Source: a virus. Taken from it: 47,694 nucleotides of DNA. Under the pieces are notes generated by a model. It did no database searches, was not told the DNA's origin, and was given only the letters and a program-made list of their open reading frames with translations. This document shows, piece after piece, positions 1 to 47,694 of this stretch (position 1 is its first letter; every line of letters starts with the position of its first letter). The stretch lies in IMG/VR virus record IMGVR_UViG_3300046660_000780, positions 1 through 47,694 of that record. One strand, written 5' to 3'. The translations under genes were made by a program, and so were the position numbers.

Positions 1-1653
1 TCATCCTGAAATCCTGTATTCGCCCAGTTGGTCGGCCGACGTGCCGCCCAGCGATCGGCCGGTGATGAAGGCCAGGACGCGCTGCAGCTCGCCGACGATC
101 TCGAGCTCGTACTCGCCGCGCTTCTCGCCGGGGATGAGGCGAACCTGGCCGATCAGCTGGCGGAACGCTTCGCGCGCGGCGGCGTCGGACGCTTCACTGC
201 CTGACCCGACATTCTCGAGCTGGTCGGCGAGGTCCTGGACAAGGCGGCGGTAATGGTCGCCGGCGGCCGGGTGGATCGCAACGACGTTGGCGTTGTCGAC
301 CAGGCCGGCCAGCTCGCGCTCGATCGCCTCGGCGCGGGCCTCCAGGGCCTGCAGCTTGTCGCGCACGGTCGTGCCGGCGATGCTGCCCTCGGCGACCAGG
401 TCGACCAGCCGGCCGGCTTGGCGCCGGGCGTCGGCCAACTCGCGATCGAGACGGCCGCGATCGGATCCGGCCGTGCGGCTGCGTTCGGCCATGAGGCGAT
501 GAACCTCCCGAACGGCGGCCTCGACGGCCTCGGGCCGCAACAGCCGGTCACGGACCGCCGCGAGGACCCGCCGCTCGATGTCGATCGCGTACGGCGTGCG
601 GGCGTTGCTGCACGTGGCCGGGCCCCGTTGCTCCCGGCCGCCACACTGCAGGCGCGCCCGGAACACCCCGTCTCGAACCTCGCCCTTGGCCGAGGTCATG
701 ACCCGGTCGCAGGTTCCGCAGACGACGATCCCGGACAACAGCCGCTTGGGCCTGCGCTGGGCCTGGGCGCGGCCCGCCGTGGGCGCGCTATGGGCCGCCA
801 GGCGCGCGGCCGCGCGGTTCCAGAGCTCGTCGCTGATGATGCGGAGATCCTCGCGCGCCACGCGGATGACCTTTTCGGCCGGCGCCGTCGTCAGCTTCCG
901 CTTGCCGCTCCGACGATCCTTGCGGCTGGCGCGCCGCCCCCAGACGATCACGCCGCGATAGATCTCGTTGCGCAGGATCCCCACGCCAGAGCCGTTGATG
1001 CTGGTGATGCCCCAGCTACGGGCGCGCGACGACGGCACGCCTTCGGCGTTGAGGTTGTAGGCGATCTTGCGGGGTGAAAGGCCGGAGACGTAGTCCTCGA
1101 AGATCCGGACGACGACGGCCTTCTCGATCTCGTTGATCTTGCGCAGGCCGACCACCACTTCGCCGTCATCGCCGATCTTTCGCACGACGTCGTAGCCGTA
1201 GGGCGCGACGATCGACCTTCCGGAATCCAGCACGCCCTTCAAACCCCGCCGGGTCTTGGCGGCCGAGTCTCGGAGCGCCAGAGCGTTCATCGTGCCCTTG
1301 AGCCCGACGTGCAGCTCGTCGACCAGGCCCTCGGCGATCGTGTGGATCCGGACGTTCAGGTCCAGGAGGTCCTCGTGGGTCACCGCGATGTCGGCTTGGC
1401 CGCGCGAAAGGCGGTCCAGGGCCTCGGCGAGGACCAGGTCGAATTCCCCACGCGCCGCGGCCGCCATCATGGCTTGATAACCGGGGCGGTTGCCGGTCGC
1501 CTTCCCGCCGATCGCGGCGTCCGAGAAGACCTCGACGACCGAGACGCCCAGGCGCTCGGCCAGCTCTCGCAGGGCGGCCACCTGGTCGGCGATCGACGCC
1601 GGGTTCTGCAGGTTGGTCGAGTATCTGGCGTAGATGACCGCGCGCACGGACAT
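1..1653 (-). CDS. int: Large serine recombinase (phage integrase)
   Basis: Large serine recombinase, about 550 residues, expected to catalyse attP x attB integration and, with a directionality factor, excision. The N-terminal resolvase domain (about 1-150) has the nucleophile in ARYST (Ser12 counting from the ATG) and the family motif ALDRLSRGQAD. The recombinase domain follows (APYGYDVV, about 150-270). A zinc ribbon (CGTCD ... QCGG ... TCSNAR) lies near 315-355, then a coiled coil near 390-450. The ATG at 1653 overlaps the upstream stop (TGATG). However, AAGAGG at 1661-1656 is only 2 bases from it, and is optimally spaced (8 bases) from GTG 1647, which would give the usual VRAVIYARYS start. 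Last gene of the leftward operon; its stop codon is the window edge, so the att site must lie outside. Confidence 0.96.
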   Translation of the reverse strand: MSVRAVIYARYSTNLQNPASIADQVAALRELAERLGVSVVEVFSDAAIGGKATGNRPGYQAMMAAAARGEFDLVLAEALDRLSRGQADIAVTHEDLLDLNVRIHTIAEGLVDELHVGLKGTMNALALRDSAAKTRRGLKGVLDSGRSIVAPYGYDVVRKIGDDGEVVVGLRKINEIEKAVVVRIFEDYVSGLSPRKIAYNLNAEGVPSSRARSWGITSINGSGVGILRNEIYRGVIVWGRRASRKDRRSGKRKLTTAPAEKVIRVAREDLRIISDELWNRAAARLAAHSAPTAGRAQAQRRPKRLLSGIVVCGTCDRVMTSAKGEVRDGVFRARLQCGGREQRGPATCSNARTPYAIDIERRVLAAVRDRLLRPEAVEAAVREVHRLMAERSRTAGSDRGRLDRELADARRQAGRLVDLVAEGSIAGTTVRDKLQALEARAEAIERELAGLVDNANVVAIHPAAGDHYRRLVQDLADQLENVGSGSEASDAAAREAFRQLIGQVRLIPGEKRGEYELEIVGELQRVLAFITGRSLGGTSADQLGEYRISG

Positions 1654-1802
1654 CACCTCTTGGGTTCAGCTTGCGCGGCAAGATGACGGTCGACCACGAC
1701 TCGGGCAAGGGCCTGCACCAGGGCGAGCTCCAGCGGCGACAGCGGCTCGGGTGGCCGGCTGTCGGGGGTGCTGGGCTGGCGCTGGCGCAGGCCCTTGGAC
1801 AT
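1653..1802 (-). CDS. Small 49-residue protein coupled to the integrase
   Basis: Short ORF starting MSKGLRQRQPS and ending AAQAEPKR. Its stop overlaps the integrase ATG (TGATG at 1655-1651), and its own ATG overlaps the upstream stop (TGATG at 1804-1800). This exact coupling on both sides is the main evidence that it is real. The N-terminal half is basic and proline-rich; the C-terminal half (about 22-43) is a predicted amphipathic helix, LSPLELALVQALARVVVDR. Family not recognised. Its position next to a serine integrase makes a recombination directionality factor or integrase accessory role possible, but that is positional inference only. Confidence 0.7.
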   Translation of the reverse strand: MSKGLRQRQPSTPDSRPPEPLSPLELALVQALARVVVDRHLAAQAEPKR

Positions 1803-2029
1803 CAGGCGGTCACGGCCTCGCGCGCGGCCGAGCTCAGAGGCCAGTTCTGGCCATCCTTGCCCGCCGCGACAGTGCGGCCATCATGATGCAGGATCTCGGC
1901 GATGCCGCGCAGCACGAACGGCTTGCCGGCGGTGCTTTCATCGCCGCCGTGGATCCCGTTGATCGTCATGCTGTCGCCCGATCGCTTGGCAGTCCAGGTC
2001 CTGACCGGGGCCATGTCTTTCACGTCCAT
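1802..2029 (-). CDS. Hypothetical protein, 75 aa
   Basis: Small soluble protein, MDVKDMAPVRTWTAKRSGD..., with no membrane segment and no motif I recognise. The central region (MTINGIHGGDESTAGKPFVLRGIAEILHHDG) looks like a small beta-rich fold. The start is preceded by AGGAGCTAAAA (around 2041-2030 on the minus strand), a good ribosome-binding site at about 6-7 bases. The stop overlaps the ATG of the 49-residue gene downstream. Two bases separate it from the methyltransferase gene upstream. Member of the leftward early operon; function unknown. Confidence 0.7.
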   Translation of the reverse strand: MDVKDMAPVRTWTAKRSGDSMTINGIHGGDESTAGKPFVLRGIAEILHHDGRTVAAGKDGQNWPLSSAAREAVTA

Positions 2030-2031
2030 TT

Positions 2032-2709
2032 TTAGCTCCTCTGAGGTTCGGCCGGATTGGCCATCCTCGGCGCGCGCTGGCGCCGGGTCTTGGGTGCGCC
2101 GAGCAGGCGGAATGCCGCCGCGCGGTGTGCGACGCGCGGAAAGGCCCAGGCGCCTTGGTTGCGGCCGACGGCGTCCCAGAAGCGCATGATCAGCTTCATG
2201 TGCAGCGCCTGCAGGCCCGCGTTGCCCTCGGTCCAGATGTCATGCCAGGCGTAGTCCCAGCGCCGGTCGCCGAAGTCCCATTCCAAGGCGTCGGCGTGGT
2301 GGATCGTTACGCGCGGGTCGCCGGCAAATTCAGCGCCGATCACTCGGACGATGTGTGCATCGATCTCGACGACGTCGACGTGCTCGACCGCCGGGTTGGT
2401 CAGCAGGCCGCGAACAACGCAGCCAAGGCCAAGCCCTGTCTTCAGCACCCTGCCTCGCGCGGCCAGCCAGATCGGCAGGTGCTTGCTCAGTTCGCGGACC
2501 GAGTCCTCCATCACGATCTCGCCGCCCTCGAGGTGCAGGGTGGCCATCGTGTGGCGACGCAGTAGCGTGTAGTCGTCGGCCCCGACGAGGTCGAAGTCGC
2601 CGAGGATGCTGTCGCGCGCCAGGCGGCGCTCGATCGTCCAGGGCCCAAAGGCCTGGGGCGGGACGGTCGGGGGTACGCGCGCCGCTCGCATGATCTCCGC
2701 GGGCGTCAT
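2032..2709 (-). CDS. Class I SAM-dependent methyltransferase-like protein
   Basis: 225 residues. The central region has a Rossmann methyltransferase pattern: a glycine-rich motif I (VLKTGLGLGCV), then an acidic loop (VDVVEID) about 25 residues later, then a position resembling motif III (VTIHHADALEW) and motif IV (WDYAWHDIW). This arrangement is closest to spermidine synthase-like or small-molecule methyltransferases. There is no DPPY or PCQ motif, so it is not an ordinary DNA methyltransferase. The substrate cannot be told from sequence. The start ATG overlaps the upstream stop (ATGA). The N-terminus contains a degenerate copy of the dispersed palindrome (2674-2690, encoding MRAAR). In an early operon such a protein could modify a host or phage molecule, for example for counter-defence (inference). 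Confidence 0.75.
   Translation of the reverse strand: MTPAEIMRAARVPPTVPPQAFGPWTIERRLARDSILGDFDLVGADDYTLLRRHTMATLHLEGGEIVMEDSVRELSKHLPIWLAARGRVLKTGLGLGCVVRGLLTNPAVEHVDVVEIDAHIVRVIGAEFAGDPRVTIHHADALEWDFGDRRWDYAWHDIWTEGNAGLQALHMKLIMRFWDAVGRNQGAWAFPRVAHRAAAFRLLGAPKTRRQRAPRMANPAEPQRS
2674..2690. repeat. Dispersed palindrome copy 1
   Basis: TACGCGCGCCGCTCGCA, 15 of 17 identical to the core TGCGAGCG-S-CGCTCGCA; in the methyltransferase-like gene (minus), encoding MRAAR. Confidence 0.6.
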
Positions 2710-3341
2710 GCTTGGTCCTGAGCGATCGCGGCCCGACCTGCGTCGGTGCAGCGCGCGTAGCGCGGATCGGTCGAGGCATCGACAAGGCGTCGGGCTTCCA
2801 GATTCGCGACGACGGCGTCGAACTGTTCGGAGGTGAAGAGCAGGTGATGGCCAAGGCCGTTCTCGCCCTCCGACTTGGCGATCATCCGCAAGGTCGTGAG
2901 ATCGGATTGGCTTAGGTTGAAGTCCGCCGCGGCCAGTTCCTCCGCTTCGATCTCGGCTATGACTTCGTCCTTGGCGGCGTCGGTCAGAGAGAAGCGGTGG
3001 CTCTCGACCTTGATTGGGCCCGGCTCGTTGGTCACTGGGTTCGGCTCGGCGCCGAGCACGGCCATCAGAACAGCCCGGGCGAGCTCGTGGTTGATCTGCT
3101 GCTCGTCCTCGTCGGCCCATCCTTCAGCGTCACGGCGTTGGATGCCGGCCACGCCGATCGCAACCAGGTCGTCAGTGATGGCGATGGGTGCGAGCGCCGC
3201 TCGCAGGTCGGCCGGCATGATGGCCCAGCCATCGAGGCAGGCGACCGCCTTGTCCTCCGACGGCCAATCTTTGAGCAGGCCTTCAATCCGAGCACGAGAC
3301 AGGCGTACGTCGAGCGAGTAGAGGGCGCGGTCTATCGTCAT
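2706..3341 (-). CDS. Hypothetical protein, 211 aa, possible winged helix at C-terminus
   Basis: Starts MTIDRALYSLDVRLS at ATG 3341, behind GGAG with 8-base spacing; this start also overlaps the stop of the micropeptide gene upstream. The protein is acidic in the middle. Its last third (DLTTLRMIAKSEGENGLGHHLLFTSEQFDAVVANLEARRLVD ... RCTDAGRAAI) has the layout of a small winged-helix domain. The N-terminal half resembles nothing I can name. It carries one perfect copy of the palindrome (3189-3205), encoding LRAALAP. The stop overlaps the methyltransferase start. Function unknown. Confidence 0.75.
   Translation of the reverse strand: MTIDRALYSLDVRLSRARIEGLLKDWPSEDKAVACLDGWAIMPADLRAALAPIAITDDLVAIGVAGIQRRDAEGWADEDEQQINHELARAVLMAVLGAEPNPVTNEPGPIKVESHRFSLTDAAKDEVIAEIEAEELAAADFNLSQSDLTTLRMIAKSEGENGLGHHLLFTSEQFDAVVANLEARRLVDASTDPRYARCTDAGRAAIAQDQA
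3189..3205. repeat. Dispersed palindrome copy 2
   Basis: Perfect core TGCGAGCG-C-CGCTCGCA in the 211-residue gene, encoding LRAALAP on the minus strand. Confidence 0.85.
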
Positions 3342-3430
3342 GACATGATCTCCGAGCAGGCCCGGATAATCACGGCCCAAAGAAGAACCGAGGCGGCGAC
3401 GACCAATAGCCTGAGATGTCCACGCCTCAT
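3338..3430 (-). CDS. 30-residue single-span membrane micropeptide
   Basis: MRRGHLRLLVVAASVLLWAVIIRACSEIMS: a basic N-terminus (MRRGHLR) and one hydrophobic helix of about 17 residues, so likely N-in at the inner membrane. It is very short, but its ATG overlaps the stop of the upstream Cys-rich gene (ATGA, 3430-3427) and its TGA overlaps the ATG of the next gene (ATGA, 3341-3338). Such double coupling is unlikely by chance and supports real translation. Function unknown; small early phage membrane peptides often act on host membrane processes (general knowledge, not shown here). Confidence 0.6.
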   Translation of the reverse strand: MRRGHLRLLVVAASVLLWAVIIRACSEIMS

Positions 3431-3690
3431 CGGCCGGCCTCCGACACTGGCGTGGCGCTGGTGGTCGTCAGCGCCGGCCGGAACCGGCTGGGGTAGAAGT
3501 CGCAGGACGTGTCGGCCGGCACGTGGCCGAACATCGCGACGCAGCGCCGGACGTGGACGCAGTCGCCACACGTCTTGCCGGCCGGCAAGCGCATGGCCGC
3601 GTCGTAGTCGATCTCGTCCTCGCCCTGGGCGAAGGGCTGGAAGCCCTCCTCCAGAGGCAGGGTCTTGGGTTCAATGAAGGTGAAGGTCAC
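3427..3690 (-). CDS. Four-cysteine phage protein, 87 aa
   Basis: Starts with GTG 3690, overlapping the upstream stop (GTGA). The N-terminal half is acidic; the core is TCGDCVHVRRCVAMFG followed 6 residues later by SCDFYPSRFR. That gives a Cys pattern C-x2-C-x5-C-x11-C that should bind one metal or form a compact knot. I recognise the pattern (TCxDC...RC...FG...CDFxPSRF) as one that recurs in small early genes of alphaproteobacterial phages, without an assigned function. Its stop overlaps the ATG of the membrane micropeptide. Confidence 0.8.
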   Translation of the reverse strand: MTFTFIEPKTLPLEEGFQPFAQGEDEIDYDAAMRLPAGKTCGDCVHVRRCVAMFGHVPADTSCDFYPSRFRPALTTTSATPVSEAGR

Positions 3691-3911
3691 GACCCGACCT
3701 CGCGGTCGCTGGCCAGCGCGGTCCGGATCCGCTCGAAGACCTCGGTCGGAATCAGGACGTAGCCGGGGTGATGGGTGTCGCTCGTCAGAAAGTCGTCGTC
3801 GAAGCCCTTCAGGGCCTGGAGAAGGGCTTCATGACGAGCGCTCTGGACGGCGCTGCGCTTCCGCGCCTTGTCCAGAGAGCTGTAAGGAACGCGCGCGTCG
3901 CTGAAGCCCAT
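3687..3911 (-). CDS. Hypothetical protein, 74 aa
   Basis: MGFSDARVPYSSLDKARKR... The first 35 residues are basic and helical; the rest is mixed and ends DREVGS. No Cys, no membrane segment, no known motif. Start and stop are both coupled to neighbours: TGATG with the upstream 189-residue gene and GTGA with the downstream Cys-rich gene. Function unknown. Confidence 0.7.
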   Translation of the reverse strand: MGFSDARVPYSSLDKARKRSAVQSARHEALLQALKGFDDDFLTSDTHHPGYVLIPTEVFERIRTALASDREVGS

Positions 3912-4480
3912 CAGATCCTCCCCGTCTCGGCCAGCACGTCGCGAGCGCGGTGGACGCGATCTCGGATCTCGTCGGCCGTGAACAGGTGCTTGGCCTCGAA
4001 GGCGATCACGTAGCCGCGGGGCTCCTCGCCTTCCTCGACCTGGATGCTCTCGGGATCGAACTCGACCTGGTCGCCGGCCTTGACCCCCTCCTGGCCGCTG
4101 CAGTCGGCGTGACAGCGCACGTCGGTGCAGGGGATTTCGATCTCGCCCGGCCAAATCTGGCGGCCACAGCCTTCGCAGCTCTCGTAGAACTGACCCTCGA
4201 TCGCGTCCTTTAGGCTCAGGTAGGCGTTGTTGATCCGGTCGATCAGCCAGGCCTTGGGCACGCGCTTCTGGTCCCAGGCCCTCAGCAGTTCGTCGATCTC
4301 GCAAGCCTGGTGCTCGCGCCAGTACTGGCGTTCGGCCATCAGTTCCCGGAACGTCGGCGCCGGTTCTCCGTCGTGGCCAATCAGAACGATGTCGACCCCG
4401 GGGTACAGGACCGGCATGGGTTCAACAGGATCCAGCCCCGCCTCGGTCAGGGTGTCGTCGATGGTGCTGTCGGTCGCCAT
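3911..4480 (-). CDS. Hypothetical zinc-knuckle-like protein, 189 aa
   Basis: An acidic protein. Around residues 100-127 it has a Cys/His cluster, CEGCGRQIWPGE ... CTDVRCHADCSG, which fits a treble-clef or LIM-like zinc site. Upstream of this, FRELMAERQYWREHQACEIDELLRAWDQ is strongly helical. The rest is hydrophilic and rich in Glu and Asp. The stop overlaps the ATG of the next gene (TGATG at 3913-3909). Three bases separate it from the gene upstream. Not an enzyme family I recognise; a protein- or nucleic-acid-binding role is possible. Confidence 0.75.
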   Translation of the reverse strand: MATDSTIDDTLTEAGLDPVEPMPVLYPGVDIVLIGHDGEPAPTFRELMAERQYWREHQACEIDELLRAWDQKRVPKAWLIDRINNAYLSLKDAIEGQFYESCEGCGRQIWPGEIEIPCTDVRCHADCSGQEGVKAGDQVEFDPESIQVEEGEEPRGYVIAFEAKHLFTADEIRDRVHRARDVLAETGRI

Positions 4481-4483
4481 GGG

Positions 4484-4807
4484 TCAGGCGTCCTTTCGGG
4501 CTTGAGGGTTGGCGGTTCCGCGCCAGGTGGCGACGCCGCAGACGAGACAGGAGCCGGCCCAGAGGAAGCCGAGGCTGGCCTGCACGGGGCCGGCTCCGGC
4601 CAGGGCGTCGAGCCAGGTGCAGAGGACCTGCAGCAGGCCGAACAGCACGCACACCACGGCGCTGACCCGGCGAACCGTCGCCTTCAGCGCCCGGGCGTGG
4701 GCGGCACCCAGTTGCCGGGCGTCTCGACCGGCAGCCTCAAACTCCTCGGCGTCTTCGAGCGACATGGTGACGGGGCCGATCGGCGTGTTGACCTTGCGGG
4801 TCGACAT
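4484..4807 (-). CDS. Two-span membrane protein, 107 aa
   Basis: MSTRKVNTPIGPVTMSLEDAEEF... has a hydrophilic N-terminal half of about 45 residues. Two hydrophobic segments follow: VSAVVCVLFGLLQVLCTWL and ASLGFLWAGSCLVCGVATW. The tail is short and basic, which suggests an inner-membrane hairpin. The ATG at 4807 overlaps the preceding stop (TGATG); an in-frame TTG just upstream is less likely. No family recognised. Together with the micropeptides at 3338 and 8852 it makes three membrane proteins in the early operon. Confidence 0.7.
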   Translation of the reverse strand: MSTRKVNTPIGPVTMSLEDAEEFEAAGRDARQLGAAHARALKATVRRVSAVVCVLFGLLQVLCTWLDALAGAGPVQASLGFLWAGSCLVCGVATWRGTANPQARKDA

Positions 4808-5229
4808 CAAGCCGCCCTCCCCTGGCGCTCGCGACCGATGGTCGGCGCGGCGGACTGGCGAGCCTGCAGGGCGGCCTCGAGCTGGCGGCGGCCGCCGCCG
4901 TCGAGCCAGGCCCAGCCGATGTAGCGATGGCGATCGCCGCCCTCACTCAGGGTCCAGACCCCCACGCCCATGACCTCGCCCCAGTCGCGGATGTTGAGGG
5001 GGATGTTCTCCTGCAGCTCGATCGGCGCGCCGGCGCGCTCGACCTGGATAGCCCGGGCCAGATCCGAGAGCATCGGATAGGCGACCGGCACGGCCAGGGG
5101 GTTGGTCGGCTCGCGCACCAGGGCGAAGCGGACGTTGTCGACGGGCATTCGGGGTCTCCGGGCGTTGGCCAAGGCGGCCTGGTGGAAGGTGGCGGGCGGG
5201 GTCGGGCGCGCGATGGGGCAGAGCGACAT
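4807..5229 (-). CDS. Hypothetical protein, 140 aa
   Basis: Starts MSLCPIARPTPPATFHQ at ATG 5229, three bases after the upstream stop; an alternative start is ATG 5148 (MPVDNVRFALVREPTNP). The second half is rich in aromatics and glycine (INIPLNIRDWGEVMGV-like region, then HRYIGWAWLDGGGRRQLEAAL) and looks like a compact beta-rich domain. No motif known to me. Stop and downstream start overlap (TGATG). Confidence 0.65.
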   Translation of the reverse strand: MSLCPIARPTPPATFHQAALANARRPRMPVDNVRFALVREPTNPLAVPVAYPMLSDLARAIQVERAGAPIELQENIPLNIRDWGEVMGVGVWTLSEGGDRHRYIGWAWLDGGGRRQLEAALQARQSAAPTIGRERQGRAA

Positions 5230-5231
5230 CG

Positions 5232-5633
5232 TCAGCCGCCCCTGGCCTCGTCGGGCGAGGATGCGAGCGGCGCTCGCACCACGTCGCCGAGCGGCAGGCG
5301 GAACAGCCCCTGGCCGGGAAAGTCCTCGGCCGAGCACGGACGCAGGAACGTCGCCGGCAGATTGACCAGGCCGCCGCGATCCAGCTGGACCTCGGTCAAG
5401 GTCAGCAGGCGGATCGCCAGGGCGAATTCCAGGAACTCCTGGGCCATCCGCGTGGCCTCCAGCGCCATGCCGTAGAACTGATCGCGTCGGCGCGGATTGA
5501 CCTCGATCTTGTCAGTCCCGGTGGCCATCAGCTCGGCGCGCTCGGCGTGCTCTCGGGCGATGGCCACGTAGCGGGCGGCCTCGCGGCGGAACCAGGCTCC
5601 GGCCTGGTTGGCGGTGTCAGGCGACAGCGGCAT
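5232..5633 (-). CDS. Hypothetical helical protein, 133 aa
   Basis: MPLSPDTANQAGAWFRREAARYVAIAREHAERAELMATG... Residues 10-45 and 60-95 are long amphipathic helices; the C-terminal third is looser. The C-terminal VRAPLAS is encoded by a perfect copy of the dispersed palindrome (5262-5278). The start codon lies 17 bases inside the end of the ParB-like gene, so translation is probably coupled to it. Function unknown. Confidence 0.7.
   Translation of the reverse strand: MPLSPDTANQAGAWFRREAARYVAIAREHAERAELMATGTDKIEVNPRRRDQFYGMALEATRMAQEFLEFALAIRLLTLTEVQLDRGGLVNLPATFLRPCSAEDFPGQGLFRLPLGDVVRAPLASSPDEARGG
5262..5278. repeat. Dispersed palindrome copy 3
   Basis: Perfect core, within the last codons of the 133-residue gene (VRAPLAS). 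Confidence 0.85.
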
Positions 5634-8313
5634 CGGCTTGCTCCTCTTCGGTTTCGGATTGTTCGGGCTCGATGAGGTTGCCGTCTTCGAGGTGGTCCTC
5701 GGCCCAGAAGGCGGCGGCTTCCCTGGCGCCTGCGCGCGTGAAGTCGAGATCGTCGGGATCGTCGGCTTGCAGGCGCGCCCGGACCTTGTCGGCGAACGCG
5801 GGCGCACGCATTGGCGGCACGCCGTGGCGACCGATGAGCTCGCCCGTGATCCAGCTCTCGTATTCGACCCAGTCCTTGGCCTCGTGATCATCGTCCAAGT
5901 CCGACTTGGGCCAGCATCCTGTGAGGGCGGCGATCGCCAGGCGGGCCATGCGGGCTGCGACCGACTGACCGTCGACGACGGATCCTGACCGCGCTGCACC
6001 GAGCGTGGCGAAATTCCAGCCATTGGGCGGAGCCAAGAACGGCCCTTGCTGGCCGCGTTCCGCCAGGATCGCCTGGACGCGATCTCGAAGATCGTCCCAA
6101 GCGAGATCGGGCCCCTGCTCCTCGAGCTCAGCCACCCTCGCCTCGATCTCCGCCGCCTTTGCGGCGCGCACGCTGGCGACCTGGCTCTGCTTCTTGGCTT
6201 CGGCCTCGTCGGCTTCCATCGCGGCCTTGCCTTCCGGCGTCGGCTCAAACGGGCCGTTCAACCAGGCCGTCGCGTATTGCCGAGCGCGGCGGTCGTGCTC
6301 AGCTTCGGCCTGCCCGATGACCTTGGATCGCAGGTCGTGCAGGGCCTTTGATCGTTCGCCTGCCTTGTCGAGGTCGGCGCAAAGGCGCCTGAGCAGCTTC
6401 TCGGTGTCGCCGGCGAACTGCGGCCGGATGCGCAGGAGACCGTCCTTGCGCCAGCAGCTGAAGCGCCCCAACAGACCGGCGTCCTGCAGCGTCTTGATCT
6501 CTTCCTCGCCCTGACCGGCCTGGATCGGCGCTCCGTAGTGGCGTGGTTGGTCGCCGTAATACTCGTTGCCGGGTTGGCGCTTCCAGCTGTCGTAGACCTC
6601 GAACAGGACCAGGGTCAGGGCGTCGGAGATCTCAGGCGGCGGCGCGTCCGGCTTCTCGTTCAGCCATGCGGTCTGGCACTCCCCTTCCCGTTCCATGTCG
6701 TCGATGTCTTCCTCGGCGATCCCTGCGTCCCGCAGCGCCGTACGGATGGCGTCAGGGAGCTCCTCCGGCGCCTCGGCGAAGCGGCGGGCCAGCTCCACGC
6801 CGGGGCGCAAGAGCACGACTTGCCAGGGGTGGCTGGTGTCGAAGAGCGCGTAACCTCCGGCGACCAGGCCGACGGCCACGGGATGCTCCTCGCGGTTCGC
6901 CATGGGATTGATTGGGCGCGTGACCCTGGTCGTCGGCCCCAGCGGCGACGCCTTTCCCGGATGGGCGTGCGCCCGGTAGGCGATCTCCAGGACGGCGACC
7001 ACGAGATCCGGATCGACTTCCTCGACGGGGGTGGCCGCGGCGATTGCCTCCTCGAGCTCTATTTGGGCAGGCGTCGTGACCGCCTCGCCGGTAACCGCGA
7101 ACGTGGTGCGGCGGGCGTTGAGCCAAGGCGTTATGAACCCCTCGTCATCGATCAACGCACCGTGCTGCTCGGCGTTGAACGCCTCATGTCGCAACGACTT
7201 CTCGATCGAAAGCAGCTCTTCCGACGACTTGCCGGCGGTGAACTTTTCCCACCAGCGCAGACCTTGATCAGTGTTGCGCACGACGGATCGGAGTGACCCC
7301 CCGATCGGCACGACCTGCGGGTCGATCAGCTGGGCGTGGACCAGCTCGCGGAAGCTGATTGCTTGCTCATCAGAGCTGCGAAGAACCCACAATGCGCCGT
7401 GCGGGAGGTCACCGGTCACCGGCTGTTCGTTGAACTTCCGCTTGAGCTCGAACATCGCCAAGCGCGTGGGAGCGCTCAGCGGCTTAGCCTCACGGATGCT
7501 GTCGCGAAGGTCCTCCCATTTGCCGCCCGCCAGGTACTTGTCGATCGCGCCCTGTTCGGCCTTGGTCGCGATCCGGATCTTGTCCTGGACGTCGCGGACG
7601 CCAGTTTCGGCGCCCTCGCGGGCGCGACCCAGCTTGTAGGCGATGGCGCGGGCCGACAGACCGGTCTCGTCGGCATAGGCCTTGAGCGCCTTGGCGTCTT
7701 CCCAGGGCGACAGCCCCTCGCGCTGGCTGTTCTCGACCAGGCCGATAAACAGGGCTTCGGCCCGGGTGGCCTCGCGCTCGGTGTAGGGAAGTCCTTCGGC
7801 CAGCGAGGCCGGCAGCCGGCCTTCCTCGGCCAGCTGCTGGCAGGCCCGAACGCGCTGTTCGCCCGCATGCAGCATGCGAGCGCCGTTCGCATCCGGCGGG
7901 TAGAGGATGATCGCCTGCAGCAGCCCGCCGGCTTCAACGATGGTGTCGGCCAGGCCGTCGATGAAGATCCGCGACACCGACTTGCGTGGGTTGTCCGGAT
8001 TGAACTGGATCCGATCCAGCGGCCAGACCGGCATGCCGGTGACGGCTCCGTCGGGATTGGCCGCGCGGTCCAGGGCGGCGACGACTTCGACGCCCTCCTC
8101 CGTCAGGACATAGGTCGTGCCGTCCTGGCCTTCGGTGGCGATCGACATCAGCCCTTCGTCGCGGAGGCGGCGAAGATCGCGGCGAATGCTGCCGGCGTCG
8201 CCGCCGATCGCCTGCTGTACCGTGCTGGCCTTGATCGGCAGTCGCCGCTCCAGCGCCAGGCGAAGGATCGCCTCGGTCGAAAGGACCAGGGCGGTGATCG
8301 GTTGCGACGTCAT
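5617..8313 (-). CDS. ParB/Spo0J-like protein with long C-terminal extension
   Basis: 898 residues. N-terminal winged-helix-like segment (about 1-85, ALERRLPIKASTVQQAIGGDAGSIRRDLRRLRDEG). ParB N-domain at about 95-200: NPDNPRK, then AGGLLQAIILYP and GEQRVRACQQL, which matches the GERR(x)RA nucleotide-binding box with Gln in place of the second-position Arg. The HTH region (about 215-270: SPWEDAKALKAYADETGLSARAIAYKLGR) follows. The remaining 600 or so residues match nothing I recognise and include a coiled stretch (EADEAEAKKQSQVASVRAAKAAEIEARVAELEEQ). ParB-family domains bind DNA and can hydrolyse CTP. There is no ParA nearby, so this is more likely a regulator, DNA-organising or nuclease-type ParB than a partition protein. 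It contains palindrome copy 7875-7891. ATGA overlap with the gene upstream. Confidence 0.85.
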   Translation of the reverse strand: MTSQPITALVLSTEAILRLALERRLPIKASTVQQAIGGDAGSIRRDLRRLRDEGLMSIATEGQDGTTYVLTEEGVEVVAALDRAANPDGAVTGMPVWPLDRIQFNPDNPRKSVSRIFIDGLADTIVEAGGLLQAIILYPPDANGARMLHAGEQRVRACQQLAEEGRLPASLAEGLPYTEREATRAEALFIGLVENSQREGLSPWEDAKALKAYADETGLSARAIAYKLGRAREGAETGVRDVQDKIRIATKAEQGAIDKYLAGGKWEDLRDSIREAKPLSAPTRLAMFELKRKFNEQPVTGDLPHGALWVLRSSDEQAISFRELVHAQLIDPQVVPIGGSLRSVVRNTDQGLRWWEKFTAGKSSEELLSIEKSLRHEAFNAEQHGALIDDEGFITPWLNARRTTFAVTGEAVTTPAQIELEEAIAAATPVEEVDPDLVVAVLEIAYRAHAHPGKASPLGPTTRVTRPINPMANREEHPVAVGLVAGGYALFDTSHPWQVVLLRPGVELARRFAEAPEELPDAIRTALRDAGIAEEDIDDMEREGECQTAWLNEKPDAPPPEISDALTLVLFEVYDSWKRQPGNEYYGDQPRHYGAPIQAGQGEEEIKTLQDAGLLGRFSCWRKDGLLRIRPQFAGDTEKLLRRLCADLDKAGERSKALHDLRSKVIGQAEAEHDRRARQYATAWLNGPFEPTPEGKAAMEADEAEAKKQSQVASVRAAKAAEIEARVAELEEQGPDLAWDDLRDRVQAILAERGQQGPFLAPPNGWNFATLGAARSGSVVDGQSVAARMARLAIAALTGCWPKSDLDDDHEAKDWVEYESWITGELIGRHGVPPMRAPAFADKVRARLQADDPDDLDFTRAGAREAAAFWAEDHLEDGNLIEPEQSETEEEQADAAVA
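7875..7891. repeat. Dispersed palindrome copy 4
   Basis: One mismatch (CGTTCGC in the right arm); in the ParB-like gene, encoding ANGARM. Confidence 0.75.
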
Positions 8314-8855
8314 TCGTCGTCTCCAGCAAGGTCGGTTTCGGAAAGGGGTTGGCCGGCGGGCTCTTCGCCCAGCTCGGCGTCGGCGGACGTGGCCGGCTCG
8401 GCCGCCACGACGCGCGCTTCGGCTGCGTGGCTGGAGCCCAGCGGGTAGAAGCGGCCCTTGACCTGCTCGAGACGCTCGATCGGGCGGCCCCAGACGATGT
8501 TGATCTGGGTGGGCGTGAGCCCGGTGACGAAGGCCAGCTTGGCGCCGACGTCGACGCCGTCGGTGGCCTTGATCCAGGCGCTGTCGAAGCCGCCCTGCTT
8601 GGTCGGGGTGGCGATCAGTTGACGCGGCTCGCGGCCCAGGGCGACGCAGAGGTCGGCCAGGATCCGGCGCGTGGTCTTGCCGCGGACGAAGGTGACGCCG
8701 GCCCCCTTGGGATAGGTGATGGTCACCTCGTCGCTGTCGGCGGTCCCGGCCGGCCGCAGCTCGACGACGTTGGCGCCGCGAGGATCCTGCGCCTCGGGCT
8801 CTCGGCCCATGGCGGCCAGATAGGCGGCCTGCTTGTCGCGGACGCGGGCGTTCAT
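8310..8855 (-). CDS. Hypothetical protein, 181 aa
   Basis: MNARVRDKQAAYLAAMGREPEAQ... The N-terminal 40 residues look disordered. A structured core runs from about 42 to 130 (DEVTITYPKGAGVTFVRGKTTRRILADLC ... DVGAKLAFVTGLTPTQINIVWG), and the tail is acidic. No enzyme motif recognised. Start coupled (ATGA) to the micropeptide upstream; stop coupled (ATGA) to the ParB-like gene. Being directly upstream of the ParB-like protein suggests the two may work together (inference). Confidence 0.7.
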   Translation of the reverse strand: MNARVRDKQAAYLAAMGREPEAQDPRGANVVELRPAGTADSDEVTITYPKGAGVTFVRGKTTRRILADLCVALGREPRQLIATPTKQGGFDSAWIKATDGVDVGAKLAFVTGLTPTQINIVWGRPIERLEQVKGRFYPLGSSHAAEARVVAAEPATSADAELGEEPAGQPLSETDLAGDDE

Positions 8856-8962
8856 CGCGCGGCCTGCTCGAGGAACAGGGCCAGCAGGACCACGCCCGCC
8901 CCGATCGCCACCAGGGCGCGGGACTTGGCGGCCAGGACGGCCGAGCGCCAGGCGGCGTTCAT
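8852..8962 (-). CDS. 36-residue single-span membrane micropeptide
   Basis: MNAAWRSAVLAAKSRALVAIGAGVVLLALFLEQAAR: a positively charged N-terminal half and one hydrophobic helix (about 17-31). Its ATG overlaps the upstream stop (ATGA at 8962-8959) and its TGA overlaps the downstream start (ATGA at 8855-8852). Same architecture and same double coupling as the peptide at 3338-3430, with unrelated sequence. Function unknown. Confidence 0.6.
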   Translation of the reverse strand: MNAAWRSAVLAAKSRALVAIGAGVVLLALFLEQAAR

Positions 8963-9309
8963 TGCGCCGCCGCCGGCGTCTGGGCCAGGCGAGCGGCCAT
9001 GATCCGGACCTCGGCCTTCAGCTGCATCAGCTCGACCAGGTTCGCGGCCGCCTCGAGGCCGGCCGCGAACGCCAGGGCGTCGAGCTCGGCGAAGTTCTGG
9101 CGCACGGCCAAGGCGGCCAGGCGCGCGTCGTCGAAGGTCAGGGTGAAGTGCTGGCCGCCGATGTGCAGGCCCAGGATCCCGATCGGCGCGGCGTCGCCCG
9201 ACAGCAGCACCACGGGCGCGGCATGGACCTTGGCCAGGTGCGTGGCCTTCAGGGCCATCAGGACCAGCGCCACGCGCTCGTCCTGGGCCAGCTGGGCGGG
9301 CGCGGCCAT
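8959..9309 (-). CDS. Hypothetical protein, 116 aa
   Basis: MAAPAQLAQDERVALVLMALKATHLAKVH... An alanine-rich alpha/beta protein with a central beta segment (GILGLHIGGQHFTLTFDDARL) flanked by helices; ends TPAAAQ. No catalytic motif recognised. The start at 9309 overlaps the stop of the XRE gene (TGATG), which excludes the longer in-frame extension upstream. Second gene of the leftward operon; function unknown. Confidence 0.7.
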   Translation of the reverse strand: MAAPAQLAQDERVALVLMALKATHLAKVHAAPVVLLSGDAAPIGILGLHIGGQHFTLTFDDARLAALAVRQNFAELDALAFAAGLEAAANLVELMQLKAEVRIMAARLAQTPAAAQ

Positions 9310-9860
9310 CAGGCGGCCCGCATCGCGGCTTGTTCCCGCGCCCGGACGGCCAGGACGGAATCCCAACGGGCCTCGTCCTCGGCCAGGGCCATCTCCGCCG
9401 TGTTCAGTCCGGCCGCCAGCGCGGCCGTCGGCAGGTCGCCGGCGCCGTCGGCCAGGCGCCGCACCAGACCGGCGACGATCGAGCGGTCCAGGTTGGTCAG
9501 CCGCACGTAGTCCTGGGCGATCTGGGCGCCGTACGGCGAGCTGCCCATCACCGAGAGCGGATCGGGCGACTGCAGGGCCGATCCCTCGGCTGCCTGCAGC
9601 GGGTCGGCCAGGCCCTCGAAGAACCAGGCGATCGGGACCTGCAGCGTGCGGGCCGCGTCATAGAGCTTGGAGGCGCTGACGCGGTTGGCGCCGCGCTCGT
9701 ACTTCTGCACCTGCTGGAAGGTCAGGCCGAGGGCTTCGGCGAGCCGCTCCTGGCTGAGGCCCAGCCCCTTGCGGCGCATGCGGATCCGGGCGCCGACATG
9801 CAGGTCGACCGGGTTGGGGATCTTGGGCTCTTCGGCGTCTCGCGACGGGCTTGCCGACAT
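9309..9860 (-). CDS. XRE-family HTH transcriptional regulator
   Basis: 183 residues. A classic Cro/C1-type HTH at about 18-75: VGARIRMRRKGLGLSQERLAEALGL, then TFQQVQKYERGANRVSASKLYDAARTLQVPIAWFF. This is the alphaproteobacterial XRE style, with the typical FFEGL end. The C-terminal half is helical with no LexA-type peptidase. First gene of the leftward operon, so it may autoregulate that operon or act as an antirepressor or delayed-early switch. Its promoter should lie in 9861-10060, where two operator-like sites are found. Confidence 0.9.
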   Translation of the reverse strand: MSASPSRDAEEPKIPNPVDLHVGARIRMRRKGLGLSQERLAEALGLTFQQVQKYERGANRVSASKLYDAARTLQVPIAWFFEGLADPLQAAEGSALQSPDPLSVMGSSPYGAQIAQDYVRLTNLDRSIVAGLVRRLADGAGDLPTAALAAGLNTAEMALAEDEARWDSVLAVRAREQAAMRAA

Positions 9861-9988
9861 CGGGCGTCTCCTCAGCCCCGCGCCGATCCCCTGTCACGAC
9901 CGCGCCCATGCTGAAGCGCGATCACCGGTCGGACCCTCCGAAGCGACGCGAGCGAGCGGCGCGGATCGGCGCGGGGTTGCGGCCATTG

Positions 9989-10007
9989 ATGTTCGTTATC
10001 CGCACAT
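9989..10007. promoter_or_regulatory. Operator-like site OL1
   Basis: ATGTTCG-TTATC-CGCACAT: 7-base arms with 6 of 7 positions complementary (ATGTTCG against ATGTGCG), 5-base spacer. The same architecture recurs at 10022 and three times between cI and cro. It lies next to the TTGACG (-35-like) of the leftward promoter, so binding should block that promoter (inference). Confidence 0.6.
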
Positions 10008-10021
10008 CGCGTCAAGCTCTA

Positions 10022-10040
10022 AAGTTCGTTTTCCGCACAT
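10022..10040. promoter_or_regulatory. Operator-like site OL2
   Basis: AAGTTCG-TTTTC-CGCACAT. Nearly identical to OL1 and 33 bases from it centre to centre, about three helical turns, which would place two repressor dimers on the same face of the DNA. Confidence 0.55.
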
Positions 10041-10163
10041 TCCAGCTTAGGTCAGCCCCAAGCGGACCCTCTCAATGTTCGCTTTGTGATCGACAGATGA
10101 GCGATTGCCCGGTTGTGGCAGGTGTCCTCGGGCCCTTAAGCTGGGGCGTAACGGGGGAAGACC

Positions 10164-10481
10164 ATGTCGAAAAGCAGCCAGCCCATACCGCCCAGAATCG
10201 GCAGCGGCTTCGGGTACTTTGCAGGCGGCTGGTCTGCGATCCTGCTCGGCCTGTTCGTGGGGTTCGCTTCGTCGGCATCGATGGACCGCGCAGCGGGCTC
10301 GGTGATCGCAAGCGCGCTGGTAGCCGCCGGCGTCGGCATGATCGCCATCGGTTTCTGGGTGAAGCTGTTCGGCCTGGTCGAGCGGCGCCTGTTTGAGATC
10401 GAACGCCGCTTAGCCCCGGAACCGCCCGAAGCGCCGCAGGTCAAGCCCGCCGAGCCGTCGGCGGATCCGTTCCTGGGTTAG
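10164..10481 (+). CDS. Two-span membrane protein in the immunity region
   Basis: 105 residues, MSKSSQPIPPRIGSGFGYFAGG..., with two hydrophobic segments (GGWSAILLGLFVGFASSA and GSVIASALVAAGVGMIAIGFWVKLF), then a charged helix and a proline-rich tail. The start is supported by GGGGGAAG 5 bases upstream. It is transcribed opposite to both neighbours and converges on the repressor gene with a 1-base gap between stops. Single genes in this position next to a repressor are often expressed in the lysogen and can give superinfection exclusion or lysogenic conversion (general knowledge). Exact function not recognised. Confidence 0.75.
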   Translation: MSKSSQPIPPRIGSGFGYFAGGWSAILLGLFVGFASSASMDRAAGSVIASALVAAGVGMIAIGFWVKLFGLVERRLFEIERRLAPEPPEAPQVKPAEPSADPFLG

Positions 10482-10482
10482 C

Positions 10483-11109
10483 CTATCGCTGCAGGTGCAG
10501 GCGCACGGGACGCGCGCTAGTGAGGGTGACGTCCTCGATCGCCGGCGCGTTCGGGCTTTCAAGCGTGTATAGGCCCGGCGCGGAGCCGCGGCGCAGGCGC
10601 TTGACCATGCCAATTCCGTCAACGGTCTCAACGATGCACATGCGCCCGAGACACTCCTGCTCGTTGAATCGCTGCTCGCCACGGATCACGATCACATCGT
10701 GCTCGTCATAGATTGGCCAGCACGACAGGCCATGCACTTCGTAGGCCGTGGCGTCCGTCCAGGAGGCCGGGATCTCGACCACGCGATCCGAGTGGATCTC
10801 ACGCGCCTCGATCTGTGCACCAGCCCCCACCAATCCCGTCACCGGGATCACGCGCGAGTCCGATGCGCCATAGCGCAGGAACGACGGCGAGACGGCGTAA
10901 TGGTCGGCGATCCTGGCGATCACATACTCCGGCGGCTCATGCGAGCCGCTTTCGTACTTGCTGTACTGGGGCCGGCTGACGCCGATGATGTCGGCGAGCT
11001 CTTCCTGCCGGACCCCTTGATTGACGCGCAAGGCCTTCAATCGACCGGCTAGGGTCGACTGGTCGATAGCGACCTTAACCTGACGTAGGGCGCGACGCGC
11101 TTGGGGCAT
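10483..11109 (-). CDS. CI/LexA-like phage repressor (HTH + S24 peptidase)
   Basis: 208 residues from ATG 11109. N-terminal XRE helix-turn-helix at about 20-78 (AGRLKALRVNQGVRQEELADIIGVSRPQYSKYESG). Autocleavage-type linker VGAGA with the expected Ala96-Gly97 bond. S24 peptidase domain with nucleophile Ser129 in VHGLSCWP (Cys replaces the usual Met) and general base Lys170 in GMVKRL. The fold predicts RecA-stimulated self-cleavage and SOS induction of the prophage. Operator-like sites start 20 bases upstream of its start codon, shared with the divergent cro-like gene, so it probably autoregulates. No clear ribosome-binding site; TATTAT at 11155-11150 (minus strand) is a -10 candidate. Confidence 0.95.
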   Translation of the reverse strand: MPQARRALRQVKVAIDQSTLAGRLKALRVNQGVRQEELADIIGVSRPQYSKYESGSHEPPEYVIARIADHYAVSPSFLRYGASDSRVIPVTGLVGAGAQIEAREIHSDRVVEIPASWTDATAYEVHGLSCWPIYDEHDVIVIRGEQRFNEQECLGRMCIVETVDGIGMVKRLRRGSAPGLYTLESPNAPAIEDVTLTSARPVRLHLQR

Positions 11110-11128
11110 GCCCACGCGTATGTCCACA

Positions 11129-11147
11129 ATGTTCGCAGCGCGCACGT
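11129..11147. promoter_or_regulatory. Operator-like site OR3 (cI-proximal)
   Basis: ATGTTCG-CAGCG-CGCACGT. Matches the consensus ATGTTCG-N5-CGCACAT in 13 of 14 arm positions. It overlaps the next site by 4 bases and sits 20 bases upstream of the repressor ATG. Confidence 0.55.
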
Positions 11148-11162
11148 GCATAATACGCACGT
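11144..11162. promoter_or_regulatory. Operator-like site OR2
   Basis: ACGTGCA-TAATA-CGCACGT: the same 7-5-7 geometry, arms complementary at 6 of 7 positions. It covers the TATTAT -10 candidate of the leftward repressor promoter. Confidence 0.5.
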
Positions 11163-11176
11163 CATAGCTTGGCTTA

Positions 11177-11195
11177 ATGTTCGAATCACGCACAT
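11177..11195. promoter_or_regulatory. Operator-like site OR1 (cro-proximal)
   Basis: ATGTTCG-AATCA-CGCACAT: arms identical to OL1. It ends 10 bases before the cro-like start codon and overlaps the presumed -10 of the rightward early promoter, so occupancy should silence the lytic operon. Confidence 0.6.
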
Positions 11196-11214
11196 TCTGC
11201 ACGCCATGCAGAAT
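11194..11214. repeat. Perfect inverted repeat over the cro start codon
   Basis: ATTCTGCA-CGCCA-TGCAGAAT: 8-base perfect arms and a 5-base spacer. The cro-like ATG (11206-11208) lies at the edge of the right arm. Could be a second regulator's operator or an RNA hairpin at the very 5' end of the message. Confidence 0.6.
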
Positions 11215-11460
11215 GAGTCTCCCCTCCGCTGGGTGCGCCGCGAGGTCTTCGGCGCCGACCAGGAAGAGATCGCCGCCATCGGCGGTGTCAGCCGCTCGCG
11301 GGTCTCTCGGTATGAGGGCGGCAGCCCCCTGCCCTATGCGTTCATGCATCGCCTCCGCACCGAGGCCCTCGCGCGCGGCTTGAGCTTCACCGCAGACTGG
11401 TTCTTCGATCCGCCAAATTCGGTCGCAGGTCAGAAGATCGAGCGTGAGGGCGGCCAGTGA
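11206..11460 (+). CDS. Cro-like HTH regulator, 84 aa
   Basis: MQNESPLRWVRREVFGADQEEIAAIGGVSRSRVSRYEGG...: a single short XRE-type HTH (about 8-60) with the recognition helix around VSRSRVSRYE, and a loose tail. Small, single-domain, divergent from a CI-like repressor and first in the rightward early operon, which is exactly the position of cro. The ATG at 11206 is chosen because the domain begins there and longer in-frame starts run through the operators. No Shine-Dalgarno is visible, and the presumed promoter would start transcription at or next to the ATG, so the message may be leaderless. The stop overlaps the next start (GTGA). Confidence 0.85.
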   Translation: MQNESPLRWVRREVFGADQEEIAAIGGVSRSRVSRYEGGSPLPYAFMHRLRTEALARGLSFTADWFFDPPNSVAGQKIEREGGQ

Positions 11461-11705
11461 CACAGCCCGCCTACTCGCCGGCACGTTTGATCGCTCCGGA
11501 ACGGGTCGAGGTCATCGTCGCACTCCCACACGAACTGTCGAGAAACCAACGTTTCTCCAGAATTTCGACAGAGCAATCAAAAAGCTTAACCATGGCTGGC
11601 GGCTATGCGTCGCAGTTGACTTGCCCGCTGTCGCGGCGGTTGGCGGCGATGGCCAGACAACCTGGGATTATGGGTCAAGAGCGCGACGCCGGGGCGTCGC
11701 GATGA
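11457..11705 (+). CDS. Hypothetical protein, 82 aa
   Basis: Reads from GTG 11457, overlapping the cro stop, to TGA 11705, overlapping the ATG of the next gene (ATGA). The coupling at both ends favours it. However, the composition of 11500-11600 is less GC-rich than its surroundings, and an internal ATG (11592) would leave only 37 residues. The protein (MTQPAYSPARLIAPERVEVIV...) is basic and shows no recognisable domain. The region also holds nested inverted repeats (11535-11571). Treat as tentative. Confidence 0.45.
   Translation: MTQPAYSPARLIAPERVEVIVALPHELSRNQRFSRISTEQSKSLTMAGGYASQLTCPLSRRLAAMARQPGIMGQERDAGASR
11535..11571 (+). repeat. Nested inverted repeats inside the early leader region
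   Basis: Outer arms CTGTCGA (11535-11541) and TCGACAG (11565-11571); inner arms GAGAAAC (11540-11546) and GTTTCTC (11551-11557) with loop CAAC. They could form one stem with a bulge in RNA, or be a protein-binding site. No T-tract follows, so it is not a typical terminator. Confidence 0.5.
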
Positions 11706-12019
11706 TCGGCCTGCGCTTCCATGCCCCGCCCCGTCCCCGGCCCGATGATCCGCGTCTGGCGGCCGCGCTGCGCCAGTTCGATGAGGTGCGCCGGTTCCGC
11801 GAGATCGCGGCCGCCAGCCGCCGCCTGGATCGCTGGATGAGCGACCTGCTGGGCCGCCTGCTGGGCCTGATCACCTACGACCTGCCTCGGGCCCCGAGCT
11901 TCCTGACCTTCAGTTGCGCAGGCGGGGCTCCCCTCCCCCGCCTGGTCGCAGGCGTCGACGAGCGCGGCGTGTGTATCGCGCTCGTCGACGGACCTGGCTT
12001 TAGCGGAGACCGGCCATGA
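11702..12019 (+). CDS. Hypothetical protein, 105 aa
   Basis: MIGLRFHAPPRPRPDDPRLAAALRQFDEVRRFREIAAASRRLDRWMSDLL... An arginine-rich helical first half and a C-terminal beta-rich half (PSFLTFSCAGGAPLPRLVAGVDERGVCIALVDG). No family recognised. ATGA coupling with the preceding ORF; strong GC3 bias in this frame supports coding. Rightward early operon. Confidence 0.6.
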   Translation: MIGLRFHAPPRPRPDDPRLAAALRQFDEVRRFREIAAASRRLDRWMSDLLGRLLGLITYDLPRAPSFLTFSCAGGAPLPRLVAGVDERGVCIALVDGPGFSGDRP

Positions 12020-12207
12020 CCTCTCGCGTCTTTGCCTCGCTGGTCAGTCTATGGCGCCGACTGCGCGCCAGACCTGAAGCGTGTGCCGCACACCATCGAA
12101 CACCTGACCCGACGTTCGCACCACTCGGCTGGATAGAGCTTGGCGAGTGCCGTCTCCCCATCCTTCCGCTAGCGGATAGCCCTCAGGGGTCAGGTCAAGA
12201 TGACTGA
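12016..12207 (+). CDS. Doubtful small ORF, 63 aa
   Basis: MTSRVFASLVSLWRRLRARPEAC... starts with ATGA overlap to the preceding gene, which argues for it. However, bases 12044-12207 are also covered by a better-supported minus-strand gene. Only one is likely to be translated in full; a short N-terminal peptide from this frame remains possible. Confidence 0.25.
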   Translation: MTSRVFASLVSLWRRLRARPEACAAHHRTPDPTFAPLGWIELGECRLPILPLADSPQGSGQDD

Positions 12208-12346
12208 TCGCCTTTTGCATCGCGCCGAGGCGGTCCTCGAGATCGGCGCCGCCGGCGATGACGGCCATCAGCTGGGTGAGCATCGCCTTCAGCGCGAGCA
12301 CGTCGCCCATCAGCTCGATCTCGCGCTCGGTCGGCCTTTCGGACAT
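12044..12346 (-). CDS. Hypothetical protein on the opposite strand, 100 aa
   Basis: MSERPTEREIELMGDVLALKAMLTQLMAVIAGGADLEDRLGAMQKA... The first half forms a clear helical hairpin; the rest is mixed and ends WRAVGAID. The start at 12346 has GGAG 8 bases upstream, a good ribosome-binding site. It is the only minus-strand gene within the rightward early region, so it needs its own promoter in 12347-12430, where competing hairpins also lie. Small proteins of the type ELMxDVLALKAML are common in alphaproteobacteria without known function. Confidence 0.65.
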   Translation of the reverse strand: MSERPTEREIELMGDVLALKAMLTQLMAVIAGGADLEDRLGAMQKAISHLDLTPEGYPLAEGWGDGTRQALSSRVVRTSGQVFDGVRHTLQVWRAVGAID

Positions 12347-12392
12347 TCGGTTTGCTCCATGGCTTGGGTGACGACTGCCATGGAAGCACGAG

Positions 12393-12435
12393 TCGGCGGG
12401 GGCGGCGTGCGTAGCACCCCCGCCGATGGGGGTGC
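12393..12435 (+). promoter_or_regulatory. Two mutually exclusive hairpins before the 12439 gene
   Basis: Hairpin A pairs TCGGCGGGGG (12393-12402) with CCCCCGCCGA (12417-12426). Hairpin B pairs GCACCCCC (12414-12421) with GGGGGTGC (12428-12435). They share 12417-12421, so only one can form. Hairpin B hides the GGGGGTG that serves as Shine-Dalgarno for ATG 12439; hairpin A frees it. Confidence 0.5.
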
Positions 12436-12438
12436 GGC

Positions 12439-12792
12439 ATGAACCAGACCGCACGCATCGAACTGTGGACCTGCCTGGCCAACGAGGTCGCCGAGATCGC
12501 GGGCCCCTACGCCGAGGCCCGCGCGGCCGCCCTGTCGGCCTGGAACAACCCGGCCCTGAGCATGCGCGCCGCCGCCGTGCGCGGCCAGGCTCGGGGCCTG
12601 GACTTCACCCGCCTGCCTTTCCCGGCCTGGGAGACCGGCCGCGAGTTCCTGTGGCTGCTCGACAGTGTGATCGGCGAGGATCATCTGCCCGAGGTCCGGC
12701 TGCAGCATTCCGGCGACCTGGTCGTCGTCGCCGCCCGGCTGGTCGAGATCCTGGCCACTAGCGCCCATCGCCCGCGCGCGGATCTCGACTGA
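12439..12792 (+). CDS. Hypothetical protein, 117 aa
   Basis: MNQTARIELWTCLANEVAEIAGPYAEARAAALSAWNNPALSM... A mostly helical protein. A conserved-looking segment FTRLPFPAWETGREFLWLLDSVIGED lies in the middle and HSGDLVVVAARLVEIL near the end. No catalytic motif seen. The start follows GGGGGTG at 4 bases, which lies in a hairpin. The stop overlaps the next start (TGATG). Function unknown. Confidence 0.7.
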   Translation: MNQTARIELWTCLANEVAEIAGPYAEARAAALSAWNNPALSMRAAAVRGQARGLDFTRLPFPAWETGREFLWLLDSVIGEDHLPEVRLQHSGDLVVVAARLVEILATSAHRPRADLD

Positions 12793-13163
12793 TGCGGGCC
12801 CGTCCCTTCGCCATCGAGCAAGCCCGCCGTAAGGGCGAGATCAAGCCCGGCATCCTGTGGCGCAAGCTGGTGCATCACGCCCACCAGGTGGCGGCCGTCG
12901 CCCTGGGCGAGCTGGAGGGCGTGCGGCCCGACAAGGGCGGCGCCGAGCGCTGGAGCCTGATGGCGTTCGCCGAGCAGGCGGCCCAGGCCTGCACCCCGCC
13001 CTTCCTGAAGGCCGACGTCACGAACACCAACGCCGTGGCCCTGTTCCGCCAGGCTGTCCGGACCTTCGCGCAAGCCGGCCCTGATCAGCGGAGGGCCGTC
13101 GCCCCCTCGCTGATCGCCGCGGCCCAACTGATGGGCGACCTGATGGATCGGGAGCGCCGGTGA
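12792..13163 (+). CDS. Hypothetical protein, 123 aa
   Basis: MRARPFAIEQARRKGEIKPGILWRKLVHHAHQVAAVALGELEG... A helical basic protein with no Cys pair and no membrane segment. The central segment RWSLMAFAEQAAQAC and the C-terminal SLIAAAQLMGDLMDRERR are amphipathic helices. TGATG coupling at both ends. Function unknown; the location, just upstream of the HTH and methyltransferase genes, suggests an early role. Confidence 0.7.
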   Translation: MRARPFAIEQARRKGEIKPGILWRKLVHHAHQVAAVALGELEGVRPDKGGAERWSLMAFAEQAAQACTPPFLKADVTNTNAVALFRQAVRTFAQAGPDQRRAVAPSLIAAAQLMGDLMDRERR

Positions 13164-13936
13164 TGGAAGAGCTCACCCGCAAGGATCGCGAGCTGATCAA
13201 GCTGCGCTCGGCCAGGATGTCGATGGTCTCGATCGCAGGCCTGATGGGCCGCGGCTGGACCGTCGGCCGCGTCACGCGCCGCCTTGCCGAGATCGACGTC
13301 CTGGAGGCGGGCGAGTCGCCGCCCGTCATACTGGCCGACGGCGTTGACACGGCCGAGGATCGTCTCGAGTTCGATATCGAGGGCTGGGCCGAGACGCATC
13401 GGCCGCTCTTGCCGCCTGACCATCCGACAAGGCTCATGATGACGCGCGCCACGCCGTACGCCGAGGCGGCGTTGTCGTTCCTCGACGCGAACCCCGGGGC
13501 CGCGCTGTCGATCGTCCCGATCCTTCTGCCGACCCCGTCAAGCAAGGCCGAGTTCTTCCTGGCCTGCTGGCCAACCGAGGAGCCGTGCCTTGAAACGCTT
13601 CCGCTGCCGCTCGAGCTCGAGCAAGCGCTCGTCGAGCCCGACCCAGTCGCCGCCTCCGCCCCGCCGGCCGAAGCGCCCGCTGATCCGCCTGTCGAACCGC
13701 CACACCGCAAGCCTCGCGCCGGCCGCCGGCCGGAGCCGCAAGCGGTGGCGGTCCTGGCTCAACCGACCACGCCTGCGGTCGTTCGTCCGCCTTCGGGTAC
13801 GGCGGTTCGCCTTCGGCCGGTGACGGACCGGATTATTCGCTTCGCCGCCCGTTTCGCGGCCGCGCGCTGGCCGCTCGAGGAGATCGCCGAGCTGTTCGAC
13901 GTCTCGCCCGAGCAGCTCGAGAAGGTGCTGGCCTGA
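13163..13936 (+). CDS. Protein with HTH-like ends and proline-rich linker, 257 aa
   Basis: N-terminal segment (about 1-45, LTRKDRELIKLRSARMSMVSIAGLMGRGWTVGRVTRRLAEI) looks like a sigma-region-4 or resolvase-type HTH. After a middle domain there is a Pro/Ala/Glu-rich linker (about 145-205). The C-terminal segment DRIIRFAARFAAARWPLEEIAELFDVSPEQLEKVLA is a second HTH-like unit. The two-HTH architecture suggests a DNA-binding adaptor, perhaps a regulator or replication initiator, as it lies upstream of methyltransferase, primase and helicase genes. Family not recognised. Start ATG 13163 in TGATG overlap. Confidence 0.65.
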   Translation: MEELTRKDRELIKLRSARMSMVSIAGLMGRGWTVGRVTRRLAEIDVLEAGESPPVILADGVDTAEDRLEFDIEGWAETHRPLLPPDHPTRLMMTRATPYAEAALSFLDANPGAALSIVPILLPTPSSKAEFFLACWPTEEPCLETLPLPLELEQALVEPDPVAASAPPAEAPADPPVEPPHRKPRAGRRPEPQAVAVLAQPTTPAVVRPPSGTAVRLRPVTDRIIRFAARFAAARWPLEEIAELFDVSPEQLEKVLA

Positions 13937-14649
13937 TGATCCGCGAAGAGATCTTCGGGGACTGCAGGCTCCTCCTGGCCAACTGCCTGGATCCAGAGCT
14001 CGAGCTGGGTGAGGTCGACGGCTGGGTCAGCGACCCGCCATACGCCTTCAACAATTCGGGCGGCGGCAAGTACCGCAAAGCCCGTCGCAAAGGCTCCGAC
14101 GCGATCGTGCGGAACCGCCTGGACAAGGGCTTTGACCTGGGCGCCCTCGACCTCGGCGCGCCGCGCAGCGTGGTCGTGTTCTGCCACAACGACCAGCTGG
14201 TGACCCTCCTTCCCGTCCTGGCGTCGCGTTTCCGACGGCACGCGGTCTTGTCGGTTCACAAGACCAATCCGCCGCCCTTCGCCAACAAGCACTATCTGGC
14301 CGACACCGAGTTCTACATCCACGCCTGGAACGAGGGCGCTCATCCGGTTGGTGGGCGCCAGGACCTGCGTCGCTGGACCGAGGTCAGCCGGCCCCGGAGC
14401 GAATACGACCACCCGACGGTCAAGCCGCTCCCCGTCATGTGCAAGATCGTGCGCAATATGAACGCGACGCGGATCCTGGACCCCTTCATGGGCACGGGAA
14501 CGACGGGCGAGGCGTGCCTGATCGAAGGTCGGTCCTTTGTCGGGATCGAGAAGGATCCGGCCTTCTTCGACATGGCCTGTCGACGCCTGGCCCAGCGCCA
14601 AGAATGGCTGGCGAAGTGCGATGCGGCCTTTGGTGAGGCAGCGGCATGA
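13936..14649 (+). CDS. Orphan DNA methyltransferase, beta-class N6-adenine type
   Basis: 237 residues. Catalytic motif IV DPPY at 33-36; SAM-binding motif FMGTG at 184-188 in the C-terminal half; a conserved HPTVKPLPVM box before it. The DPPY-first order is that of beta-class methyltransferases such as CcrM, which methylate adenine N6. The target-recognition region between about 40 and 150 (NNSGGGKYRKARRKG ... HKTNPPPFANKHYLADTEFYIHAW) is compact. No restriction endonuclease gene is nearby, so it probably protects phage DNA or alters host methylation-dependent regulation. TGATG with the upstream gene, ATGA with the downstream one. Confidence 0.92.
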   Translation: MIREEIFGDCRLLLANCLDPELELGEVDGWVSDPPYAFNNSGGGKYRKARRKGSDAIVRNRLDKGFDLGALDLGAPRSVVVFCHNDQLVTLLPVLASRFRRHAVLSVHKTNPPPFANKHYLADTEFYIHAWNEGAHPVGGRQDLRRWTEVSRPRSEYDHPTVKPLPVMCKIVRNMNATRILDPFMGTGTTGEACLIEGRSFVGIEKDPAFFDMACRRLAQRQEWLAKCDAAFGEAAA

Positions 14650-14921
14650 AAAAGCCCGTCCGCCTCTACAACTGCATCCCGATGACGGCCGAGCGCCTGA
14701 AGGCGCTGCAGGAGCTGGCCCGCCATCCGAACGGCTCGGCCGCCATCCGTGGCGTGCTCGAGGGCGCGCACCTGGCGACCCTGGTGGCCATGGGCCTCGC
14801 CGAGCGCCTCCCGGCGCAAGATCGCATGGGCGGCTCCTGGTACCGCTGCACCGCTGACGGCCAGGACCTCGCCGGCGTCGCCGATGCGAGCGGCGCTCGC
14901 ACCGGGGCGGCGAATGACTGA
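14646..14921 (+). CDS. Hypothetical protein, 91 aa, winged-helix-like
   Basis: MKKPVRLYNCIPMTAERLKALQELARHPNGSAAIRGVLEGAHLATLVAMGLAER... then a beta hairpin (GGSWYRCTADGQDL). The arrangement resembles a small MarR/winged-helix fold in which the last beta strand reads YRCTxxG. Its last residues, DASGART, are encoded by a perfect palindrome copy (14885-14901), so the palindrome sits at the very end of the gene. The ORF overlaps the primase start by 8 bases. Function unknown, possibly DNA-binding. Confidence 0.7.
   Translation: MKKPVRLYNCIPMTAERLKALQELARHPNGSAAIRGVLEGAHLATLVAMGLAERLPAQDRMGGSWYRCTADGQDLAGVADASGARTGAAND
14885..14901. repeat. Dispersed palindrome copy 5
   Basis: Perfect core, at the very end of the 91-residue gene (DASGART) and 13 bases before the primase start. 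Confidence 0.85.
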
Positions 14922-16128
14922 GCCGTCGATCTTCGACAAGGTGAAGGATGAGGTCTCGATCGAGGACGTCGCCGAGCGCCTGACGACCCTGCACGGCGGC
15001 AAGAACAGCCGGCGGGGTCGCTGCCCGATCAATGGTTGCGGCACGCCGGCGCGGGGCAAGGCCGCTGGTCGTCCCTTCGAGGTGCGGCCAAACCAGGGCC
15101 GGTTCAAGTGCTACAGCTGCGGCGAGCGCGGCGACGTGATCGAGCTGGCCTCGCAGGCCTGGAAGGTCACGGCGATCGAGGCCTGCCGCGAGCTGCTGGG
15201 CGCGGGCTTCGAAGCGCCGCCGCCGCCGGCCAAGGCCCGCGAGCAGGATGATCGGTCCTATCAGCGCAAGCTGGAGATGGCCGAGGAGATGTGGAAGTTC
15301 GGCCGCCCGATCGCCGGGACGCTGGTCGAGCGCTACCTGCTTTCGCGCGGGATCCTGCAGGCGGTGATCGACCTGGTCGCGCCTGCCATTCGCTTCCACC
15401 CCTTCGCCTTCCATCACTGGGACGACCAGGCCCGCGCCTGGATCAAGGCCCCGGCCATGCTGCTGAGACCCGAAACCCCCGCCGGACCCACCGGCGGGGT
15501 TCATGCGACCTATCTGCTGCGCGACGGGACCGGTCGCGACAAAGGTCTCGGTAAGCTGATGTGGGGCCCTCAGACCGGGGCCGATGGCCAGCCCGGCGGC
15601 GTGTGGCTGGTCGGGCCCGTGGTCGACGATCCTTGTTTCGACGGCACGCCGCTGCTCGAGGGGGAGGGCGCGGAATCCGCCTTGAGCTTGCTTTGCATAG
15701 CGCTCGAGCAGGGCCGGATGGCGCGCTGCGTGACCGTCCTGGCGCTGAACCGCATGCAGGGCCTGGTCGAGACCGACCGCGACGGCTGCATGGACCTGAG
15801 CAAGCCCAGGGCGGCGCGAAACAAGGATGGTTCGCTGATGGGCCCGGCCTTCACCTGGCCAAACCCGATCGAGCAGCCCTGGCCCGAGGTCATCGTCGGC
15901 GTCGACGCCGACATGGCGCCGATCAAGATCAAGATGCGGACGGGCCGGGGAAAGGTGGTTCCGGCGATGCTGGACGCCCCGGCGCGGGCCGACCTTTGCG
16001 GCCGCCTGGCCACGCGCGCCTGGCGGCAGGCGGGCTCGAAAGCGCGGTCGATCGTCCCGCCGGGACTTCAAGACTTCAACGACGAGTGGCGTCGCCGGTT
16101 GGCGGCGCGAGAGGGGCGTAAGGCGTGA
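14914..16128 (+). CDS. DNA primase (CHC2-type zinc finger + Toprim)
   Basis: 404 residues from ATG 14914. Zinc-binding domain: Cys37, Cys42, Cys66 and Cys69 (RCPINGC ... FKCYSCGERGD), as in DnaG-type primases. Middle region about 110-240. Toprim domain: the acidic signature LLEGEGAESAL with Glu249, then GVDAD with Asp331 and Asp333 binding the metal. It should make RNA primers for phage DNA synthesis together with the helicase-like ATPase encoded next. TGATG-like tight packing on both sides (8-base overlap upstream, GTGA overlap downstream). Longer in-frame starts upstream would run through the previous gene and are not needed for any domain. Confidence 0.9.
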   Translation: MTEPSIFDKVKDEVSIEDVAERLTTLHGGKNSRRGRCPINGCGTPARGKAAGRPFEVRPNQGRFKCYSCGERGDVIELASQAWKVTAIEACRELLGAGFEAPPPPAKAREQDDRSYQRKLEMAEEMWKFGRPIAGTLVERYLLSRGILQAVIDLVAPAIRFHPFAFHHWDDQARAWIKAPAMLLRPETPAGPTGGVHATYLLRDGTGRDKGLGKLMWGPQTGADGQPGGVWLVGPVVDDPCFDGTPLLEGEGAESALSLLCIALEQGRMARCVTVLALNRMQGLVETDRDGCMDLSKPRAARNKDGSLMGPAFTWPNPIEQPWPEVIVGVDADMAPIKIKMRTGRGKVVPAMLDAPARADLCGRLATRAWRQAGSKARSIVPPGLQDFNDEWRRRLAAREGRKA

Positions 16129-18086
16129 GCGACGACATCGACGACGACATCGAGGCCTTTGACGACGAGCCCGCGCCTGAGCCGGCCGCCGCCGCGACCT
16201 CGGACTATGTGCCCCTGAAGCTGGAGAGCGACGAGGAGGCCGACGAGACTGACGAGAAGGATCTGGGCGCCTATCCCAATCCGCCGCTCGAGGAATGCCC
16301 GGTCGTGCCCCTGGGCCACTACGGCAACAAGGTCGTGTTCGCCATGCCCGAGGGCGAGATCCGGCACGAGGCCGCCTCGAAGGTCGGCCAAATGCTGCGA
16401 ACCGACATCTTCGCCTGCGTGCCCGGCGTGATCTTCCTGAACAACTGGCGGGACAAGAAGGAAAAGCTGCATCGCGAGCTGGCGGTGATCTGGCTGGTCC
16501 GCAAGTGCCGCGAGGCCGGCTATTGGGACACCAATCGGACGACCAGGTCGTTGGGCGTCTGGCCTGGCTCGGGCGACGTCGTGATGCTGCACCTGGGCGA
16601 CCAGGTGTGGACGTTCGGCTCGGACGGGATCGTCAAGCGCTCGATCGTCGAGATGATGCGCGAGCGCTCGGGCCCGCTCTACAAAATCGCCCCCCCGGCC
16701 CCCAGGCCCGCCAAGCCCGCCAGGACCAAGGTCGGCGACTGGATCCGGGAATGCCTCAGCCTCTGGAACTTCGAGCCGATCGGCCCCGACGGGCTAGATG
16801 GCGGCGACATCCTCGCCGGGTGGCTGATGGCGGCCCTGCTGGGCGGGGTCGCGCCCTTCCGCGGCCACATGATCGTCTACGGGTCGCACGGGGCCGGCAA
16901 GACGACGCTGGTCCAGTTCATCCACGCGCTGGCCTCGACGATCGCCGGCGAGCTGCTCAACAGCTTCTCGGACGCGGGCTTTCGGTCTGACATCAGCGGC
17001 CTGGCGCGCCCCGTGTTCCTGGACGAGACCGAGAGCTCGGCCAGCACCGGGCATGGACCAGGGCCGGTCGAGCAGGCCATCGTGGTGCTCAGGCGGATGT
17101 CGACGGGCGACGGCAGCAAGCGCAAGCAGGGTGGCGGCGAGAACGGCGGCTCGACCACCCAGACGGCCCTGGGGTCGGCGTTGCTGGGGGCCATCACGCC
17201 GCCCAAGCTGGAGACGGCCGACGCTTCGCGGTTCTTCGAGGTCAGGCTGCGCCCCCTCGCCTCCCCGAAGTTGGATGCCTCCGGCGCGCCGATCGACATG
17301 GACGCCCACCTGAAGGCCATGATGGCCGAGGCCAAGCGCCTGGCGCCGGCGATCTTCGGGCGGGCCGTCGTTGGGGCCGACCGCTATCGGGCGGACGTCT
17401 CGATGATAAAGGCCGCCCTGGTCCGAACGGGCGAGAAGCCGCGCTCGGCCGACCTGGTGGCCATGGTGGCGGCCGGCCGGCGTCTGCTGCTGCATGACAA
17501 GCCTCTCGATGCCGCCGGGGCCGACGCCGAGATCCTGTTCTGGAAGCCGCTGCTGGCCCAGCGCCAGGCCTCGGAGATCATCACCAACGTCGGGGCCGAC
17601 GCCCTGGGCCACCTGCTGGCCTTCGAGACCTCGGTCCATCGGAACGACCGCAAGGTGTCGATCGGGTTGATGGTCGAGCGCCTGGTGGCCGGGGATCGCG
17701 ACTACGTCGAGATGCTCAAGACCTATGGCCTGCAGGTCTGGGACGAAGGGCACGGCACGATCATCTGGGAGGCCGGCGACGGAGGTCCCCAGGGGCGGCC
17801 TGGCCCCTGGCTGATCGTGGCCAACAACCATCCGCAACTGAAGCGGATCTTCGCGGGAACGCGCTGGGACGACTGGCGGCGGGCGTTGGGCTTCCTCGAC
17901 GACCTGGGGGCGGACTACGCCACCTGGACCACCAAGGGCCTGCGCTACGGCACGGGCGTGAAGCAGCGCGGCCTGGCGATCCCCCTCACCCCCTTGCTCG
18001 ATCGGCTCTCGCCCTCGTCGAGCGACCGTTCCGGGGGCGTTCCGGCCACCCGTTCCGGCCATGCGGTTGATTTCGATGAGGATTAG
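16125..18086 (+). CDS. P-loop ATPase / replicative helicase-like protein
   Basis: 653 residues starting at GTG 16125 (GTGA overlap). The acidic N-terminal 45 residues are likely disordered. Walker A GSHGAGKT at 253-260 (Lys259), Walker B VFLDE with Asp300-Glu301, and later an arginine-containing segment RFFEVRLRPL. The order and spacing fit DUF927/VirE-like or SF3-style phage helicases that pair with a Toprim primase. Likely unwinds the origin or fork. The last 60 bases of the gene already carry GTTCC repeats that continue into the intergenic candidate origin. Which helicase superfamily it belongs to would need a profile search. Confidence 0.8.
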   Translation: MSDDIDDDIEAFDDEPAPEPAAAATSDYVPLKLESDEEADETDEKDLGAYPNPPLEECPVVPLGHYGNKVVFAMPEGEIRHEAASKVGQMLRTDIFACVPGVIFLNNWRDKKEKLHRELAVIWLVRKCREAGYWDTNRTTRSLGVWPGSGDVVMLHLGDQVWTFGSDGIVKRSIVEMMRERSGPLYKIAPPAPRPAKPARTKVGDWIRECLSLWNFEPIGPDGLDGGDILAGWLMAALLGGVAPFRGHMIVYGSHGAGKTTLVQFIHALASTIAGELLNSFSDAGFRSDISGLARPVFLDETESSASTGHGPGPVEQAIVVLRRMSTGDGSKRKQGGGENGGSTTQTALGSALLGAITPPKLETADASRFFEVRLRPLASPKLDASGAPIDMDAHLKAMMAEAKRLAPAIFGRAVVGADRYRADVSMIKAALVRTGEKPRSADLVAMVAAGRRLLLHDKPLDAAGADAEILFWKPLLAQRQASEIITNVGADALGHLLAFETSVHRNDRKVSIGLMVERLVAGDRDYVEMLKTYGLQVWDEGHGTIIWEAGDGGPQGRPGPWLIVANNHPQLKRIFAGTRWDDWRRALGFLDDLGADYATWTTKGLRYGTGVKQRGLAIPLTPLLDRLSPSSSDRSGGVPATRSGHAVDFDED

Positions 18087-18278
18087 GCCGCCTGGAACGC
18101 TGGAACGGGTGGAACGCCCCTTGCCCCCCTGCCTGAGCAGGCGAGCGAGCGCACACGACAGCTATGTCGTACCACCCGTTCCACCCGTTCCTACTTCTTA
18201 CTTCTTCAATCAATTCAATAGAATAGACTGGAACAGGCCTGGTACGGCCTGGAACGGTCAGCGTACGGGGCTGTTCCA
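18024..18278. other. Candidate replication origin with GGAAC/GTTCC iterons
   Basis: Eleven GGAAC/GTTCC pentamers occur in about 250 bases, at 18028, 18039, 18052 (GTTCC), 18094, 18102, 18111 (GGAAC), 18178, 18187 (GTTCC), 18230, 18251 (GGAAC) and 18273 (GTTCC). About 0.5 would be expected by chance. They form three-, three- and two-member arrays with 8-13 base spacing and opposite orientation. GGAACGGGTGGAACG (18102-18116) is the exact reverse complement of 18177-18191. An A+T-rich tract, about 18188-18229, lies among them, unlike anything else in this GC-rich window. Position right after primase and helicase genes fits an origin. Covers the 192-base gap 18087-18278. Confidence 0.65.
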
Positions 18279-18968
18279 ATGAGCTTTATCGAGCGTGGCG
18301 ACCGCGAAACCCTGGCCGAGCACCTGCTGCGCAACGCAGCTGTTCTCGGGGCCGACAAGGGCCAGACCCAGCGCCTCAAGTCGGCCTTCCTGCTGAGCGT
18401 CTCGGCCCTGCAGTCCGATCGGATGCTCGGAGGCCAGATCGCCGCCGAGGTCCGGGCCGAGCTGAAGGTCGCCTTCGACGCCCTGCTGATCGAGGCCAAG
18501 TCCCGCGGCGAAAAGGTCGAGACCTACAACGACGCCGGGGCCAAGCGGATCAAGGGCCGTGACGGACTGGCGGCCCTGGCCCTGCCCGAGCAGGAGCTCA
18601 GCTTCGGTCTGTCCTATCGCCAGTGCTACGACGTGGCGGTCTCCGGCTTGAAGTCCAGCCTCAACCCTGACGCCGGTGGCGGCCGGGCCTTCGTCCCAGG
18701 CCTCGGCCCTCGTGACCAAGCCGCCCTGCGCCGCGCCTACCTGTTGGCCCGGCTGGCCCAGTTCGATCGGGCCATCGCCCAGTGCGGTGTCGGCGACGGT
18801 CGCGAGCTGCTGGCCGTGCGCCTGGTGGCGGGCGAAGGGCGCACGATCAACTCGTTCGCCTTCGGCGGTCAGGCCCGCAAGGTCTACACCTCCGCGCTAC
18901 GCGATGGCCTCGCCGTGGTGGGCGAAGCGCTTCGTGTCCGACCCCCCTTGCGAATCACAGGCAGTTAA
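18279..18968 (+). CDS. Hypothetical protein, 229 aa, HTH-like C-terminus
   Basis: MSFIERGDRETLAEHLLRNAAVLGADKGQTQRLK... The N-terminal 90 residues are helical. A second region (LSYRQCYDVAVSGLKSSL, then RRAYLLARLAQFDRAIAQ) is followed by ELLAVRLVAGEGRTINSFAFGGQARKVYTSALRDGLAVVGEAL, which reads like a winged or homeodomain-type HTH. Last gene before the terminator and the late genes, the position of late regulators such as antiterminators, so it may be a late-gene activator (inference from position). The start ATG 18279 directly follows CTGTTCCA of the iteron region; no strong Shine-Dalgarno. Confidence 0.65.
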   Translation: MSFIERGDRETLAEHLLRNAAVLGADKGQTQRLKSAFLLSVSALQSDRMLGGQIAAEVRAELKVAFDALLIEAKSRGEKVETYNDAGAKRIKGRDGLAALALPEQELSFGLSYRQCYDVAVSGLKSSLNPDAGGGRAFVPGLGPRDQAALRRAYLLARLAQFDRAIAQCGVGDGRELLAVRLVAGEGRTINSFAFGGQARKVYTSALRDGLAVVGEALRVRPPLRITGS

Positions 18969-19014
18969 GGCCATTAAAGGTCCACGTTCAGAGATGCGCC
19001 CGACCGGCCCGCCC

Positions 19015-19039
19015 AGCCCCCGCTGAGGCGGGCTTTTCA
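19015..19039 (+). terminator. Rho-independent terminator after early region
   Basis: Stem CCCGC-TGAG-GCGGG, extended outward by AG/CT with a bulged C, followed directly by CTTTTC. It ends the early rightward transcript about 50 bases after the 18968 stop. Confidence 0.65.
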
Positions 19040-19049
19040 TTGGCCCATC

Positions 19050-19084
19050 GCCCGCAACCCCTTACGCCACAAGGGTTTGCGGGC
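19050..19084 (+). repeat. Strong 14-bp hairpin
   Basis: Left arm 19050-19063 (GCCCGCAACCCCTT), 7-base loop ACGCCAC, right arm 19071-19084 (AAGGGTTTGCGGGC); 13 of 14 positions pair. No T-run follows. It could back up the terminator at 19015 or be a terminase or integration host factor-type landmark in the packaging region. Confidence 0.6.
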
Positions 19085-19244
19085 CGCCACCCCCGCCCCT
19101 CCCCTGCACCCCCCCCCCGGCCTCGCGGGTCCTTCCCCCCGGCCAGGGACGTATACGGTCGGTCGGAGCGCGATCCTCGAAAGATATCTAAGTCGCAGAA
19201 AACATTATGAGTTTTGCGGCTTATGGCCTTGGGAGGTCTTGCTT

Positions 19245-19868
19245 ATGACCGAATGGGTCTCCCAATCCCAAGCCGTCCGCCTCCTCGAGGCCCTGGGCGA
19301 CAAGATCAGCCAGCCGGCGCTGAGCCAGTTCCTCAAGGGCCATCCCGAGGTGGAACGCAAAGACCAGGGACCTGGTCGCGGCATGCTGATCGACTTCGAC
19401 GCGCTGAAGGGCGCGCGGTCGACGCGGATCAGCCGAGGCCCCGCTTCCGTCCCCGGCGGTGAACTGCCTCTCGCGCCGCCGGTGGCCGTTTCGGCCCCGC
19501 CGCCGGCCGAAGGTAGGGCTCCAGACCCGGAGCGCGAGGCGTCGGTGCTGCTGAGCCGCCGCAAGGCGGTCGCCGACACCGAGACGGCCGAGTTCAACTC
19601 CCGGCGGGCGCGAATTCTGGCGCAGGAGGCCGAAGGGCGGCTCCTCGACAAGGCGGTCGCGATGCAGGCCTTCATGGCCGCTGGCGCCGCCCTGGTGCGG
19701 GCCCTAGAGGATGGCCGGCGCAAGGCGGTCGACAGCGTTCGGGCGGCCAAGTCGAGCCGCGAGGCGGACCTGGCGATGCGGGCGCATGAGCACGCAGTGC
19801 GAGCGGCGTTCGCAGAGGCGCTGAAGGATCTGGCCGGCGAAGTCCAACCGGAGGCCTCGGCGGCCTGA
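19245..19868 (+). CDS. terS: Terminase small subunit
   Basis: 207 residues from ATG 19245, behind GGGAGG at 7 bases. The N-terminal 60 residues form an HTH of the Nu1/gp1 type: VSQSQAVRLLEALGDKISQPALSQFLKGHPEVER. A proline-rich linker follows, then a long helical region RKAVADTETAEFNSRRARILAQEAEGRLLDKAVAMQAF that matches the oligomerisation part of Nu1-like proteins. It recognises the packaging site and hands DNA to the large subunit, whose gene overlaps by 1 base (TGATG). It carries a palindrome copy at 19798-19814 (encoding VRAAFAE). Longer in-frame starts at 19077 run through the hairpin and have no ribosome-binding site. Confidence 0.85.
   Translation: MTEWVSQSQAVRLLEALGDKISQPALSQFLKGHPEVERKDQGPGRGMLIDFDALKGARSTRISRGPASVPGGELPLAPPVAVSAPPPAEGRAPDPEREASVLLSRRKAVADTETAEFNSRRARILAQEAEGRLLDKAVAMQAFMAAGAALVRALEDGRRKAVDSVRAAKSSREADLAMRAHEHAVRAAFAEALKDLAGEVQPEASAA
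19798..19814. repeat. Dispersed palindrome copy 6
   Basis: One mismatch in the right arm; in the small terminase gene, encoding VRAAFAE. Confidence 0.7.
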
Positions 19869-22006
19869 TGCCTGCCGATCTCTCGGGGTTCGGGGCGCAG
19901 ATCGCGACCCTGTTCCTGGCGTTGGCTACGGCCGTGGCTCCGGCGCCCGACCAGGCGATCTACGAATGGTCGGAGGGGCGGATCGTCATTCCGGCCGAGG
20001 CGCAGACCGCGCGCCCTGGTCCGCTGTCGTGGGAGGAATTCGAGTACTGCCTCGAGCCGCTGGAGCGGCTGAGCTTCCTGGACAGCGCCTCTCGCGTCAC
20101 GATCATGGCGGCGGCCCAGACCGGCAAGTCGAACATCGGGATCGTCTGGACCGCGCACATCATCTGCGTGGCCCCGCGGCCGCTGGGGATCGGCGTGCCG
20201 TCGCGACCCAAGGGGTTCCTGTTCAACTCCAAGAAGCTGCAGCCGGTCTTCGACAAGACCCCCGAGCTGAAAGAGCGGGTCGCGGCCGAGAACGGAAAGG
20301 CCAAGCGCGGCTCGACGACGTTCACGAAGTTCTTCCCGGGCGGTACGGCGACGATCTTCTCGGCCGGGTCGATCAACGATCTGCAAATGGACAGCTACGG
20401 CGCCCTGTGGCTGACCGAGACGCCGAACTTCAAGGCCGAGCTCGGCTCGCGCGGCTCACCTGTCTCCCAAGCCCGCGCCCGGATGGATGGCTGGGAGAAG
20501 GTCGGAACCAAGGAGCTGCACGAGAGCACGCCTGGCGAGGAAGGGGCCTGCCCCGTCTCGGCCGACTTCGAGGCGGGCGACCGGGGCGAGATCTACCTAC
20601 CGTGTCCCCACTGCGAGCATAGCTTCCGGATCGATTGGGAAGACTTCGTTGGCTGGGAGAACGCGGCCGAGCAGCCCTATGTCGTCCCGCCCTGCTGCGG
20701 TCCGACCACTGGGGCGATCATCACCGAGGATGACATGCCCGCTCTCAAGGCGGTCATTCGTCACCGCCTGGTCGCCGAGCGGACCTTTACGGCCGAGACG
20801 TTCGATCTCATCGAAGACGAGCTGGCCGCCGGCTATCTGCGGACCTACCCGTCGAAGGATCAGGCCAATCCCCCGCCGGGCCGTTTCGTTCGAAAGGCCG
20901 ATTTCAACGCTTGGCGTCGACGCCCGACCGAAGGCCGCGAGCCCAGCTACCACTTCTGGCAAATCCTATCGCCGCTGAAGACCTGGGCCGGCCTTGGCAA
21001 GGACTGGCGCGACGCCAAGGGAAAACCCGCCGAAGAAGCCTCGTTCCGCCAGCAGAAGCTGGGGCTGCCCTCGGAGAGCAGCGCCAAGGCGCCCGACACC
21101 CAAGCGATCGCCGAAGCCATCGCCAAGCTGGGAGTTCGCCCGAAGGAGGTTCCGCCCGGGACCTGCTGGCTTAGCGGAACGGCCGACATCCAGGGCGATC
21201 GGATCGAATGGGCCATCTACGCCCATGGCCCGGCGTTCATGTGCCGGATCGACCGGGGTGTGATCGACAAGGATCCGCTGAACGTCGAGGCCTGGGTCGA
21301 GCTCGGGAAGGTAACCCAGCGACGCTATGCGGGGCCTCAGGTGCGGCCGTTGGGCATTGACGCCTTCGGGGTCGACTCCGGCGGCGTGGATGGGGCTACG
21401 CCCCGCGTCTACGAATTCACCCGCGGCCGCGCGAACGTCTACGCGATCAAGGGCGCTTCTCGGGCCCTGGAATCGAAGCTCCCGACCGAGCTCAAGAAGA
21501 TCAAGGGCAAGGACACCAAAGAGCGGACGATCGTCGTCGATCTGCTGCGGATCGACGGCTACGTCGTCAAAAAATACGTGGCGTACGGGCTTCAGGGCCT
21601 GGTCGCCAGCGCCGAGCATGGCTCGATCGAACCGGGGTCGATCCTGTTCGAGGACGACACCAGCGAAGAGGACATCAAGCAGCTCACCGGCGAGGTGTTC
21701 AAACGCGCCGTCGACGCCAAGCCCGGCGAGCGCGGCGAGTGGGTCCAGGTCCACGCCAACGAGCAGCTCGACCTGGCGGTCTACGCCTGGGCGCTGGCCT
21801 ATCAGAAGCGTGTTCACACCTGGGACCAGAAGCGCTGGGACCAGGAATTCACCCGCCGCGCCCGCCTGCCGGACGAACCGGCCGAGACGCCCATGGAGGC
21901 GCTCTGGTCGACGCCGGCGGCCGCCCCGCCCATGCCCAAGGCCGAGCTCGCCGACAACCCCGGCGGCGGGCGGCGGTCGATGTTCTCAGCAAGGAAGAAC
22001 CTCTGA
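19868..22006 (+). CDS. terL: Terminase large subunit, GpA family
   Basis: 712 residues. ATPase domain with a phosphate-binding loop AAQTGKSN (Lys87, Ser88). The usual Walker B aspartate-glutamate is replaced: ALWL is followed by Thr183-Glu184, so the catalytic Glu is kept but the Asp is not. A zinc-cluster insert (CPHC at 246-249, then PPCCG) is typical of GpA terminases. The nuclease domain begins at TADIQGDRIEWAIY (Asp440) and includes the FGVDSGG and LDLAVYAWALAY segments. It cuts concatemers and drives DNA into the prohead. Length and order match the lambda gpA type. The N-terminal 25 residues are hydrophobic, which is unusual. Confidence 0.93.
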   Translation: MPADLSGFGAQIATLFLALATAVAPAPDQAIYEWSEGRIVIPAEAQTARPGPLSWEEFEYCLEPLERLSFLDSASRVTIMAAAQTGKSNIGIVWTAHIICVAPRPLGIGVPSRPKGFLFNSKKLQPVFDKTPELKERVAAENGKAKRGSTTFTKFFPGGTATIFSAGSINDLQMDSYGALWLTETPNFKAELGSRGSPVSQARARMDGWEKVGTKELHESTPGEEGACPVSADFEAGDRGEIYLPCPHCEHSFRIDWEDFVGWENAAEQPYVVPPCCGPTTGAIITEDDMPALKAVIRHRLVAERTFTAETFDLIEDELAAGYLRTYPSKDQANPPPGRFVRKADFNAWRRRPTEGREPSYHFWQILSPLKTWAGLGKDWRDAKGKPAEEASFRQQKLGLPSESSAKAPDTQAIAEAIAKLGVRPKEVPPGTCWLSGTADIQGDRIEWAIYAHGPAFMCRIDRGVIDKDPLNVEAWVELGKVTQRRYAGPQVRPLGIDAFGVDSGGVDGATPRVYEFTRGRANVYAIKGASRALESKLPTELKKIKGKDTKERTIVVDLLRIDGYVVKKYVAYGLQGLVASAEHGSIEPGSILFEDDTSEEDIKQLTGEVFKRAVDAKPGERGEWVQVHANEQLDLAVYAWALAYQKRVHTWDQKRWDQEFTRRARLPDEPAETPMEALWSTPAAAPPMPKAELADNPGGGRRSMFSARKNL

Positions 22007-22224
22007 TGGCCCTGACGACGGAACAGACCGTGCGGCGCGACCGACTGCAGGCCGCCTACGACAAGCTGATCTGCGGCCAGAACGCCACCGTGACCCAGTC
22101 CAACGGCCGTCGGGTCGAATACGGCCCCGGCGACGCGGCCCTGCTCAGGCAGGAGATCGACCAGCTCAACGCCCTGGCCACCAGCCGGGGTCGAACCCGC
22201 GGAGCGCTGACGTTCCGCCTCTAG
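22006..22224 (+). CDS. Head-tail joining protein, gpW-like
   Basis: 72 residues (lambda gpW is about 68). The sequence RLQAAYDKLICGQNATVTQSNGRRVEYGPGDAALLRQEIDQLNALA follows the gpW pattern closely: two helices around a beta hairpin carrying NGRRVEY/F. In lambda it seals packaged DNA and forms the platform for FII. Its position between terminase and portal is the lambda position of W. TGATG coupling to the terminase gene. Confidence 0.9.
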   Translation: MALTTEQTVRRDRLQAAYDKLICGQNATVTQSNGRRVEYGPGDAALLRQEIDQLNALATSRGRTRGALTFRL

Positions 22225-22233
22225 GAGACTGCC

Positions 22234-22650
22234 ATGGATAAGCACCCGGGCGAAAAGCTGCTCGACGATTTCGGCAATTTCGCCGGCGTCGTCACCGACA
22301 TCCTGACGATGAGTTCCAATCCGCTGAGCTCGGCGGCCACCAAGAAGATCCTGACCGCCAACGCCTCGATCCAGGCGTCGATCGCCGAGATGCGGGCCCT
22401 GACCCACGTCGATGACGACGATGTCGACGACGATGACATCGACCCGGCCGACGCCGATCACGCCGCGCGCATGGCAGCCGATCTCGACGCCGGACCCAAG
22501 AGCCGTACCGCCCGGGGTCGCAGGGCGGCGACCGTTGCGCCGCCCGCCGAAGACCCGCCGCCTCCGCCCCCGGAGGATCCGCCTCCGCCTCCGCCGCCCG
22601 CTGAAGACGATCCGCCTCCGCCGCCCCCGCCGCCCGCCGACGCAACCTAG
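22234..22650 (+). CDS. Hypothetical protein with acidic and polyproline tracts, 138 aa
   Basis: MDKHPGEKLLDDFGNFAGVVTDILTMSSNPLSSAATKKILTAN... The first 60 residues are helical; next an Asp-rich run (HVDDDDVDDDDIDPADAD); the last 35 residues consist of repeated D/E-D-PPPPPP blocks. AGGAG 6-8 bases upstream supports the start. It lies between gpW and the portal, where lambda has no gene. Low-complexity tail suggests a flexible linker or binding arm; no function known. Confidence 0.7.
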   Translation: MDKHPGEKLLDDFGNFAGVVTDILTMSSNPLSSAATKKILTANASIQASIAEMRALTHVDDDDVDDDDIDPADADHAARMAADLDAGPKSRTARGRRAATVAPPAEDPPPPPPEDPPPPPPPAEDDPPPPPPPPADAT

Positions 22651-22665
22651 TCCAGGAGCTCCAGC

Positions 22666-24432
22666 ATGGCCCCGACCCAACCCGCCCCGATGATGACGCC
22701 CGCCCTGGCGCGCGCTCAGCGTCGGGCCCAAGCCAGCGCGAGCTCCAGCGCCAGCGGCGGGTTGGGTCAGGCCTATCAGGCCGCCGACAACCACGGCGCC
22801 TGGTTCTCCAAGTGGCCGGCGCGCCTGCAGTCGGCCGACCGAGACTGGCTGCCCGCCCGCAATGGCGTCGTCGCCCGCACCCGGGACCTGGGCCGCAACG
22901 AGCTGGGCGCCTCGGCGATCGTCGCGCGCCGCCGTAACTCGGCGATCGGCAAGGGCTGGCGTCGGTCGTCCAAGCCCCGAGCCCGCGCCCTGGGCATGAC
23001 GCCGGTCCAGGCCCGCGAGTTGGGCCAGGTCATCGAAACCGAATGGCATCCCTACGCCTACGGCCACACGTTCATGTGCGACGCCCAGCGCCGCCTGACG
23101 TTCGGCCAGCAGTTGCGCGTCGCCGCCACCCATCTGATGCAGGACGGCGAGTTCCTGGCCCTGGTCGAATGGGCCGAGGACGAACCCACCCGCTACAAGA
23201 CCCGCCTGCGCCTGGTCGACCCCGATCGCCTGAGCAATCCGAACGCCCGCCCCGATGGGAGCATGGGCGACGGCCACACGATCAAGGGCGGTGTCGAGTT
23301 CAACGCCGCCGGGATCCCGGTCGCCTACTGGATCCGCGAACGCCACCCCGCCGATGTCGGCCTGTCGTCGACGTCGTATGCCTGGACGCGCTGGGACCGC
23401 TTCGCCACGCCGCTGGGCCGCCCCCAGGTCCTGCACGGCTTCGACCCCGAGCGCGCCGACCAGACGCGGGGCGTGAGCAAGTTTGCCGCGGCGCTGAAGG
23501 GTTTCCGCGCCCTGTCGCGGTTCACCGACGCCACCCTGCAGAGCGCGGCGATCAACGCCCTGGTCCTGGGGTTCATCCAATCCAGCGCCGGTCCGGACGC
23601 GGTCAGCGAGAGCTTCACGGCCGAGGATCTGTCCGGCTTCGAGGAAGACCGCGAGGACTTCTACAAGCGCAACCCCGTCGAGGTCGGCGAGGCGGTGCTG
23701 CCGGTGTTCCCGTTCGGCGACGAGCTGAAGCTGGCCACGGCCAGCAAGGATGTCGGTCAGTTCGATAGCTTCTTCCGGGCCATCTACCGCCTGATCTGCT
23801 CGACGCTGGGCGTCACCTACGAGGAAGGCTCGATGGACTATTCCTCGACCAACTATTCGTCGGCCCGCGCCGCCATGATCCCGGCCTATGCCGAGACCGT
23901 GGCCTTCATGGGCGTGATCGAGGCCCAGCTGGCCAACCCCTTCCACGCCGCCTGGCTCGAGGAGGCCTTCGACGCCGGCTACGTCTCGCCGGCCAACGAC
24001 AACGCCCCCGACTACTACGACGCGGCCGACGCCTACGCCGAGGGCCGCTGGATCGGTCCGGGTCGTGGCTACATCGATCAGACCAAGGAGGTCACGGCCG
24101 CCGCCGGCCGCGTCGAGGCCATGTTCTCGACGCTGGAAAAGGAATGCGCCGAACAGGGCGAGGACTACATCGAGGTGCTCGACCAGCTCGAGTACGAAGA
24201 GCAGCTGAAGGCCGAGCGTCCGCACCTCTACGCGGCCCTGCTGGCCGAACGCGCCGCCGCCCTCGGCACGCCGCCGGCGGACGCCTCAACGCCCGACGGC
24301 CAGGTCGCCCCCGAGGACGCCCGCCCGACGGCCGTCGCTCCTCGCGGATCCTCCGCCCTGGCCCGCATGCGCGCCACGGCCGACAGCCCCGCCCACGAAG
24401 CCTTCCTGGACGCGCGCGTCCAAGCCGCCTGA
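22666..24432 (+). CDS. Portal protein, lambda gpB-like
   Basis: 588 residues. Family features: AWFSKWPARLQSADRDWLPARNGVVARTRDLGRNELGASAIVARRRNSAIGKGWR at the N-terminus, a central RLRLVDPDRLSNPN, then GVEFNAAGIPVAYWIRERHP and QVLHGFDPERADQTRGVSKFAAAL, and the YSSARAAMIPAYAE segment. It forms the dodecameric portal ring through which DNA enters. Followed, 7 bases later, by the protease gene as in lambda (B then C). The C-terminal 60 residues are Pro/Ala-rich and probably flexible. Start ATG 22666 behind AGGAG. Confidence 0.9.
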   Translation: MAPTQPAPMMTPALARAQRRAQASASSSASGGLGQAYQAADNHGAWFSKWPARLQSADRDWLPARNGVVARTRDLGRNELGASAIVARRRNSAIGKGWRRSSKPRARALGMTPVQARELGQVIETEWHPYAYGHTFMCDAQRRLTFGQQLRVAATHLMQDGEFLALVEWAEDEPTRYKTRLRLVDPDRLSNPNARPDGSMGDGHTIKGGVEFNAAGIPVAYWIRERHPADVGLSSTSYAWTRWDRFATPLGRPQVLHGFDPERADQTRGVSKFAAALKGFRALSRFTDATLQSAAINALVLGFIQSSAGPDAVSESFTAEDLSGFEEDREDFYKRNPVEVGEAVLPVFPFGDELKLATASKDVGQFDSFFRAIYRLICSTLGVTYEEGSMDYSSTNYSSARAAMIPAYAETVAFMGVIEAQLANPFHAAWLEEAFDAGYVSPANDNAPDYYDAADAYAEGRWIGPGRGYIDQTKEVTAAAGRVEAMFSTLEKECAEQGEDYIEVLDQLEYEEQLKAERPHLYAALLAERAAALGTPPADASTPDGQVAPEDARPTAVAPRGSSALARMRATADSPAHEAFLDARVQAA

Positions 24433-24439
24433 GGTCATC

Positions 24440-26041
24440 ATGTCCGCTAACGCCGCCCTCCTGGCGACGCGCTATGCGCGCCGTCCGCTTCTGCTCGAGC
24501 CCGCCGCCGCGCAGGATCTCGCCGAACGCATCAGCGCGATCGACGCGCGCGCCTTCAGTCGTCCCGGTCGCCTGCAGGCGCTTCTGCGCCGCGTCGGCCT
24601 GGCGGGTCATGGCCAGGCCGCCGATGCGAGCGGCGCTCGCATCATGGCCTACGACGACGACTATTCGCCGCCGCCGCCGATCGAGCAGCGCCTGGCCTAT
24701 GCGCCGATCTGGGCCGGCGAGCCGGAAGACGTGGGCTTTTGCTGGTCGCTCAATCGCGGCGTGGCGATGATGCAGGTCGACACGCCGCTGGTCGAACGCG
24801 GCGAGGAGTTCTGCGGCGTCGTCTACCACGGCTATGACACCCTCAAGCAGGGCCTGGCCGACGCCTACGAGGACAGCCGGGTCGGTGGCATCTTCGTTCG
24901 CTGGTCCTGCCCGGGCGGCCCGGTATCGGCCGGTCTGCCGGCGCTGACCCAGTTCATGCGCGAGATCCGCGCCACCGGAAATACGAACGGCAAGCCGATC
25001 TACATGTACGCCGACATGGCCTGCAGCGCGGCCTGCTGGGCCATGTCGGCCGGCGATCGCATCTTCGCCGGCCGGGTCGGCCTGGTCGGATCCGTCGGGG
25101 CCGTCTACGTTCACACCAGCTACGCCGGGGCCTTGGACAAGGCCGGCATCGTGGTCGATCCGATCCACTTCGGCGCCGAAAAGGTCGCCGGCGCCTGGTG
25201 GGCGGACCTGTCGCCCGCGGCGAGGGAAGATCTGCAGGCCGAAATCGACCAGTGCGGACGCGATTTCGTCGCCGACGTCGTGCTCAGCCGCCCCCAACAG
25301 ACCGCCGAAGGCCTGATCGCGACCCAGGCGCGGGTTTTCATGGCCCATCACGACGATCCCAGCCGATCGGGCCTAGCCCTCGGCTTCGTCGACGAGATCA
25401 GCAGCGAGGAAGAGGCCTTCGAGGCCCTCGTCGCGCGGATCTCGACCTCCAATCCGGCGCCCGACGCCGCGAACCCTGTCCCGGCGATCGGCCGGGGCGC
25501 TTCCAAGCCCTCCAAGGAGAAGCCCATGGCCGCCAAGGCCCCCAAAGTCGCGGCCCAAGTGGCCCAAACCGCCAAGGCGGTCGCTCTGAAGGCCGAGCGG
25601 ACCAAATTGGCCGCCCGCATGGCCGAAATCGACGCCGAAGCCGGTGAAGAGCCGGCCGAAGGCGGCGAGGATGCGCCCGCCGAGGCCTCCGACGCCGCCG
25701 GCGAGGGCGATGAGCCCGATGAGGAGGACGTCGACGAGCCGGCCGAGCCTGAAGCGGTCGCCGAGGCGGAGCCCGACGAGACCCAGGCGATCGCCGCCAG
25801 CGCCGAGGCCAAGACCCGTCCGGACATGGCCCTGACCGCCATCCAGACCGGCATGACGCTGAAGCAGTTCAAGGCCGCCGTGGCCACGGCTGGCGCGCCG
25901 GGCAAGGCCTCGCCGCTGGCGGCCGCCATGGCCGGTTCGCGTCGGCTGGGCCCCGACGGCGGCAAGCCGGCCGGCGGCGGCTCGTCGCTGGCCGCCAACG
26001 CCCGGCGCAAGGCCGGCGCCAACGCCATCGGCCCCGCCTGA
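24440..26041 (+). CDS. S49-family head maturation protease with C-terminal scaffold
   Basis: 533 residues, lambda gpC/Nu3 arrangement. Protease domain about 85-335: the nucleophile Ser196 in ADMACSAACWAMSAGD and Lys248 in HFGAEKVAGAWW are 52 residues apart, as expected for the Ser-Lys dyad of phage S49 enzymes. The C-terminal region from about 363 is a charged coil (EPAEGGEDAPAEASD... and AEPEAVAEAEPDE) that should act as scaffold, with an internal ribosome-binding site and start at 25526. It carries a perfect palindrome copy (24625-24641), encoding DASGARI before the protease domain. It should process the capsid and portal during maturation. Confidence 0.92.
   Translation: MSANAALLATRYARRPLLLEPAAAQDLAERISAIDARAFSRPGRLQALLRRVGLAGHGQAADASGARIMAYDDDYSPPPPIEQRLAYAPIWAGEPEDVGFCWSLNRGVAMMQVDTPLVERGEEFCGVVYHGYDTLKQGLADAYEDSRVGGIFVRWSCPGGPVSAGLPALTQFMREIRATGNTNGKPIYMYADMACSAACWAMSAGDRIFAGRVGLVGSVGAVYVHTSYAGALDKAGIVVDPIHFGAEKVAGAWWADLSPAAREDLQAEIDQCGRDFVADVVLSRPQQTAEGLIATQARVFMAHHDDPSRSGLALGFVDEISSEEEAFEALVARISTSNPAPDAANPVPAIGRGASKPSKEKPMAAKAPKVAAQVAQTAKAVALKAERTKLAARMAEIDAEAGEEPAEGGEDAPAEASDAAGEGDEPDEEDVDEPAEPEAVAEAEPDETQAIAASAEAKTRPDMALTAIQTGMTLKQFKAAVATAGAPGKASPLAAAMAGSRRLGPDGGKPAGGGSSLAANARRKAGANAIGPA
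24625..24641. repeat. Dispersed palindrome copy 7
   Basis: Perfect core with GA/TC flanks; in the S49 protease gene between the N-terminal region and the protease domain (DASGARI). Confidence 0.85.
25526..26041 (+). CDS. Capsid scaffold protein from internal in-frame start
   Basis: 171-residue product MAAKAPKVAAQVAQTAKAV... predicted from ATG 25526, preceded by AAGGAG at 25514-25519 with 6-base spacing, one of the best ribosome-binding sites in the window although it lies inside the protease gene. The product is helical and acidic, ending GANAIGPA, in keeping with a scaffold. Lambda makes Nu3 from gene C in the same way. Internal initiation is inferred, not shown. Confidence 0.7.
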   Translation: MAAKAPKVAAQVAQTAKAVALKAERTKLAARMAEIDAEAGEEPAEGGEDAPAEASDAAGEGDEPDEEDVDEPAEPEAVAEAEPDETQAIAASAEAKTRPDMALTAIQTGMTLKQFKAAVATAGAPGKASPLAAAMAGSRRLGPDGGKPAGGGSSLAANARRKAGANAIGPA

Positions 26042-26089
26042 CCTGATCTCCGCCCCTAGTCCCTCGCCCTCTCAACAAGGATTTTCATC

Positions 26090-26791
26090 ATGGACGTCGT
26101 CAAGTTCACCAAGCCCCGGACCGAAGGCGATCTGATCGCCGTCGAGTACGACAAGAACTACTGCCGCGACACGGTCACCTATCTGGCCGGCTCGGGCTCC
26201 ACCCGCGAGATCCCGCAATTCGCGGTGCTCGGCGCTATCCTCACCGGCACGACCACGGTCACGGCCGGCGCGGCGGTCTCCGCCAGCGGCGGCACGCCCG
26301 GCAACGGCGTGGTTGGCAGCCTGACCGCCGACGCCGGCGCGCCCGAAGGCGTCTATCAGATCGTGTTCATCGAACCGGCCGCCAACGCCGGGACGTTCCA
26401 GGTCATCCGGCCCGACGGTTCCGTCGACGGCGCCGGGACGGTCGCGGTCGCCTACAACGGCACGATCAACTTCACCCTGGCCGACGGCGCGACCGACTTC
26501 GCCGTGGGTGACCGGATCCCGGTCACGGTCGACTACGCCGACGCTGGCGTGTTCAAGCACGTCCAGATCGACTTCGCCGCCGTCAACGGCGCGGCCAACG
26601 CCGTCGGCGTCGCCCCGCGCGCCATCAGCGTGCCCAACGGCGCGGATCTCGAGGGGCCCGCCCTGAAGCGTGGTCCCCTGCTGCTTCGCAGCGACGAGCT
26701 GGCCTGGCCGGCCGGCGCCACCTCCGACCAGAAGGCCTCGGCGCTCGCCCAGCTGCAGGCCCTCGGCATCGTCTGCCGCATCAGCGGCTAG
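26090..26791 (+). CDS. Head decoration protein, gpD-like
   Basis: 233 residues, about twice lambda gpD (110). N-terminal and C-terminal parts (TREIPQFAVLGAILTG; ISVPNGADLEGPALKRGPLLLRSDELAWP ... ALAQLQALGIVCR) fit the decoration-protein family. The central part (about 55-165), glycine- and valine-rich, contains an inserted beta domain (VYQIVFIEPAANAGTFQVIRPDG). AAGGA ribosome-binding site 9 bases upstream. Trimers would sit on the capsid surface and stabilise the expanded head. Position between protease and major capsid gene is the lambda position of D. Confidence 0.85.
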   Translation: MDVVKFTKPRTEGDLIAVEYDKNYCRDTVTYLAGSGSTREIPQFAVLGAILTGTTTVTAGAAVSASGGTPGNGVVGSLTADAGAPEGVYQIVFIEPAANAGTFQVIRPDGSVDGAGTVAVAYNGTINFTLADGATDFAVGDRIPVTVDYADAGVFKHVQIDFAAVNGAANAVGVAPRAISVPNGADLEGPALKRGPLLLRSDELAWPAGATSDQKASALAQLQALGIVCRISG

Positions 26792-26851
26792 GGCCAACGA
26801 CCCAGCCTTCCGGCTGGCCGCCTATCCCATCCCTTTCCAAGGAACATCACC

Positions 26852-27943
26852 ATGCCCACCGCCGTGATCACGCCCGACACGGGCCCCATCGCCATGCCGT
26901 TCGCCGACGTCGAACTGACCGAGGCGATCAACGCTCTTCCCGCGCCGTTCGGCCAGATGCAGGCCGAGGGCTACTACCCGGCCGAACCCCTGGCCACCCA
27001 GTACTTCGAGATCGACATCGACGAAGGCGTCGTCACCGCCCTGCCCGTCACCGACGGCGGCCCGGCCACCCTGGCCAAGCACGGCAAGACCGAGGCGCGG
27101 ATCTTCAAGGTTCCGCAGATCGAGCACCTGGACAACGTCCGGGCCAACGACATCCGCGGCTGGACGGCGCTGGCCGGGCGCTCGCGCAAACCGGAAACGC
27201 TCGAGGACCTGGTCAACAAGCGCCTGCAGATCTTCAAGCTGAAGTTCGAACTGACGCTCGAGCTGATGCGGATGTCGGCGACCAAGGGCGTGGTGGTCGA
27301 CGGCAAGGGCGTCGAGATCATCAACCTGTTCACCGCCTTCGGGATCAGCAAGAAGATCGTCTACTTCGACCTGGACAATGCGGCCGCCGACATCCAGGGG
27401 GCGTGCGACCTGGTGTATCAGCTGATCACCCAGGATCTGAGCGACGAGGTGATGACCGTCGTCATCGCCAAGGTCTCGCGGACGTTCTTCAACAAGCTGA
27501 TCCAGCATCCGAAGGTCGAGAAGTTCTGGCTGCAGGCCGAGCAGGCCTTGCAGATGGTCAACGTCATGCGCGGCCGCGACGGCGCCTATCGTCCGCGCAG
27601 CCTGACCTTTGGCAACATCGTGTTCGAGGAATATTCGGCGGTCGTGCCCATGTGGGGCGGGTCCAACACCCCGATCATCGCCGCCACCAAGGGCCACGCC
27701 TATCCGGGCGGCACGCTGTCGACCCACGTCACCTATATCGCCCCGCCCGAGGACGTCTCGGTGCTGGACGGTTCGGCGGCGGACGTCACCGACTGGATCC
27801 ACATCACGACCGAGCCCATGAAGCACAAGAAGGGCGTGGAAATGCTGGGCCAGTCGAACTGCGTGCCGATGTGGCGTCGGCCCAAGCTGCTGGTCGAGCT
27901 CGACAGCGCCAGCGGCTCGTCGACCACGCCGATCGGCGGCTAG
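26852..27943 (+). CDS. Major capsid protein, gpE family
   Basis: 363 residues (lambda gpE 341). Family features: the N-terminal ELTEAINALPAPFGQM, a middle HLDNVRANDIRGWTALAGRSRKPETLEDLVNKRLQ and KFELTLELMRMSATKGVVVDGKG, and the C-terminal MWRRPKLLVELDS. HK97-type fold expected. AAGGAAC upstream of ATG. It is followed by a strong terminator-like hairpin, so head protein message may be separated from the tail genes. Confidence 0.93.
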   Translation: MPTAVITPDTGPIAMPFADVELTEAINALPAPFGQMQAEGYYPAEPLATQYFEIDIDEGVVTALPVTDGGPATLAKHGKTEARIFKVPQIEHLDNVRANDIRGWTALAGRSRKPETLEDLVNKRLQIFKLKFELTLELMRMSATKGVVVDGKGVEIINLFTAFGISKKIVYFDLDNAAADIQGACDLVYQLITQDLSDEVMTVVIAKVSRTFFNKLIQHPKVEKFWLQAEQALQMVNVMRGRDGAYRPRSLTFGNIVFEEYSAVVPMWGGSNTPIIAATKGHAYPGGTLSTHVTYIAPPEDVSVLDGSAADVTDWIHITTEPMKHKKGVEMLGQSNCVPMWRRPKLLVELDSASGSSTTPIGG

Positions 27944-27960
27944 GTCGACCCTCGAAAGAG

Positions 27961-27991
27961 CGGCGGCGGCCTTCGGGCCGTCGCCGGTTTT
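27961..27991 (+). terminator. Strong terminator after the capsid gene
   Basis: Arms CGGCGGCGGCC (27961-27971) and GGCCGTCGCCG (27976-27986) around a TTCG tetraloop: 11 pairs with one G-U; TTTT follows at 27988-27991. Probably partial termination, giving high capsid and lower tail expression. Confidence 0.75.
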
Positions 27992-28015
27992 CCGCGTTTC
28001 AGCGTCGGAGTTCCC

Positions 28016-28327
28016 ATGGCCTGGTCTGAGCACCTCGGCGCGATGAACGCCGCCGTTTTTCCCGAGGTCGGCGATCAGGGCTTCTGGACGCCGGGTCCGA
28101 GCACGCCCGTGTGGATCGTGCTGATCGAGCCAGAAATCATCCTTGGCGTTGGCCAAGGCGGCGTGATCGCCTCGCAGCGGATCCTCGAGGTCCAGTGCTG
28201 CGAGATCCCCGAGCCGCGCGAGCGCGACCAGGTGGCGATCGGAACCCGCCGCTTCGTCCTGATCGCCGAACCGACCAAGTCCGACGACGGCTCGTGCTGG
28301 CGGTGCGAGGCGCGCGAACAGGCGTGA
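28016..28327 (+). CDS. Head-tail joining protein, FII-like
   Basis: 103 residues (lambda FII 117). The pattern PVWIVLIEPEIILGVGQG ... QVAIGTRRFVLIAEPTKSDDGSCWRCEA matches the FII fold: a beta core followed by a conserved DDGGSCxxW-type end. Lies directly after the capsid gene as in lambda. It forms the head side of the tail attachment ring. The stop overlaps the start of the next gene (GTGA). Confidence 0.8.
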   Translation: MAWSEHLGAMNAAVFPEVGDQGFWTPGPSTPVWIVLIEPEIILGVGQGGVIASQRILEVQCCEIPEPRERDQVAIGTRRFVLIAEPTKSDDGSCWRCEAREQA

Positions 28328-29064
28328 CCTACCGGCCCAACGCGCGCATGGGCGACGTCGTCGACCTGATGTCGGGGACGGAAGCCGACCTGGCCGAAGT
28401 GATCACCCTGGCGATGCAGGAGACCGGCGAGGACTTCAAACAGAGCTGGCGCCAGGCGGTCCGCGACGCCGGCCTCGGCAATCGCCTGCCCAATACGGTG
28501 CGCTCCAGGTTCTTCCCGGACAAGGGTCAGCCGAGCCTGGATCCCGCCTCCTACGTCTACACCCTGTCGACCAAGATCATGGACGCGATGACGCGGCCCC
28601 AGGTCATCCGCGCCAAGAACAAGCGCTGGCTGGCCTGGGCGACGCCGGCGGCGGGACCCAAGCGGATCAAGCCGGCCGACTGGGAACGGCGCAACGGAAT
28701 CCCTCTGCGGTTCGTGCCGCTGCGAGGCGGCCAGTCGGCGCTGCTGGTGGCCGACAACGCGCGTTTGTCGGCCTCGGGCTTGGCCCGGCGCAACATCGGA
28801 TCCAGCCGCAAGGGCGGCACGTACACCCGCCTGGCGGGGCGAGCGACGATCGTGATCTTCACGCTGCACCGCACGACCAAGACCAAGCAGCGCTTCGACC
28901 TGCAGCTGCTGGCCGACAACGCCGCCGCCGGTATCGACGGCCGCATCGCCAAGCACTGGCTGCGGATGCCCGATCGGAACGCGCCGATGATGATGGACGA
29001 CAACGGCCGCGCCCTGGCGCCTTTTCGCCGGTATTCCGGCCCGCCCGTGAGGTTTGGATCATGA
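28324..29064 (+). CDS. Minor tail/head-completion protein in the Z position
   Basis: 246 residues from GTG 28324 (GTGA overlap); ATG 28348 would shorten it by 8. Features: EDFKQSWRQAVRDAGLGNRLPNTVRSRFFP, then AMTRPQVIRAKNKRWLAWATP and GIPLRFVPLRGGQSALLVADNAR, near-basic overall. I recognise the pattern as the DUF6441-type family found at this locus in alphaproteobacterial phages, but I am working from memory. In lambda the gene here is Z, needed for tail function. Confidence 0.75.
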   Translation: MTYRPNARMGDVVDLMSGTEADLAEVITLAMQETGEDFKQSWRQAVRDAGLGNRLPNTVRSRFFPDKGQPSLDPASYVYTLSTKIMDAMTRPQVIRAKNKRWLAWATPAAGPKRIKPADWERRNGIPLRFVPLRGGQSALLVADNARLSASGLARRNIGSSRKGGTYTRLAGRATIVIFTLHRTTKTKQRFDLQLLADNAAAGIDGRIAKHWLRMPDRNAPMMMDDNGRALAPFRRYSGPPVRFGS

Positions 29065-29492
29065 GCAAGCGCGAGGCCGTGGCCCAGGCCCTGCTGGCCC
29101 TGGTGGAGCGGGCGAACATCTTCGCCGACGTCCATCGCAATCGAGACCGCCCGACCCGGATCCCGCCTGGCGGTCAAGCGATCCTGCGTGACGGCGACCC
29201 GGGCGAGCCCAGCGTCGACCTGGGCGTCCTGTCGTACAACTACACCCATCGCTTTCCCCTCGAGGTCGCGGTCAGCGTCGACGACCCCGAGGACCGGTCG
29301 CTGCGGCTCGACAACTACCTGATGGCCCTGGGTCAGACGGTCGCGGCCGATCGCACCTTGGGCGGCCTCTGCGAATGGCTGGATATCGAGGCTCCGGCGA
29401 TCGACGACGCCCAGGACGCCGGCAGCGGCCCGGTCTGCTGGGCCGACCTGGCTCTGGTCGCCGAATACGCGTCCCCCACCCCCCTGACCTGA
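29061..29492 (+). CDS. Tail terminator protein, gpU-like
   Basis: 143 residues (lambda gpU 131). Pattern VAQALLALVERANIF at the start, then FPLEVAVSVDDPEDRSLRLDNYLMALGQTVAADRTLGGLCEWLDIEAPAID, which follows the tail-terminator arrangement of a helix followed by beta strands with the invariant ADLALVAEY near the end. It caps the tail tube and sets its length with the tape measure. ATGA coupling with the upstream gene; 34 bases before the tube gene. Confidence 0.8.
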   Translation: MSKREAVAQALLALVERANIFADVHRNRDRPTRIPPGGQAILRDGDPGEPSVDLGVLSYNYTHRFPLEVAVSVDDPEDRSLRLDNYLMALGQTVAADRTLGGLCEWLDIEAPAIDDAQDAGSGPVCWADLALVAEYASPTPLT

Positions 29493-29526
29493 TCCCGGCG
29501 TCGCCGGTCAACCACGGAGAACACAC

Positions 29527-30798
29527 ATGTCTCGCGCCCGCGGTGCGAACGCCCAGATGGCGCTCGCCTACGCCTCCTCGTATGGGGCTGTTCCGGTTTC
29601 CGGCTATCACAAGATGGCCTTCGTCAACGAAGATCTCGGCGACGAGCAGTCGCTGGAGCCCAGCAACATCCTCGGCTTTGGTCGCGCGCCGCTGGCGCCG
29701 GACCAAGGGCCGATCGACAATCGCGGATCGCTGGTCGTGCCGGTGGACCAACGACTGATCGGCGTTTGGTTGAAACTGATCATGGGCCCTCCGACCACCA
29801 CGCAGGGAGTGGCCGCGGCCGGCTCGATCGCCTTTCCGGTCGCGCCCGCCGCCAACGACACGTTCACGATCGGCGGCGTGGCCTTCACCTTCAAGGCCGC
29901 GCTCAGCGGGGCCAACCAGGTGCTGCTCGGCGCGACCCCGGCCGACAGCATCCGCAACGCGGTGCGCACCCTGAACGCCCTGACGGCCGGGGCCGCGAGC
30001 GCCGCGCGCTACAGCACCGACAAGACCGCCGGCGCGATCAACATCCTCCACAAGACGATCGGCACGGCCGGCAACGCCCTGACACTGGCGGCCTCGGTCG
30101 GCACGCCGTCGGGCGGCACCCTGGCCGGCGGCTCGGCCAGCGGACCCTACTACAATCACGTGTTCACGGCCGGTGGTCTGAGCCTGCTGGACGCGGCGAT
30201 CGAGGTCGGGCTGCCCGACGTGCCCACCTTCGCGATGAACTACGGCGTGACCATCGACGGGATCACCATTCCCATCAGCCGCTCGGCCAAGCTGGACGCG
30301 ACCCTGAACTACATCGCCCAGGGCGAACTGCCCCGCACCACCACGACGGCGGCCGGCACGCCGGCGGCGCTGGCGCTGGACCGGTTCAGCCAGTTCTCCG
30401 GCCAGGTCCTGGATCGGGGCGTGCCGCTGGGCGGCCTGGTCGGCGGCCAGTTCGTGTTCAGCAACGGGTCCGATCCGGTCGAGAACACCGGCGCCCGTAT
30501 CGAGGGCGTCGACGCCGGCGACATGTCGATGACGCCGCAATATGTGATCCGCTTCGATGGGCCGGCCATGCTGGACCTGGCCAACGCCGGCACCCCGCTG
30601 GAAATGCTCTGGGCCTGGGACGCCGGGGCGGGCAAGAGCCTGACCTTCCGCCAGGCCGCCGTGCGCCTGCCCAAGGTCAAGGTCCCGGTCACGGGCCCCA
30701 AGGGGCTCCAGGTGACCTATCCGGCGATCGCCCACCAGGACACCGCCGGCGCGTTCTTGACCGCCACCCTGGTCAACGACGTCCCCAACTACGACTGA
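29527..30798 (+). CDS. Major tail tube protein with inserted beta domain
   Basis: 423 residues. N-terminal and C-terminal parts (MALAYASSYGAVPVSGYHKMAF ... VDQRLIGVWLKLIMGPP; ARIEGVDAGDMSMTPQYVIRFDGPAMLDLA) form the tube domain, as in the lambda V-like family. Between them (about 95-205) lies a glycine- and threonine-rich domain (DTFTIGGVAFTFKAALSG ... SIRNAVRTLNALTAG ... NILHKTIGTAGNALTLAAS) of a type that recurs in phage structural proteins, probably surface-exposed. AACCACGGAGAAC upstream gives GGAG at 9 bases. Confidence 0.88.
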   Translation: MSRARGANAQMALAYASSYGAVPVSGYHKMAFVNEDLGDEQSLEPSNILGFGRAPLAPDQGPIDNRGSLVVPVDQRLIGVWLKLIMGPPTTTQGVAAAGSIAFPVAPAANDTFTIGGVAFTFKAALSGANQVLLGATPADSIRNAVRTLNALTAGAASAARYSTDKTAGAINILHKTIGTAGNALTLAASVGTPSGGTLAGGSASGPYYNHVFTAGGLSLLDAAIEVGLPDVPTFAMNYGVTIDGITIPISRSAKLDATLNYIAQGELPRTTTTAAGTPAALALDRFSQFSGQVLDRGVPLGGLVGGQFVFSNGSDPVENTGARIEGVDAGDMSMTPQYVIRFDGPAMLDLANAGTPLEMLWAWDAGAGKSLTFRQAAVRLPKVKVPVTGPKGLQVTYPAIAHQDTAGAFLTATLVNDVPNYD

Positions 30799-30833
30799 TC
30801 CAAGCTCCCTCGCGGCCGTGAAGCCCTTCCCTC

Positions 30834-30860
30834 ACCCATGCGAGCGCCGCTCGCATGGGT
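30834..30860. repeat. Dispersed palindrome copy 8 (intergenic, longest)
   Basis: 13-base perfect arms around one central base (core 30839-30855, flanked by ACCCA and TGGGT). Sits between the tail tube and G genes. Confidence 0.9.
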
Positions 30861-30883
30861 ATTCCTCGTTCTGGACCCGTCCC

Positions 30884-31270
30884 ATGAAACTGAAGACCCT
30901 GGGCGCCCGCGCGCCCATCGAGATCTCGCTGCCCGCCGGCGCGACCCTGACCCTCCGTCCCTGGGCTTCGGGCGCCCTGGTCGCGGCCCGCGCCGCGTTC
31001 TCCGAAGTCCTGGCCGCCGGGGGATCGCGCGCCGACGCCGACGTCGCCTTCACCGCCGCGGCCGCCGCTTGGGGCGCGACGGGCTGGAGCGGCGTCTATG
31101 AAGACGTCGAAGCCGATCCCGACGCCAAGGATCCGCCGACGCCCGTCGCGCTGGAGATGACACCCGATCTCGTGATGCTGCTGGTGACCACCGAGTCGGG
31201 CGTCTTCACCGAGGTCGACGCCCGCTATGTGATCCCGGGTCTGCAGCGGGAAGCGGAAAAAAACGGATAA
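30884..31270 (+). CDS. Tail assembly chaperone G-like protein
   Basis: 128 residues, MKLKTLGARAPIEISLPAGATLTLRPWASGALVAARAAFSEVLAAGG... Helical and slightly acidic, ending REAEKNG with TAA. The last codons lie on the slippery sequence A_AAA_AAC (31258-31264), so a fraction of ribosomes should shift to give the G-T fusion. It binds the tape measure during tail assembly, as lambda G does. ATG 30884 has a weak ribosome-binding site; a GTG start at 30818 would run across the palindrome hairpin and is less likely. Confidence 0.85.
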   Translation: MKLKTLGARAPIEISLPAGATLTLRPWASGALVAARAAFSEVLAAGGSRADADVAFTAAAAAWGATGWSGVYEDVEADPDAKDPPTPVALEMTPDLVMLLVTTESGVFTEVDARYVIPGLQREAEKNG

Positions 31271-31605
31271 GCGCCCTCGCCCTCTGGCGTTATGCCGGCG
31301 GGGGCGCTGATGGAACGCCGGCCGAACCTTGGGGCGGCGTCAACTACTGCGCGGCGTGCGACACGCCGTGCGACGACTGTCCGATGCGGGCCAACGCCCC
31401 CGAGACCGGTGAGGGCGACGCGGTCTGGCGGCTGGTCCTGACCTGCGAGCGCCAGCTGCGGATGGGCATGAACGGCCCCTACGCCCTGGATGTCGCCGCC
31501 CTGCTGATGGTCGCGGCCGCCTTGGACGTCGACCCGACCTTGCTGCTCGAAATCCTTCCCACTGTCGAAACCGCGATCCTGTTCGCCTGGAGCAAATCCG
31601 AATGA
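30884..31605 (+). CDS. G-T fusion by programmed -1 frameshift
   Basis: About 240 residues. At 31258-31264 the reading frame GAA AAA AAC offers the heptamer A_AAA_AAC, a classical -1 slippery site. The -1 frame is open from here to TGA at 31603-31605 with no stop and continues KKRISALALWRYAGGGADG. The T part has a Cys cluster CAACDTPCDDC, a leucine-rich helix (DVAALLMVAAALDVDPTLLLEIL) and ends AWSKSE. In lambda gpG-T is made by the same mechanism at the same locus. The downstream reading alone, from ATG 31384, would give 73 residues without the Cys cluster. Confidence 0.85.
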
Positions 31606-32690
31606 CCACGCGCAACATCGGCTTCCGCTTCAAGGGCGAGGGCAAGGAAGAAATCCGCCGCGACTTCGCCGAGATCGGCCAGTCCGGCAAGGCGGCCGGT
31701 GCGGACGTCGCCGGCGCATTCGACGGCGCGGCCAAGGCCACCGAGCGTCTGAGCGGCTACACCGACGCCCAGATGGAGCGGTTCCGGAAGATGGCGCAGC
31801 AGGCGCGCCAGTTCCAAACCGAACAGGAGCGAATGGCCGCGTCGCAGGCCAAATTCAATTCGGTGCTCGGCGTCGGCGGCGGCACGGGTCTGAAGGCGGG
31901 CGACTTCCTCGGCGCTGACGAGCTGCCGGGCAAGAACGGCATGACCCGTCAGCAACGTGCGGGCCTGATCAATCTGGGCCGGCAGGGCGGCGACTTGGTT
32001 ACGGGAGCCTTCAGCGGCCAGAGTGTCGGGATGATGGCGGCCCAGCAGGGTCCGCAAATCTTCGACGCTTTGGCGACGAGCGGTTTCAAGGCCTCGGCCA
32101 GCATGATCGCGGTCGGCGCGGGCGTGACGGCCGTTGTCGTCGCGCTCGGCGCCGCCGTCGCCGCCCAGGCGGCATATGACGCGTCGACGCTCAAGCTCGA
32201 GGTATCGGCTCGAGGCCTCGGCGCTGCGTCCGGTCAGACCGCCGAGCAGCTCGAAGCCCAGGCCCGGGCTGGGGCCGAGGCCGGCGACGTTTCCGTCCGT
32301 TCGGCGCGCGACATGGCGGCTGCCTACGCCAACACCGGCCGGATCGGTGGTGGTGTCCTGGCTGATCTGATCGGCCTGACGCAGCGCTACGCCCTGACGA
32401 CGGGCCAGGACGCCGCCGGCGCGACCAAGGAACTGGGCGCGGCCTTCGCCGATCCCGTCAAGGGCGCGGGGGATCTAAACGAAAAGCTGCATTTTCTGGA
32501 CGCCGCCGAGCAGCGCCATATCGAGAATCTGGCCCGATCGGGTCACGAGGCCGAGGCCCAGGCGCTCCTGGTCGATAAGCTGCAGGCGTCGCTGCTTGAC
32601 GCCTCGGACGCGACGACCGGGTGGCTCACGCCTTTGACGGCCTGGGCAAGGCGGCGTCGGATGCTTTCGACAACGTCGGCCGGGCCGTAG
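31602..32690 (+). CDS. Tape measure protein, N-terminal part (frame broken)
   Basis: 362 residues, MTTRNIGFRFKGEGKEEIRRDFAEIGQSGKAAGADVAGAF..., the typical start of a phage tape measure protein: long helix, then a hydrophobic segment (ASMIAVGAGVTAVVVALGAAVAAQAAYDAS). It ends prematurely with TTSAGP and TAG at 32688-32690 because the frame changes near 32618-32626. The true continuation (AHAFDGLGKAASDAF...) is in the -1 frame. It determines tail length when intact. Start ATG overlaps the end of the T frame (ATGA). Confidence 0.85.
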   Translation: MTTRNIGFRFKGEGKEEIRRDFAEIGQSGKAAGADVAGAFDGAAKATERLSGYTDAQMERFRKMAQQARQFQTEQERMAASQAKFNSVLGVGGGTGLKAGDFLGADELPGKNGMTRQQRAGLINLGRQGGDLVTGAFSGQSVGMMAAQQGPQIFDALATSGFKASASMIAVGAGVTAVVVALGAAVAAQAAYDASTLKLEVSARGLGAASGQTAEQLEAQARAGAEAGDVSVRSARDMAAAYANTGRIGGGVLADLIGLTQRYALTTGQDAAGATKELGAAFADPVKGAGDLNEKLHFLDAAEQRHIENLARSGHEAEAQALLVDKLQASLLDASDATTGWLTPLTAWARRRRMLSTTSAGP

Positions 32691-34141
32691 ACCGGATGAT
32701 CACCGGCGGAACCTCCGCCGAGCGCGTGTCTACGGCGCGAGCTGCCCTAGCCAGCCTGCAGGGCCAGGGCGACGGCCCGATCATCCAGGAGATGAGGGCG
32801 GCCAACCAGAAGATCATCGACGACGAGTACCGAAAGTACGTCGCGCAGATGGACGACCTTCGCGCGAAGGGGTTGAGCCAGCGGAGCACCGATCGGCAAG
32901 CACTTATCGACAAGTTCAACCCGAAGGACGCAAAGCTCGCCGAGCTGAAGGCCGACCGCGAAAAGCTGCGCGGGCTGGGCGTGAACGATGCGAGCAGCAA
33001 GGCCGCGCTAAAGGAGCTCGACGATCAGATCGCTGCGCTGGGCGCCGGCTACAAGACCGCCGCCCAGCAGGCCGCTGCCCTGGCCCGTGCGTCACGCCAT
33101 GCCGCCTCCGAAGCCGCCAAGGACGCCCGCGACCAGGCGAAGGGCGTGCGCGAACAGGCCGAGGCAGATCGCAAGGTGCAGGACCTGAAAACCCAGAGCC
33201 TGCGCGGCGAGCTCGAGATCGCCAAGGCTCTGAACGACCCTTCGGCGATCGACTACGCCGAGCGGCAACTGCGACTGCAGGAGCTGACCGTTCAAGCGGC
33301 CCGAGACGGCTTGCCGCTAGCGGTTGCCTGGCAGCAGGCCCAGATCCAAGTGTCGCGCGAGATGGAGGCGGAGTTCGCCGGGCTGAAGAGGTCGTTCAGC
33401 GACGCTCAGCTGGCCAAGGATCAGTTCCTGACCTCGTCCCAGCGCCTCAGCCTGGCCGAGCCCGGCAAGGACTTCATCCCCTACAGCGCCAAGACCGCGT
33501 TCCTCGAGGACATGCGGGTCAGCACCGGCCAGTCGTTCCACGACGGTCTGGTCGCCGGCTTCACCGGCGGCAACTTCCTGGAGATGTTCGCCGCCCGTCT
33601 GAAATACACCGCGGCGAACGCCGTGGCCGACAGCCTGACGGATGCGGCGTTCGGCAAGAAGGACGGCAGCAGCAGCGGCTTCTTCTCGAAGATCGCCTCG
33701 TTCGGCGCTTCGCTTTTGAGCGGGGGCGGAAACGGCAACGGCGACGCCCTGGCTTCCGCGGCCGCCGCTCTGGCCAGCAACGGCGCCAGCCTGGCGGCGG
33801 CCGGCTACGCCGCCGGCACGCAAAGCGCGGTCGAGGGCTACGCCTGGGTGGGCGAGGAAGGCCCCGAACTGCGCAAGCTGCGGGCCGGCGACCAGATCAA
33901 GAGCAACCCCGCGTCCATGGCCATGATCCGCCAGGTCAACGCGCGCGCCGCGGCCTCGGCGGCCGGCAACCTGGTCGTTCACGCCACCTTCGCGCCGGTC
34001 CTGGATGCGCGCGGCGCCGACGCCGCGGGCCTGGCCCGGGTCGAGGCGAAGCTGGACGCCATGCAGGCCGGATTTCGGGAGAACGTCATCGGCGCGGTCA
34101 ATGACGGAATGGCTCGCCGGCAAATCGTCGGGGCGCGCTGA
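32621..34141 (+). CDS. Tape measure protein, C-terminal part
   Basis: 506 residues, reading from a GTG that directly follows the break: AHAFDGLGKAASDAFDNVGRAVDRMITGG..., coiled-coil regions (ALARASRHAASEAAKDARDQAKGVREQAEADRK), and the conserved tape measure end GYAWVGEEGPELRKLRAGDQI followed by AMIRQVNARAAAS. The frame is open back to 32600 with no start and no ribosome-binding site of its own, so it is not a natural independent gene. One G missing from a G-run at 32619-32621 (GGGG to GGG) would rejoin both parts as TTGVAHAFDGL. Together they would be about 846 residues. Confidence 0.85.
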   Translation: MAHAFDGLGKAASDAFDNVGRAVDRMITGGTSAERVSTARAALASLQGQGDGPIIQEMRAANQKIIDDEYRKYVAQMDDLRAKGLSQRSTDRQALIDKFNPKDAKLAELKADREKLRGLGVNDASSKAALKELDDQIAALGAGYKTAAQQAAALARASRHAASEAAKDARDQAKGVREQAEADRKVQDLKTQSLRGELEIAKALNDPSAIDYAERQLRLQELTVQAARDGLPLAVAWQQAQIQVSREMEAEFAGLKRSFSDAQLAKDQFLTSSQRLSLAEPGKDFIPYSAKTAFLEDMRVSTGQSFHDGLVAGFTGGNFLEMFAARLKYTAANAVADSLTDAAFGKKDGSSSGFFSKIASFGASLLSGGGNGNGDALASAAAALASNGASLAAAGYAAGTQSAVEGYAWVGEEGPELRKLRAGDQIKSNPASMAMIRQVNARAAASAAGNLVVHATFAPVLDARGADAAGLARVEAKLDAMQAGFRENVIGAVNDGMARRQIVGAR

Positions 34142-34143
34142 TC

Positions 34144-34821
34144 ATGGCCTTGGTGTTTCCACGGGCCATGCCGACGGCCGGCGTGTCGCAGGAGTACTTC
34201 GAGATCCAGCGGGTCGACTTCCTGTCGCCCGAAACCGGCGGCCGACTGGGCGGGATCACGGCGGGCTTCCCCTTGTGGGAGGCGGAATGGTCGCTGCCCA
34301 CGACCGGCCAGCTGCGTGCGGATGAATGGCGTGCCTGGCTCTCGGCCCAGCGCGGTCCTGGCCGGACCTTCTTCGGATCCGAGCAGCATCGCCCCCTGCC
34401 GCTGGCCTATCCGAACGGCTTCGGCGGCCTGGTGCGGGCCGGCGGCGGGGCCTTCGACGGCACGGCCACCAGCTGGTCGGTGAACGGCACGCGCGACGGG
34501 CTCACCCTGCAGGGCCAGCCCGTTGGCCTGGTCCTGGGCTGGGGCGACTATGTCGGCTTCAAATGGACGACCTCCAGCCAGCCGCGTCGCGCGCTGGTCC
34601 GCGTGGTCGATCCGGGGATCGCCAACGGCTCGGGCGTGATCACCGTCGCCGTCGAACCCCCGTTGCCGCCGGCGTCCGTGGTACCCGGCGGCGCAGTCGC
34701 CACCCTGGACCGGCCGGACTGCCTGATGAAGCTGGTTCCCGGCGAGACCAAGCTGGGCGGCAAGACCCGGCGACAGGCCTTGAGCGGATCGCTCAAGGCC
34801 CTGCAGCAGCTCCTGGCCTGA
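34144..34821 (+). CDS. Minor tail protein in the M position
   Basis: 225 residues, MALVFPRAMPTAGVSQEYFEIQRVDFLSPETGGRLGGITAGFPLWEAEWSL... then WRAWLSAQRGPGRTFFGSEQ, glycine-rich beta segments, and DRPDCLMKLVPGETKLGGKTRRQALSGSLKALQQ at the end. It follows the tape measure as lambda M does, and belongs to the tail-tip complex by position; I do not recall a family name with confidence. Two bases after the tape measure stop. Confidence 0.75.
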   Translation: MALVFPRAMPTAGVSQEYFEIQRVDFLSPETGGRLGGITAGFPLWEAEWSLPTTGQLRADEWRAWLSAQRGPGRTFFGSEQHRPLPLAYPNGFGGLVRAGGGAFDGTATSWSVNGTRDGLTLQGQPVGLVLGWGDYVGFKWTTSSQPRRALVRVVDPGIANGSGVITVAVEPPLPPASVVPGGAVATLDRPDCLMKLVPGETKLGGKTRRQALSGSLKALQQLLA

Positions 34822-34829
34822 GGTTCCCC

Positions 34830-35474
34830 ATGCACGTCTATTCGGAAGCCGCCCAGGCCGCCCTGGACGACGGCACGGCGCTGCGCGTCGGCGCCGTCAA
34901 ACTGGCCCTGACCACCGGGCCGTGGTGCGTCTGGGGCGGCTACGGCGATCTGACCCTGGCCGGCGACACCTATGTCGGGATCGGCGATCGGGGATTGGTG
35001 TCGATGGACGCCGGCCAGCTGGGCGCGGCCGAGCAAGGCGCGACCCTGGCCCTGTCAGGGGTGGATCCCGACGCCCTGGCCCTGGTCAACACCCTGTCGG
35101 TGCGTAGCGCGGCGGCGGTGTTGTGGGAGCTGCTGTTCAATCAGTCCGGGACGACCCTGCTGTCGGCGCGGGTCCGCAGACGGGGTCGGGTCGATCGCCT
35201 GACGCAGGAAGATCTGATCGGCGGATCCTCGAAGATCTCGGCCTCGATCGAGGGCGCTGTGCGCGGCCTGGGCCGGCGCTCGGGCCGCATGCGCACCGAC
35301 GCCGATCAGCGCCTGGTGATCGGCTCGGATGGCGGGTTCAAGGCGGTGTCCTACGCCGGCGAGGTGACGCTGAACTGGGGCGGCAAGCCGCCGCAGCGGG
35401 CGGCCAGCGCCCTGCCCAACGCCCTGGTTTCGGCCTTCTACCAGAACACGAAGTTGTCCGCCTATGTCGACTGA
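34830..35474 (+). CDS. Tail-tip hub protein in the L position
   Basis: 214 residues, MHVYSEAAQAALDDGTALRVGAVKLALTTGPWCVWGGYGDLTLAGDTYVGIGDRGLVSMD... A beta-rich protein with repeated AxxGATLALSGVD-type strands, and the end GAVRGLGRRSGRMRTDADQRLVIGSDGGFKAVSYAGEVTLNWGGK typical of tail-hub proteins of alphaproteobacterial phages. Overlaps the next gene by 11 bases. Exact family uncertain; position supports tail-tip. Confidence 0.75.
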   Translation: MHVYSEAAQAALDDGTALRVGAVKLALTTGPWCVWGGYGDLTLAGDTYVGIGDRGLVSMDAGQLGAAEQGATLALSGVDPDALALVNTLSVRSAAAVLWELLFNQSGTTLLSARVRRRGRVDRLTQEDLIGGSSKISASIEGAVRGLGRRSGRMRTDADQRLVIGSDGGFKAVSYAGEVTLNWGGKPPQRAASALPNALVSAFYQNTKLSAYVD

Positions 35475-35862
35475 TCGTCCGCGCGACTACGACGCCTTCG
35501 TCGCCCTGCTGGACGCGCGGATGCGAGCGCCGTTCGCATGGGGCCGCCGCGCCAACGACTGCGTCAGCTTCGCCGGCGCCGCCGTCCTGGCCCAGACCGG
35601 CGAGGATCTGCTGGCGGACCTCCCCGACTGGACGACCGCCATCGGCGCGACGCGGGCCCTGAAGCGCGTGGGTGGGCTGGTCGCCGCCGTCGACGCTCGC
35701 CTCTCGCCCGTGCCGAACGCCCTGGCCCAGCGCGGCGACGTCGCCTTGATCGACGCTCGCACGCTGATGATCATCGAGGGGCCGACCCTGGTCGGGCCCG
35801 GCGCGAGCGGGCTGGTTCGCCGGCCCCGCGCTGACATGATCCGCGCCTGGAGCGCCGTCTGA
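35464..35862 (+). CDS. NlpC/P60-like tail protein (K position)
   Basis: 132 residues, MSTDRPRDYDAFVALLDARMRAPFAWGRRANDCVSFAGAAVLAQTGEDLLADL... The active-site segment NDCVSFAG has the nucleophilic Cys (about residue 33) of the NlpC/P60-like DUF6950 group; the expected His site is not obvious (no His in the second half), so activity may be lost. In lambda K-type proteins form part of the tail tip and degrade peptidoglycan. A palindrome copy at 35522-35538 encodes MRAPFAW just before the active site. Confidence 0.75.
   Translation: MSTDRPRDYDAFVALLDARMRAPFAWGRRANDCVSFAGAAVLAQTGEDLLADLPDWTTAIGATRALKRVGGLVAAVDARLSPVPNALAQRGDVALIDARTLMIIEGPTLVGPGASGLVRRPRADMIRAWSAV
35522..35538. repeat. Dispersed palindrome copy 9
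   Basis: One mismatch; in the NlpC-like gene, encoding MRAPFAW just before the catalytic Cys segment. Confidence 0.75.
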
Positions 35863-38800
35863 TGCCCCGCGCCTGGCGTAGCTTCCGGCGTTGGCTGGCC
35901 GCCTCGGCCTGTGGCCTTGCGCTGCTGGGTCTGCCGGCGGTGGCCCATGCCGATCCGATCAGCGCGACCGCCGCGGCGATCGTGGCGGCCATCGGCGTCA
36001 CCGGCACGGCGGCGACGATCGCCACCTTCGTGATCACGACGGCGCTGCGGATGGCGACCGCCTACGCCTTGTCGAAGCTGACCGGGCCCAAGCGCGCCCA
36101 GCAGGAACGCCAGGCCAGCGTCACCACCCTCAGCATCGGCGAGAGCGCCCGGGAAGTTGCGTTCGGACGCGTCTGCAGCGGCGGTTCGCTGGTCGCGGCC
36201 GCCAACTTCGGCGGCGAGTACGGCACGGACTGGGAGGTGCTGGAGATCGCCCTGGCCGATCATGAGATCGACGGCCTAGAAGGCTTCTACATCGGCGCGG
36301 ACTTCTACCCCTACACCGGCAACGGCCTGCAGTCGGGGTTCAGCAACTGCCTGGATCTGGAGTTCGTCAACGCCTCGGACGATGTCGCGCCGCCGGCGCG
36401 CTTCGCCGGCGCCGCCGGCATGGGCGACCTGGACCGGCTGCGCGGCGTGGCCAAGGTCTGGGCGGCGTACAAGGCCAACGACAAGGTCTGGCCCCAGGGC
36501 CGGCCGTCGTTCAAGTGGCTGTTTCGGGGCAAGCGCTGCTACGACGCGCGCAAGGACAGCACCGTCCCCGGCGGCGATCCCGACGGCGACCATCGCTGGA
36601 ACGCGCCGTCGACGTGGGAGTGGTCGGAAAACGTCTATGTCTGTCGCTACAACTGGCTGCGCGGGGTCTTCGCGCTGGACCAGGTCGACAAGCCGGAAAT
36701 GCTGCTGGTCGGCCGTGGTCTGAGCGAGATCGAGGCGCCGCCCGAAAACGTCTTCGCGCCCGCCAATGTGTGCGACGAGCTGGTGGCGCTGAAGGCGGGC
36801 GGCAGCGAGGCGCGCTACCGTTGCGCGGCGGTCATTCGAGCCGACGAGACCTTCGACACGACCGAGCAGATGTTCGCGGCCGCCATGGCCGGGGTGATCG
36901 TCCAGCGCGAAGGCGGCGTCGAGATCGAGCCTGGCCAGGCCAAGAGCACGGTCGTCGAGATCACCGACGCCGACCTGGTGATCGGCGAGACGGTCACGTT
37001 CGACCGCTTCCTTCCGGCCCCCGACCGGGTGAACACCGTCATCGGTCGCTATGTCGAGCCGGCCCAGGGCTGGAGCGACCACGCCGCCCCGGTCCGCCGC
37101 TCGGTGGTCGACATCGAGGACGACGGCGGCCCGAACGAAGCGACGCTGTCGCTGGGCTTCGTCACCTCCGGCACCCAGGGCCAACGTTGCGCCGAAGCCG
37201 AGCGCCGACTGGGCCGGATGGAACGGCGCGCGACGATCCCGCTGGGCCCGCGGTTCTCGGGCCTGGAGGAAGGCGACTGGATCGGCTGGACGTCGGATCG
37301 CTGGCATCAGGGCGGCCGGGTCGTCTATCGCGTCGAGGCCTGGTCCAGCGCCGCCAGTGGACGAATGACGCTGGCGCTGCGCGAGATCGCCAGCTCGGCC
37401 TTCAGCTGGAACGCCGCCGTCGACGAGATCGTCCCCGGTACGGCGCCGCCGCCCGAGCCGGCGCGGCCGGATCCGCTGGGGGTCGCCGGCGCGGTGATCA
37501 CGATCGGGGCCCTGGTCGGCGAGGATGGGTCCTCGTCGCCGGCGATCCGCGCGACCTGGGCCACGCCCGTGGATCCGGCCCTGCAGGGCCTGCGGCTCGA
37601 GGTGCGCGTGGCCGGCGAGGCCGACGTCACGCCGACGACGATCACCGCCCAGGACGCCCTGGATCGCGGCGTCCTCGTCACCGACAACGGCGTGGCGGCC
37701 TCGGCGACGCTCGAGGCCCGCCTCGTGCCCCTGACCGATCCCTCGCGAGAGATCCAGCCCTCCGACTGGACGGAGGTCGTCAGCGGCCCGTCGACGGCCA
37801 GCGGCGCGACCGTCGTGCCCTGGAGCGGCGTGCAGGACGACGACGGCCAGCGTCCGGAGGACGGCGCCGACGTCACCGCCAACCACACGGCGGGAAACAC
37901 CGCCTTCGTCGGCGAGAAGCCGGCGGGCGAGGTGGTCAGCGACCTGGTGACGAACGCCGAGCAGATCCTGGCCGAGATCCTGCGCGGCGCGGTGGCCCGC
38001 GCCTACATCGACGCCCGCACCTATCTGGACGGCGTGCTGATCGGCACGGTGCTGACGCAGGAGATCGAGAACCGCATCACGGCCGACGAGGCCTATGCCG
38101 CCCTTCTTTCCCTGTTGGGCGCGAAGAACGGCGACGCCTCCGCCTGGATCATGGCCGCCTCCGTGGTGCTGGCCAGCAGCGGCCACACGCTCGGCTCGTT
38201 CATCGAGTACGTGGAATCGACCCTCGGCGACGGCACGGTCTCGATCACCGAGCTGAAGGAAGCGATCGACGGCGCCTATGGCCGCTGGGCGGTCAGCGTC
38301 CAGTCTCTGCTCGGAGGCACGCTCAAGGCGATCGGCGGCATCGAGGTGACGGTCGACGGCGTGACCGAGACCAGCGCGGTCAATTTCATCGCCGACTACT
38401 ACCGGTTCGTGCGCCTGGACGGCACGAGCCCCGTGTACCTGCTGACCTACGACGAGGCGAATGATCGCTGGACCTTCGGGGCGGATCTCTACGCCCAGAA
38501 GATCGTCGCCGACTCGATCGACACGATCCACTTGCGCGTGGGCGGCGTCATCACCAACCGGATCGCCGACCACAACATCTCAGACAACGAGATCAGCGGC
38601 GCCTCGAGCACGGTCTACGGCACGGGGTCCGACGTGACCCTGTTCGAACAGGAGTTCGAATTGGACAACCCCGCGCGGGTCAGGGCCGAAGGCGATGTGG
38701 CGTTCCTGGACGGCGGCGGCAACGGGCCCTCCTACCACCAATCGCGCCTGCGGCTGCTGATCAACGGGACGCAGGTGAACCTCAACGACGCCGGAGGCGT

Positions 38801-38939
38801 GGTCGCCACGTCGGTCCTGGCCATCACCGGGGCGCTCGAGGTCGCGGCCGGAACCACGACGGTCACCCTGATGGGGATGACCAAGCCCGACGACTACTAC
38901 ACCTACCGCAACCTCTTCACCGAGTGGTTCTACAAATGA
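35862..38939 (+). CDS. Tail tip/host specificity protein J-like
   Basis: 1025 residues. The N-terminus MPRAWRSFRRWLAASACGLALLGLPAVAHADP looks like a Sec signal peptide with an AHA-DP cleavage site, followed by a hydrophobic segment (TAAAIVAAIGVTGTAATIATFVITTALRMATAYAL). Then the beta-rich hub domain (TTLSIGESAREVAFGRV, ADFYPYTGNG, RWNAPSTWEWSENVYVCRYNWLRGVFALDQVDKPEMLLVGRGLS), a central fibronectin-like part (SSPAIRATWATPVDPALQGLRLEVRVAGEADV), and a C-terminal part of the J family (GGVTNRIADHNISDNEIS-like). It attaches to the tail tip and recognises the receptor. TGATG coupling upstream. Confidence 0.85.
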   Translation: MPRAWRSFRRWLAASACGLALLGLPAVAHADPISATAAAIVAAIGVTGTAATIATFVITTALRMATAYALSKLTGPKRAQQERQASVTTLSIGESAREVAFGRVCSGGSLVAAANFGGEYGTDWEVLEIALADHEIDGLEGFYIGADFYPYTGNGLQSGFSNCLDLEFVNASDDVAPPARFAGAAGMGDLDRLRGVAKVWAAYKANDKVWPQGRPSFKWLFRGKRCYDARKDSTVPGGDPDGDHRWNAPSTWEWSENVYVCRYNWLRGVFALDQVDKPEMLLVGRGLSEIEAPPENVFAPANVCDELVALKAGGSEARYRCAAVIRADETFDTTEQMFAAAMAGVIVQREGGVEIEPGQAKSTVVEITDADLVIGETVTFDRFLPAPDRVNTVIGRYVEPAQGWSDHAAPVRRSVVDIEDDGGPNEATLSLGFVTSGTQGQRCAEAERRLGRMERRATIPLGPRFSGLEEGDWIGWTSDRWHQGGRVVYRVEAWSSAASGRMTLALREIASSAFSWNAAVDEIVPGTAPPPEPARPDPLGVAGAVITIGALVGEDGSSSPAIRATWATPVDPALQGLRLEVRVAGEADVTPTTITAQDALDRGVLVTDNGVAASATLEARLVPLTDPSREIQPSDWTEVVSGPSTASGATVVPWSGVQDDDGQRPEDGADVTANHTAGNTAFVGEKPAGEVVSDLVTNAEQILAEILRGAVARAYIDARTYLDGVLIGTVLTQEIENRITADEAYAALLSLLGAKNGDASAWIMAASVVLASSGHTLGSFIEYVESTLGDGTVSITELKEAIDGAYGRWAVSVQSLLGGTLKAIGGIEVTVDGVTETSAVNFIADYYRFVRLDGTSPVYLLTYDEANDRWTFGADLYAQKIVADSIDTIHLRVGGVITNRIADHNISDNEISGASSTVYGTGSDVTLFEQEFELDNPARVRAEGDVAFLDGGGNGPSYHQSRLRLLINGTQVNLNDAGGVVATSVLAITGALEVAAGTTTVTLMGMTKPDDYYTYRNLFTEWFYK

Positions 38940-39358
38940 TCGTCCAGCTGTTCTTCCAGAACGCGGCGGACCATCCGTTCGGCGGTCCTATCCTGTCGGC
39001 CCGCAAGACGCGGTCGATCGACCCGTTCGCCTGGCACGCGCCGCATATCGTCGTCGACGACTGGCGCACCGACTGGGATGTGACCCACTTCGTCGTGGAC
39101 GGTAGGGCCGAACCGATCCCGCCCGAGGTCATCCTGGCCCGTGAACTGGCGATGGCCCGGGTTCGTCTGCGCGTGCGGCGCGACGCGATCCTGCGGGACG
39201 TTGTTGATCCGGTGCGGACCAACCCGCCCCGCTGGAACGCCCTGACGGCGGCTCAGCAGGCGGCGCTGAGCGTCTACCGCCAGGCGCTGCTGGACTGGCC
39301 GGCGACCGAGCTTGATCCGCTCGCCCCGACGCCGCCGCCCGTTCCGGAGTTCCTCTGA
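38936..39358 (+). CDS. Tail fibre assembly chaperone-like protein
   Basis: 140 residues from ATG 38936 (ATGA overlap with the J-like stop). N-terminal beta part and a C-terminal helical part with NPPRWNALTAAQQAALSVYRQALLDWPATELDPLAPTPPPVPEF. The W-L-(T)-xxQQ-xxL-x-YRQALLD-W-P pattern is that of phage tail-fibre assembly/chaperone proteins. Sits directly before the tailspike gene, the usual order being fibre next to its chaperone. TGATG with the spike gene. Confidence 0.75.
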   Translation: MIVQLFFQNAADHPFGGPILSARKTRSIDPFAWHAPHIVVDDWRTDWDVTHFVVDGRAEPIPPEVILARELAMARVRLRVRRDAILRDVVDPVRTNPPRWNALTAAQQAALSVYRQALLDWPATELDPLAPTPPPVPEFL

Positions 39359-41946
39359 TGCCCCTGGACGTCGACGACCTGACCCTGCCCGAACTGGTCG
39401 CCGCGGGCGCCGAGCTGGTCGACAAGATCGATACGGCCGTGACCGGCTACTACGCCTGGTCGGTCGGGTCCGCGACCGGCGGGCCCAACAGCGACGGCCT
39501 GTACCCGCTGCCGGTCGCCGGCGGCGGCACGGTCCTGGTTCCCTGTCCGGCCGCGCTGGAAGGCTATGCGGCACGCGGGTCGGCGGGCTACGTGACGCCT
39601 TTGGCGCATGGCGCCGTCGGCAACGGCGTCGCTGACGATCGCGCGGCCCTGGCGGCGGCCGACGCCGCGGCGGTGGCCGCCGGCGCGACCCTGCTGATCA
39701 CCCGACCGCACAAGATCGGCTCGAACCTGACCTTGGCCGCCCCGCTGAAGATCCTGCCGGGCGGCCTGCTGCTGCGCGCGAACCCGGTTTCGCTGACGAT
39801 CAGCGGCCAGATCGACGCCGGCCACTATCCGATCTTCGGCGGCTGGGCGGCCGACGGCGCGACGCGCCTGGCGGTGGCCGACGACAAGGTGGCGTTCGTC
39901 ATCACGCGGGGCCAGACGCTCCGGCCCGAATGGTTCGGCGCCTATGGCGACGGGACGTCCAACGACAAGCCGGCGTGGCAGCGCCTGGCCTATGCCGCCC
40001 CGGATTCGCTGGGCATCGTCTGCCGCCGCAAGGCCGTGTACCTGTTCGACAGCGGCGGCATGGCCGACCGTACCGACCGGCCCTCGCACGCGATGTTCGT
40101 GCTGCGGACCTGGGTCGACTTCGACCTGAACGGCGCGACCCTGCGCCTGGCCGACAACACCCACTATTGCCTGATGTACTTCGCGGGGACGGACGCCCAG
40201 GAGACGGTCAACCGGTCATTCCACCTGTACGGCGGCGGCACTCTGGACGGCAACCGAGCGGGCAATCAGGCGCAGTGGGAGTATCAGCTCACCCACGGCG
40301 GCTCGTCGACCAACAAGGGCTATGGCCGGCTGATCGTCGCCCAGGGCTATGAGCAGGTGCTGGTCGAGAACATCCTGCTCATCGACACGATCCACACCGG
40401 CGTCGACGCCCGCAACTGCGAGACGACGACCTTCCGCGACTGCCGGGCGCGCGGCGGCTATCCCATGCAATGGGTCGCCCATACCGACCAGGCGCACTAC
40501 TTCGCCGCGCGCAACAACTACATGGGGCGGTCGTTCTTCCGGGGGATCGACTGCGAGGGCGGCTCGCACCACATCACCGCCCACACCGACATCAACGACA
40601 CCGACCCGATCGTCGCCAGCCGGACCGCCTGCTACATCGACGGCTACAACGGCCTGAACTGGGCCGAGGCGGGCATCCACGTCGAGGAGTCCGAAGAGGT
40701 CAAGATCAGCAACTTCGACATGAAGTTGGACAGCGCCGCGTACAGCAGCACCAATGTCGGCGACCTGTTCGTGCGGGCCAATTCCAAGCGGGCCTCGGGC
40801 GCGAAGCACCTGTCGATCGCGATCTCGAACGGGTCGATGGATAACGGCGTGGTCCAGGTCTACAGCGAGATGGGCGACGTCGATAACCTGCCAGGCCGGG
40901 TGACGATGACGAACGTCCACGTCACCAAGACCCTCGGCGGCCTGGCCGTGGAACCGCAGATCAAGGCTCCGCAGGCCGACATTGTCAACTGCTCGGTGCG
41001 CGGCACGGCGACCAATCCGATCACGGTCGAGGGGGTCTTCGTCCGCTCGGCCAATCACTGCGTCGTCGACTACTCGGTCGGCGCCCTGGTCTATCACCGC
41101 TTCCATGGCGAAGTGCGCCACGCCTCGGGCTCGGCCGTCAGCACGGCGGGCCTCTATGCGACGGTCGACGCCGTGATCGACGGGGCCCGATGGGGGGTTC
41201 ACCCGTTCTTCTCGGCCGAGGTGCGCGGCATGATCTCCAACACCCAGGAGAACGCCGTCGTCTGCAACTACGCCACCGGCTATCTGCGCGTGCTGGGCGC
41301 GCGGATCGAGAACTGGGGCCTGGACACGACGAAGACCTATGGCGAGCGCTCGGCGATCGGCGGGTCTGACACCAGCGGCGACGGGGCCCAGACGCCGGTC
41401 ATCGAGATCCGCGACGTCGCCCTGGTCCGCACAAACGGCAATTGCCACAACCAGCTGGTGCGGGCCGTACACTCGGGTCAGGTCGTGACCAGCCGAGGCG
41501 TGATCGCCTCGGCTGGCATGCAGGGTCATTCGGCGCTGATCGGCGCGGCCGGCTCGCTGGAGCCGTTCATCGGCGAGGAGCCCGTCACTAACGGCCAGGA
41601 CGTGATCACGACCGACAGCGACGTCGTCGGCCGGCGGCTGGCCTGGCAAGCCTACAAGGTCATGCGCCTGGCGCTGGCCTCGGCCCAGACCATCACCCAC
41701 ATGCGTTCCTCGACGGTCGGCCCTGCCGAGCTGAGGGGCGTGACCTTCACGATCCTGATCGACAACGGCAACGCCAGCTTCGACTTCACCCAGCCCAAGG
41801 TGGTCCGGGTGGTCGGCGCGTCCAGCGACATCTCCTATCCCCTGCGGCACGCCACGCTGACGACCTGGTCGCCGGCCTCGGGCTCGTGGATGCGGGTGAG
41901 CTGGACCGGATCGTCCTGGCTCTGCGAAACGGCGGACGCCGCCTAG
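39358..41946 (+). CDS. Tailspike/tail fibre with beta-helix
   Basis: 862 residues. The N-terminal 120 residues (MPLDVDDLTLPELVAAGAELVDKIDTAVTGYYAWSVG...) bind the tail. A VTPLAHGAVGNGVADDRAALAAADAAAVAAGATLLI segment is the classic entry of right-handed parallel beta-helix spikes (AxGDGxxDDxAAxxxA). Repeated strands around 280-560 (GGGTLDGNRAGN..., VENILLIDTIHTGVDARNCETTTFRDCRARGG, NNYMGRSFFRGIDCEGGSHHITAHTDINDT). C-terminal trimerisation/adhesion region SASWMRVSWTGSSW-like. Probable capsular polysaccharide-binding or depolymerising spike. Catalytic residues cannot be assigned by eye. Confidence 0.85.
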   Translation: MPLDVDDLTLPELVAAGAELVDKIDTAVTGYYAWSVGSATGGPNSDGLYPLPVAGGGTVLVPCPAALEGYAARGSAGYVTPLAHGAVGNGVADDRAALAAADAAAVAAGATLLITRPHKIGSNLTLAAPLKILPGGLLLRANPVSLTISGQIDAGHYPIFGGWAADGATRLAVADDKVAFVITRGQTLRPEWFGAYGDGTSNDKPAWQRLAYAAPDSLGIVCRRKAVYLFDSGGMADRTDRPSHAMFVLRTWVDFDLNGATLRLADNTHYCLMYFAGTDAQETVNRSFHLYGGGTLDGNRAGNQAQWEYQLTHGGSSTNKGYGRLIVAQGYEQVLVENILLIDTIHTGVDARNCETTTFRDCRARGGYPMQWVAHTDQAHYFAARNNYMGRSFFRGIDCEGGSHHITAHTDINDTDPIVASRTACYIDGYNGLNWAEAGIHVEESEEVKISNFDMKLDSAAYSSTNVGDLFVRANSKRASGAKHLSIAISNGSMDNGVVQVYSEMGDVDNLPGRVTMTNVHVTKTLGGLAVEPQIKAPQADIVNCSVRGTATNPITVEGVFVRSANHCVVDYSVGALVYHRFHGEVRHASGSAVSTAGLYATVDAVIDGARWGVHPFFSAEVRGMISNTQENAVVCNYATGYLRVLGARIENWGLDTTKTYGERSAIGGSDTSGDGAQTPVIEIRDVALVRTNGNCHNQLVRAVHSGQVVTSRGVIASAGMQGHSALIGAAGSLEPFIGEEPVTNGQDVITTDSDVVGRRLAWQAYKVMRLALASAQTITHMRSSTVGPAELRGVTFTILIDNGNASFDFTQPKVVRVVGASSDISYPLRHATLTTWSPASGSWMRVSWTGSSWLCETADAA

Positions 41947-42021
41947 GGCCCTCGCCGCCCGCCAACCTGCCGCCGTCCCATCGTGGGCCGGCCTCCCGCC
42001 CCTGAACTGACGGAGCACGCC

Positions 42022-42801
42022 ATGGCCTTCGCCCCGGCGCGCGAGGTGTTGCCCTATCCGGCGATCCTCGGCGCGGACTTCTCCTACGACTGGGTGCTCG
42101 AGCATGGCGACGAAACACCCGAGCCCTTGGGCCAGGTGGTCGCCGCCCGGGTCCAGCTCGAGCTCCGCGGGCCGCCCGCCGCCTCGATCGTCTACGACCT
42201 GGGCCCGAACCTGGAAATCCTGGCCCCAAACGTCGTTCGCTTCACGGTCGACAAGCTGGAGCGCGCCGCCTGGATCGAGGGCACCTATGACGGCGCGCTG
42301 TTCCTGAGCTGGCCAGACGGCACGGACGAAGTCGTCGCCCTGTTCACGGTCCTGGTCGTGCCGATCGGCAAGGCTCCGGTCGTCCGGGACGGGGGCCGGA
42401 GCATTCTGCGCCGGGCCATCAGCGCCTCGCGGATCATCCGCACGGCCGGCGGCCGGCTGACCAGCATCGTGCCGCAAATCCAGCTCTCGGCGAGCGCGTT
42501 CCTGGAGGACCTCGAGGTCGGCGCCCTAGTGGCAATGCTCAGCGTCGATCCACCCGGCGCCGAGCTGACCTACAGCCTCGCCGACGATGGCGACGGCCTG
42601 GTCGTGATCGAGGACGGCTTCAAGCTGGTCTTGGCTCGTCAGGCCAGCGCGGACGCCGATCCCACGGTCGACATCGTGGTCGAGGGCGCTGTCGCCGACG
42701 GCGACACCCGCCTGCGCGCCGGCTTCACCCTGACCGTGATCGACGTCTTCAGCGGCGACCAGCTCGATTTCTCGGATCCAGACAATTCGGGCTGGGCCTG
42801 A
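42022..42801 (+). CDS. Phage structural protein with cadherin-like domain, 259 aa
   Basis: MAFAPAREVLPYPAILGADFSYDWVLEHGDE... is preceded by GGAG at 8 bases. The N-terminal 120 residues form a BppU-like or baseplate-upper type beta domain (VVAARVQLELRGP ... FTVDKLERAAWIEGTYDGALFLSWPDGTDEVVALFTVLVV). The C-terminal 100 residues (IQLSASAFLEDLEVGALVAMLSVDPPGAELTYSLADDGDGLVVIEDGFKLVLAR) are a cadherin-like repeat, with a DPPGAELTYSL-type strand and acidic Ca-binding positions. Probably part of the adsorption apparatus after the tailspike. No signal peptide. Confidence 0.75.
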   Translation: MAFAPAREVLPYPAILGADFSYDWVLEHGDETPEPLGQVVAARVQLELRGPPAASIVYDLGPNLEILAPNVVRFTVDKLERAAWIEGTYDGALFLSWPDGTDEVVALFTVLVVPIGKAPVVRDGGRSILRRAISASRIIRTAGGRLTSIVPQIQLSASAFLEDLEVGALVAMLSVDPPGAELTYSLADDGDGLVVIEDGFKLVLARQASADADPTVDIVVEGAVADGDTRLRAGFTLTVIDVFSGDQLDFSDPDNSGWA

Positions 42802-42836
42802 CGCCTTCGCTATTTTTCACAAGGAGATCGCAACCC

Positions 42837-43691
42837 ATGAAACGGCACCTCTTCGCGGTGTTGGCGCTAGCGATGACGGCCCTGTCCGGGCCCGGTTTCG
42901 CGGCCGACAATTTCCAGGTCAAGGACGGCACTGCCGTCCTGATCACCAAGAGCTCGAAGGACGTCGCCGGCGTCCACCACGAGCGGCAGATCATGGAAGG
43001 GTTGACGGCCGGCGGTGACACCACCCAGGTCAAGGTGCTGTCGGACGGTACGCTCGTGGCGGATCCGGTCATCGCCACGGACGCCAAGCTGGCCACGCTG
43101 ATCACCAGGATCGACAGCCTGATCACGGCCCTGGGCACGCCGGCCAGCGAGGCAAAGCTGGAACAGGTGCGAGCGCTGCTCGCATCGCCCCTGGCGGTGA
43201 CACTCTCGGGCGCGGCGACGGCAGCCAATCAGACGACCGAACTGGCCAGCCTCGCCTCGATCGATGGCAAGGTAACGGGCTTGGCCACGGCCGGCGGCCA
43301 GACGACGGCGTCGGGCAAGCTGGACACCCTGCACAACGACCTGACCAAGCCGGACCTTGCGGCCAGCGGTGTGACGCCCGTCACTGGGACCATCACCGGT
43401 GTCGGCAGCACGGCGAGCTTCCCCGCCAAGGCCGGCCGACCGTTCAATTTGATCCTCTACGCCACCGGCTCGACGACGCCGGGGTCCAGCCTGGCCGGCA
43501 GCACGGTCTACCTCGCCCGCTCGCTGGACGGCGGCACGACCTGGCTGCCGATCACGGCCTCCGGGTCGACGATCTACAGCTTCACCACCCTGGCCAACGA
43601 GACCCTTTATGAGGGGCAAGCCGGGGTCCTCTTCCGCCTGACGACGTCCGTCTGGGGCGGCACGCCCATGCCCTTCGGGTTCTTCCAATGA
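42837..43691 (+). CDS. Exported phage protein, 284 aa
   Basis: MKRHLFAVLALAMTALSGPGFAA-DNFQVKDGT...: a typical Sec signal peptide (about 1-23). AAGGAGATCG-CAACCC upstream gives a very strong ribosome-binding site. The middle part repeats short helices (DAKLATLITRIDSLITALGTPASEAKLEQVRALL; ELASLASIDGKVTGLATAGGQTTASGKLDTLHNDL). The C-terminal 80 residues form a beta-sandwich (GRPFNLILYATGSTT..., TVYLARSLDGGTTWLPI, ETLYEGQAGVLFRLTTSV). Signal peptides are rare among virion proteins of this kind. It carries palindrome copy 43168-43184 (encoding VRALLAS). ATGA coupling with the esterase gene. Confidence 0.75.
   Translation: MKRHLFAVLALAMTALSGPGFAADNFQVKDGTAVLITKSSKDVAGVHHERQIMEGLTAGGDTTQVKVLSDGTLVADPVIATDAKLATLITRIDSLITALGTPASEAKLEQVRALLASPLAVTLSGAATAANQTTELASLASIDGKVTGLATAGGQTTASGKLDTLHNDLTKPDLAASGVTPVTGTITGVGSTASFPAKAGRPFNLILYATGSTTPGSSLAGSTVYLARSLDGGTTWLPITASGSTIYSFTTLANETLYEGQAGVLFRLTTSVWGGTPMPFGFFQ
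43168..43184. repeat. Dispersed palindrome copy 10
   Basis: One mismatch in the centre (CGCTGCTCG); in the exported 284-residue protein gene, encoding VRALLAS. Confidence 0.7.
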
Positions 43692-45223
43692 ACATTCTGA
43701 CCCGCATCAGGACGGCGTTCCTCGCCGCCCTCGGCGTGCTGGTGCTCTGCGCCCAGCCCGCCTTCACCCCGCAAGCCTTCGCCCAGGTCGACGGTCCCAT
43801 CGCCAAGAAGGCCTCGGCCGGGGTCGACGCCTCAAAGGTCGCCGTCTCGAAATACACCCTCGCGGCTCGGCTGCTGGCCGGTGTCGAGAAGGGCTACGAC
43901 CCGACGGTGACGGTCCCGGCGACCGTCACCGAGACCACCCAGGTCTCGCAGTTGACCGGCCTGGACTACGACGGCGGCAAGTTCCTCAACGACCCTGCCA
44001 ACTGTACGCCGGTAGGCGGCGGCAAGAGCCCGACCGCCGCCCTGCGCGTGCGGTACAACAACGGCGGTTTCGTCTGCTACACCGACGCCCCGGAATTCGA
44101 GATATACGCCAACACCGGGCGCTACGAGATTTATTCCGACGGCAAGCCACTGGCCGGCAGCCCGTTCAACACCGTCACCCCGAACGTTCAGAAGAAGGTC
44201 GCCCTCGGCTCGGCCAAGCTGCGTCGCATCGAGTTCCGCTTCAACAAGGCCACGACGACCATCACCGGGATCACGGTGCGCAAGCCGTACTCGGTTTGGC
44301 CGGCCCCCGTCATCGGCCCCCTGGTGCTCTGGCAAGGCGACAGCTGGGGCGAGGGGCCTCCCTACGGCGACCTGGTGAACCCCGGCGACGGCTACATCAT
44401 GCAGCTGGGCCGGATGAACAACTGGAACACCGTCGCCATGGGCATCGGTGGCACCGGCTGGCTGGCCAGTCCGCCCAACGACGCCCTGCCACGGGCCGAG
44501 ACCTTGGCGGACTACCCGAACGCGGCCCTCATCGGGTGGTCGTTCGGGATCAATGACGGGTCCGCCGTGCCGGCCGACATCACGACGGCGGTGAAGGCCA
44601 CGCTGACCCGGGCCAGGGTCCTGCAGCCCAATGCCCTGTTCGTCGTCACGGGGCCGTGGCGCGGTCCTGGCCAGGCGCCGTCGCAGGCAATCTCCGACGC
44701 GGTCAAGGCGGGCTTCGACGCGGTCAAGGACGACCGCATGCTGTTCATCGACACCTATGCCGAGAATTGGCAGAACGGCGTCGGGGCCGGCTACGGCGGT
44801 CTCGCCCGCTCGGGCCCGCTGACCTTCACCAGCACGCCGACGGCGGCCACCAGCGCCACCCTGACGGCGGCGTGGGGCGGGGCGAACGGCTCCTACACCG
44901 TCACCTTCCAGACGGCGACGGGCGGGGTGAACAAGACCATCACCCTGACCAACGGGTCGACCGCCGTATCCTGGACCGGCGCGGTCACGTCCACCTCGGT
45001 GGACGCGTGGGCCGTCAACGCCACCGGCGGCAATTCCGACCTCTACTTCGTCAACGATCTGATCCACCCCGGCGTCATCGGCCATACCTATCTGGCCCGC
45101 CGCCTGACGGACGACATCGTCAAGTGGCTGAGGACGATCCAGAACGAGCGCGGCGTCGTGGTCGGGGCGCTCGACGTCCCGGCCAACGACAACTGGCCGG
45201 TTGAAGAACGCCTGGCCGCCTAG
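43688..45223 (+). CDS. SGNH/GDSL hydrolase with signal peptide
   Basis: 511 residues. N-terminal signal peptide MNILTRIRTAFLAALGVLVLCAQPAFTPQAFA. SGNH blocks: block I LWQGDSWGEG (Ser219), block II MGIGGTGW, block III FGIND (Asn289), block V DLIHPGVIGH (Asp457, His460). Between blocks III and V an extra beta domain of about 70 residues (SATLTAAWGGANGSYTVTFQTATGG ... KTITLTNGSTAVSWTG) is inserted. SGNH enzymes of phages deacetylate capsule or O-antigen sugars. Here the enzyme is probably exported to the periplasm or cell surface rather than carried only on the virion. TGATG/ATGA coupling on both sides. Confidence 0.85.
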   Translation: MNILTRIRTAFLAALGVLVLCAQPAFTPQAFAQVDGPIAKKASAGVDASKVAVSKYTLAARLLAGVEKGYDPTVTVPATVTETTQVSQLTGLDYDGGKFLNDPANCTPVGGGKSPTAALRVRYNNGGFVCYTDAPEFEIYANTGRYEIYSDGKPLAGSPFNTVTPNVQKKVALGSAKLRRIEFRFNKATTTITGITVRKPYSVWPAPVIGPLVLWQGDSWGEGPPYGDLVNPGDGYIMQLGRMNNWNTVAMGIGGTGWLASPPNDALPRAETLADYPNAALIGWSFGINDGSAVPADITTAVKATLTRARVLQPNALFVVTGPWRGPGQAPSQAISDAVKAGFDAVKDDRMLFIDTYAENWQNGVGAGYGGLARSGPLTFTSTPTAATSATLTAAWGGANGSYTVTFQTATGGVNKTITLTNGSTAVSWTGAVTSTSVDAWAVNATGGNSDLYFVNDLIHPGVIGHTYLARRLTDDIVKWLRTIQNERGVVVGALDVPANDNWPVEERLAA

Positions 45224-45249
45224 GGCCCGTCAAACCCGCGAGGTGCATC

Positions 45250-45423
45250 ATGATCCTGTCGCTACGCCTCGCGGGCCTTTGGCTCGCGGTTCTGACCCTG
45301 GCCGCCTGCGCATCGGGCCCGCCCAGCTCGAGCCCGATGGCGGACGGCCCGCCCGTCATGCCGCCGCTCGGTTGGCTGGCCTATTGCGCGGCCCACGGGG
45401 ACGATCCGTCATGTTCCCGCTGA
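45250..45423 (+). CDS. N-terminal fragment of LapG-like cysteine protease gene
   Basis: 57 residues, MILSLRLAGLWLAVLTLAACASGPPSS..., with a lipoprotein-type signal (LTLAAC) and the segment PPLGWLAYCAAHGDDPSC, which is the normal beginning of bacterial transglutaminase-like cysteine proteases (a Gly-x3-Tyr-Cys ... Pro-x-Cys pattern). It then ends at TGA 45421-45423. The rest of the family domain continues in the -1 frame from about 45411. One missing T (TTT to TT at 45412-45414) would restore GDDPSCFPLTGERW. Alternatively the two parts are made separately. Confidence 0.7.
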   Translation: MILSLRLAGLWLAVLTLAACASGPPSSSPMADGPPVMPPLGWLAYCAAHGDDPSCSR

Positions 45424-45797
45424 CCGGCGAGCGGTGGCGGGAGCTCGAAGCCGTCCAGGCCGACGTCAACGCCCGCGTGGGCTACCGCACCGACCTGTCG
45501 CTCTATGGCGTCGAGGAGCTGTGGACGGTCGCCGATCGCCAGGGCGACTGCGAGGACTACGCCCTGGCCAAGCGCCGGGCCTTGCTCGCTCGCGGCTGGC
45601 CGGTCTCGGCCCTGCGCCTGGCCGTCTGCACCACATCCTCGGGCGAGGGGCACGCGGTCCTGACCGTCGACACCGACCAGGGCGTCTACGTCCTGGATAA
45701 CCGCCGCCCCTTCGTCGAGCCGTGGGCGGCGCTGCCCTACACCTGGATCAAGCGCCAGTCGGCCAACGGGCCGGGCTGGGTTTCGATCACATCCTGA
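45411..45797 (+). CDS. Transglutaminase-like cysteine protease (LapG family), main part
   Basis: 128 residues from ATG 45411. Family core: ERWRELEAVQADVNARVGYRTD, Cys47 in RQGDCEDYALAKRRALL, His81 in SGEGHAVLTVDTDQG, Asp96 in YVLDNRRPFVEPW, and the end YTWIKRQSANGPGW. These are the Cys-His-Asp triad residues of bacterial transglutaminase-like cysteine proteases (the family of LapG, which releases adhesins from the outer membrane). The signal sequence is in the upstream frame (45250). As read now this part would stay in the cytoplasm. It ends 55 bases before the next gene. Confidence 0.85.
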   Translation: MFPLTGERWRELEAVQADVNARVGYRTDLSLYGVEELWTVADRQGDCEDYALAKRRALLARGWPVSALRLAVCTTSSGEGHAVLTVDTDQGVYVLDNRRPFVEPWAALPYTWIKRQSANGPGWVSITS

Positions 45798-45852
45798 CTT
45801 TCATCAGCAGCCATCGACCAGGCCGTCCGGCCAGGAGGGGGAGGAGCGTGCA

Positions 45853-46323
45853 GTGGATCTTCCCGCGGCGATCGAGAAGTACTGGGCCCACCTGGTGGTG
45901 GGCGTCGGCGGCCTCTGGACCATCGTCAGGTTTCGGGCCGACCAGGACGCCAAGCGGCGCGAGACGGCGGCGGCGACCATGGCGGCCAAGGCGGTCGCCA
46001 AGCTGGACCTCACCAAGCTGGCGCACGAGGCGGCGGCCGACATCATCAAGACCTTGCGCGAAGAGATCGACCACTGGACGGCCGAGGTCGAGAAACTGCG
46101 CCTCGAGCTGGCCGACGCGCGGCTGGAGCATGGTCGAATGATCGCGAGCAAGGAGGCGGAGATCGCGCTCCTGCAGGCGCGCCTGCGCGAGGCCGACGCC
46201 AAGATCGACGCCTATCGTCGGTTCCTCGTCCGCGAGGGCGTTGTCGATCCGGACCCAAAGACCTTCGACGCCCTCGAGGTGGCCGCTGACGGCCACCTGA
46301 AACCCATGGGAGACATGGAATGA
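45853..46323 (+). CDS. Membrane-anchored coiled-coil protein
   Basis: 156 residues from GTG 45853, behind GGAGGAG. MDLPAAIEKYWAHLVVGVGGLWTIVRFRADQD... The N-terminal hydrophobic segment (about 12-27) is followed by a long coiled coil (about 28-125, AAADIIKTLREEIDHWTAEVEKLRLELADARLEHGRMIASKEAEIALLQARLREADAKI). Resembles holin-associated or i-spanin-type proteins in layout; could also link the holin to the envelope. ATGA coupling with the holin candidate. Confidence 0.7.
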   Translation: MDLPAAIEKYWAHLVVGVGGLWTIVRFRADQDAKRRETAAATMAAKAVAKLDLTKLAHEAAADIIKTLREEIDHWTAEVEKLRLELADARLEHGRMIASKEAEIALLQARLREADAKIDAYRRFLVREGVVDPDPKTFDALEVAADGHLKPMGDME

Positions 46324-46637
46324 AACGCGACTACGAGACCCTCGACGCGATCGTCGTGGTCAGCTGCCTGGTGATGGTGTCCGGCATGATCGTCGGCTTC
46401 TTCCTGGTCGACCTGAAGGACAGCATTACCCCGGTCCTATCCAGCCTCGCCACGGCGATCCTGGGCGTGCCCGTCGCCTATGGCGCGTTCCGCTGGGGCA
46501 ACAATGTCGGCGCCAAGCACGCCGCCGAGGCGGCCGCCGAGACGAGCCGCACCGCGACCGGGGCGCTGGCCCAGCTCGCCGGCGCGAGCTCGCCGCTGCC
46601 GGCGTCCGGGCCTGCTCCGGCCGGATCCGCCGACTGA
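46320..46637 (+). CDS. Holin candidate, two transmembrane segments
   Basis: 105 residues. TM1 IVVVSCLVMVSGMIVGFFLV and TM2 ITPVLSSLATAILGVPVAYGAF, joined by a short acidic loop, with a flexible Ala/Pro-rich C-terminal tail. The size and hairpin topology fit class II holins that let the endolysin reach the peptidoglycan. Located directly upstream of the M15 endolysin gene. No family signature is visible, so holin remains an inference. Confidence 0.7.
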   Translation: MKRDYETLDAIVVVSCLVMVSGMIVGFFLVDLKDSITPVLSSLATAILGVPVAYGAFRWGNNVGAKHAAEAAAETSRTATGALAQLAGASSPLPASGPAPAGSAD

Positions 46638-46643
46638 CCGTTC

Positions 46644-46664
46644 GATGCGAGCGCCGCTCGCATC
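46644..46664. repeat. Dispersed palindrome copy 11 (intergenic)
   Basis: Perfect, GATGCGAGCG-C-CGCTCGCATC, between holin and endolysin genes. Not followed by a T-run. Confidence 0.9.
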
Positions 46665-46688
46665 CCTTCCCTACCCCTGGAGACTTCC

Positions 46689-47141
46689 ATGACGCAGCAG
46701 CTGAGCGAGCATTTCTCGCTGGCCGAACTGACCGTGTCCGACAAGGCGCGCCGGCTTGGCCTGGACAACACCCCGCCGTCCGACATCCTCGCGCGGCTCA
46801 AGACCTCGGCCGCCCAGCTGGAGCGCGTACGCGAGCTCCTGGGCGGCAAGCCGATCCAGGTGACCAGCGGGTACCGCGCCCCGGCCGTCAACAGCGCCGT
46901 GGGCGGCGAGAAGGCCAGCGCACACTTGTTGGGCTGGGCGTTCGACTTCATCTGCCCGGCCTTCGGCTTGCCGCTCGAGATCTGCGCGCGGATCCAGCGC
47001 TCGGCCCTGACCTTCGACCAGCTGATCGAGGAAGGGACCTGGGTCCATATCAGCTTCGATCCGCGCCGGCGGGGCCAGGTGCTCAGCAAGGACGCGCGAT
47101 CGCCGACCGGCTATTCGCCCGGCCTGGTGAGGCTGAAGTGA
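46689..47141 (+). CDS. Endolysin, M15-family D-Ala-D-Ala-type peptidase
   Basis: 150 residues. Zinc ligands typical of the M15/PF08291 family: His79 in SAHLLGWAFDF, Asp86 seven residues later, and His120 in TWVHISFDP. The motif SGYRAPAVNSAVGG lies just before. It cuts peptide cross-links in peptidoglycan. The preceding 50 bases contain a perfect palindrome copy (46646-46662). Stop overlaps the DUF6527-type start (GTGA). No signal peptide, so it depends on the holin. Confidence 0.9.
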   Translation: MTQQLSEHFSLAELTVSDKARRLGLDNTPPSDILARLKTSAAQLERVRELLGGKPIQVTSGYRAPAVNSAVGGEKASAHLLGWAFDFICPAFGLPLEICARIQRSALTFDQLIEEGTWVHISFDPRRRGQVLSKDARSPTGYSPGLVRLK

Positions 47142-47452
47142 GCGCGCTGTCCAAGGTGCTGCGCCAGCTTCAGGACGGCGGCCTCCTGTTCAATTGCCCT
47201 GGCTGCAAGAACCTGCACCAGGTGCGCGTCGGCGACGGTCCGGGGCCTCGCTGGGGCTATAACGGCAATGCCGACAAGCCGACTTTCACCCCCTCGGTGC
47301 TCGTCACTTACAACGGCGCAGATGCCGGCGTCGATGGTGCGCCAGCCAGGATCTGCCACTCCTATGTCACCGACGGCCGGATCCAGTTCCTCGGTGACTG
47401 CACCCACGCCCTCGCTGGCCAGACGGTCGACCTGCCGGAGTTTCCGGAATGA
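47138..47452 (+). CDS. DUF6527-family protein
   Basis: 104 residues from GTG 47138 (GTGA overlap). The pattern FNCPGCKNLHQVRV ... WGYNGNADKPTFTPSVLV ... ICHSYVTDGRIQFLGDCTHALAGQTVDLP is that of the DUF6527 family: two Cys near the N-terminus (CPGC) plus Cys/His at the C-terminus, probably a small metal-binding protein. Older annotations call similar proteins ammonia monooxygenase, which is not supported. Common in lysis regions of phages; role unknown. Confidence 0.85.
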   Translation: MSALSKVLRQLQDGGLLFNCPGCKNLHQVRVGDGPGPRWGYNGNADKPTFTPSVLVTYNGADAGVDGAPARICHSYVTDGRIQFLGDCTHALAGQTVDLPEFPE

Positions 47453-47694
47453 CCCTCGCTCCGCCCTGGGTCGTCCCAGTCGTCGGGACCATCATCGCCG
47501 TCGCTCTGATCGGCGGCGCCTATGGCTGGGCCCGCCATCAGGGGGTCGCCGCCGAGAAGCCCAAGACCGAAGCGGCCGCCGACGCCGGCGCGGCCGCCAG
47601 CCTCAACACCGAAGGCGCCAAGGCCGCCGGCGACGCCGTGTCGGCGATCGCCGGCGTCGATCGCCGACTGCAGGAGATCAACCATGCCCTCGAC
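47449..47694 (+). CDS. Spanin-like membrane protein (partial, right edge)
   Basis: At least 82 residues with no stop before the window end. MTLAPPWVVPVVGTIIAVALIGGAYGWARHQG: one N-terminal transmembrane segment (about 8-24), then a basic segment and a charged, alanine-rich helical domain (EKPKTEAAADAGAAASLNTEGAKAAGDAVSAIAGVDRRLQEIN). Layout and position after the endolysin gene fit an inner-membrane spanin (Rz-like). ATGA coupling with the DUF6527 gene. Confidence 0.65.
   Translation, partial: MTLAPPWVVPVVGTIIAVALIGGAYGWARHQGVAAEKPKTEAAADAGAAASLNTEGAKAAGDAVSAIAGVDRRLQEINHALD

Follow-up and report, generated by a model that had tools for sequence, protein, structure and literature searches.

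Gene context and layout of the array

The window, meaning the whole stretch of 47,694 nucleotides that was analysed, is a contig deposited as an IMG/VR virus record, in which a replication segment has the order N6/N4 methyltransferase, CHC2/DUF7146 primase, helicase, repeat array, an ORF without assigned function, probable terminase small subunit and GpA-type terminase large subunit. The DnaG-like primase (14749..16128, plus strand, 459 aa), with a CHC2 zinc finger and a DUF7146 domain, was assigned by Pfam PF23639 (1.7e-16) and PF01807 (4.6e-8) and by PHROG 510 DNA primase (2.8e-31), and its gene lies directly 5' of the helicase gene, whose start it overlaps. The D5-like AAA+ helicase, which is the proposed initiator (16125..18086, plus strand, 653 aa), matched phrog_21086 (5e-160) and phrog_35358 DNA primase (3e-33). 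The ORF after the array (18279..18968, plus strand, 229 aa) had no match in Pfam and PHROG searches; its homologues (cluster c10) were present in six loci and come after the array in several phages of the window's type. It is followed by the probable terminase small subunit (19077..19868, plus strand; phrog_57 at 3e-3 and a homologue in locus L057 at 5.5e-4) and the GpA-type large subunit (19868..22006, plus strand; PF20454 at 2.7e-43 and PF05876 at 7e-38). The contig also encodes a head protease, a tail tube and a serine integrase and is therefore probably that of a temperate phage; identity as a phage-inducible chromosomal island (PICI) was rejected because of these genes and its own terminase. 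In addition, the N6/N4 DNA methyltransferase gene (13936-14649) is part of the replication operon, and a methyltransferase is found at the same place in Phaeobacter phage-plasmids. A large serine recombinase, the probable integrase, occupies the left end of the contig (1-1656, minus strand), and 5617-8313 (minus strand) encodes a protein of 898 aa that gave a weak ParB N-terminal match.

Eleven exact copies of GGAAC/GTTCC lie within 18028-18277, against 0.54 expected per 255 bp. The sole other pentamer of the contig that reached as many copies in 255 bases was the GC-rich CCGCC (3.3 expected), and the best 6-mer count at the array site was reached by none of 300 Markov shuffles. The iteron unit spans about 7 bp (TGGAACG), and two degenerate copies, both TGGTACG, were recognized at 18168-18174 (minus strand) and 18240-18246 (plus strand). 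Twelve places thus form four triads of the orientation <<< >>> <<< >>>, plus one outlier copy. Triad I (18028..18056, minus strand) has GTTCC at 18028, 18039 and 18052 and is located within the 3' end of the helicase gene, where, according to the alignment, it encodes part of the C-terminal tail of the protein. Triad II (18094..18115, plus strand) has GGAAC at 18094, 18102 and 18111, whereas triad III (18169..18191, minus strand) consists of the degenerate GTACC at 18169 and GTTCC at 18178 and 18187, and triad IV (18230..18255, plus strand) of GGAAC at 18230 and 18251 with the degenerate GGTAC at 18241 between them. A 13th copy (18273..18277, minus strand), just 5' of the ATG of the next ORF, falls outside the conserved scheme. 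Between triads II and III is a G+C-rich centre (18116..18168, 53 bp, GC 0.70), and between triads III and IV an A+T-rich tract (18192..18229, 38 bp, GC 0.26), the presumed unwinding element, which is the lowest-GC 38-mer anywhere in the 47.7-kb contig. A perfect 15-bp inverted repeat joins 18102-18116 and 18177-18191.

An earlier sequence-only reading of this DNA had reported eleven pentamer copies in about 250 bases, perfect 15-base inverted-repeat arms, an unusual A+T tract amid the copies and a location of the first three copies inside the end of the helicase gene, and each of these was recovered, the helicase ORF stopping at 18086. The mirrored orientation that it described also holds, whereas its three arrays have to be replaced by four triads, since two of the copies are degenerate.

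Fold of the helicase

The AlphaFold model of the helicase had a mean pLDDT of 69 and was good, apart from gaps, between about residues 130 and 626. Foldseek matches included PriRep1 with dsDNA, the C-terminal region of the NrS-1 primase-polymerase, MPXV E5/pox D5 and MCM proteins. As the best of these matches combined a probability of 1.00 with low TM-scores of about 0.25-0.30, the assignment was kept at the level of fold, at which the protein is predicted to be a hexameric D5-like AAA+ helicase carrying a helix-hairpin domain at its C terminus. The winged-helix-like C-terminal region (17607..18002, plus strand, codons 495-626), proposed from the model and its conserved motifs to be the iteron-binding domain, has predicted helices at 513-521, 525-533, 570-576 and 584-594 and strands at about 601-620, mostly with pLDDT above 80, and the alignment revealed conserved TxWxDW..L and GxKQR motifs in it.

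Conservation of the array in relatives

Searches with the single helicase protein gave almost nothing, and the first relatives came from a terminase query. A 17-sequence helicase alignment was too divergent as a query, and narrower alignments gave homologues; the resulting set is mostly metagenomic. Scans for the GGAAC pattern are conditioned on the word and also return coding repeats (L020, L032, L063, L112 and others), which were left out; therefore, conclusions on conservation were drawn from the sets found by protein first.

Relatives found through the terminase carried 12 copies with start-to-start spacings of 11-12, 12, 43, 9, 9, about 60, 9, 9, 43, 12 and 10-11. When only the helicase was used for the search, the array was located at +8 to +25 nt past the stop in close relatives whose 3' end is intact, and most helicase-found relatives had six-unit scores of 38-42 out of 42, compared with about 28-30 in shuffles. 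Of 16 members, 11 had a gap of 38 bp between triads III and IV and 15 had one of 37-39 bp, with a GC content of 0.22-0.38, and the centre between triads II and III was 49-60 long with a GC content of 0.63-0.80. Cellular relatives with the window-type array, which also showed helicase homology, were in Brevundimonas, Caulobacter and a Rhodobacteraceae bacterium. The word was TGGAACG, CGGAACG or GGGAACG in relatives of the window type, and TGTGACG in L263 and L264. Judged from these sequences, the conserved feature is the geometry, which is kept more strictly than the word, and not GGAAC itself. The sequence-only reading had named conservation of the array in relatives as a check on its proposal; in the protein-found relatives, copy number, spacing, place and A+T tract were kept while the word drifted. 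The K to Q change in the GVKQR motif of the window family occurs with TGTGACG and also with GGGAACG; words vary too little in this family for a test of a recognition code to be resolved there. As a separate observation, the A+T tract (18192-18229 and its equivalents in relatives) has an inner sequence of about TCAATARRATAGACT, kept in most window-type phages beyond A+T richness.

The same architecture in other primase-helicase families

A pattern scan of IMG/VR detected at least 119 stretches with the core formed by triads II and III, and about half of the core matches examined had at least 10 copies within 150 bp to each side. True arrays adjoin the 3' ends of long primase-helicase ORFs or overlap them; these ORFs belong to different families, namely the window type, DUF7146-Toprim, VapE-like, DUF927, PrimPol-D5 and BT4734/PriCT. 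The largest of these families was the DUF7146-Toprim primase-helicase (970-990 aa), for which homologues gathered by protein search were pooled with those found earlier. Among the 85 distinct homologues obtained, 76 had the array, usually with 11-12 exact core copies, and the nine others were mostly truncated or interrupted records. Fifteen words were found in this sister family, including TGTGAACC, GGGGAACC, GGGGAACG, GGGGACCT, TGTGAGCC, GGTGAATG, CGTGAGGG, TGTGAGGT and GGGGTACC.

Similarly, phage MinM1 has exactly 12 copies of TGTGAG at the same place, and phage phi1422 has exactly 12 copies of GGTAAC, again at this place, with perfectly mirrored spacings (9, 10, 14, 64, 8 / 89 / 8, 64, 14, 10, 9). 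The homologous helicases of phiCbK, RpAliso, ZRG1 and plasmid pMt-1 had no such array. Phage-plasmids of Phaeobacter and Leisingera have the gene order of the window but only a weak, degenerate GTAAC array; in one phage-plasmid with this replication gene order, Phaeobacter inhibens pP24_g (L275, NZ_CP010703.1), an annotated acyl-homoserine-lactone synthase adjoins an autoinducer-binding regulator at 36275-37508.

The sister family showed several further features. Between triads II and III (in L007, L038, L041, L044, L072 and others), the centre of the array contains an alternating purine-pyrimidine run of CG/CA repeats, with a mean of 21 nt and typically 28, compared with about 6 in shuffles, which would be Z-DNA-prone at the dyad; the corresponding run in the window is of 9 only. 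One contig, L072, has two arrays about 8 kb apart (3433-3759 and 11450-11706), each with its own primase-helicase, and the word is GGAACG in one and GGAACC in the other, as if neighbouring replicons used different words.

Co-variation of the word with winged-helix residues

The relationship between iteron word and protein was analyzed in the DUF7146-Toprim family. In a first co-variation, with the base after GGAAC, some of the columns (residues 880-955) were themselves encoded by iterons; these columns were discarded, and the test was redone with an unbiased set on a tree of the helicase body only (residues up to 780), with 366 positions tested. Base 3 of the iteron changed 12 times on this tree; on all 12 branches concerned, residues 851 and 854 changed as well, and on 11 of them residue 853. 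For the last base there were 17 changes, 14 of them accompanied by a change of residue 827. The best p values of the co-change test over the 366 positions were 3e-13 and 1e-12, and the leading positions were in the C-terminal domain. Among the 76 sequences, G at base 3 was found with His853 and Lys, Gln or Asn854 in 45 of 45, and T with Arg-Arg, Gln-Gly or His-Gly at 853-854 in 31 of 31. Lys827 was present in all 23 sequences whose last base is G or A and in none of the 53 with C or T. The residues at 827, 851, 853 and 854 are not encoded by iterons, the first exact copy lying at least 28 nt further on. Part of the co-change is due to the linkage of the domain to the neighbouring origin, and the mean matched co-change fraction was indeed 0.33 in the C-terminal domain versus 0.11 in the body; this background stays below the 0.82-1.0 of the four key positions.

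In the AlphaFold model of a sister protein, residue 827 is in the predicted recognition helix (824-831) and residues 851-854 are at the tip of a beta-hairpin (the wing). Since confidence is low in the C-terminal part, this placement relies on the secondary-structure pattern, by which residues 827 and 851-854 are predicted to be the DNA-touching parts of a winged helix. The recognition code was seen in the sister family and may carry over to the family of the window by analogy of position, architecture and domain. More generally, we give about even chances to the proposal that, within an unchanging geometry, all twelve copies change their word jointly and in concert with three or four winged-helix residues; the recognition code would then be readable, and co-resident phages would have a means of keeping their origins distinct.

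Proposed origin and alternative explanations

The array is very probably the replication origin of a temperate alphaproteobacterial phage, bound by the C-terminal winged helix of the helicase encoded at 16125-18086, which would load itself. This reading starts from observations on the array and its geometry, on how both are conserved, on its constant position behind the primase-helicase gene and on the co-variation that links word and C-terminal domain in the sister family; from these we infer origin activity, iteron binding, a double hexamer and the melting site. Features that mark self-loading helicases were found at the locus, i.e., iterons 3' of and overlapping the helicase gene, a D5/SF3-like fold and an A+T region between iteron sets. 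The D5-like AAA+ helicase would bind, through its C-terminal winged-helix domain, the twelve TGGAACG-type iterons located 3' of its own gene and overlapping it. Because the spacing of the triads is mirrored, six sites lie on each side of the dyad, and the helicase probably assembles as two opposed hexamers; twelve sites in mirrored spacing may correspond one to one with the subunits of a double hexamer. The count of 12 recurs in phi1422 and MinM1 with other words. The helicase would then probably melt the 38-bp A+T tract that separates triads III and IV and load itself, and the DnaG-like primase (14749) would prime. GC skew along the contig gave no origin mark at the array. The replication origin proposed by the sequence-only reading is thus well supported by comparison, as close relatives whose 3' end is intact keep the position, copy count and geometry of the array. 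Its suggestion of an initiator that binds GGAAC direct and inverted repeats also gained support, the likely initiator being the helicase at 16125 with its winged helix.

Chance clustering or a by-product of coding for the helicase tail is scarcely credible: triad I does lie in coding sequence and GC-rich genomes are rich in short repeats, but eleven copies face an expectation of 0.54, and the persistence of the geometry in diverged sequence refutes chance. A role in RNA, in which the transcribed inverted repeats of triads II and III would form a hairpin controlling expression of downstream genes, is very improbable. The triads are indeed inverted repeats with long potential stems; however, at the most variable position of 49 elements, the spacer match was 0.57 in hairpin register versus 0.59 for direct repeats, and the word varies jointly in all copies rather than pairwise. 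Rfam, promoter and terminator scans gave no match or signal.

Somewhat less remote, though still quite improbable, is a packaging site (cosB- or pac-like) for the terminase small subunit, which is encoded 0.8 kb downstream. In window-type relatives for which enough sequence is available, a GpA terminase follows the array at a distance of about 1.6 kb, but the array tracks the primase-helicase also where its neighbours are a resolvase or a ParB-methyltransferase and no terminase, and the word co-varies with the helicase. The strongest competitor, itself unlikely, is that the iterons are bound by another protein, either the product of ORF 18279 or a host factor, and that the helicase is merely recruited, in which case the array would still be an origin. 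ORF 18279 begins two bases past the last copy and its homologues adjoin several arrays. In the sister family, however, it is with winged-helix residues of the primase-helicase that the word co-varies. The array there frequently adjoins a RuvC-like resolvase gene, so that no neighbour other than the helicase is constant. Both points favour the helicase as the reader of the iterons.

With the near-constant 12 sites and mirrored spacing, the question of double-hexamer loading becomes directly testable on a small DNA. About a hundred relatives share a fixed layout in which the word changes in step with the proposed DNA-reading end of the helicase (the code coming from the sister family), and the 15 naturally occurring words, together with the winged-helix residues that match them, provide a data set for the evolution of initiator-origin specificity. 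This series also makes it possible to find the origins of uncultured phages from sequence.

Comparison with known systems

The sequence-only reading had considered this a new type of origin, which is too strong, because iteron and A+T origins 3' of self-loading helicase genes are known (PMC6092414, PMC7581432), those of SaPI/PICI and SCCmec Cch2 following the same plan. The twelve-site, four-triad layout in full phages appears to be undescribed; a literature search found no description of such an array in phages, which is weak evidence given its partial journal coverage.

The alpha protein of P4 is a phage-coded primase-helicase that recognizes its own origin repeats (ori/crr). The window resembles it in that a phage-encoded replication protein is proposed to recognize its own origin repeats, but P4 alpha is one fused protein, whereas the window has one gene for the primase and another for the helicase, and a P4 alpha-type replicon was rejected on this gene structure. 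In lambda and iteron plasmids, iterons are found beside an A+T-rich tract and partly within the initiator gene, and the same is true of the window iterons and their proposed initiator gene. Lambda O is not a helicase and recruits host DnaB, whereas the proposed initiator of the window is itself the helicase.

In SaPI/PICI elements, the gene for the initiator-helicase Rep is directly followed on its 3' side by short iterons and an A+T-rich stretch, and pri-rep-ori segments of PICIs replicate a plasmid (PMC6092414). SaPI Rep binds the iterons just 3' of its own gene with its C-terminal domain and is believed to do so as a pair of hexamers (PMC6092414, PMC7581432). The window shares the succession of helicase gene, iterons and A+T stretch and, as proposed, the C-terminal reader. 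It differs in that its array occurs in phages of full size that carry genes for terminase, head and tail, consists of 12 sites in four triads of fixed mirrored spacing with triad I in coding sequence, and belongs to a type of phage array served by initiators of several families. In the putative origin of SCCmec Cch2, AAGTG iterons 3' of a D5-family helicase gene are bound by the C-terminal domain (PMC7581432). Five-base iterons downstream of a D5-family helicase gene are thus common to both systems, but there are three direct iterons in SCCmec versus 12 in mirrored triads in the window, which has a DnaG-like primase instead of the CCPol-MP pair.
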